Shown here one piece after another: positions 1-33,932 of a stretch of 33,932 nucleotides of DNA. Source of the DNA: a virus. Under the pieces are notes generated by a model. That model was not told the DNA's origin. It ran no database searches and saw only the letters and a program-made list of their open reading frames with translations. Every line of letters begins with the position of its first letter. Within the stretch, counting starts at the first letter, position 1. The stretch covers positions 1-33,932 of the IMG/VR virus record IMGVR_UViG_3300035698_013900; one strand, 5' to 3'. The translations under genes were made by a program, and so were the position numbers.

Positions 1-1166
1 ATTGTTATTGTAGCAGTAGCTGTCTCTAATTCGGTAAATATTGCATCAAGTCCAGCCGCATCAAAATTACAACCTGATATTGAGAATGATGTTGTAGCAT
101 TAGTTACAACTCCAGACTCTAATAAATCACAACCGCTAAACATTGTTGATGTACCACTTGGAGTACCTAAAAGATCTACACCTTGTATAGCTAACATATC
201 ACCATTCTGTGAAAAAAGGCCTGTAACATAATCAGCATTAGCAGTAGTAAAACCAACTGGAACTGTCAAGAATGAATAGCAACCATATAACATTTCAGAA
301 AGATCGTTTGCATTTGCCATTCCTAACTTACCAGAATTCATATTAACAACATCTTGCATACCAAAGAACATTCTATAATAAGCTACTGCTGTACAATTAC
401 TCATATCAGCAGACCACGTTACCATATTTCGAACATCCTCAAACATACTAGAAACATCTGTTGCAGAACTCATATCAAAATAAGGTAATGTTGTACCATC
501 TAAAGTTAAACAGGATTCAAACATACTTACAAATGTTGAACCTGAACCACACTCAAATGTACTAAAGAAATGTGTCAGATTAGAATCTATGCACATTCTA
601 TCAAAATCAGTTGAATCACCTGCACGTAGAGTACAATTTCTTAGATCCATACTACCTGCATTTTGAAGCATAGATTTACATGTTGTAGCTGAAGATAAAT
701 CCAGCAATGAGGGTAAAACCTCTAAATCATAATTATATAGAAACATTTCTTGTGCAGATGTACAATTCACTAAAAATCTACCTCCATCAAGAACCTCTGA
801 TAGATTCTGACAACCTTTAAACATTTGATATGCTGTAGTCCATCCCATATCACCTATATTATGTATTTTCATAATTAGATGTGAATCAGTGTAATGCAAA
901 TCACCACAACTTATCTCAGTACAAGTACCTATAGCTCGTATTCTATATGTTCCTTCAGCCGCATAACTGTGGGTTGCATTTGCTGCATTCCATACTGTTA
1001 TAGTAGATGAACTTTCATCTCCCCAGTCCACCTCCATATCATAGGTACCAGTAGCTGTTGCTGGAAACCTAAAATCAAATGTGCCTGCTGTAACCATCGT
1101 TATTTCCATATCAAATGCATTATCTACATAATCATAAGAATTAATTATATTACACATACTACTCAT
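1..1166 (-). CDS. BspA-like leucine-rich repeat adhesin, partial (C-terminus beyond left edge)
   Basis: An open frame starts at the ATG at 1164-1166 and runs 388 codons to the left window edge without a stop. An AAGGAG motif lies just upstream, inside the end of the preceding gene. Residues about 40-80 look like a PKD-type beta-sandwich: VDWGDESS, a later HSYAAEGTYRI stretch and a closing GT, the usual WGDG...H.Y...G.Y pattern. From about residue 100 the protein carries BspA/DUF285-type repeats with recurrent MF..C or SMF units (MFKGCQNL, MFESCLTL, SSMFEDV, MFSGCDLL), each followed by a short hydrophobic and Asp/Ser-rich strand. In this family such repeats make surface-exposed solenoids that bind host or matrix ligands. 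Its place at the end of the fibre cluster suggests a receptor-binding or decoration role (inference). The family call is solid; the ligand is unknown. Confidence 0.75.
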   Translation of the reverse strand, partial: MSSMCNIINSYDYVDNAFDMEITMVTAGTFDFRFPATATGTYDMEVDWGDESSSTITVWNAANATHSYAAEGTYRIRAIGTCTEISCGDLHYTDSHLIMKIHNIGDMGWTTAYQMFKGCQNLSEVLDGGRFLVNCTSAQEMFLYNYDLEVLPSLLDLSSATTCKSMLQNAGSMDLRNCTLRAGDSTDFDRMCIDSNLTHFFSTFECGSGSTFVSMFESCLTLDGTTLPYFDMSSATDVSSMFEDVRNMVTWSADMSNCTAVAYYRMFFGMQDVVNMNSGKLGMANANDLSEMLYGCYSFLTVPVGFTTANADYVTGLFSQNGDMLAIQGVDLLGTPSGTSTMFSGCDLLESGVVTNATTSFSISGCNFDAAGLDAIFTELETATATIT

Positions 1167-1176
1167 AATTGACTCC

Positions 1177-1830
1177 TTATGTTCTTGTTCCAATTAACCA
1201 TAATTTTAATCCTGTACCTGCAATAGTACTACCAACTACATCTATGTCAACAGTTATTTCACTATCAAATGGTAGAGAACTAGTTGATATAACAGCAGGA
1301 GTTGCTGCTGTATTACTTGTTTTTTCAGTAGCATCAATTGTCAATTTAGTAGAAAGTATTGTTCCTGTACCAGTTAAATTAATGTCTACAGTAATAGCAG
1401 AACCTGTTGGTGCAGTTTTAACACTAGCTAGAACTGAAGTTAAAGTAAGACCTGCTGGAAGTCTAAATGTAGATTTTGCTGTACCTGTTTCTAATGATGT
1501 GTTCTCATCACTACAAGCTGTTCCAATTTCACATTGATTAGCGTCAGCACTTAATACTCCAAAAGTAGCTGTGATACCTGCACCAGCCATAGCTGTTGCT
1601 AAATCTGCTATTGTCTCTTTCTTACTAGCATCAGAATCATTAGAATCTATAAAACCAAAACTATCAGTAGCAACGTCTATAACTCCAGTAGATAAATCTT
1701 TTAATGCTGAAGCTTTATCATCTATAGCAGCTTTTATAGAAGTACTACTTGCGTAAAAAATATCATCTGCTGTAAGTGCATCAGAGTCATTATAAGCTAA
1801 ATTTATCCAACGTTTTTTTGTCTTTCCCAT
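1177..1830 (-). CDS. Tail-fibre-like structural protein (217 aa)
   Basis: This 217-residue, Ser/Thr/Ala-rich, almost Cys-free protein starts at an ATG with a GAAGGA motif about 10 bases upstream. Residues about 45-95 form a module with SKKETIADLATA followed by GITATFGVLSAD; a close relative of this module occurs in the fibre gene at 2327-4081. The C-terminal half (about 115-217) is a predicted beta-sandwich rich in alternating hydrophobic strands (TGSAITVDINL, STKLTIDATEKTS, FDSEITVDIDVVGST) and ends in GLKLWLIGTRT. I recognise this general type of domain from the ends of phage fibres but cannot name a family. It probably belongs to the tail-fibre complex; the next gene starts 11 bases after its stop region, so the two are likely co-translated. 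The exact role is unknown. Confidence 0.6.
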   Translation of the reverse strand: MGKTKKRWINLAYNDSDALTADDIFYASSTSIKAAIDDKASALKDLSTGVIDVATDSFGFIDSNDSDASKKETIADLATAMAGAGITATFGVLSADANQCEIGTACSDENTSLETGTAKSTFRLPAGLTLTSVLASVKTAPTGSAITVDINLTGTGTILSTKLTIDATEKTSNTAATPAVISTSSLPFDSEITVDIDVVGSTIAGTGLKLWLIGTRT

Positions 1831-1943
1831 AATAAAAATTCCTTCAGTTTTTTGTCGTGTTGCTCAAAGCAGACTCACGAAGATTATCTTACATTCATTT
1901 TAGAAATATAAGATAAATATATCCCGCTTAAAGGATCTTGTTA

Positions 1944-2258
1944 TTAAATACGTGCCCCACCAACATAGATAGATACTTTATCCGCAGTATCTGTATTACC
2001 TGTAAGTGTACCTGCACTTGGTATATATATACCAGATTCACCTAAATCAACTGGAAAAGTCTGACCAGCAGTCAAAGTCTTAGCGATAATCTGATACTCT
2101 GTAACACCTACTATCATATTAATTACTACATCTTCAGAAGTAGAATTTGAATTATGTAGTATAATTGTATCTACTAATGTATTAAATCCTGTTGCGAAAA
2201 TATCCGCTTTAGCCGCTGCAAGCTGAGAAAAAGCTATTAAATCTTTTTTTTCATTCAT
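1944..2258 (-). CDS. Small beta-rich virion protein, hypothetical (104 aa)
   Basis: This 104-residue protein has a short helical N-terminus (about 1-25, ending AAAKADIFA) followed by beta-strand-like segments (VDTIILHNSNS, EDVVINMIVGV, YQIIAKTLTAGQTFPVDL, IYIPSAGTLTG, KVSIYVGGARI). The pattern of a residue-rich strand, LTAGQTF, a Pro turn and a final short strand resembles small jelly-roll-like decoration or fibre-tip proteins found next to phage fibre genes. This is a shape impression, not a family match. The gene lies between two fibre genes. A G+C-rich hairpin (2298-2314) lies between the upstream fibre gene and this one. The function is unknown. Confidence 0.55.
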   Translation of the reverse strand: MNEKKDLIAFSQLAAAKADIFATGFNTLVDTIILHNSNSTSEDVVINMIVGVTEYQIIAKTLTAGQTFPVDLGESGIYIPSAGTLTGNTDTADKVSIYVGGARI

Positions 2259-2285
2259 TTTAAAAATCCTTTTTTATTATCTCAT

Positions 2286-2314
2286 TAAAAATTAAGAAGG
2301 GGTATAAACCCCCT
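2286..2314 (-). terminator. Probable rho-independent terminator after the 584-aa fibre gene
   Basis: Read on the minus strand, an AGGGG/CCCCT stem with a 7-base loop lies 13 bases beyond the stop of the fibre gene at 2327-4081. It is followed by TTCTTAATTTTTAA. The short run of four G:C pairs in a very AT-rich region, together with the T-rich tail, supports a terminator. The T tract is interrupted, so it may be leaky. Confidence 0.5.
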
Positions 2315-2326
2315 CATTGTTATTGT

Positions 2327-4081
2327 TTACGCACTTGCTTCTTCAAAATGAATCGCAAGAATATCACCTTCTAGAATATCTTCAGACAATCCTGTAGCTG
2401 CCCCTGTATTATTAATATGTAACTGATTTGACGATAAAATATCAAAGTCAGGTGTTGCTCCAGTTGATCCTACATTCTGTTTATTCATCTGAGCTATTCC
2501 ACCTTGAGGATTAACTGTAACAGAACTAGCTTCACCAGGAGTTGAAGTTAATGTCAAATATCCTGCTGTAACTTCACCTGATGTTACTATATGAGCGTAA
2601 TCAACACTTGCACCACCGTCAGCACTAAGTACACCAGCTGTAGCTGTGATTCCTACCCCAGCAATTAGTGTGGCAATATCTGCCCATGCTTCTTTTTTAG
2701 AGCCACTATCTGTAGCATCAAGAATAGCTAAACTATCTGCGGCAGGATCAAATACTGCTGCCGCTAAATCATTTAAGTCTACTGAAAGATTACCAGTAGC
2801 GGCTGCAATACCAGAATTAGTTCCAGCTGCTAACATTGTACCAAGAATTGTTCCAGTAATATCTTTATTAGCTGCACTATCAGCACTGTCAGATATGATT
2901 AAACTATCTGCTCCAACAATTGTTGCTTTACCTGTAAGACCAGGAATATCAATTGCTAATACACCTGTTGTAGAACTTAGACCAGAAGCAGTACCTGTAC
3001 CAGCTTGGAATGTACCAAGTTCAGTAAGTGTAGATTTACGCAATGCTCCACCAACACTAATTGCCATTAAGTCAGCTCCAACAGGACTAGTGTCAGCAGT
3101 CATGTTAGCGATATCTACAGCTAAGACTCCAGCTGTATCTGTTAAACCAGTAGTTGTAACTACACCGGCAATCAGCCCTATAAAATCTGATATAGATTCT
3201 TTATATGTGAGGTTATTACTGACATCAACATAAGCAAAATCATCGTCAGCGACTTTTACTGTACCACCTGTAAGACTATCCATATCTAATGAGAAATCAT
3301 TACCTGTTAATAGTACACCATCACTACCTGAATATGCACCTGCACCAGAATACTGAACAAGTGTAATAGCTGTAGTACCAACTACTATTGGATTAGGTGT
3401 TGTACAAACAAAACCATTTCCTGCATTAACTGTACCTTCAGTAACGAAAGTATGACTCCCTGAAAATTCAGTAGCCGTATCCATTGAATCTACTCTTGTT
3501 AATATATAAGCAACTCCTACTGTACCTTCAGTAGTAACCTTATATATGCCATTGTAAGGAGCATTTCCTGCTACCTCATTTTGTACTAATACTATATCAT
3601 TTAAGACTGTAGCCACACTATCAATTGTCAAAACACCAACAGCAGAAGCTGTAAGAGTTGCTCCAACACCAGCTGCACCATTATCATACGCATAAGCAGG
3701 CAATGTTGTAATTGTACCAACAGTTGACGAATACTTTGCTGTTATACCTTCAAAAAGAGTATCTGTATACCCTTTAGTAGCAAACTGATTATCAGCACTA
3801 GGTGTTAATGATGTTGTAGGAATTGCGGTATTATATGTCCATGCACCAGTAATAGCTTCAGCCTGATCAATAAATGCAATTATATCTACATCCGTTAATT
3901 TAGCACTAGCTATAGAACCTGTAAGCATATCATTAGATATCTCACCTGCCGCAATTTTAATACCAGCCGCTGTTGATGTAAGACCTTGACCTGACTCAAA
4001 AAATACACCTACTGCACCGCTCCCAGCATCTTTAAGTGTGTTAGAATCTGTTACAATCCAGTTAAATTTCAACTTACTCAT
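2327..4081 (-). CDS. Tail fibre protein with tandem repeat modules (584 aa)
   Basis: The start is placed at the ATG at 4079-4081 (MSKLKFNW), because AAAGGAG sits six bases upstream. An upstream in-frame ATG at 4114 lacks such a site and would add only 11 unlikely residues. The N-terminus (about 15-105) contains ISNDMLTGSIASAKL and an FATKGYTD-type motif often seen in phage fibres. Residues about 105-245 form a module (TVLNDIVLVQN, APYNGIYKV, GNGFVCTT, ITLVQYSG) typical of long environmental-phage fibre proteins. From about 245 to 490 there are roughly four 50-60-residue repeats, each with a TTGVLA(I/V)DI-like strand, a GADSL/DDFAYV strand and a KKE/RKS turn. The last repeat closely matches the gene at 1177-1830. 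The C-terminal 90 residues are a different beta-rich tip. Role: adsorption fibre (inference from composition and location). Confidence 0.7.
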   Translation of the reverse strand: MSKLKFNWIVTDSNTLKDAGSGAVGVFFESGQGLTSTAAGIKIAAGEISNDMLTGSIASAKLTDVDIIAFIDQAEAITGAWTYNTAIPTTSLTPSADNQFATKGYTDTLFEGITAKYSSTVGTITTLPAYAYDNGAAGVGATLTASAVGVLTIDSVATVLNDIVLVQNEVAGNAPYNGIYKVTTEGTVGVAYILTRVDSMDTATEFSGSHTFVTEGTVNAGNGFVCTTPNPIVVGTTAITLVQYSGAGAYSGSDGVLLTGNDFSLDMDSLTGGTVKVADDDFAYVDVSNNLTYKESISDFIGLIAGVVTTTGLTDTAGVLAVDIANMTADTSPVGADLMAISVGGALRKSTLTELGTFQAGTGTASGLSSTTGVLAIDIPGLTGKATIVGADSLIISDSADSAANKDITGTILGTMLAAGTNSGIAAATGNLSVDLNDLAAAVFDPAADSLAILDATDSGSKKEAWADIATLIAGVGITATAGVLSADGGASVDYAHIVTSGEVTAGYLTLTSTPGEASSVTVNPQGGIAQMNKQNVGSTGATPDFDILSSNQLHINNTGAATGLSEDILEGDILAIHFEEASA

Positions 4082-4165
4082 GTTGTTCTCCTTTGTTTTT
4101 TTAACAGCGTACAATTAATACTTTATTAAATTATACTACTTGTTAATTATTAAATTTAGTTTAAA

Positions 4166-4336
4166 TTATCCCATAACGTGTTTTTTATAAATTTCATACT
4201 TAAAATCCTGTGCTATTAAAGCTTTCTTTAATACTGTTAATTCATCAAACCTTTCTTTATCAGGATAAGATAAATTACTACTTTCATTTAGTGTTTTAAG
4301 CCCCTCATACTCTTTTACAAATTTATCTAATAACAT
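4166..4336 (-). CDS. Small hypothetical protein (56 aa)
   Basis: This short minus-strand frame reads MLLDKFVKEYEGLKTL and ends KKHVMG. An AAGGAG motif lies five bases before its ATG, which follows the stop of the upstream 304-aa gene by nine bases. The protein is highly charged and probably all helical, with no transmembrane segment. It sits where fibre gene clusters often carry small chaperone or assembly genes, but there is no motif to support such a role. The good ribosome binding site and tight spacing argue for a real gene. The 84 bases between its stop and the next start are AT-rich and hold only the AAAGGAG site of the next gene. Confidence 0.55.
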   Translation of the reverse strand: MLLDKFVKEYEGLKTLNESSNLSYPDKERFDELTVLKKALIAQDFKYEIYKKHVMG

Positions 4337-4345
4337 ACATACTCC

Positions 4346-5260
4346 TTATGGTGTTGTAATATAAGTAATACTCATTATTGAACCTATAATCAATTCACCA
4401 TCTAAATCAAAACTGCTCCAAGTTATATCTGAACCTGATAAAATATAACTGTACCCATATATCTGCTCTGAGCTATTTTTTACTTTAACATCTACACTTG
4501 TTGCATTATATGGTGTATTAGATAGTGTTATTTTCTTTGCTGCTATATCAGCAGAATCTAATACAAAAGTTTCTCTAGCCGCTGGAGTAGTAGTATAAGT
4601 TATTGAAACTATAGAACCTATAATTAATTCTGAATCTAAATCCATTCCATTCCAGCTTATATTGTTTCCTGACGCAAAATAACTATAACCATATATTTGG
4701 TCTGGACTATATTGTATTTTTAAATCTACTGACTCTTCAGTAGGAGTATTTGTAACTGTTACAAATTTGTTAGCTAAATCAGTAGCATCTATTATAAAGG
4801 TTTCTCTAAAAGTTGTTTTATTAAATAATTCATTTACAGCACCAATAATAGTTTTATTTGTAGTATTAAAAGAAGTATTAGAAACATCTCCAAGATTAAG
4901 AGCTGTTGTAACGTTAGTATCTTTAAGACCTCCTGTAAGTAGATTTACATTATCACCTATTACAATAGGGTTTAGACTATTACCTGTTTTCTGCCACAGT
5001 TCTATACCAGCATCTATTTTTACCCATATAAGACCTGAAGAATATCTTACTTCATCTCCTGCACTGTAAGTTATTGGACCATGCCCTAAATTCTGAGTAC
5101 CTGCTACACTTACTATTAAATAACTATCTACTGTACCTGTACCATCTACAAGAAATGGAGTGTTTGTAGAAGCGTCCCAATTACCTCGAAACTCTCCTCC
5201 ACCGCCACTACATGACCCTTCTGATATAACATTAATTAAAGGTTGTCTTATTAAAGGCAT
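4346..5260 (-). CDS. Fibre/tail appendage protein with a tandem 77-residue repeat (304 aa)
   Basis: Residues 1-90 contain a Gly-rich patch (SGGGGEFRGNWDAST) and a GDEVRYSSGLIWVKI segment, resembling the carbohydrate-binding or chaperone-like segments found near fibre tips. Residues about 100-150 include KTIIGAVNELF, a motif common in phage fibre stalks. The remainder is two copies of a 77-residue unit beginning RETF at residues 152 and 229. Each unit has the strand order RETF(I/V)(I/L)D, VTVTNTP/ITLSNTP, QIYGYSY, ISWN/ITWS, LDLD or DLDGELIIGSI, and SITY.TTP. The two copies are clearly homologous but diverged, so this is an old internal duplication. It is probably a virion adhesin subunit. No enzymatic motif is visible. 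Confidence 0.65.
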   Translation of the reverse strand: MPLIRQPLINVISEGSCSGGGGEFRGNWDASTNTPFLVDGTGTVDSYLIVSVAGTQNLGHGPITYSAGDEVRYSSGLIWVKIDAGIELWQKTGNSLNPIVIGDNVNLLTGGLKDTNVTTALNLGDVSNTSFNTTNKTIIGAVNELFNKTTFRETFIIDATDLANKFVTVTNTPTEESVDLKIQYSPDQIYGYSYFASGNNISWNGMDLDSELIIGSIVSITYTTTPAARETFVLDSADIAAKKITLSNTPYNATSVDVKVKNSSEQIYGYSYILSGSDITWSSFDLDGELIIGSIMSITYITTP

Positions 5261-5269
5261 TTTTTCTCC

Positions 5270-5581
5270 TTAATATCCTAAACGGACTTCTGCTGTACCA
5301 CTTATATATGTACCTGTTGGAAAACCTATTCTATAATCCCAATCCTCTTCAAACTCATATAACTGATAAGCAAGATTAGGTGCTGTAATTTTACCTGCAC
5401 TTTCCCAAGTACCCCAATGAGCGTATTTCCTTTGCACATTTATCTCACCTGACCATGTACCCTGAGCGGATATATTCAGATAATTCTCTGTACCTCTTAA
5501 TGAAGCACTCTGACGACATTTAGTTCTTATAGTGTCACTGAATTGACCGTCACCAGTTAAAGTTTTCGTTACTTCAGGCAT
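5270..5581 (-). CDS. Small beta-sandwich-like virion protein, hypothetical (103 aa)
   Basis: This 103-residue protein follows a near-perfect AGGAGG ribosome binding site. It is rich in aromatic residues and short strands (YLNISAQGTWSGEINVQRKY, WDYRIGFPTGTY, GTAEVRLGY), a pattern typical of a compact beta-sandwich such as a decoration or fibre-adaptor protein. It has no signal peptide or transmembrane segment. It lies nine bases before the 304-aa fibre gene, so the two are probably made together and may form one appendage (inference). I do not recognise the family. Confidence 0.6.
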   Translation of the reverse strand: MPEVTKTLTGDGQFSDTIRTKCRQSASLRGTENYLNISAQGTWSGEINVQRKYAHWGTWESAGKITAPNLAYQLYEFEEDWDYRIGFPTGTYISGTAEVRLGY

Positions 5582-5734
5582 TTTTAGTTCCCTCCTATAT
5601 TAATAAACCATGTATTAAAGATTTATCAACCTGTTAAATATTATTTCTATAACTTATTATATTTTTATCTTTCCAGTCAATCCTACATATAACAGACGCA
5701 CTAACTCAATAAACTTTTATATTTTTATTTCTTT

Positions 5735-6004
5735 TCATAATAACTTTAATAATTCCTTATTGTTTTTCCCTTTAGTTTTAGTCATTGAATTTAATATATA
5801 TTTAGCTTTCATGCCGTCATTAACAAAATCTACAGTATCAATGCGTTGCGTCATGTATGACTTACTGGCTTTATCATTACTCGAATATTCCCAAAACCAG
5901 CCAGCTAAAGAAATAGTACCAGTTATCAATATTCCTATGATTATTGTTATAACGATATTGTATAAGTTGTATTGTCGTTCTTCGTTTTCTTTTTCTTTGT
6001 CCAT
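5735..6004 (-). CDS. Single-pass membrane protein (89 aa), possible holin-like or accessory protein
   Basis: The first 15 residues are strongly charged (MDKEKENEERQ). A hydrophobic stretch at about 16-38 (IVITIIIGILITGTISLAG) reads as one transmembrane helix. The remaining 50 residues are polar and end in a Lys/Leu-rich tail. A charged cytoplasmic end plus one helix suits a small inner-membrane phage protein such as a class III-like holin or a superinfection factor, but nothing decides between these. The ribosome binding site is weak. A plus-strand frame of equal length overlaps it (5760-6029) and is also hydrophobic; the minus frame is preferred because all neighbours are on that strand. About 150 AT-rich bases separate it from the next gene. 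Confidence 0.45.
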   Translation of the reverse strand: MDKEKENEERQYNLYNIVITIIIGILITGTISLAGWFWEYSSNDKASKSYMTQRIDTVDFVNDGMKAKYILNSMTKTKGKNNKELLKLL

Positions 6005-6060
6005 GTCAATTCTCTGCTTAGTTTTTTAGTGTTGCGTTTCGGGTTTTCTTTTGTGCTTCA

Positions 6061-9006
6061 TTATGACGGTATACCATACGGCGCAGTCGGTACAGGAATT
6101 GTTGCTGTTGTCCAACCTCTATTTGTTCCCTTGCAATAGCGCACACAGTCAAGAACACTTATAATAAAAGATTCTTCCAACCAGCCTCCCATATGATTTT
6201 GAGCGTTTCCAATTATAGCACTTCGCTGATTTTCAGAAGAAACTTTTAACACGCCATCTATATACAATCTAAGAGTGTTTCCAGTTCCCGAAACAGCAAT
6301 CCATGCCCATATACCTCCTACAAAACTAAACGATGTTTGAAGTACGCTTTTAGCCTCAAACTGAAAGGTAATAGTTTTGTTATGATTCTCCTTAAAACTA
6401 TAATACCCACTCGTACCACCGATTACCCCCCATATAAGTACATTTGATTTATCTCCCAATTGGTTATACCAAAAATCAACAGTAAAATCATCTGTAGTGG
6501 TTAAGGTAAAATCACTTGAAGCTTCCGAAACAAGACTGTCATTAGCTAAATATACGCCTGCTGTTCCCCATTTTTTGAATGTAGTGGTTAGTTCTGGATT
6601 ACCTGCGCCAACACTATACGTATGAGTACTACCACCCACGGACGTATCAGTAAAAACCTGCGAACCATTCGCTCCGTCAAAAGGCAATAATAATTTTGTA
6701 TAAGAATCGTTCCCCGACAAAACAGGAGAAACATCTATTGCATAATTACTACCTCGTGTTATTGCAAACACACTATCTGCTGTCTTAGTTGACAACTTAA
6801 CAGCATTATATAATTCAGTAGTATTGAGGAGATTAATGCTGCTATTATCACTTATCCGTGAATCCATAGTCTTATCAATAATTTTTTGGGTTGCACTGCT
6901 TTCGTTACTTACAATTCTGAATCCTGTTGAACTCATGTTGAGAATCTCAACAGTCTCGGCAACAGCAATGTTGGCAGGCAATTTATATGTTAGTTCTGAT
7001 GTTCCAATATTATAGTATTTTTTACCAGCTTCAATCAAACAATTGACACCGCCACCGCTTGAACTATCATCAATAATTGTATATCCACCGCCACCAGAAG
7101 AAGCTCCCCATAATAAATCTGTTCCATCAGTTGTTAATACTTGACCATTTGTACCTATAGGAAATCTAGCTGTAATATTCGAATTATTTCTAAATATTAT
7201 ATCTCCTCTAGTAGTCATAGGATCTGTAAAACCTGATGAATTAGCTTTCCAAGCCATTCCTGCACCAGCAGAACTATCTGCTGTTAATACATAATCATTA
7301 GTTCCTATACCTAATCTAGTTTGAGTAGTAGTATAAACTTCTAAATCACCTTTAGTAGTTAAATTACCACCTCCACCACTTCCTGTTTTCCATTCAGGAG
7401 CAGTTGCTCCACTATTCATAGTTAATACTTGGTCAGCAGTTCCTTTAGCAAGTCTAGCGGTAACTCCTGATGCTCTATAATATGTATCTCCATCCGCATC
7501 ACTACCTATTACTAACCCTGCTGAGGTTCCTGTTATACTAGCGGAAATACTATTAGTAACTTCTAAGTCAGTAAACCAACCTTTAGTTATCCCAGTACCT
7601 GTTGAACCTATATCTCCTTTAAATTTTAAATTAGAACCATCATAAGTTAATCCTGTTGTTCCTTCAATAGTACCGTCACCTGTCCATACACCTATTTGAT
7701 TATCTACAGGAGTACCTACTTTAGAAATATCTCCCCCACTACTTCCACCTACTATTCTCCATTTAGCACTATCATAAATTAAAATAATTAAACTATTATC
7801 AGGAATAATATAATCACTCCCATCACTTGTAACTATATTACCTGTATTTTTAATAGTAATATTTCTTGCGGAATTATTAGGATATAAATAAACTATATTA
7901 CTAGCAGTATTACCATTTATAGTAACAAGATCATCATCTAAGTCACTCTCACCATCTACTGAATGAAAACCTTGAGTAACAGTAATAACACCTGCACTAA
8001 TAGTTAATTCTGTAGAAACTGACATTAATAACTGAGTTAAAGTCTTATCTGTTAAAGTCTGAGGTTCTGATGTACCTACTATATCCCCTGAAGGAACTAC
8101 TTTACAATCTATCAAATCCCCATTAGCATCCCATTTAGAAAAATAATCTGCTGTTCCGCTTGTACCAGTAATAAATTCTGTATCAGTACCACTTTTAGTC
8201 ATATTAGTTAACATATTTAACTCTGTAACATCTAACGTAGCACCATCTAATATATTTAATTCAGCAGTAGAAAGTGTAGCACCATCTAATATATCAACCT
8301 CTGCAAGAGTTAAAGCACTTGTAGACTGCACTAAATTTGTCGTAGCATTTCCTGCATCAGGTAAACTTATAACAGTATTTTGACCATGCTCAAGTATATT
8401 TAAATTTACTGTAGTATCCCCAAACTGATCTTCACATGTTATATTAAACAAACCTTTTAATGATGTCGGAGGATAAACTGAAAGTAAACCAGCTACTCCA
8501 CTGCTATTACCTGTCCTCAAAGCATCTGAATTTAAATATCTAAAACCTGTAACATCTTTATTAGAGTCTACAAGAACTGTTTTACTTGCTGAAACAATTC
8601 CTTCTGTAATACCTGATAATTTTAATACATCAGTATTAGCACTAACCCCTGTTTGAAAATCAGAGACTTTTGAAGCAGTAATAGCTTTAACAGCAAGTTT
8701 AGTCACATCGACATATTCTATAGTAACATCATCTACTAAAGCTGTTGAAGCGGTGATTAAAGAATCTATTGTAGTTGAACTATATGTAGTAGTTAGACTA
8801 CTTGAGTCATTTTTAATGATTGAAACTAATTGATAATCTGTAGAACCTGGAGTATTATCTAAACATAACCAATATTTATTAGGTGAACTTGTATCTAAAA
8901 CTAAGTCCATTACTCTAACACCCTGAACAGAAGACGAGGTAGGTTTAATACCTGAGAAATCTCCCTGCCATTTTTTTATTGTAATATCATGTAATTGTAT
9001 TGTCAT
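6061..9006 (-). CDS. Long tail fibre with a C-terminal LamG/concanavalin-like domain (981 aa)
   Basis: The start MTIQLHDITIKKW follows an AAAGGGG site. The N-terminal 100 residues probably attach the fibre to the tail. The stalk shows spaced repeats: three ILDGAT-type units around residues 235-265 (VDILDGATLSTAELNILDG), and later TTKGDLEVY/TTRGDIIF units paired with RLGIGTNDYVLTAD and RFPIGTNGQVLTTD, a widespread fibre-stalk pattern. Gly-rich hinges (GGGGN, SSGGGG) separate the segments. Residues about 770-975 look like a LamG-type jelly roll: FDGANGSQVFTD, DDFTVDFWYNQ, GIWAWIAVSGTGNTLRLYIDG and a final VRYCKGTNRGW. In phages this domain binds glycans or other cell-surface ligands. It is the largest adsorption protein here and probably the main side or central fibre (inference). 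Confidence 0.75.
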   Translation of the reverse strand: MTIQLHDITIKKWQGDFSGIKPTSSSVQGVRVMDLVLDTSSPNKYWLCLDNTPGSTDYQLVSIIKNDSSSLTTTYSSTTIDSLITASTALVDDVTIEYVDVTKLAVKAITASKVSDFQTGVSANTDVLKLSGITEGIVSASKTVLVDSNKDVTGFRYLNSDALRTGNSSGVAGLLSVYPPTSLKGLFNITCEDQFGDTTVNLNILEHGQNTVISLPDAGNATTNLVQSTSALTLAEVDILDGATLSTAELNILDGATLDVTELNMLTNMTKSGTDTEFITGTSGTADYFSKWDANGDLIDCKVVPSGDIVGTSEPQTLTDKTLTQLLMSVSTELTISAGVITVTQGFHSVDGESDLDDDLVTINGNTASNIVYLYPNNSARNITIKNTGNIVTSDGSDYIIPDNSLIILIYDSAKWRIVGGSSGGDISKVGTPVDNQIGVWTGDGTIEGTTGLTYDGSNLKFKGDIGSTGTGITKGWFTDLEVTNSISASITGTSAGLVIGSDADGDTYYRASGVTARLAKGTADQVLTMNSGATAPEWKTGSGGGGNLTTKGDLEVYTTTQTRLGIGTNDYVLTADSSAGAGMAWKANSSGFTDPMTTRGDIIFRNNSNITARFPIGTNGQVLTTDGTDLLWGASSGGGGYTIIDDSSSGGGVNCLIEAGKKYYNIGTSELTYKLPANIAVAETVEILNMSSTGFRIVSNESSATQKIIDKTMDSRISDNSSINLLNTTELYNAVKLSTKTADSVFAITRGSNYAIDVSPVLSGNDSYTKLLLPFDGANGSQVFTDTSVGGSTHTYSVGAGNPELTTTFKKWGTAGVYLANDSLVSEASSDFTLTTTDDFTVDFWYNQLGDKSNVLIWGVIGGTSGYYSFKENHNKTITFQFEAKSVLQTSFSFVGGIWAWIAVSGTGNTLRLYIDGVLKVSSENQRSAIIGNAQNHMGGWLEESFIISVLDCVRYCKGTNRGWTTATIPVPTAPYGIPS

Positions 9007-9018
9007 TTTACCCCTTTA

Positions 9019-10551
9019 CTATAAAAATAGTAGACTACCTTTAAAATCTATAACACTAATTGCTCCATCTAACACATCCAGTGTACCATCTATAACATTT
9101 TCATCTTCACCTATGCTTATTAATCTATACTCTTGACCAACATTTGTCAACCTAGTTAAAGCGAGAAAATCATAGTTAACTACAACATCAGTACTCTCAG
9201 CGGAATAATTTATTGTTAAACCATTTAATAAACACTTATAACATTCTCCTGTAGAAGAAAGAATTAAAGGAACTTTTATAATATTATTTGTATTATTCAA
9301 TTCAGATTGCCAACTACCAGTACATTTAATACTATACATAGATAAATTTTTCTCAAAAAGAACTCTTGAACCTATATCATAAGCTATCTCTCTTGAAGGT
9401 ATATATACATTATCTTCAATAATAGATTTTATACCATATAAAGAAAATAAAGCCTGATTTGATACAAGAACCTCTATTCTATCATCAGACCTCTCATTAT
9501 CTTTCATAAAAGATATTGCTGCAACATTTCTACTAATACCAAATATATTTGCGTCTTTCATTAAAGGAGTTTGATTAAAGTCAAACCCGCCTTTCACTCC
9601 TGTACCTAAAGAACTTATTCTCTCACCTATTGGAGAAGACACATTACCGTAAATCTTTACATCATAAACTAATTGATAAGTATTACCTAATGTATACGTA
9701 CCATTAAATCTTATTGTTAAATTAACACCTTCTACATTAGTAATTACAGCACTTGATGCACCTTCATATATCTCAACTACTCCTGTGTAAGCTACATCTT
9801 CAGTAACAGGAGTAGTCATAGCAACTATTACATCTATAGCATCAGTTGAAACAGGTGCAAATAATCCATCCTGTCTCTCTACTATAGTAATCATATCCAT
9901 CTCAGTTTTAGTTAAATATCTACCTCGTACTCTACAAACTGAAGCTAATGGTGTTGAAGATATCTCAAAAGGCTGTACATCTGTAATATCACTAGAAGAA
10001 AAAGTATATGTATAAGAGTCTTCAGGCGTTTTCCAAACAGAAGTAACTATTCTACCTGAACTATCTATATCAAGATTCTGTTTACAAGCTCTAGCTACTT
10101 TCATTAAAGCATCGGCTAAAGAATTTTCAGAAACATAAGTAGTTAAAACAACTTCAGTAGCAGAAGAAAAATCATATAGTCCAGACTTCAATCCTCCATA
10201 TGTTGTCACTAAATCAGTTAAAATATAATAACCTGTTTTATCTGTATAAGTACCTGTAACTACTGGTATATTAGTTAATGAGTCCAGATAAGAAATTACT
10301 GTAATATCTAAAACTTTCTTTCCCTCACAATCTGTAGCAGGCGTAACAACATTAATAACTCCTCCAAACACCTTTTCCTCTGATAATACCTCATCAATAT
10401 ATCTATCTACATAAAGACTTAATTGATGACCTACGTATGATATACTATCATTAGTATACTTATCATTTAAATTATCTAATTTAACAGAGGCTGAAGCTTT
10501 AGACTCTGATCTATTAACCGTATAACTAATTATATCTTTTTTATCAAACAT
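9019..10551 (-). CDS. Tail hub / baseplate-like structural protein (510 aa)
   Basis: This 510-residue protein is mainly beta-stranded. The N-terminal region (about 1-120: ISYTVNRSESKASASVKLDN, VGHQLSLYVD, KVFGGVIN, KVLDITVISYLDSL) follows the order of strands seen in gp27-like/Tal-type tail hubs, where short segments describe a reference frame and a displaced module. It is followed by LTDLVTTYG, ENSLADALMKVARACKQNLDIDSSG and QPFEISSTPLASVCRVRGRY, also typical of hub domains. The C-terminal part is variable. In siphophages the hub closes the distal end of the tail tube and holds the fibres. Its place between the tape measure and the large fibre gene fits. No lysin domain is visible, so I do not call it a tail lysin. 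Confidence 0.55.
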   Translation of the reverse strand: MFDKKDIISYTVNRSESKASASVKLDNLNDKYTNDSISYVGHQLSLYVDRYIDEVLSEEKVFGGVINVVTPATDCEGKKVLDITVISYLDSLTNIPVVTGTYTDKTGYYILTDLVTTYGGLKSGLYDFSSATEVVLTTYVSENSLADALMKVARACKQNLDIDSSGRIVTSVWKTPEDSYTYTFSSSDITDVQPFEISSTPLASVCRVRGRYLTKTEMDMITIVERQDGLFAPVSTDAIDVIVAMTTPVTEDVAYTGVVEIYEGASSAVITNVEGVNLTIRFNGTYTLGNTYQLVYDVKIYGNVSSPIGERISSLGTGVKGGFDFNQTPLMKDANIFGISRNVAAISFMKDNERSDDRIEVLVSNQALFSLYGIKSIIEDNVYIPSREIAYDIGSRVLFEKNLSMYSIKCTGSWQSELNNTNNIIKVPLILSSTGECYKCLLNGLTINYSAESTDVVVNYDFLALTRLTNVGQEYRLISIGEDENVIDGTLDVLDGAISVIDFKGSLLFL

Positions 10552-10577
10552 AAAACTGCCTCTACTTAATTAGCAAG

Positions 10578-10591
10578 TGCACATGTGTGCA
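10578..10591. repeat. Short inverted repeat between two tail genes
   Basis: The sequence has TGCACA, a two-base spacer, then TGTGCA, in the 46-base gap between the 256-aa and 510-aa genes. No T-run follows on the minus strand, so it is not an obvious terminator. It could be a small RNA hairpin or a protein site, or chance. Confidence 0.3.
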
Positions 10592-10597
10592 TAAATT

Positions 10598-11368
10598 TTA
10601 AACTCCTTTAAGAGCATGTATAAGTAAATTATCAAAATCAGGTGTATAAGAAAACATTGTTTTAACCATCTTATTCTTCTCATTACGTATCATTTTTGAT
10701 AAAGAATTATTTACTATTATACATTCTATCTCCCCACAACCTAAATGACCTAAAGCATAACACCAATTTAATCTGTATAACTTAGGATCTTTAATATACT
10801 CCCTAAAATAAACTTGTGCCTTTGCTATATGCTCAAGTGTACACATAGGACACTGATGTATAAGAGACTTCTTTTTAGACTTTATTTTAAAATCAGGGTT
10901 ATATTTTTTATGACTTAGTTTTTTTACAAATTCTTTTCCTGTTAAAGGCACTAATGAAGCCAAATTTCTACCTGTACCTCCAATATTATACATATCTAAA
11001 ATTATAGCTATTCCATCCCCATACCCTTTACAACTAGAACAACCAGAATCTAAACTATCTGAAAGTTCTGGATAAACTTTTCTAACAATATCATAATATT
11101 TATAGAAATTCCTTTTTCTCTCTTCACTAATATAAGAAAGAATAGAGATAGGATGAGATTTATTTTGAAGTAGATATTTATTATCATATAAATTTATCAT
11201 GCCATATGGATCACTATCCTCTAATAATTCTACAAATTCATCTTGAGAAAGTTCATTTATTCTAAACATATCTACTTTCTCACATTTTCCGTAGAATTCT
11301 TTCAGCTTATATGTAACATCAAGTTTCTTTTCTCTTATTAATTGTGCTAGTTCTATATTTGTTTTCAT
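10598..11368 (-). CDS. Cys/His-rich tail-module protein of unknown function (256 aa)
   Basis: This 256-residue, Lys-rich protein sits within the tail-tip genes. Two CxxC pairs are visible (C110/C113 in CSSCKGYGDG; C173/C176 in HQCPMC), followed by a patterned segment with H180, C203, H208, C211 and C216 (CTLEHIAKAQ and then NWCYALGHLGCGEIE). The arrangement CxxC...H...A...GHL...E.E recalls helical metal-binding segments I have seen in other phage tail-region proteins, and a zinc or iron-sulfur site is plausible. No known enzyme signature is present. It lies between the Cys-rich 859-aa protein and the hub, so it may be a tail-tip component or assembly factor (inference). The ribosome binding site is AAGGAA. 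Confidence 0.55.
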   Translation of the reverse strand: MKTNIELAQLIREKKLDVTYKLKEFYGKCEKVDMFRINELSQDEFVELLEDSDPYGMINLYDNKYLLQNKSHPISILSYISEERKRNFYKYYDIVRKVYPELSDSLDSGCSSCKGYGDGIAIILDMYNIGGTGRNLASLVPLTGKEFVKKLSHKKYNPDFKIKSKKKSLIHQCPMCTLEHIAKAQVYFREYIKDPKLYRLNWCYALGHLGCGEIECIIVNNSLSKMIRNEKNKMVKTMFSYTPDFDNLLIHALKGV

Positions 11369-11377
11369 TTTTATTCC

Positions 11378-13957
11378 TTATGCGAGATTGGTTCTTTCGC
11401 CAATACTATATAAAGGGTTTACAGTCTCATGGAAGTAAAATTTCAATTCAGCTTGATAAGGATAAGTAGCCCCATCACAAAAACTACATGGGCCAATATT
11501 TTCACTACGAGAAGTATGTCCTCTAAGCTGTTGAAAACCATAAGGTTTACCGCTTATACTATCTGTTCCTTCCACATTCAACATAGAACTGCCACTCCGC
11601 TTTGAAACAGCATAGTAATTATTGATCATCCAGTAATCCAGTGGATTTGTTACCTGTGAAGTATGGCTTGTTATTTCACACCGTCTAAAACAGCGGTCTG
11701 TAGTATAATAAGGTGCTTCTAGTGCACTTACTCCAAAAGAGCTGCTAATAGTTGCACCGTAAGGTACATTCCATTGTTTTTCTCGTGTAGTAACTGCCCA
11801 ACCGCACTCTATCCAAACATCAAAATAACCAGTTGTAGGTGGAGATTCACAACAACAAGGTATACATTCAAAATTCCATTGATGTACTGCTGCCTTATAA
11901 GCTACTATAATTTCACCAAAAGCATTTTTAACTTCTTTTACTTCTGGCTCTGCTATTATATGAATAGTTTCTAAATCTTTATAACCACAACCTGCTCCTT
12001 CACCACATAAATTCCATTCATCCATACCTCTTTGTGTAGATATCTCAGCAATAGCTGCATCAAGATTTGCCATATCAGTATAAGGAGGACTAGTAAATAA
12101 AGATACAGGTGCACATGACGCTAGTACACCTTCACATAAAGTTGCAACATCAGCATCCCCACAAAGTGTCAACTCTTCTACAGCGTCTTTCATAATCCCA
12201 CAGCAACATTTATAAACCATTTTAGTAAAGGTTAGATTATCTATAGAATTTATTTTTCCTTCAGGAGGCGTATAATTAGCTGTTCCACATGTCTTAGTAC
12301 TATGACACTCTAATGCAAGTTCTGCCGTTTCTACCTCAGCTATACTATCTTCCTCAAGACCAAATTGTTCTCCTACACAATCAGTACCATCAGTACATCC
12401 TCCTGTATCATATGTAGCACAAAATAAATTAGCTCTTAAATCATTTAATTCATCCTGTAATGCTTCCTCTCCATCATCACCATCACTTCCACTAGCTTCA
12501 ATGAAACCATCAATTGTAGCTATAATAGTACCATGCTGTTCTTGAATAATCTCCCCATCTACTATCTCAGCAATAATTACATCTAAAGTATTAGGTAAAA
12601 CTACTGGATGAACTGTCTGAGATTTAATAGAAGGTGAATATGTCTCACCATCCGCAATTTTCACTCTATTACCATCAGCATCTAATTCATAGTCAGGAGG
12701 CTTATATACACACTCAAGATATATAAATTTAGCATTTGAAGATATGTTAACTGAAGACAGATAAAAATATATATCATTTATTATAGCTTCACCTTTTTTA
12801 ACTACATAACCTCCACCTTCTTTATCTGATACATCAAAAAAACCTTCATAAGCACCCCCTAGACTAGAATTTCCTTCTCCTACAAACCAAGGAAAGGTGA
12901 AATTTGCTGGTAGACCATATTTCTGTTTGAACACAGGGAAAACAGCCTCTTCTGTCCCTAGTTTATCTTCAGAGATTAACTCCTTACCTATCGGTACACC
13001 TAAAGCATTAATAAGCTGCCCTTTTAAAGGTTCTTGCTTTAAACCATCCAAATAAACGTTACCTGAATAAACCTTACAATTCTCTAAAGCACCTGAATAC
13101 GGAAAAGGTTCTGGAGACAGTAACATACAGGAATAAGTTTTACCTACAGGTACTGAATCAACTATATCAACCATAACTGATGCTTCTTTTATAACAGTTT
13201 CATCCAAAGTAGGATACCTCTTATTACCCCAAACAGCTTTAGCTTTAATCTGATATCCACCTAAACCTGTTTTTACAGTTATTTTATTAAGAGTACCTTC
13301 CCATATGTCATAACCATCTTCTTTATCATATGTATCATGTAAATCTGTTTTCCAAGTTAATGGCTCTAGTGAGCCACTTGCATCTGCTGGAGATATAATT
13401 ATAGCTCCTACAGTCAGCGTATTATAATAACTATCTGCCGGAGATACATAAAATCTTATTTTTAATTCTTTATTTAAATCGCTAGGCACACTTATATCTA
13501 AACCAGTTTTACTATAAAAAACCCCATCATATCTAATTTCACCATACATCTCTGTAACAGGAGATAACGAATAACTATCTCCTCCACTCCCACTGTAAGG
13601 AACTAATTCAAACATCCAAATAATTGATGAATCTGAACTACCTCCAACACCATCAAAAGCATAAACTCTCCAATAATATACATCATAATCTAAACCAGTA
13701 AAAGAATACGTTAAATCTGCTGTCTTACAGGACATAACAGAAGACCCTGTAAAAGAATCATTAGTAGCAAGTTGTACTACATAAAAAGAAGCGTCTGTAA
13801 CAACTTTCCAAACAACAGTCTTAGCAGATAAACCTACAGTTCTGGATTTATTAATAGGAGAAACTAAAATAGGTGCCATTAATTTTTTTACTGGATTAAA
13901 TATAGAACTGTCATCATAATCAATATTAGCATTCTCTTCATACTGTTTGTAACTCAT
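11378..13957 (-). CDS. Minor tail / tail-tip protein with an N-terminal Fn3-like domain and Cys-rich C-terminal half (859 aa)
   Basis: Residues about 30-120 read as a fibronectin type III-like sandwich (VLVSPINKS, KTVVWKVVTDASFYVVQLATN, YYWRVYAFDGVGG). Long beta-rich segments follow, with an Asp/Glu-rich turn around residue 490 (ASGSDGDDGEE). The C-terminal half is unusually rich in cysteine for a phage structural protein: KCCCG, CIPCCCE, CFRRCE and many scattered single residues. These could bind metal or form disulfides outside the cell. The ATG directly abuts the stop of the upstream 126-aa gene (TAAATG), so translation is probably coupled. Its place after the tape measure suits a large tail-tip protein analogous to gpJ-type or Dit/Tal partners, but there is no family match. 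Confidence 0.55.
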   Translation of the reverse strand: MSYKQYEENANIDYDDSSIFNPVKKLMAPILVSPINKSRTVGLSAKTVVWKVVTDASFYVVQLATNDSFTGSSVMSCKTADLTYSFTGLDYDVYYWRVYAFDGVGGSSDSSIIWMFELVPYSGSGGDSYSLSPVTEMYGEIRYDGVFYSKTGLDISVPSDLNKELKIRFYVSPADSYYNTLTVGAIIISPADASGSLEPLTWKTDLHDTYDKEDGYDIWEGTLNKITVKTGLGGYQIKAKAVWGNKRYPTLDETVIKEASVMVDIVDSVPVGKTYSCMLLSPEPFPYSGALENCKVYSGNVYLDGLKQEPLKGQLINALGVPIGKELISEDKLGTEEAVFPVFKQKYGLPANFTFPWFVGEGNSSLGGAYEGFFDVSDKEGGGYVVKKGEAIINDIYFYLSSVNISSNAKFIYLECVYKPPDYELDADGNRVKIADGETYSPSIKSQTVHPVVLPNTLDVIIAEIVDGEIIQEQHGTIIATIDGFIEASGSDGDDGEEALQDELNDLRANLFCATYDTGGCTDGTDCVGEQFGLEEDSIAEVETAELALECHSTKTCGTANYTPPEGKINSIDNLTFTKMVYKCCCGIMKDAVEELTLCGDADVATLCEGVLASCAPVSLFTSPPYTDMANLDAAIAEISTQRGMDEWNLCGEGAGCGYKDLETIHIIAEPEVKEVKNAFGEIIVAYKAAVHQWNFECIPCCCESPPTTGYFDVWIECGWAVTTREKQWNVPYGATISSSFGVSALEAPYYTTDRCFRRCEITSHTSQVTNPLDYWMINNYYAVSKRSGSSMLNVEGTDSISGKPYGFQQLRGHTSRSENIGPCSFCDGATYPYQAELKFYFHETVNPLYSIGERTNLA

Positions 13958-14338
13958 TTATATACCCCAATTAATGGTAGAAGTCAAATTAAATTTACCT
14001 GATACAGAAAAATTACGTGCTCTAACTCTAGGGGGCTCTAATGTTAAAAATTTTACTAAACAACTCTCTCCCCAATAACCTATGAAAGTACATGACTGGT
14101 CTGTAGCAAGAATAAAAAAATCTAATATTGCAATATATTCAGCTTGAGTATTACCTTCCATACTCCAAATAAGAATGCTGTCACCATCATATACTGTAGG
14201 TGTAGAATGCAAAGCAGTACCTCCAGCAGTCTTAACTGAAGTAAATCTTTTTATAGGCACAGGCAATTCGTAAGAAAACTGTAAAGGCAATGTTAAAAGA
14301 GACCCATTCAATATTTGTATAGTAGCTTCGTTAGCCAT
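13958..14338 (-). CDS. Small tail-tip protein, possibly Dit/minor-tail-like (126 aa)
   Basis: This 126-residue beta-rich protein starts two bases after the tape measure stop, behind an AGGGGATAAAA site. It has strands LTLPLQFSYELPVP, a segment DSILIWSMEGN, a helix EYIAILDFFILAT, and a final SGKFNLTSTINWGI. The layout (N-terminal strand pair, short helix, C-terminal antiparallel strands) is what is expected of the first tail-tip protein encoded after the tape measure in siphophages, equivalent in position to lambda gpM or Gram-positive-phage Dit. The assignment rests mainly on position; the sequence itself gives no certain family. Confidence 0.55.
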   Translation of the reverse strand: MANEATIQILNGSLLTLPLQFSYELPVPIKRFTSVKTAGGTALHSTPTVYDGDSILIWSMEGNTQAEYIAILDFFILATDQSCTFIGYWGESCLVKFLTLEPPRVRARNFSVSGKFNLTSTINWGI

Positions 14339-14340
14339 TT

Positions 14341-17300
14341 TTATCCCCTAGATATTTTTTTTAGTCTTTCATTTACAACAGCGTTAGAGATAGCAACCAT
14401 ATCTTTTTTAACTGCTGCCACATTAAAATATTTCCCTGCATCTATTCTAAAATCGAAATTAATTGGTGCAGGATCCATACTCTTTGTTAAATCAGTATAA
14501 ATACCTACTAAAGTTTTATTAACCGTCTCAAGAGCATTAAAACTTTTATCTCCTAAAACCTTTAAAGGTTCATTTAATTCTAATGATTCTAATAACTGAA
14601 GTACACGAGGCATAATATCTCCAATAATATCAGGCACATTCTCAGGAGGTGTAAATAAAAGAGTCTTTAATAAACTAGCTATTTCACCTAATCCACCTAT
14701 AGGGCTAACAGTATCTACACTATCTAATCCTTCTCTACTATAATTATAGGTATCTTTTACACCTTTAATAGGATCAGCTTTATCTAAATCCTCCAATGCT
14801 TTTTCACCATATAATTTTTCTGCGATACTTCTAATATCCTGTAGTACTTCAAAATCTCCTTCTTCACCTATATCCTGTATCCCATCTCTTATTTGTCTAA
14901 GCATTCCAGGAAAAAAACTTAACTGTTCAGGCATTTTACTCATAGCAGAAATAAATCGGTCATTTGAATAGCCTTCATCTTTAAGATTAGCATATAAAAA
15001 CTCCATATGCTTCAAAGGTATATTCTGTTGTTCTGATATACCTGCTAAGACTTTAGCTATTCTAGGATCATCTCCCTCTGTAGCTCCTGTAGGAGCTACT
15101 TTTCTAACTTCATTAAAAAAAGGAGCTAGATCAAAAAACCATCGTGCCTCACCTTTCTCTAATTCTTTCAATCTAGCAGTACGTTCTGTACCTTCTAAAT
15201 TTCTAAGAATACTCTGAGAAAGTTTTTCCTTCTTAAACGCTTTAAGTTGTTTAGGTTTTAAATCTCTACCTAATTTCTCCTGTTGTATAGCTACTTCTTT
15301 TGCTAAAAAGGCATCTTGTTTATCTTTATTAAAATCATCTTCTTCTTTAAGAATTTGCTCTGCTCTATTAGCTATCGCATCCTCCCTAACTTTTTTTGCA
15401 TCATAATCATCTTCTGGATGACTAAAAGGATTAAGGTTAAGTTTTTTAACTAACCACCATACTCCTGCAATTAATTTAGCAAGAGAACCTACAACAGTAT
15501 TTAATAAAGGCTGAAAAGTATCTTGTAATTCTCCTAAAATACCTGTCAATTTAGTCTCCACAGGTTCACTAAAAGCCTCTAAAGCAGCATTTAAATTTTT
15601 CTGTGCTAAACCTAACTCTTCTTTTCTCTGTACTGCTGCTTTACGAATGCCTTTAAGCATTTCTATAAACAGTTTACCAGTTAGTTTACCTTCCTTATTA
15701 GCCAATAAGGCATTAATATTTTTATCAAATAAAGGACTTTGTTTATATATAGCATTTATGGCTTCTTCATTACCTTTATTAGTAGCAATCTGAGTTATTA
15801 ACTCATTGATCTTTTTAATAGTAGCATCTGTTTTTCTCTCTGTATCCATCCTCTTCATATATTCTACTAATTCTGTAGATTGAAATTGAGTTACCCCGCC
15901 TTCACCAATTTTTAATCTTGAGATTCTTTTAAGTTCCAATAACATTTTCTCTTGAGTTTTTAAAGTATCTTCTGTTATAGTTTCATTTTCAGTTATCTCT
16001 TTATTTTTTTGAGTTACTTCACCTTGTATATATTGGGTTGCACCTGGAACATGGGCTAAAAAATAATCTACTACTTTCATCTGTTGTGCTAAATCACCTT
16101 TTTCACCAGCAGCAGTATACCCTTGTTTCCCCTGTATATCTGATAACTTAACACCAAATGCATCCATTAACTTATCAACTAATTTAGTATAATATTTAAG
16201 TTTCTCTTCTTCAGCCACTTTATCATCAAGAATAATTTTACTTTTCTCTGGAGATATATGGGCACCCATTTCCATACCTCTCTGGGCAATATAAGACTTA
16301 TCAATTACTTTTGATAGATTATCTGATCTTATAGCAATAAGCTCTCTATTTCTTTTTATTTCAGCTAAATGTAAAGCTCTCTCTTTAGCTAATTTTTTAT
16401 CCTCAGTTGCTTTAACAAATTTTTTCTCTCTATCAGTAGCATCTCTCTGAGCTTTAGCACTTCGTGTGACAATACGTTTTTGCTTTGCAAGTTGTTTAGT
16501 TAAATATCTTAATTGTCTACCAAGAAAAACAAATTCGTTTTTAAGCTTATCTCTGTCTTCACCTCTAGGCATACCTATTAAACGCCATTTTATATCACGT
16601 CTTTCTTTTCTTTTAGATTCTATCTCACTCTTTATAGACTGATATTTACCAGAAGCTTTAGAAGAGACTGCTTTCTCTGCTGAAACAAAAGATTTTAACT
16701 TACTAAGTTTATCACTATATATTTTATTCTCAGATTCTTTAGATTTTTTTAAACGATAATTATTAATACTATCAGTAAGTCTTTTACTTTCAGAACTATA
16801 ACGACTAAATTTAAATAGTAATATCTCCAACTCTTCTTCTGCTGCACTCTTTGATAAACTAACACTAAGTTTCAATTTATTTCTCTGTATCTCTAAACTT
16901 AAATCTGCTATCTTTTTCTCATAACCTACCTGAGTTAATAGATATTTTTCTTTATTTTCTGTTTCCTTACTTATAAAATTACCCGTTGCATCACGTATTT
17001 TCTGTATTTTCTTCAATTCAACATATGCTTCTTTAGATGATATATTTGCCAAATCCTCATTAGCTGCTACAAATTCATTCATCCATTTGGTATGCTCTTT
17101 AGTTAATTTTATAGCATTTTCTATCTCTTCATCTTTTCTCTCTGCTAATGCTAATGTCTCTGATACAATATCTAAATTTTTCTTTTGTATAGCTAATTCT
17201 TCTAAAGAAAGTTTTATGATATTCTCTTTACTTTTAATAATTACAAGTGATTGTTCTTCTATTACAGCAGTATAAGCTCTCTCTAATGCTTCTCTTTTAC

Positions 17301-18834
17301 CAGCATTAGCAAAATAACCTTGTACAGATGAGATAACTTCAAAAATTCCGCCTTCCATACCTGAAAGTCTACTTATTAAATCTACTATCAATACTAAAGG
17401 AATTAAAATACTTCTCATAAAAAGTAAAATCCCTGGGCCAATTGCTGCAAATTTAGCTGAAAAAAGTGCTGCACCTGTTGCACCTTTTGTTATAAGTACA
17501 CCAAGAAGAGCTGCACTTTTTGCTAATATAGCAAAAGTAGTACCTAATCCTCCAAACATCAACATAAAACCTTTACCTACTAATAATAAAGAACCTAGAG
17601 TAGTTACTACTCCACCTAAAGCCACCCCTACAGCTACAATAGAAGCTACTAAAGTACCATTTTTTTTGATCCATGCTGATAAAGGATGTAATATCCCATA
17701 ATTTAAGTATTTAACAAAATCCCTTAAACCTGATTCATCAAGAGCCTTACCTATAACTTTCCAGATATTTTCTAAAGTAGAAGTTAATTTTACCATTTCT
17801 ATATTTAAAGTGTCTGTATCCCTACTTACCCTATCAGTAATATCAAGTCCTTCACTCATTCTATCCATAATAGCCTGTATCTCACCTCTAAGAACACGCA
17901 TAACCTGTGCAGCTTTATTACCTTGGACACCAAACAGAATAGAAGCTTTTGCCATATCAAGTAACCCTGACTTATCTAAATTCTTAACTAAACTCATAGG
18001 ATCTTGCTGCCAAGAAGTAAGTTCGGACATCTCCATTCCTACAGCCTTTAACTGATTTCTTATAGCTTTACCTGTAGCACCTGCTTTAGCTGGTAATCTG
18101 TCCACAAAATCCAATAACTGCCTTAATCCTGAAGCCGCAATACGGCCACTCCCTAGAACTTTACGTAAAGAACCAAACATAGCTAATAACTGTCTTTGAG
18201 AAGACTTATCTTTTAATTGAGCAGATATCCCTGATAATTGTTTAGAAAAATATTGAAGATCTTCAAACTCTATTCTTGAAGCGGCTTGTAAACGAGATAA
18301 TTCATCTACTACACGATGAACATTGCCTGCACTATAACGTAGACTATCGCTCATACCTGCAGACATAGACTCTACAGCAGATATAGTTAAAGCCATTGAT
18401 TCAGGCAAACTTACACGTAAAACTACACCTAAATCACTTGCAGATTTAATTATCTGTTTTATGGCATCATTCCCACGTATACCAGCAGAAACTGCTGTAT
18501 GAGCTGCATCCCATAACTGTTTTTGTGTCCATTGAGTTGCAAGACCTAATTTCTCAATCTCCTCTGCTAACTCCCCCCAAACACTTATAGAAGCATTTGC
18601 TACAGAACGTGCTCCCTGCATCTTCTGCTCTATTTCAGCCCATGTAGTTACACCCTGTTTAGCTATAGTACCAAAAACTGCTGTAATAGCAGCTCCTGCC
18701 ATTGTCATCTCAACCCCTAATCTACCCCATTGCTTAGAAGTCTTATCCATAGCAACATAGAGATTCTGAATCTGACCTACAGCTTGTCTTGTATCAGCAG
18801 TAACATATACAAAAGCAGTGGCTAAAGCACCCAT
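14341..18834 (-). CDS. Tail tape measure protein (1497 aa)
   Basis: This is the longest gene in the window and encodes the protein that sets tail length and is ejected ahead of the DNA. Residues about 60-330 match the TP901-type tape-measure core in style (EIEKLGLATQWTQ, AAHTAVSAGIRGNDAIKQII, VSLPESMALTISAVESMSAGM, MFGSLRKVLGSG). A hydrophobic zone at about 394-488 holds several membrane-helix-like segments, expected for the part that crosses the host membrane. Residues about 515-860 are charged and coiled-coil-like with many Lys/Glu heptads. The remainder is mixed helical, with two Asp/Glu/Lys-rich linkers. I see no peptidoglycan hydrolase motif. Scaling from lambda (about 0.15 nm per residue) suggests a tail near 200 nm. 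It lies directly after the chaperone genes, as usual. Confidence 0.92.
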   Translation of the reverse strand: MGALATAFVYVTADTRQAVGQIQNLYVAMDKTSKQWGRLGVEMTMAGAAITAVFGTIAKQGVTTWAEIEQKMQGARSVANASISVWGELAEEIEKLGLATQWTQKQLWDAAHTAVSAGIRGNDAIKQIIKSASDLGVVLRVSLPESMALTISAVESMSAGMSDSLRYSAGNVHRVVDELSRLQAASRIEFEDLQYFSKQLSGISAQLKDKSSQRQLLAMFGSLRKVLGSGRIAASGLRQLLDFVDRLPAKAGATGKAIRNQLKAVGMEMSELTSWQQDPMSLVKNLDKSGLLDMAKASILFGVQGNKAAQVMRVLRGEIQAIMDRMSEGLDITDRVSRDTDTLNIEMVKLTSTLENIWKVIGKALDESGLRDFVKYLNYGILHPLSAWIKKNGTLVASIVAVGVALGGVVTTLGSLLLVGKGFMLMFGGLGTTFAILAKSAALLGVLITKGATGAALFSAKFAAIGPGILLFMRSILIPLVLIVDLISRLSGMEGGIFEVISSVQGYFANAGKREALERAYTAVIEEQSLVIIKSKENIIKLSLEELAIQKKNLDIVSETLALAERKDEEIENAIKLTKEHTKWMNEFVAANEDLANISSKEAYVELKKIQKIRDATGNFISKETENKEKYLLTQVGYEKKIADLSLEIQRNKLKLSVSLSKSAAEEELEILLFKFSRYSSESKRLTDSINNYRLKKSKESENKIYSDKLSKLKSFVSAEKAVSSKASGKYQSIKSEIESKRKERRDIKWRLIGMPRGEDRDKLKNEFVFLGRQLRYLTKQLAKQKRIVTRSAKAQRDATDREKKFVKATEDKKLAKERALHLAEIKRNRELIAIRSDNLSKVIDKSYIAQRGMEMGAHISPEKSKIILDDKVAEEEKLKYYTKLVDKLMDAFGVKLSDIQGKQGYTAAGEKGDLAQQMKVVDYFLAHVPGATQYIQGEVTQKNKEITENETITEDTLKTQEKMLLELKRISRLKIGEGGVTQFQSTELVEYMKRMDTERKTDATIKKINELITQIATNKGNEEAINAIYKQSPLFDKNINALLANKEGKLTGKLFIEMLKGIRKAAVQRKEELGLAQKNLNAALEAFSEPVETKLTGILGELQDTFQPLLNTVVGSLAKLIAGVWWLVKKLNLNPFSHPEDDYDAKKVREDAIANRAEQILKEEDDFNKDKQDAFLAKEVAIQQEKLGRDLKPKQLKAFKKEKLSQSILRNLEGTERTARLKELEKGEARWFFDLAPFFNEVRKVAPTGATEGDDPRIAKVLAGISEQQNIPLKHMEFLYANLKDEGYSNDRFISAMSKMPEQLSFFPGMLRQIRDGIQDIGEEGDFEVLQDIRSIAEKLYGEKALEDLDKADPIKGVKDTYNYSREGLDSVDTVSPIGGLGEIASLLKTLLFTPPENVPDIIGDIMPRVLQLLESLELNEPLKVLGDKSFNALETVNKTLVGIYTDLTKSMDPAPINFDFRIDAGKYFNVAAVKKDMVAISNAVVNERLKKISRG

Positions 18835-18844
18835 AAATAAACCT

Positions 18845-19168
18845 CTATATTATTTTATCTATATCAAAAGAAGATACTGTATTCTCTTTTCTACGTCTAT
18901 TTCTCTGTTTAACACTAGAATCATTTGCTAAAAGAGCATTCTTAAATTTCTGATAATCTTCTCCACTACCATTTGTTGCAACTCTTATACCATCTAAAAC
19001 TAATGCTAAATTCCTATATTCATATAAACCAGATTCTTCTAAAAGAATAGCATACTGATTTATAGTTAATTTTAAAATGTCATCTATCTTATATGCTGGA
19101 CAATTATGTATAATCCTATACACACATGATGAAAGACTTATCCCTCCATCAGCATCTCCTTTATCTCG
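18845..19168 (-). CDS. Tail assembly chaperone T domain, expressed as the GT fusion by -1 frameshifting
   Basis: This frame encodes the T-like extension of the tail assembly chaperone. It has no convincing start of its own: the first candidate is a GTG at 19123 (YRIIHNCPAYK) without a ribosome binding site. It is continuous, with no stop, with the -1 frame of the upstream chaperone from the slippery site at 19168-19174. A ribosome slipping there would join residue 125 of the upstream protein to RDKGDADGG and 107 residues in all, giving a fusion of about 232 residues. The T segment is helical early on (IDDILKLTINQYAILLEESGLYEY), then basic and polar (KQRNRRRKEN). In lambda the equivalent gpGT binds the tape measure while G coats it. 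The gene lies immediately before the tape measure. Confidence 0.75.
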   Translation of the reverse strand, partial: RDKGDADGGISLSSCVYRIIHNCPAYKIDDILKLTINQYAILLEESGLYEYRNLALVLDGIRVATNGSGEDYQKFKNALLANDSSVKQRNRRRKENTVSSFDIDKII

Positions 19169-19542
19169 AAAAAAAGCTGCTTCAATTGACTGAAATCATT
19201 GACTTTAAGAAAACCTTTTAGTAATTTCATAAATTCAGTGATAGGACAATCTTTATAAAAAGAAACATCCTTCTCAGTAACTTTGGCAAGAATCTCTTTA
19301 ACTGCATTTACAGTATCTACATCACCTAAAAATAAAATGATTAATTCCTTCTCTGTAACTTTTTCTATGCTTACTTTTTTAGATACTTTCTCAAAAAGAA
19401 GCCCTAACTGTGAAAAAATTAAATTAATGTCTTCTAATTTAAGCTCTCTTACAACAACTTCTCCAGCTCTTGTAATAACTTTCTCTGTCTGAACAAAAAT
19501 ACTTTTTTCCTTCTTATCTTTTTTAATACTGTTTTCACTCAT
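19138..19542 (-). CDS. Tail assembly chaperone (G-like)
   Basis: This 134-residue, charged, mainly helical protein (EDINLIFSQLGLLFEKVSKK, TVNAVKEILAKVT, FSQLKQLFFEIKEMLMEG) lies just upstream of the tape measure gene, where siphophages encode the chaperone that coats the tape measure during tail assembly. The stop at 19138 gives the short, abundant form. Nine codons before it the message contains T_TTT_TTC, which can direct some ribosomes into the T frame. The ribosome binding site is AGGAG. The family identity rests on position, size and the slippery site rather than on a clear sequence signature. Confidence 0.75.
   Translation of the reverse strand: MSENSIKKDKKEKSIFVQTEKVITRAGEVVVRELKLEDINLIFSQLGLLFEKVSKKVSIEKVTEKELIILFLGDVDTVNAVKEILAKVTEKDVSFYKDCPITEFMKLLKGFLKVNDFSQLKQLFFEIKEMLMEG
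19168..19174 (-). promoter_or_regulatory. Programmed -1 ribosomal frameshift site (slippery heptamer)
   Basis: On the minus strand the chaperone codons CTT TTT TTC contain the heptamer T_TTT_TTC, which fits X_XXY_YYZ exactly with the correct zero-frame phase. After a -1 slip the next codon is CGA, and the frame is open through the T gene to its stop at 18845. Purine-rich GGAG motifs lie about 8 and 17 bases downstream rather than upstream. I did not identify a definite stimulatory hairpin. Confidence 0.75.
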
Positions 19543-19592
19543 CTTCTTACTGTCTCCTGTTTAATAGTTATAGTAGTATTACTTTATAATAA

Positions 19593-19877
19593 TTACGCAT
19601 TCTCTTTCTCAAAACGAATAGCTTCAAATAAAATATTCCTTATATCTGCTAATCGTTGTGAATATAGTTTAGGCTCTACAAGTGTTGTACCATTATAATA
19701 ATTCTTACGTAAACTATAAGAATCCTCTTCTGTACCATCTAAACTAAAAATAAACCTGAATTTAGGTCTGCCAAAAGTTCTATCTTTCCTCTCTACTTTC
19801 TCAAATTGTGCACCCTGTGTCATTAAAAAAGCAGCTTCCTCTATATCTTTTGTTGAAATTGTAATATGACCTTCCAT
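19593..19877 (-). CDS. Small phage protein, possibly DUF5659-like (94 aa)
   Basis: This 94-residue protein has the layout STKDIEEAAFLMTQGAQF, then VERKDR, then a strand RFIFSL with a charged DSY segment, then YYNGTTLVEPKLYSQRLADIRNILF. This pattern (a helix entering a hydrophobic strand, a D or S turn, a short WNG/YNG motif and a final helix with a Tyr-containing L..L..I) is what I associate with the DUF5659 family found in phages and mobile elements. The function of that family is not established. It is encoded between the HNH gene and the chaperones, with an AAGGGG site upstream. It could contribute to tail assembly or be an accessory gene that arrived with the HNH gene. Confidence 0.5.
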   Translation of the reverse strand: MEGHITISTKDIEEAAFLMTQGAQFEKVERKDRTFGRPKFRFIFSLDGTEEDSYSLRKNYYNGTTLVEPKLYSQRLADIRNILFEAIRFEKENA

Positions 19878-19923
19878 TACATACCCCTTACTTAAATAAT
19901 TAAAACTAAACTAAAATTTTTTA

Positions 19924-20640
19924 TTAAACCTTATATAAAAATTCTGATAAAAACTTAGTAAACTTATGTGCATTACAATCAAAACAAGTCGCCTGAAGAT
20001 TACCTTCTCTATGACCTCCACCTTTAACTAAAGGTATGATATGATCTATATAAACCTTACCATTTAACCTACACCAACAACAACTACAAAACAACTGATT
20101 ATGTAATTTTCTCACATATTTATCTGTTACAACAAATATACCGTTTTCTCTCTTTAATGCTCTTCTCTTAATTCCTTTTTTAACAGATAAAAGTTTACCT
20201 CTATCTGTTTTATGATATTTTTTATGGTAGGCATTTATTCTCTCTTTGTTCTCTTCTCTATATTCTTTAATCTTTTCTTTATGCGTTTCTTTATAGCGTC
20301 TATCTATCTCTTTACGTTGTTCAGGATGATTCTTGGCATATTCTGTTGTTCTTTTAAGAACTGCTTCTTTGTTATCCTCGTAATACTTCTTCCTGCATTC
20401 TTTGATACTTTCTTTGTTACCTTCTCTCCACTTTTTCTTGGTCTTTTTGCATTCTTCTTTATGAGTATCATAGTAGTCTTTGCTTTGTTTAAGAATCTTT
20501 TCTTTATTCTTAATATACTTTAAAGCACTCTTTTCTTTAATGCACTCTTTACATTGTGAACGTAAAAACTTACCATTTCTACTAAAATTATCTACGGTAA
20601 GCTCTTTCTTACATTGTCTGCATATTTTCGTGTCTTGCAT
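19924..20640 (-). CDS. Free-standing HNH homing endonuclease (238 aa)
   Basis: The N-terminus carries a small zinc-binding unit (C7, C10, C30, C33; KICRQCKKEL and later QCKEC). Residues about 40-150 are a long, strongly basic helix with recurrent NKE-KIK-EYR-like units, probably for DNA binding. The C-terminal HNH nuclease is clear: C187/C190, IDHIIPLVKGGGH (catalytic H200), EGNLQATC with N214, and C219/C222 before H225. Such proteins cut DNA at sites in phage genomes lacking them and so spread by gene conversion. It interrupts the usual order between tail tube and chaperone genes. It has its own promoter-like element upstream and is not inside an intron, as far as can be seen. Confidence 0.85.
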   Translation of the reverse strand: MQDTKICRQCKKELTVDNFSRNGKFLRSQCKECIKEKSALKYIKNKEKILKQSKDYYDTHKEECKKTKKKWREGNKESIKECRKKYYEDNKEAVLKRTTEYAKNHPEQRKEIDRRYKETHKEKIKEYREENKERINAYHKKYHKTDRGKLLSVKKGIKRRALKRENGIFVVTDKYVRKLHNQLFCSCCWCRLNGKVYIDHIIPLVKGGGHREGNLQATCFDCNAHKFTKFLSEFLYKV

Positions 20641-20684
20641 AATTTCTTTACTTTATGTTATATAATATAGTTATCTTATATATT

Positions 20685-20712
20685 AATATAGCATCAATTA
20701 TAAAAAAATCAA
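20685..20712 (-). promoter_or_regulatory. Putative sigma70-type promoter for the HNH gene
   Basis: Minus strand: TTGATT, a 16-base spacer, then TGCTATATT (extended -10), in the 130-base gap upstream of the HNH gene. This would start transcription near 20678. A perfect TTGACA sits five bases farther upstream but has no -10 at the right distance. Such promoters are common in front of free-standing homing endonuclease genes. Confidence 0.4.
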
Positions 20713-20725
20713 GTTGTCAAAGGAC

Positions 20726-20753
20726 TTAAAATGCGGTTTTAAACGCATTTTAA
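20726..20753 (-). repeat. Perfect 10-bp inverted repeat downstream of the tail-tube gene
   Basis: TTAAAATGCG and CGCATTTTAA flank an 8-base loop, 18 bases beyond the end of the tail-tube gene. It could be a weak terminator or an RNA-processing hairpin. The nearest long T-run on the minus strand begins about 17 bases later, so it is not a canonical intrinsic terminator. Confidence 0.5.
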
Positions 20754-20770
20754 AAAGTCATAAGTTGTTG

Positions 20771-21241
20771 CTACGCTTCGACTACTGTGCCAAACAAACC
20801 GCTCGAGTTTTTTAGGAGCTCAAGCTCAAGTTCTAATGCTACCTCGCTATCCTTACTCCATTTAACTTCTGCATTACCAATAGAGACAGCTCTATAGAAA
20901 GCGAAAGTATATGTTTTAGAATCAGGTGCAGGCCCTATAATACCCATAGTATGTTCATTACTTACATTAGTAAAACCATCACCGATATTACCGGTGGCTA
21001 CCAATGTACTTAAATCCCAAGCAGTCTGCATACTTGTTAATGTAGCTTCCAACAGTGTTGTTTTAACTGTGAAACCTTCTTTAGTTTTAGCTTTTCTAAT
21101 AGTACCAACTAATTGGTCACATTCTACATCAAGATAATCTCTATTACTTGTTAAAGCTACACCATCTTTAGTAAAACCTACATCTACACTATCTACTGAA
21201 ACGTTTGCGGCACCTACTACAATATTACTTGTGTTACCCAT
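20771..21241 (-). CDS. Major tail tube protein (156 aa)
   Basis: This 156-residue beta-rich protein has the tail-tube profile: VVGAANVSVDSVDVGFTKDGV at the N-terminus, a central helix/strand pair (KTKEGFTVKTTLLEATLTSMQTAWDL), and a C-terminal ALELELELLKNSSG strand with an acidic, repetitive ending. It lies between the tail terminator gene and the chaperone/tape measure genes. It forms the stacked rings of the non-contractile tail tube. The context and fold pattern make this confident, although no single signature residue was used. Confidence 0.8.
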   Translation of the reverse strand: MGNTSNIVVGAANVSVDSVDVGFTKDGVALTSNRDYLDVECDQLVGTIRKAKTKEGFTVKTTLLEATLTSMQTAWDLSTLVATGNIGDGFTNVSNEHTMGIIGPAPDSKTYTFAFYRAVSIGNAEVKWSKDSEVALELELELLKNSSGLFGTVVEA

Positions 21242-21264
21242 GAGTAAACTCCTTTTTTAAAAAT

Positions 21265-21696
21265 TTATTTTGTACTCCACATAAAATTTACTGTCACCGG
21301 ACAAAACCAATAATCGTCCTCTTCGTCATATTGTACTGTACCTATCCTTACAATCTTTGAATAATTGCAATAAATATCACTATTTGTTATATTAAGATAA
21401 TACTCTTCCCCACCTTTTTCAAACGTTTTATTAAATTCTTTCAATATTAAACCACAAGTTATAGCATCTTGAGCAACTAAAAAAAAGTCAAAAGGAGAAA
21501 TTTGTATTCTAGAAGTATCCGCATCAGGTAAAGGCATCGACTCTTCTTCTACATAATATATACCTATTTTAATATTGCTTAAATCTTTAGTAACTCTACT
21601 AACATTATCTACATAAGCAGTATGTTGTATTACAGTCATTAAATCAGTATATTGTATAAGTTTCTGGTAAATTGCTTTCCAAACTAAATGTATCAT
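21265..21696 (-). CDS. Tail terminator/completion protein (gpU-like) (143 aa)
   Basis: This 143-residue protein starts MIHLVWKAIYQKL and contains alternating strands, including IKIGIYYVEEESMPLPDADTSR, FFLVAQDAITCGLILK and FCPVTVNFMWSTK. The order of N-terminal helix, strands, an internal variable loop and a final strand is usual for the tail terminator, a ring that caps the tail tube and joins it to the head. It lies directly upstream of the tail-tube gene and four bases downstream of the neck gene. The role is assigned by position and shape. Confidence 0.6.
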   Translation of the reverse strand: MIHLVWKAIYQKLIQYTDLMTVIQHTAYVDNVSRVTKDLSNIKIGIYYVEEESMPLPDADTSRIQISPFDFFLVAQDAITCGLILKEFNKTFEKGGEEYYLNITNSDIYCNYSKIVRIGTVQYDEEDDYWFCPVTVNFMWSTK

Positions 21697-21699
21697 TTT

Positions 21700-22089
21700 T
21701 TAACGCCTCGGTAATCTTCTAGCTAGATTAATATATAAACTAGCATTTAATACTCTAGTAAACTTAGCTAAACTAAGTTTATTAATAGAAGGTGCAAGAT
21801 AAGGATGTGCTATAGTACCTTTTTTCTTTATACTATCTTTTATTCTCATAGCAGTTGCAGTAGGATTAGCGGGATTCATTTTCTTCTTTACCCATTTTCT
21901 CAAAGTAACTAAATTAGCTCTATGAGGCCCTCTACCCTTCTCTACATCTAAACCATATTTAATATTTGCCTCAATCTTTATTCTGGCAACTTTTTGAAAT
22001 GTAATTGAAGGTACTGCTCTAATAGACTTATAAAGTTTTCCTGAAACTACAGATTTATTTTTTATTAATCTCTCTCTAATAATAGGCAC
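21700..22089 (-). CDS. HK97 gp10-like neck / tail completion protein, apparently missing its N-terminus
   Basis: The core matches the HK97-gp10 family in style: SGKLYKSIRAVPS, KYGLDVEKGRGPHRANLVTLRKWVKKKM, and a final helical IAHPYLAPSINKLSLAKFTRV. In the family these residues follow an N-terminal helix of roughly 30-40 residues. Here the only possible starts in this frame are a GTG at 22089 with no ribosome binding site, or ones farther downstream. The preceding 34-codon frame at 22095-22199, in the neighbouring frame, supplies a plausible missing helix. The two frames overlap in phase at the GTGCTCAAGTAAC stretch, so a single-base difference or a recoding event could join them. See the companion entry. 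Confidence 0.65.
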   Translation of the reverse strand: MPIIRERLIKNKSVVSGKLYKSIRAVPSITFQKVARIKIEANIKYGLDVEKGRGPHRANLVTLRKWVKKKMNPANPTATAMRIKDSIKKKGTIAHPYLAPSINKLSLAKFTRVLNASLYINLARRLPRR

Positions 22090-22094
22090 AAATG

Positions 22095-22199
22095 TTACTT
22101 GAGCACTTTAATCATAAGCTGTTGTAAAATATGAGGTGGAACTACTTTAGCTGCACTAGAAATATGTTTCTTCCAAATAATTCTAGTTTTAGCTTTCAT
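22095..22199 (-). CDS. 34-codon frame, probable N-terminal part of the gp10-like neck gene
   Basis: MKAKTRIIWKKHISS through LMIKVLK is a basic, helical segment. It starts one base after the stop of the head-closure gene, with GGAG 10 bases upstream, and ends with TAA six bases before the GTG of the gp10-like gene. The main gene lies in the -1 frame relative to it. Read as one protein, the result has the expected family length (about 165 residues). It may also be a separate small protein; the tight coupling and composition favour a split gene. Confidence 0.5.
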   Translation of the reverse strand: MKAKTRIIWKKHISSAAKVVPPHILQQLMIKVLK

Positions 22200-22200
22200 T

Positions 22201-22539
22201 CTAACACTTCTCCGTTTTTAACGAAAGATGATGATACGTACCGCTCTGGTCATATTTTCTTCTTAACCAAACTACATCATACCTATATCCCCCATAAATA
22301 AGATAATATGTTTTATCATCAGTTAAATCTATAGGTTCAGTTATAACCATAAAATATTTTTCCGAGCCAGACTCTATCCTATCAAAGGATTTTAAGTCAG
22401 AATCAGTCATATCTCTTTCAGTAAACCTACAAGGATAATCATCATATAATAATGTGTCAGTAGCAGGTACCGCAATACCCTGAGAAGTGTCCAATACTCC
22501 AACCTGATAAAAGTCAGCTTTATCTATTAAACCATTCAT
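22201..22539 (-). CDS. Head closure / head-tail adaptor protein (112 aa)
   Basis: This 112-residue protein is probably the head-closure ring subunit (SPP1 gp16-type). It carries beta-strands typical of that small barrel: DFYQVGVLDTSQGIAVPATD, PCRFTERDMTDSD and a VVWLRRKYDQSGTYHHLSLK end. It is encoded between the connector gene and the neck gene, exactly where head-closure genes lie in phages of this kind. The assignment rests on length, order and strand pattern. Confidence 0.6.
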   Translation of the reverse strand: MNGLIDKADFYQVGVLDTSQGIAVPATDTLLYDDYPCRFTERDMTDSDLKSFDRIESGSEKYFMVITEPIDLTDDKTYYLIYGGYRYDVVWLRRKYDQSGTYHHLSLKTEKC

Positions 22540-22565
22540 AGTATACCTCTATTTAGTATAAATTT

Positions 22566-23252
22566 CTATACAACAAAAAATAAATCTGTATAACACACAT
22601 AATTATCTATAATACTATCCAACATATCATAACCTGTATAATTAGGGTAAGTTTTACGATTATCTATTACCTTATATTTTACTTTATAATCTGACCAGGA
22701 TTCACTCTCTACACCCTCTTTAACGTCTAAACCTGCTTCAGAAGGGCCTATAGAATTTAATACGAATAACATGTTAACTACAAAAATTATATCAGGAGGG
22801 CAAACAGCAGTACCAAATGTACCCTCTACAAGAACATTCTCTGTACCTAAAGGCCAGTATACTGGAGAAGCTATAAAATCTCTTGAATTAGGTAAATCTC
22901 CTGATGTACTATTCATTATTAAAAAGTATTTATCATATTTATAATCAGTTCCATAAACAAACTCCTGATATACAGTATCATCAAAATTCAACCATGCTAC
23001 TTTTGTAAGAGCTATAATAGGATAAGGATGACCAGTAGCAGGTAAGTATAATTGACTTAACCCATTACCATTAACTTTAAAAGACTCTGTAGATACATAA
23101 AACTGATTATTAGTATAATGATTCACTGCACTTTCAGCCCTATCTAAAATACCCTGTAAATCTGCATCAGAATAGGCAGAATAATCAGGTACTGAAGTTT
23201 TAGTAGGAGGTATAAAAGCCTTAGCTTCTGATAGGGTTACATAATTAGACAT
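22566..23252 (-). CDS. Head-tail connector protein (gp6/gp15-like) (228 aa)
   Basis: This 228-residue protein starts MSNYVTLSEAKAFIPP, followed by a DLQGILDRAESAVNHYTNNQF helix. The N-terminal sequence (TLSEAK..., then a helix with A.....Y) is typical of the phage connector family that docks beneath the portal, here with an extended beta-rich insertion (VNGNGLSQLYLPATGHPYPIIALT, DYKYDKYFLIMNS). It lies after the major capsid and glycosyltransferase-like genes. The role is DNA retention and head completion (family knowledge). Confidence 0.7.
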   Translation of the reverse strand: MSNYVTLSEAKAFIPPTKTSVPDYSAYSDADLQGILDRAESAVNHYTNNQFYVSTESFKVNGNGLSQLYLPATGHPYPIIALTKVAWLNFDDTVYQEFVYGTDYKYDKYFLIMNSTSGDLPNSRDFIASPVYWPLGTENVLVEGTFGTAVCPPDIIFVVNMLFVLNSIGPSEAGLDVKEGVESESWSDYKVKYKVIDNRKTYPNYTGYDMLDSIIDNYVCYTDLFFVV

Positions 23253-23270
23253 TTTTGGTACTCCTAAACT

Positions 23271-24218
23271 TTAATAATCAAGTATTTCTATAACATCATC
23301 GGCATTTACACTATTAATTTTATGACTTTTTCTATATATATCACTATAGAGATGCGCAGGAAAACTCTTAGACATAAATAAGGTATTAATTCCAAACCCT
23401 GCTGCCATATGAGTGAAAACAGTATCTATCCCTATAAAAAAGTTTGACCTGCGTATTAGACAGACTTTATCTGTAATACTAAAATCTGTGCACACGTATG
23501 CATCAATATCTTTCATATTTAAAGAGCCTGTCTCACCTATAAGAACTAAAATCTTACCTTTCTTTTTCAGATAAGCACTAATCTTCTGTAGAAAAAGAAG
23601 AGGCGTTTGTTTTGTCACTTCTACAACAACATAACCTGTAGAAGACCAAGATGAAGTATGGTCATATACCTCTGAACTATATTCTGCTAATCCTACCTGA
23701 ATAGGTGTATCAAGTAGATGATCAGAAATTTTCTCTGTCACCTTTTTTTCTAAAGAATCATATACACACTCTTTTTTCCTATAAAAGTCAGAAATGTTAA
23801 TCACCTTAAAAGCTTCTGTAACAACTCCTTTAAGAGTGGAGTTATCTATAATATTTATACCTTTAAATAATGGAGCATATTTTATGAAACTAGTAGGTAC
23901 TGCATAGTATAATTCTTTTGCAATATACATTATACTATAAGGAACTCTTGTTCCTATAAAAGATTCTAAATCACATTTATTACTTAATATTATAACTTTT
24001 TTACCTAAACATGAGGATACAGATTTCATCTCAACTATATCTTCAACTTCATTAACATCTATACTATCATCACATACATATTCTACACAAATATTATCAA
24101 GCAGTAAAATTTCAGCTTCTTCATCAGAAACCTTAAAAGGTGTTTTTTTAAGTACCTTCTGTTTAGATATAGGTGTGATATACTGATCATACATAGAAAG
24201 CTCTAGAGTCTTACTCAT
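23271..24218 (-). CDS. Glycosyltransferase-like protein (GT9/heptosyltransferase-style C-terminal half) in the head module (315 aa)
   Basis: The C-terminal half carries a run like the heptosyltransferase/GT9 C-terminal sugar-nucleotide-binding site: IRRSNFFIGIDTVFTHMAAG at about 255-274, then GINTLFMSKSFP. The Rossmann-like strands LGKKVIILSN and GKILVLIGETGS are also present, so a GT-B fold is plausible. The first about 60 residues (KKTPFKVSDEEAEILLLDN) look like a small head-accessory domain that other phages encode as a separate protein between capsid and connector, so the gene may be a fusion (inference). It could glycosylate a capsid or tail protein, or the host surface. Catalytic Asp/Glu and His residues cannot be confirmed without an alignment, so it may be inactive. 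The gene follows a terminator after the major capsid protein. Confidence 0.6.
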   Translation of the reverse strand: MSKTLELSMYDQYITPISKQKVLKKTPFKVSDEEAEILLLDNICVEYVCDDSIDVNEVEDIVEMKSVSSCLGKKVIILSNKCDLESFIGTRVPYSIMYIAKELYYAVPTSFIKYAPLFKGINIIDNSTLKGVVTEAFKVINISDFYRKKECVYDSLEKKVTEKISDHLLDTPIQVGLAEYSSEVYDHTSSWSSTGYVVVEVTKQTPLLFLQKISAYLKKKGKILVLIGETGSLNMKDIDAYVCTDFSITDKVCLIRRSNFFIGIDTVFTHMAAGFGINTLFMSKSFPAHLYSDIYRKSHKINSVNADDVIEILDY

Positions 24219-24245
24219 TTTAAAATTACCTTTACTTTAAAAATT

Positions 24246-24277
24246 AAAAATAGGCGGAGTATATTAAACCTCCGCCT
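24246..24277 (-). terminator. Strong rho-independent terminator after the major capsid gene
   Basis: Read on the minus strand, AGGCGGAG and CTCCGCCT form a perfect 8-base, G+C-rich stem with a 10-base loop, followed by ATTTTTAATTTTT. It begins 18 bases after the capsid stop. It would limit read-through from the abundant capsid message into the glycosyltransferase-like and connector genes. Confidence 0.8.
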
Positions 24278-24294
24278 TTATCATAAACTATATT

Positions 24295-25299
24295 TTAGTA
24301 ATCAGCTTGTGATTCCGAAATATTTGTGCCTGTAACTACCATAGCTCTATTCTCTACAGTAAAATCACATCTGTAATGAACTGTAAACTGCCACAAGTCA
24401 CTACGAGGAACACGTTCCCATTCAACCGTTATTTCACGTTGTATGAAATAGATAAGATTTTTTAATGGTGTAAGCATCATTCTTGTACCATCTAGTATTG
24501 TACCAGCTGTAAGAACAATATCCTCTTTAATCATAGGGCAATCTATCATGCCAATACCAAGAGGTCTATTCTGAACTTTACCTTGAATAGCTGCATCACC
24601 ATAAGCAGTTACTCTACCAGTTTGGTCATATGCCCATTTATCATAAATAGCATCTGATACAAGCCATCTATACTCAGATTTAGCATTACGATAACGTTTT
24701 GGAATAGCTTTCTTCATATCATAGAAATACTTCAATGAAGTTGCTTTTTTAACTGCACTAACATTAGTAGCTGCTGCACCATCTTGAGCAATTGTAGCGC
24801 CTAAAATTTTAAAGATACCGTCATTAACTCCAAGTAATTTATCTTCTACAGAACTTGATGCTGTAGGAGCAATAGAAGAGTCAGACTGTAAGAAAGCTCT
24901 CTCACTATCAAGAGATATAGCTTTAGAAAACTGTGCTAAAAGGGTATCTCTAATACTCTTACCTTGCAAGTTATCCTCTGTGAAATCTGTAGTAAGGTCA
25001 AAACCAGCTCTATATTTCACGGTATCATACTCAATTTTAGTTGCATCAGGATTAGCTACATAGAAAGGGTTAGATGCAATATCTGCTCCCTCAGTAACTA
25101 TCTTACCTAAATCCAATTTATTGATCTCACCTTTATTATAATTGATACGTTTGGTACGTACTTGTTTTAAAAGATTAGAATAGTCAACTACCAAATCAAT
25201 AAATTTATCTGATTGCTGCCTATTAAGCATTGTATTTGGAAGGGAATCGTTAATTTCACCTTTTGTTAACATTACAGTAGGGTCTAATTTTGAACTCAT
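24295..25299 (-). CDS. Major capsid protein (HK97-fold) (334 aa)
   Basis: This 334-residue protein builds the icosahedral head. The core shows the HK97-fold pattern: an N-terminal arm (about 1-60), an E-loop-like strand region (KIEYDTVKYRAGFDLTTDFTE), the spine helix region (SIRDTLLAQFSKAISLDSER), and a final beta segment (WERVPRSDLWQFTVHYRCDFTVENRAMVV). It lies directly downstream of the protease/scaffold gene and is followed by a strong terminator, as expected for the most abundant late protein. The ribosome binding site is AAGGAG. No separate protease cleavage site can be placed with confidence. Confidence 0.88.
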   Translation of the reverse strand: MSSKLDPTVMLTKGEINDSLPNTMLNRQQSDKFIDLVVDYSNLLKQVRTKRINYNKGEINKLDLGKIVTEGADIASNPFYVANPDATKIEYDTVKYRAGFDLTTDFTEDNLQGKSIRDTLLAQFSKAISLDSERAFLQSDSSIAPTASSSVEDKLLGVNDGIFKILGATIAQDGAAATNVSAVKKATSLKYFYDMKKAIPKRYRNAKSEYRWLVSDAIYDKWAYDQTGRVTAYGDAAIQGKVQNRPLGIGMIDCPMIKEDIVLTAGTILDGTRMMLTPLKNLIYFIQREITVEWERVPRSDLWQFTVHYRCDFTVENRAMVVTGTNISESQADY

Positions 25300-25324
25300 T
25301 TTCTTTCTCCTTATTTAATTCGTA

Positions 25325-26842
25325 TTAACCTAAAGGCCAGTTCGTACTGAAACAGGCTAAAGGATCTTTGCTATCTGTATTAACAATGTCATCTTCTCTA
25401 TCTACAACACTTATTACAGATTTCTGCACATCTTTAACTTCTTGTGACACTGTTTTCAATTCAGTTTTAAAACTTTCGGCAAAAGTGTCCAAAGCGTTTA
25501 AAAATGCACTGTGTCCTGTAAAACTCTCTGATTCTACTGATTTAGCTACTTCTGTCTTTACTTCATTACCTTTAACATTACCTTTACTAATACTTTCTGG
25601 ATTATCCTCACCTGTCTTATTAGCAGGTTCTTCTTCTAAAAGACCCTGTTCATTCAAAAAACCTTTTTCATCTTTAAAACCTTTTGCATTAGCATTTTTC
25701 ATAAAAACTTCTGAAGCTTCTTTAAAAGAAACTAAATTTTCTCCTAAAGCTTTAAAAGTATCGTTCATTTCAGACATAATCTGAGCTGAAATTTTAGTCG
25801 CTAATTCATCAAAACCTTTAGACATCTCAGAATCTTTAATATCAACTTTCTTTTCAGTAAGGATTTCAATTAATTCATCTACACATTTTTTAAGCTCATC
25901 ATTATCATTAGGGGTTAGCCAAACAGCTTCATCAAAAGCCTGCATAGCTTTAAATACTCCTGACAATTTTTCCCATTTAGTATTTGATAAGTATTCAAAC
26001 TCTTCTTTAACTAAACCTTTTTCTTTCAAATCCTCTGGTACTACAGCAACTTCTGGTACTACAGTATCCTTAACAGTCTCTTTAACAGTTTCTTTAACTA
26101 CTTCCTTAACTGTTTCACTAGCTGCTACTACATCCTTACTATCTTTTTCTGTCGGAATTACTGCCTCTTTTTTCTTTTCTTTAGTCATGTCACCTTCTCC
26201 TTTATGAGATTTATTTAAAGTTTGTTGTTCACCGACAACTACTTGAACACCCGGTATAACCTGAAGTGTTCTCAAAGATGATTCCTCAAAATCTTCAGCG
26301 ATTTCAAATACTAACTCACCATCTTCCTCGTAATCTTTTTGTACTGTGTAGCCATTCTCCTCTACCCAAGTTTCTGCTAACTCTTTAGTAAATACCTCAG
26401 TAGAAAACATCATCTTATGAATAGTGAATAAAGATACTTCTAATGCTTTATCGTAAAGCATCTTCTTATTAGCTGTTCTATAAGAAACTAAACTTTTAGA
26501 AATCTCACAAGTAGCTGCATAATTATCTGGTATAGATACAAGAGATCCTTCAAACAAGTCTATTGCTTTTGTGAAATACTTTTCTATACCATTTATAATA
26601 ACTCTTCCAAAAGAAGCTAAACCTCTCCATGAAAAAGCATTTAAATCTCCCTGTTCTACCTGATCCCAAACCTCATCTACAGTAACTAAAGCTTTTACCC
26701 ATACACCTCTACTGCCTACCATAGCATCTGGGGATCTTTCTTTAGAAAACTCACCTATTGGCTCACCTTCAGTATTAACTACTCCCCATTGGGTATCTGA
26801 GCCTATATCTACAATCTTACCTATCTCTATAGTATCAAACAA
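25325..26842 (-). CDS. Prohead protease (XkdF-like) with scaffold-like C-terminus; frame lacks its N-terminal part
   Basis: Residues about 1-125 of this frame match an XkdF-type prohead protease: GVWVKALVTVDEVW and then DLNAFSWRGLASFG, in which S71 is the expected catalytic serine. The remainder is a long acidic, Lys/Glu-rich, coiled-coil-like segment (VKEVVKETVKETVKD) typical of fused scaffold regions. The only in-frame start is a TTG at 26842. The codons just upstream (26843-26917) continue the family pattern, with NPQLYYNHKQW containing the expected catalytic histidine (codon 26885-26887), but no start precedes them in this frame. The proper N-terminus lies in a different frame at 26913-27056. 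The protease is thus broken or recoded. The protein would be about 577 residues if joined. Confidence 0.75.
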   Translation of the reverse strand: MFDTIEIGKIVDIGSDTQWGVVNTEGEPIGEFSKERSPDAMVGSRGVWVKALVTVDEVWDQVEQGDLNAFSWRGLASFGRVIINGIEKYFTKAIDLFEGSLVSIPDNYAATCEISKSLVSYRTANKKMLYDKALEVSLFTIHKMMFSTEVFTKELAETWVEENGYTVQKDYEEDGELVFEIAEDFEESSLRTLQVIPGVQVVVGEQQTLNKSHKGEGDMTKEKKKEAVIPTEKDSKDVVAASETVKEVVKETVKETVKDTVVPEVAVVPEDLKEKGLVKEEFEYLSNTKWEKLSGVFKAMQAFDEAVWLTPNDNDELKKCVDELIEILTEKKVDIKDSEMSKGFDELATKISAQIMSEMNDTFKALGENLVSFKEASEVFMKNANAKGFKDEKGFLNEQGLLEEEPANKTGEDNPESISKGNVKGNEVKTEVAKSVESESFTGHSAFLNALDTFAESFKTELKTVSQEVKDVQKSVISVVDREDDIVNTDSKDPLACFSTNWPLG

Positions 26843-26912
26843 ACCTATATTTATATCATTACCATCAGGAGTTTTCCACTGTTTATGATTATAATATAAT
26901 TGTGGATTTACT

Positions 26913-27056
26913 CTAACGATCTAAGTCAAAAGACTCAGGGGTAACTATATCATTTGAACGATCTGGATTGTTCATAGACAGAAAACCTTTAACACAGCGA
27001 GATCCATCTACGCTTTTTTGTATACCAGCATATATAAAAAGTTCTTTTTTGCTCAT
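26913..27056 (-). CDS. N-terminal fragment of the prohead protease gene (47 aa)
   Basis: MSKKELFIYAGIQKS... ends KGFLSMNNPDRSNDIVTPESFDLDR, split here at the stop. It carries the family's early strand and DIV.P..F segment, which in XkdF-type proteases is followed by F..NP..YNH. An AGGAGG site precedes the ATG and a promoter-like TTGACT/TATTGT lies further upstream, so translation starts here. The frame stops at TAG (26913-26915), while NPQLYYNH lies in the +1 frame directly after. Joining requires a +1 shift (or a one- or two-base sequence difference) in the CGTTAG region. Confidence 0.7.
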   Translation of the reverse strand: MSKKELFIYAGIQKSVDGSRCVKGFLSMNNPDRSNDIVTPESFDLDR

Positions 27057-27078
27057 TTAAAAAAGCCTCCTATTAATT

Positions 27079-27107
27079 ACAATATAACTCAAACAAATAA
27101 AAGTCAA
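27079..27107 (-). promoter_or_regulatory. Putative sigma70-type promoter upstream of the protease and capsid genes
   Basis: On the minus strand, TTGACT is followed by a 17-base spacer and TATTGT (alternatively 15 bases to TATATT). It lies in the 77-base gap between portal and protease, with the protease AGGAGG site just downstream. It could give extra transcription of the prohead/capsid genes. Confidence 0.45.
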
Positions 27108-27133
27108 CCTCTTATATAAAAAACTATCTTATT

Positions 27134-29962
27134 TTATTCAGTAATTATTATATCTTCAGTAGTACTATCTTCTTTACTAGTTTTCTCTGCCAAAGAAGCT
27201 CTCTTAGCAAAATAGTCATCTAATTCATCTACATAGACTGTTACATTACTATCTACTGTAACAAAAGCCCTATCCCCACCAGCGATATCCTCTCCTAACC
27301 CTGCTTGTTCTACAACTTGATTAATTGTAACACAACCTTTTGAAAGATAAGCTAACAGATTTTCTCTTATTAATTTCTTATCTGCAATATCATATTCTTC
27401 AAACTCAAGACATACTGAAGAAATACCTAAACCTCTAAAAAAGAGTTTATTCAACATTCTCTGCCATCTTCTCTGTCTGGGATTTACAACCCTATTTTTA
27501 TAATTCTCAGACTGAGATGTACCTTTACCGGAACCTAAACTAGCGGAATCTGTAATACCTACAATAGCTGCACTAACTCCATGAGCTACTAATATGGCAT
27601 CCCTATTATTTTTTCTTGTCTCCTGAAATGAACCTTCTAATTTACTATCAGATAGTTTTTCAAATTGAACCTCTACATCACCTCCAGCAGAAGTAGATAA
27701 AGGTATGATAAGCGTTTTATGTGCTTGACCCTTTACTTCCTCAGCAAAATAATGAGTTATCATCTGTTTTACTTCAGGAGTTAATTTCGCACCTTTAATA
27801 ATAATTGCATATTGCGGTACGGTGTTGTATTCGAAGAATTGTAGAAAGTAATCCCTAATGTTAACATTAGCAAAAAGACTTCCTAGAGCTGGTATTATGT
27901 TAGGTATCCCATAGTATATTGATTTAGGGTGGAATTGTTGAATGAATATTATTTCATTAGCAGATTTACGCAAAGAACGTATTTTCTTATTAGGATCTGT
28001 TCTACTTACAAAATTCCATTTTGCACCTTTAAAATTACCATCTTTTTTAGGGTCGTATATAGCAGATTTACCATCAAGATCTCTACGTGTTTTAGAAAGA
28101 ACTTTCTTTCCAAAGGGTAAATAATAATCTGTAGAACCATTAGGATTAGATACTACAAACCCATTCCAATTTTTTAATACTGTCACTCTCTTAGCAGGAA
28201 TGTGATAAAGACGAGCTATTTTCATATCTATAGAACGTACTACTTCTATAGCACCCCATCCTATAGCTTCAAAATCTAAGGCAGTTTTTGTTAAAACACC
28301 CTCAAATTCATCTACCTCATTACAATGGTAAATGAAATCTTGCACCTCTTTCTTATGTTCATTAAAAACAAGATCAGACTCTAAATCAGACGTTCTATTT
28401 AAAGACCAACCTCTTCCAACAGAATCAGTTGATTTTACACTGCAATTATGTGTTACAAAAGTATCTGCTACAAAAGTATTAGTATTAGGTACTTCAAAAG
28501 TATAAACTTTACCTTTGTAAAATTTATCTTTAATGCTTTTAATTGGATGACAGGCATACATATTATCATTAATAGGCAAAAAGAACCCTGCTTTGTAATG
28601 GCTATTAAAAGTACCTTCTCTTAAATCAGTAAATAAATCTATATCTTCGTTACCTGAAATACCTATCTTATAAACTTTAGCCCTATTATTTTTAGTTACT
28701 TCTTTTTGCACATAAAAATTAGTCCAATAACCTAGTGCTTTCAACAACCATAGAACTTGATATGCTAATTGTTTAGAAGTAGTAGCAACTAAATAACTTC
28801 TACCCTTTTGCACAATATTAGTTAAACCTGTATCATGCCCGTCACCATTAAAGTATGAGTTTAAAAGAACCAAGGCATTCCTCTTAGTCATCTTCTGCAT
28901 TATTTCAGGTAATATTCTTTTCCTATAACAAGTTTTACCTCCACAATGTAGCATTACATCAAAAACATTTCTCTTAGAAGAAGATATTTTATACCCTAAA
29001 CTATCCTTCTCATTAAAACCTTTTACTTTACTACCAAAAATAGTATCTAAACAATCAATAACTTTTTTATGATAATCATTCTCTTTTTGATGAAAAGAAA
29101 AAACAGTATGTGTATTTCTTTGAATATGACCACCAGTAGTAGATTTAGTTTCTCTGAAAAAAGATGTATCTGTAGTACTACCTTCTGCTAAATAATAACC
29201 AAGAAGAGACATGAAATCATCGTCCAACTTGAATTCCCCATGTCCATCTACATAAATAGAAGATTCATTTTCCTTTAACTTAGGTACTACGGAGAGTAAA
29301 AAATCTCCTTTCTGTAAATCACTAGCTTTCTTCCAACCTAAAAAAGGTTGAACATTTTTAACAAAAGTATCATAAGTTTCAGACTCAGATAAAGATAAGC
29401 CTCTTTTCTTCCTCATAGACAGATATTTATTATATCTTATTCTCATTTTCCTAGCGTCTTTATCTAAACAAAGATAAGGATGCTCAAAAGTAGGACGTAA
29501 TGAAGTACAATACCCTCTAACAGATATATCTTTAATCTTCTCTTCTATATCATAAGTATAGATAGATGAAACCTCTTCAAAAACCCCATTAATACCGAGA
29601 ACCTTCTCACCCTCTTTAACCGAGGATATATCGACTGTCTCCCATGTACCCTTAACAACAGGAGAATCACCAGGAAAACAGCAACGAAAATGGTTCTCTT
29701 CACTCTCTAATAATTGTGCTAAAACTTCAGGATTAAAAGGAGGATCTACAACATCTAACATATTAATACTACTACCACCATCTAATACATTAGGTATTTC
29801 CTGATTAGAACCATCTAAATTTTTCTGTAGTTGCTCTCGTAAACCAACTGCCGAAGAAGTCATTCTCTTTGATAACTCTGTTGCAGATACTACAGAACCA
29901 TCACCACAAATATATGCTTCTGTTAAAATAATCTCTTTTTTTTCTTCTTTTTTCTTAGTCAT
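27134..29962 (-). CDS. Portal protein (PBSX/XkdE-like) containing an intein (942 aa before splicing)
   Basis: The start is placed at the ATG at 29960-29962 (MTKKKEEKKEI), because an upstream in-frame ATG would add a hydrophobic, basic segment not expected in a portal. The portal is the 12-subunit ring that passes DNA into the head. Its N-terminal residues lead to NHFRC at 90-94, then a 412-residue intein (95-506), then CSVKSTDSVGRGW continues the portal. Later segments fit the family: ALDFEAIGWGAIEVV, IFIQQFHPKSIYYGIPNIIPA, and a long helix-rich end. The spliced length would be about 530 residues, normal for PBSX-type portals. A terminator separates it from the upstream terminase gene. Confidence 0.88.
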   Translation of the reverse strand: MTKKKEEKKEIILTEAYICGDGSVVSATELSKRMTSSAVGLREQLQKNLDGSNQEIPNVLDGGSSINMLDVVDPPFNPEVLAQLLESEENHFRCCFPGDSPVVKGTWETVDISSVKEGEKVLGINGVFEEVSSIYTYDIEEKIKDISVRGYCTSLRPTFEHPYLCLDKDARKMRIRYNKYLSMRKKRGLSLSESETYDTFVKNVQPFLGWKKASDLQKGDFLLSVVPKLKENESSIYVDGHGEFKLDDDFMSLLGYYLAEGSTTDTSFFRETKSTTGGHIQRNTHTVFSFHQKENDYHKKVIDCLDTIFGSKVKGFNEKDSLGYKISSSKRNVFDVMLHCGGKTCYRKRILPEIMQKMTKRNALVLLNSYFNGDGHDTGLTNIVQKGRSYLVATTSKQLAYQVLWLLKALGYWTNFYVQKEVTKNNRAKVYKIGISGNEDIDLFTDLREGTFNSHYKAGFFLPINDNMYACHPIKSIKDKFYKGKVYTFEVPNTNTFVADTFVTHNCSVKSTDSVGRGWSLNRTSDLESDLVFNEHKKEVQDFIYHCNEVDEFEGVLTKTALDFEAIGWGAIEVVRSIDMKIARLYHIPAKRVTVLKNWNGFVVSNPNGSTDYYLPFGKKVLSKTRRDLDGKSAIYDPKKDGNFKGAKWNFVSRTDPNKKIRSLRKSANEIIFIQQFHPKSIYYGIPNIIPALGSLFANVNIRDYFLQFFEYNTVPQYAIIIKGAKLTPEVKQMITHYFAEEVKGQAHKTLIIPLSTSAGGDVEVQFEKLSDSKLEGSFQETRKNNRDAILVAHGVSAAIVGITDSASLGSGKGTSQSENYKNRVVNPRQRRWQRMLNKLFFRGLGISSVCLEFEEYDIADKKLIRENLLAYLSKGCVTINQVVEQAGLGEDIAGGDRAFVTVDSNVTVYVDELDDYFAKRASLAEKTSKEDSTTEDIIITE
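28445..29680 (-). mobile_element. Portal intein with in-frame LAGLIDADG homing endonuclease (412 aa)
   Basis: The intein begins at Cys (codon 29678-29680, CFPGDSPVVKG) and ends VADTFVTHN, with C as the +1 residue of the extein. The block B T..H motif is present (RPTFEHPYL). Two LAGLIDADG motifs fit the dodecapeptide pattern: LLGYYLAEGS at residues 253-262 and LLNSYFNGDG at 366-375 of the portal precursor. The C-terminal block (KVYTFEVPNTNTFVADTFVTHN) is intact. All canonical catalytic ends are present, so it should splice and may still home. The C-terminal block differs from those of the two terminase inteins, so it is a separate lineage. Confidence 0.92.
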
Positions 29963-30004
29963 TATATATAACCTATAAATTAAAAATATATGTGTACGCC
30001 TACT

Positions 30005-30013
30005 ACTATAACA
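30005..30013 (-). promoter_or_regulatory. Weak extended -10 element before the portal gene
   Basis: TGTTATAGT on the minus strand fits TGnTATAAT with one mismatch in the hexamer. It lies between the terminator after terminase and the portal start. No good -35 is visible, because that position falls in the T-run. It is offered only as a possible portal promoter. Confidence 0.25.
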
Positions 30014-30022
30014 CACCAAACT

Positions 30023-30054
30023 AAAAAAAACCATTAATAAAAAAATTATTAATG
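30023..30054 (-). terminator. AT-only rho-independent terminator after the terminase gene
   Basis: Immediately after the terminase stop, the minus strand reads CATTAATAA, a 5-base T loop, TTATTAATG, then G and eight T residues. The stem is perfect over 9 bases but lacks G:C pairs apart from its ends. The long T-run supports termination, probably partial. Confidence 0.55.
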
Positions 30055-30055
30055 A

Positions 30056-33000
30056 TTAACCTACATAAGCATCTAAAAAAGTATTTGATTCTAAGCCTAA
30101 TAATATACCGGCTAATAAATCATAAGCATCAGCATGAAAAGAATGGTCTTTACCTTTAGACCATAAATACTTAATGTTACCTTTGCTATCTAAGTCTGCT
30201 TTTCTTTTAGATTCCAACATCTCTTTAACATACTCTCCACCAAGAATAGACTCAAAATTTCTAGGTAAAATATTCTTCCCTTTTTTTAATCCTGTTACTA
30301 CCTTATCAAGTATATTAGTTCTATCAACATTTAGAATCATCTGCTTACTATCTCTTTTAATTCTTCCGTGCGCACCCTCTGAACCGTATCTACATAACCA
30401 TGTATAACATGGGAATTCGTCCTGGATTTCCTGTACAAGTTTGGCTTCAGGCATAGAATCTATTACCATAACTTCTACTTTAAACAGTTTAACTAAATCT
30501 AATAATTCAGATTTAGTTGCTACTTTACCTATAAACATAGCTCTCCTCTTACCTTCAGGAGTCAATTGAGAAATCCTGACATCAAAATTCTTTCCTACAT
30601 CAACACCCATTGTACAAGCTGTTTTAGAAGAACAGGATTCTATATAAGAGCTATTACCTTTATGTACAAACATTGTATCATCTGCCGTCTTCCTTAAAGT
30701 CTCCACCGTTAAACACATACCTGGAGGTGTATAACATATACCTAAATCAGAATTATAAAAATGTGTCATAGCTGTGACATCACCAAAAGAATCTTGATAT
30801 CTTTCAAACATACTAGACAGATTATTGAAACGACTATTCATCATAGTCACTAAATAACCATCTGATAAAGCACCAGGATTCATCTCAGCCCATTCACCTC
30901 TAGCAAACCTATCCATAGGCAAACCACATTTAGTGCAAATAGGACGAATATCCATGGCTTCGCCCTTTAAAAAACCTGTATCTCTTAGTTTAAAATCGCA
31001 AGGTGAACCATCTGAATCTATTTTTTCCTCTACAATAGTCTTAAACCAATCTATAATAGTATACTCTTTACAATGAGGACATTGTACATGCCACATATTC
31101 TGAGTAGAGCCTTTAAAATGTTTGTTTATTCCAAAACCTTCTACAGTAGGATTTCCTACAAAACGTTTAAACTGAAATTTACTACCTCTTAAACGGTCTT
31201 CACCATATTGTAAATTAATCTGATTACATTGGTCAACCTCTTCAACAAACATAACTGAATTGTGTACAAGTACACCATTAGCAAAAAAATTATGATTCTT
31301 CTCTGTCTGTAAATCCCAAACCTCTGCTAACTTTTTATTCTCATATATACCAGTAACCTCTACCTCTAATATCTTACCACTTCTTTCGTCAAGATATGGC
31401 ATAGTAAAAGTCTTTCCTTTTCCTCTGTAGAGGATATTAACCCGTTTTTCTTCTTTCGATTTAAATTGTGATAACGCTTTTGCTGACTGTAAAACTCTGG
31501 TGAACCATCCTGCATTTTTTTTCTTCTTAATTTTAGATTTGCATTCTGCCTCGCTCTGTAGTCCTTGTCTGCATTTATCACTCTCGCATAAAGTCTGTAG
31601 GCTTCCTTCTTCTTTGTTCGATATATCTTGTCGCTTCCACATTTTGCACACACGTGCACAGGTTTTAAATACTTTCTTATATTGTTGCAAGTAGGACAGT
31701 AAGTAGCCTCCTCCTGTTTTCTCTCCCATTTGTAAAGCAGACTTGGCACAGCATACTTTTTCGTCTGTTTTAAGAACTCTGAGGAATCTTTCATCGGAAG
31801 TTTTACTTGGTACATAGGTTGACCGTCTTTTGTCTTTTTGTGAGTGTCTAAAACATAAGCATCTGAAAAACCCGTGTAGTGTAAATTTTGTGCCATTCTT
31901 TCTACCTCTACTAAAGGAAAAGAATTTACACAGAACATTACTGCCCCATTTTTGAGACACCCATCGTCCATATAAAAGTATGCCCATGAACGTAACGTCA
32001 TACAAGAAGCCAACTCTTCTGTGAATGCTTTTCTGTATGTTTCTCCATGCGGTATATGGCTTGCCTTGAATATTACGTAAAGGTCTTTGTTCCCCACAGT
32101 CTGAAAAGATAAAAAGCTCCCCTTCCCTGCTGAAACAGATGTCAATCCATTCTGGTACTCTTTCACGGACGAGAAAATAATATCTTCGTAAAGTGAGTAC
32201 TTGTGCAAAAGATAATCCTTTTGCTTTGACCCTTGGGCACATTTTAGAGTTGCTGCCTTGTTGTTCTTCTGTGGCCGCAAATATGAGTCTCCTAATGCAA
32301 TCCCTAATGTAGCCTCGAAAGTGTCTGCTGTCAGCTGTACATCCAGTCCTAATCCTGATAAACCCATTGTCTTCTCCTTCTATGCTGTTAATAATAGTTT
32401 CGTCAAACATTGTATCTAATGTTTGCTCTCTATTATTAATATAGCATAAATGATCAGAAGTACAAGTGATTTTAACATTATTCTGTGTGTATACGTCATA
32501 TACTTTCTTAAAGCCTGTGGGGACACATCCCAACACTCTTTCATATTCTAATACACCTAGAATGCTCCTAGTAAGTACTTTATCACCATGCTTAATAGCA
32601 TGTAAGGGTTTATCCCCTATGTCTGTGGCAATTTCAAGGAATTTGAGACATGATGCTGGAAATTCTTTGAAGTCTGATAGAACATTACTTCCACAATTAT
32701 GTACTAAAATACCGTTGGCAAAAAAATTATGGTACTTTTTAGTTTGTATATCCCATACTTCCTCTATAGGATTTTCATATATAGCTATAATAGGTAAAGT
32801 TAAAATCTCATCTGTTTTCTCATCAAAATATTGGACAGTGTTTCTAACTCCTTCATCTCTTCGTAAGACAGACTTCCTTTTTTCCTTAACTTCGTTTTCA
32901 AATTCACTTTCCTTGTCCTCTGTTTGTAATGTACTAAGCCCTCTAGAGTTTCTTTTATCGGTGTTGTCCTCTAATAAATTTTTATTAATAATCGTTTCTA

Positions 33001-33688
33001 ATGTTTGTTCTCTATTATTGATATAGCATAAATGATCAGAAGTACAAGTGAATTTTAAAGTATGTAGGTCATTTTTTACTATCACAGCATAAGTTTTTTT
33101 CTTTCCATTATTTACAACGAAATTAACCTTGTCAACAATCAACTTACCATTAATATAAGAGTATACTGCATCTCCCTCTTTTAAAGCAGTAATTTTTTTC
33201 TTGCCATCTGGAGTACTTACATCAGTATTACTAGACACGCAATATTTCACATTACCTTTACCAAATGATTTCATAACAACATTATCAAAAGAACCTTCTC
33301 CAGCAACTTTCTTCTGTCTTCTATATTCAGGAACAGTAGCTATACATTTATCAATACGATTCTGTACATAAGCCCCACGGGATTCAAATTTAGGTAAGAT
33401 AAAGAATATTGACATTCCTATAGAAGCTGAAGCTAAATGATCTACTACAATGAACTCAGACTTGCAACTTTGCACAGATCCTTGTAGAACCAAATTCTCT
33501 GAAAGGTGGTCATAAAGAGCATATAAATGAGGATTATTTTTAAAATCCATCCTCTCACCATAAGTATTAACATGATGATTAATAGCGAAGTCATTACGCC
33601 TATCTCTTATTTTCATAAGAGCTTCCATTTTTTCTAATCTGATACTATCTTCTATACTAGTTAAACTAGTAGGTACAATACTACCCAT
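30056..33688 (-). CDS. Terminase large subunit (GpA-like) interrupted by two inteins (1210 aa before splicing)
   Basis: After removal of two inteins (150-331 and 347-810) the protein is about 564 residues, a normal length for a DNA-packaging ATPase/nuclease. Residues about 68-80 carry a Walker A-like LQGSVQSCKSEF, an atypical form in which C precedes the key Lys. Walker B is VMFVEEVDQ, starting one residue after the second intein. A CPHC segment near 870 and a second CTKCG near 918 resemble the zinc-binding region of GpA-type terminases. The nuclease acidic residues are visible: GVDVGKNFD (D1030), VIDSMPE (D1077), and DHSFHADAYD (D1181, D1187, D1190). The gene starts one base after the stop of the upstream gene. 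The inteins are described separately. Confidence 0.9.
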   Translation of the reverse strand: MGSIVPTSLTSIEDSIRLEKMEALMKIRDRRNDFAINHHVNTYGERMDFKNNPHLYALYDHLSENLVLQGSVQSCKSEFIVVDHLASASIGMSIFFILPKFESRGAYVQNRIDKCIATVPEYRRQKKVAGEGSFDNVVMKSFGKGNVKYCVSSNTDVSTPDGKKKITALKEGDAVYSYINGKLIVDKVNFVVNNGKKKTYAVIVKNDLHTLKFTCTSDHLCYINNREQTLETIINKNLLEDNTDKRNSRGLSTLQTEDKESEFENEVKEKRKSVLRRDEGVRNTVQYFDEKTDEILTLPIIAIYENPIEEVWDIQTKKYHNFFANGILVHNCGSNVLSDFKEFPASCLKFLEIATDIGDKPLHAIKHGDKVLTRSILGVLEYERVLGCVPTGFKKVYDVYTQNNVKITCTSDHLCYINNREQTLDTMFDETIINSIEGEDNGFIRIRTGCTADSRHFRGYIRDCIRRLIFAATEEQQGSNSKMCPRVKAKGLSFAQVLTLRRYYFLVRERVPEWIDICFSREGELFIFSDCGEQRPLRNIQGKPYTAWRNIQKSIHRRVGFLYDVTFMGILLYGRWVSQKWGSNVLCKFFSFSRGRKNGTKFTLHGFFRCLCFRHSQKDKRRSTYVPSKTSDERFLRVLKTDEKVCCAKSALQMGEKTGGGYLLSYLQQYKKVFKTCARVCKMWKRQDISNKEEGSLQTLCESDKCRQGLQSEAECKSKIKKKKNAGWFTRVLQSAKALSQFKSKEEKRVNILYRGKGKTFTMPYLDERSGKILEVEVTGIYENKKLAEVWDLQTEKNHNFFANGVLVHNSVMFVEEVDQCNQINLQYGEDRLRGSKFQFKRFVGNPTVEGFGINKHFKGSTQNMWHVQCPHCKEYTIIDWFKTIVEEKIDSDGSPCDFKLRDTGFLKGEAMDIRPICTKCGLPMDRFARGEWAEMNPGALSDGYLVTMMNSRFNNLSSMFERYQDSFGDVTAMTHFYNSDLGICYTPPGMCLTVETLRKTADDTMFVHKGNSSYIESCSSKTACTMGVDVGKNFDVRISQLTPEGKRRAMFIGKVATKSELLDLVKLFKVEVMVIDSMPEAKLVQEIQDEFPCYTWLCRYGSEGAHGRIKRDSKQMILNVDRTNILDKVVTGLKKGKNILPRNFESILGGEYVKEMLESKRKADLDSKGNIKYLWSKGKDHSFHADAYDLLAGILLGLESNTFLDAYVG
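31366..32367 (-). CDS. LAGLIDADG homing endonuclease nested in the +1 frame of the terminase intein (333 aa)
   Basis: This 333-residue gene lies wholly inside the second terminase intein, one frame away. Its ATG follows AGAAGGAGAAGACA, a very good ribosome binding site that in the intein frame simply encodes IEGED. Two LAGLIDADG-like motifs are clear: EATLGIALGDS (18-28) and TLRSWAYFYMDDG (124-136), in the style of the LAGLIDADG_2 group. A four-cysteine zinc ribbon follows (C224, C227, C240, C243; CPTCNN and CAKCGS), then a basic C-terminal tail (INADKDYRARQNANLKLRRKK), probably for DNA binding. The stop is at 31366-31368, inside the intein's C-terminal block. The codon composition and motif quality mark this frame as the functional one. 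Role: homing of the intein (inference). Confidence 0.88.
   Translation of the reverse strand: MGLSGLGLDVQLTADTFEATLGIALGDSYLRPQKNNKAATLKCAQGSKQKDYLLHKYSLYEDIIFSSVKEYQNGLTSVSAGKGSFLSFQTVGNKDLYVIFKASHIPHGETYRKAFTEELASCMTLRSWAYFYMDDGCLKNGAVMFCVNSFPLVEVERMAQNLHYTGFSDAYVLDTHKKTKDGQPMYQVKLPMKDSSEFLKQTKKYAVPSLLYKWERKQEEATYCPTCNNIRKYLKPVHVCAKCGSDKIYRTKKKEAYRLYARVINADKDYRARQNANLKLRRKKMQDGSPEFYSQQKRYHNLNRKKKNGLISSTEEKERLLLCHILTKEVVRY
32415..32469 (-). repeat. 55-bp direct repeat copy A (in intein 2)
   Basis: It encodes the block B segment TCTSDHLCYINNREQTL of the second terminase intein. It matches the copy at 32997-33051 at 53 of 55 positions. The copies are in the same frame, 582 bases apart. This is far more similar than the flanking intein sequences. 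Confidence 0.9.
32696..33241 (-). mobile_element. First terminase intein, mini-intein without endonuclease (182 aa)
   Basis: It starts at Cys (codon 33239-33241, CVSSNTDVSTPDGKKK) and ends HNFFANGILVHN, with C332 as the +1 residue. Block B is TCTSDHLCYINNREQTL, and the C-terminal block is EVWDIQTKKYHNFFANGILVHN. Between them there is only a charged linker of roughly 50 residues, so no endonuclease is present. It is closely related to the second intein: the 55-base stretch around block B differs at only two positions, and the C-terminal blocks align along their length. It should still splice, having all catalytic residues. Confidence 0.9.
32997..33051 (-). repeat. 55-bp direct repeat copy B (in intein 1)
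   Basis: It encodes the same block B segment in the first terminase intein, with two base differences from the copy at 32415-32469. The high local identity suggests recent duplication or gene conversion between the two inteins. Confidence 0.9.
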
Positions 33689-33689
33689 A

Positions 33690-33932
33690 TTATATACTCA
33701 TTTCAAATTTAAAGTTACCTGAATTGTAAACAGGATATATCCTATTCAATGATAATATCTCGTCAGCCGTTAAATCTTTATCAAAAGTTAAAGGAAATAA
33801 ACCTTCTAATTTATGTTTCTGAAATCGTTGTCTACTAAAAAGTTTACGGAAATTAGTGTATTTTAATATATTACCTGTATCACCTACATAATTAAAACCA
33901 TTCTTATAATAAACTGAGTTCTTATAATCAGG
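33690..33932 (-). CDS. C-terminal end of an unidentified gene, cut by the right window edge (80 aa visible)
   Basis: An open frame enters from the right edge (PDYKNSVYYKNGF...) and stops at 33690-33692, one base before the terminase ATG, so translation is probably coupled. The 80 visible residues are aromatic, basic and rich in short helices (NFRKLFSRQRFQKHK, LTADEILSLNRIYPVYN). Upstream neighbours of terminase genes are often small terminase subunits, but this segment shows no such feature and I do not recognise it. The start and most of the protein lie outside the window. Confidence 0.6.
   Translation of the reverse strand, partial: PDYKNSVYYKNGFNYVGDTGNILKYTNFRKLFSRQRFQKHKLEGLFPLTFDKDLTADEILSLNRIYPVYNSGNFKFEMSI

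What the first reader, a model, noticed from the sequence alone, without database searches (positions are those of the whole stretch)
31366..32367. Homing endonuclease gene overprinted in the +1 frame inside an intein
A complete LAGLIDADG-type endonuclease (two motifs, zinc ribbon, basic tail) with its own strong ribosome binding site lies inside the second terminase intein but in a different reading frame. The intein/terminase frame nevertheless stays open through the same kilobase, about 320 codons. By chance, with 3 stops in 64 codons, that is of the order of one in several million, and AT-rich sequence makes it less likely still. So both frames are probably maintained: one for an unspliced-independent endonuclease, the other to keep the terminase readable. 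Standard inteins carry the endonuclease in frame with the splicing domain. Here the endonuclease would be made separately from the intein, which decouples splicing from homing. I know of no standard example of this arrangement, though I cannot search for one.
Basis: partly seen in the sequence, partly recalled or inferred. Interest (0 to 1): 0.92.

Follow-up and report, generated by a model that had tools for sequence, protein, structure and literature searches.

The report
Endonuclease gene hidden inside an intein
A phage DNA-packaging gene carries a self-splicing insert (intein), and a complete DNA-cutting "homing" enzyme is written over the middle of that insert in a different reading frame; the same layout turns up in dozens of other phage and cyanobacterial inteins, so it is a real and recurrent way of building a mobile intein rather than a sequencing error or a one-off.

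Summary
Confirmed. The 333-aa ORF 31366-32367(-) is an intact I-SceI-type LAGLIDADG endonuclease (PF03161; model matches I-SceI, Z 24) in the +1 frame of the second terminase intein (31259-32650). The intein frame has no stop across all 333 codons. Given the endonuclease protein, synonymous codon choice would do this with P about 2e-12. The signature is exact: third-position T is used at 82/161 harmless places and at 0/57 places where it would create an intein-frame stop. The intein frame encodes a complete class-1 splicing domain around a predicted disordered linker. The endonuclease has its own strong Shine-Dalgarno site. It is not unique or an artefact. I found 47 further loci with an out-of-frame LAGLIDADG_2 endonuclease under a stop-free intein frame: phage terminases (+1), phage helicases (+1 or +2) including isolate FoX3, and 35 cyanobacterial DnaX inteins (+2). 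Pectobacterium phage helicases show the same layout with intein-frame stops at the neutral level and a split gene, a plausible route to split inteins. Precedents: the ShiLan out-of-frame HNH (no intein) and probably Gorbalenya's 1998 "Non-canonical inteins" (text not available). So this is a recurrent variant of a known kind. Separate translation and homing remain inferred.

The parts
30056..33688 (-). Phage terminase large subunit gene (GpA type) with two inteins
   Evidence: phrog_675 2e-53, PF05876, PF14890
32696..33241 (-). Intein 1: 182-aa mini-intein, no endonuclease
   Evidence: Cys1, C-terminal HN, Cys+1; 52% identical to intein 2 over aligned residues; site empty in L004
31259..32650 (-). 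Intein 2: 464 residues in the terminase frame, class 1 (Cys1, TxxH block B, block F D/H, HN, Ser+1)
   Evidence: site empty in L004
32447..32650 (-). N-terminal part of the splicing domain (intein residues 1-68), confidently modelled
   Evidence: pLDDT 78-89 for residues 1-60; Hint/intein folds found
31436..32446 (-). Intein-frame linker (residues 69-405), predicted disordered, encoded by DNA that mostly encodes the endonuclease in +1
   Evidence: pLDDT <50 for residues 69-405; no Pfam domain there
31259..31435 (-). C-terminal part of the splicing domain (intein residues 406-464), ending ...HNFFANGVLVHN|S
   Evidence: pLDDT 61-87 over most of residues 411-464; TIGR01443
31366..32367 (-). Overprinted I-SceI-type LAGLIDADG homing endonuclease ORF, +1 frame, 333 aa
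   Evidence: PF03161 1e-17; I-SceI by sequence 1e-6; model pLDDT 84.7, VIA-align Z 24.1, rmsd 2.3 over 200 residues to 1r7m
32373..32381 (-). Shine-Dalgarno AGAAGGAGA, core AGGAG 6 nt before the ATG
   Evidence: -8.8 kcal/mol; median of 22 gene starts -6.3, of other ATGs -2.0
32284..32325 (-). LAGLIDADG motif 1 (DTFEATLGIALGDS), catalytic Asp27
   Evidence: D27 invariant in 19 aligned endonucleases
31957..31995 (-). LAGLIDADG motif 2 (...SWAYFYMDDG...), Asp134/135
   Evidence: D134, D135, G136 invariant
31636..31698 (-). Zinc ribbon CPTC...CAKCG of the endonuclease
   Evidence: sequence; aligned with the CxxC of L002

Best explanation
Intein 2 is a class-1 mini-intein whose loop, the usual site of an in-frame endonuclease domain, carries a stand-alone I-SceI-type LAGLIDADG endonuclease gene in the +1 frame. 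Ribosomes reading terminase cross this DNA in the intein frame and make a long unstructured linker between the two halves of the splicing domain; the intein then splices and restores terminase. Other ribosomes start at the internal Shine-Dalgarno/ATG and make the endonuclease, which presumably cuts intein-free terminase genes at the intein 2 site so that the whole intein, with its rider, is copied in by repair. Terminase is needed for packaging, so any stop in the intein frame is lethal, and the endonuclease gene has purged every third-position T that would create one. Shown here: the layout, intactness of both products, both constraints, the empty site and recurrence in unrelated inteins. Inferred: actual splicing, independent translation, cleavage target and homing.
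For: (1) P(0 stops | endonuclease protein) 2.4e-12. (2) Third-position T is used at 0/57 stop-forming places against 82/161 harmless ones, Fisher 7e-15; five other long ORF stretches of the window (terminase C-extein, portal, three more) show no such contrast, 66.6% against 66.0%. (3) All class-1 catalytic residues are present; the intein-frame model folds only as a split Hint domain with a disordered middle. (4) Endonuclease fold is I-SceI, Z 24.1. (5) Shine-Dalgarno in the top 1.4% of ATGs. (6) Empty site in L004. (7) 48 loci including the window have an out-of-frame endonuclease and zero intein-frame stops, against 3 of 124 control loci with a zero-stop frame (two high-GC, one a truncated DnaX locus); controls match expectation in frame 1 (471 observed, 471.3 expected). 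(8) FoX3 is an isolate whose 97-99% identical sisters lack the insert. (9) In 30 DnaX loci 51-59% of substitutions are at endonuclease codon position 3; endonuclease identity 0.63 against 0.37 in the intein frame for the more distant pairs.
Against: No expression, splicing or cleavage data. The window is one metagenomic record without a close relative carrying the same endonuclease. Its nearest relative with the layout, L002, has an apparent one-base frame shift near the end of the endonuclease. Codon usage of the endonuclease differs somewhat from the other genes even at harmless places (51% against 66% T), as a recent import would. In cyanobacteria no convincing Shine-Dalgarno site precedes the endonuclease.
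Confidence: 0.88

Rival explanations
1. Assembly or sequencing error: a canonical in-frame intein endonuclease made to look out of frame by two compensating indels.
For: Single metagenomic record; both junctions fall in A-rich sequence.
Against: A true in-frame endonuclease would leave the 'intein' frame unselected, yet it has 0 stops where about 21 are expected and T3 avoidance is exact. The endonuclease has its own Shine-Dalgarno site, ATG and stop. The same layout occurs in isolate phage FoX3 and in 35 cyanobacterial genome loci.
Confidence: 0.02
2. The endonuclease is reached by programmed ribosomal frameshifting from the intein frame (an N-extein/IntN/endonuclease fusion) rather than by internal initiation.
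For: Overlapping frames are a usual setting for frameshifting; a +1 shift would enter the frame.
Against: The endonuclease frame is open for only 4 codons before its ATG, so a shift would have to fall within about 12 nt; a strong Shine-Dalgarno site sits exactly there.
Confidence: 0.06
3. The endonuclease is a silent passenger (unexpressed or inactive) and only the mini-intein matters.
For: No expression data; several cyanobacterial relatives (L125, L128, L135, L140, L147) have an interrupted endonuclease ORF while the intein frame stays open.
Against: In the window the ORF is full length with catalytic residues and zinc ribbon intact and a strong start site; without selection a 333-codon frame would be expected to break.
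Confidence: 0.05
4. A group I intron carrying the endonuclease lies inside the intein-coding DNA.
For: This endonuclease family also sits in 23S rRNA group I introns.
Against: No Rfam intron match here; the ORF fills nearly all of the insert, leaving no room for a ribozyme; the intein frame is open throughout, which RNA splicing would not require.
Confidence: 0.01

Closest known systems
Cyanobacterial DnaX inteins (Ssp DnaX type; Gorbalenya 1998, 'Non-canonical inteins', NAR 26:1741, known to me only from memory and from its citation in PMC11855218)
   Same: Class-1 intein at a Walker B site (DE|C) with a LAGLIDADG_2 endonuclease in another frame and a stop-free intein frame in all 35 loci found
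   Different: Endonuclease at +2 instead of +1, another host gene, a separate well-supported endonuclease clade, no clear Shine-Dalgarno site
ShiLan domain (Arsenault, Gosselin, Gogarten 2025, PMC11855218)
   Same: A homing endonuclease overprinted out of frame in a phage gene, host frame kept open, disordered host-frame product
   Different: HNH enzyme and no splicing domain: the insert stays in the methylase; here a functional-looking intein removes it
Canonical LAGLIDADG inteins (PI-SceI, PI-PfuI; here KLEP7 RNA ligase, actinobacterial inteins)
   Same: Endonuclease sits at the same loop of the splicing domain
   Different: Endonuclease in frame and fused; other frames carry the neutral number of stops (59 loci)
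I-SceI and 23S rRNA group I intron endonucleases
   Same: Same fold (Z 24) and family; separately translated ORF inside a self-splicing element
   Different: Hosted by an intein, not by a ribozyme intron
Split inteins with an endonuclease between the halves ('fractured genes', Dassa 2009, from memory)
   Same: Endonuclease gene separate from the splicing halves; Pectobacterium phages Ymer and Amona show a split helicase with the endonuclease overlapping both halves
   Different: In the window the gene is continuous, so splicing would be in cis

Membership tests
Class 1 intein | Nucleophile at position 1 (Cys) | tested here: met
   Cys1
Class 1 intein | Block B TxxH | tested here: met
   T64, H67 invariant
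Class 1 intein | C-terminal HN and +1 Cys/Ser/Thr | tested here: met
   ...VLVHN|S
Class 1 intein | Clean empty site in a homologue | tested here: met
   L004 terminase GKGTIKYVGSNVISDFKEFPADAIYVEEVD
Class 1 intein | Protein splicing activity | not testable with these tools
   needs a bench assay
LAGLIDADG homing endonuclease, I-SceI type (PF03161) | Two LAGLIDADG motifs with acidic residues in one chain | tested here: met
   D27 and D134/D135 invariant
LAGLIDADG homing endonuclease, I-SceI type (PF03161) | I-SceI fold | tested here: met
   Z 24.1, rmsd 2.3 over 200 residues
LAGLIDADG homing endonuclease, I-SceI type (PF03161) | Cleavage of the intein-free site | not testable with these tools
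   needs a bench assay
Canonical bifunctional intein | Endonuclease in frame with the splicing domain | tested here: not met
   +1 frame
Out-of-frame endonuclease insert (ShiLan type) | Endonuclease ORF in another frame while the host frame stays open | tested here: met
Out-of-frame endonuclease insert (ShiLan type) | No splicing element | tested here: not met
   complete class-1 splicing domain
Split intein / fractured gene | Host gene broken into two ORFs within the intein | tested here: not met
   continuous ORF 30056-33688; met instead in Ymer and Amona

The most novel reading that the evidence does not exclude
Out-of-frame ('overprinted') endonucleases are a second, widespread architecture of mobile inteins, with at least two frame registers and several host genes. 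They are an intermediate between mobile and split inteins: once the endonuclease has its own start, a single stop in the useless intein-frame linker plus an internal start turns the gene into a fractured gene with a trans-splicing intein, as in the Pectobacterium phage helicases, where the intein frame under the endonuclease holds the neutral number of stops (13 observed, 13.3 expected).
Probability: 0.4. Interest if true: 0.75.

Novelty: new variant of a known kind. Interest (0 to 1): 0.62.

Why it matters
Textbook inteins tie the endonuclease to the splicing domain in one chain. Here the two functions share DNA but not a protein, so each can be tuned, lost or transferred separately, and kilobase-scale same-strand gene overlap is maintained with a simple readable rule (no stop-forming third base). 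Because this class includes isolate phages with near-identical intein-free sisters (FoX3 against FoX1/2/5), homing by an overprinted enzyme is directly testable. The Ymer/Amona loci offer a concrete route by which split inteins may arise, and the large uncharacterised middles of long inteins, such as DnaX inteins, should be checked in the other frames before being called endonuclease-free.

Tried and rejected
Group I intron inside the intein: no Rfam match. Close relatives of the window endonuclease by its own peptides: only L002; none in the GenBank phage set at E 0.01. Relatives of the two window inteins by a two-row profile: none. Idea that intein 1 is a deletion remnant of the same overprinted element: only a 17-nt match to the endonuclease tail, P about 0.03-0.05, not relied on. 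Idea that all out-of-frame endonucleases share one origin: not decided; the +2 set forms one supported clade, but the AU test does not reject a single origin of the +1 set or of all (p about 0.31), and the window row sits on a very long branch, so its apparent nearness to 23S rRNA intron endonucleases is weak. FoX3 alone is weak statistical evidence (P 0.04-0.08 for the core) because of its base composition. Papers: no text found describing an out-of-frame LAGLIDADG endonuclease inside an intein; the two most relevant works (Gorbalenya 1998; Gosselin et al. 2025 preprint on actinobacteriophage inteins with 'non-canonical architecture') are not held.

Full report
OBSERVATION. The terminase ORF 30056-33688(-) encodes 1210 residues with two inteins: intein 1 at 32696-33241 (182 aa) and intein 2 at 31259-32650 (464 aa). 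A 53%-identical terminase on another viral contig (L004) has neither insert, and its sequence runs straight across both junctions, so the boundaries are sound. Inside intein 2, ORF 31366-32367(-) lies +1 to the terminase frame. It is an I-SceI-type LAGLIDADG endonuclease: PF03161 E 1e-17, I-SceI at E 1e-6 by sequence. An AlphaFold model (pLDDT 84.7; over 90 for most of residues 11-210) aligns to I-SceI 1r7m with Z 24.1, 2.3 A over 200 residues. Both acidic motif residues are invariant in 19 relatives.

CHANCE. Across the 333 codons the intein frame has 0 stops and the third frame 28. Keeping the endonuclease protein and shuffling its synonymous codons gives 20.8 stops on average, never fewer than 9 in 20,000 trials; the exact probability of zero is 2.4e-12. 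A stop in the intein frame needs a T at endonuclease codon position 3 before a codon starting AA, AG or GA. Where a T-ending synonym exists, T is used at 0 of 57 such places and 82 of 161 others (Fisher 7e-15); five other long ORF stretches of the window show 66.6% against 66.0%. This is selection to keep the intein frame readable, not composition.

THE INTEIN FRAME. All class-1 residues are present: Cys1, TxxH, block F, HN, Ser+1. AlphaFold folds residues 1-68 and 406-464 and leaves 69-405 below pLDDT 50; the confident part matches Hint/intein folds. So the terminase frame encodes a mini-intein with a long linker that is only the shadow of the endonuclease gene. Splicing itself is inferred.

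THE ENDONUCLEASE FRAME. It has its own ATG and a Shine-Dalgarno site AGAAGGAGA at -8.8 kcal/mol, reached by 1.4% of other ATGs on that strand and better than the median gene start of the window (-6.3). Upstream the frame is open for only 4 codons, which argues against frameshifting. Separate translation is inferred.

RELATIVES. Scans with a five-row endonuclease profile gave 80 viral and 80 genome loci. Classified by the frame of the C-terminal intein motif: 59 are in frame; 65 have no intein motif found nearby (free-standing, intron-borne or truncated); 51 are out of frame. Of the 51, 48 have zero intein-frame stops under the endonuclease. Among the 124 controls only three have a zero-stop frame (two high-GC; one, L116, is a truncated cyanobacterial locus of the DnaX clade), and frame-1 stops match expectation (471 observed, 471.3 expected, in-frame set). 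The out-of-frame set holds phage terminases and helicases at +1 (L029, L030, L031/32, L035/36, L037, L038, L043, window), phage ResIII helicases at +2 (FoX3, L068, L100) and 35 cyanobacterial loci at +2 that all share the DE|CHML junction; three were confirmed as DnaX. Most with a recognisable N junction sit at a Walker B site, DE|C. Two pairs (L031/L032, L035/L036) look like the same phage twice. Pooled, the +1 relatives use no stop-forming T at 289 places against 35% elsewhere, and DnaX no stop-forming A at 656 places against 23%.

WHICH FRAME IS SELECTED FOR WHAT. In 30 DnaX loci 51-59% of substitutions fall on endonuclease codon position 3, and amino-acid identity is 0.63 in the endonuclease frame against 0.37 in the intein frame for the more distant pairs. 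The endonuclease frame is conserved as protein; the intein frame is conserved as open. Two natural breakages fit: in L125, L128, L135, L140 and L147 the endonuclease ORF is interrupted while the intein frame stays open; in Pectobacterium phages Ymer and Amona the helicase is split and the intein frame holds 12 stops within the endonuclease domain (13 over the whole Ymer ORF, 13.3 expected) while the endonuclease is intact.

ISOLATE CASE. Xanthomonas phage FoX3 has a helicase CDS with an intein at DE|CHH and the endonuclease at +2. FoX1, FoX2, FoX5, Murka and M29 have 97-99% identical helicases without it, as expected of a recently mobile element. L002, the nearest relative of the window layout, carries a terminase intein at DE|CQD with the endonuclease at +1 and an apparent single-base shift near locus 4700-4830 that moves both frames equally.

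ORIGIN. The +2 set is one supported clade (SH-aLRT 95). The number of +1 origins is open: the AU test rejects neither one origin of +1 nor one origin of all (p about 0.31). In one tree the window endonuclease groups weakly with endonucleases of 23S rRNA group I introns, which would fit capture of a stand-alone gene, but its branch is too long to trust.

KNOWN OR NEW. An out-of-frame endonuclease has been published in a phage methylase, without a splicing domain (ShiLan, PMC11855218). That paper cites Gorbalenya 1998 'Non-canonical inteins' and a 2025 preprint on actinobacteriophage inteins for overlapping frames; neither text is held. From memory, the 1998 paper covers the Synechocystis DnaX intein. 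I therefore rate the layout as a variant of a known kind. What appears less known is its breadth, the +1 register in phage terminases and helicases, the exact codon rule, and the link to fractured genes.

Noticed in passing
window 27134-30034: The portal gene next to terminase carries a further intein, this one with an in-frame LAGLIDADG_3 endonuclease domain; L004 has a portal intein too. One phage thus holds three inteins in two neighbouring genes, in two architectures.
   Followed up: partly
window 32696-33241: Intein 1 is a 182-aa mini-intein 52% identical to intein 2, with near-identical DNA around block B; its linker shares a 17-nt stretch with the tail of the overprinted endonuclease (P about 0.03-0.05).
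   Followed up: partly
L020 1617-4727 and L021 1650-4760: Pectobacterium phages Ymer and Amona: helicase split into two ORFs with an endonuclease ORF overlapping both, annotated as three separate genes; probably a natural split intein.
   Followed up: partly
L002 about 4690-4830: An apparent one-base shift breaks both the terminase/intein frame and the endonuclease frame by the same amount; the second zinc ribbon continues in the next frame.
   Followed up: partly
L012 1908-4274: The intein-containing FoX3 helicase is labelled 'head morphogenesis' in the RefSeq copy, likely a misannotation.
   Followed up: no
L022 1495-3728: Crass-like phage PhiCrAssBcn18: replicative helicase annotated in two pieces around a LAGLIDADG_2 gene; no Rfam intron match and no intein motif found by my model.
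   Followed up: partly
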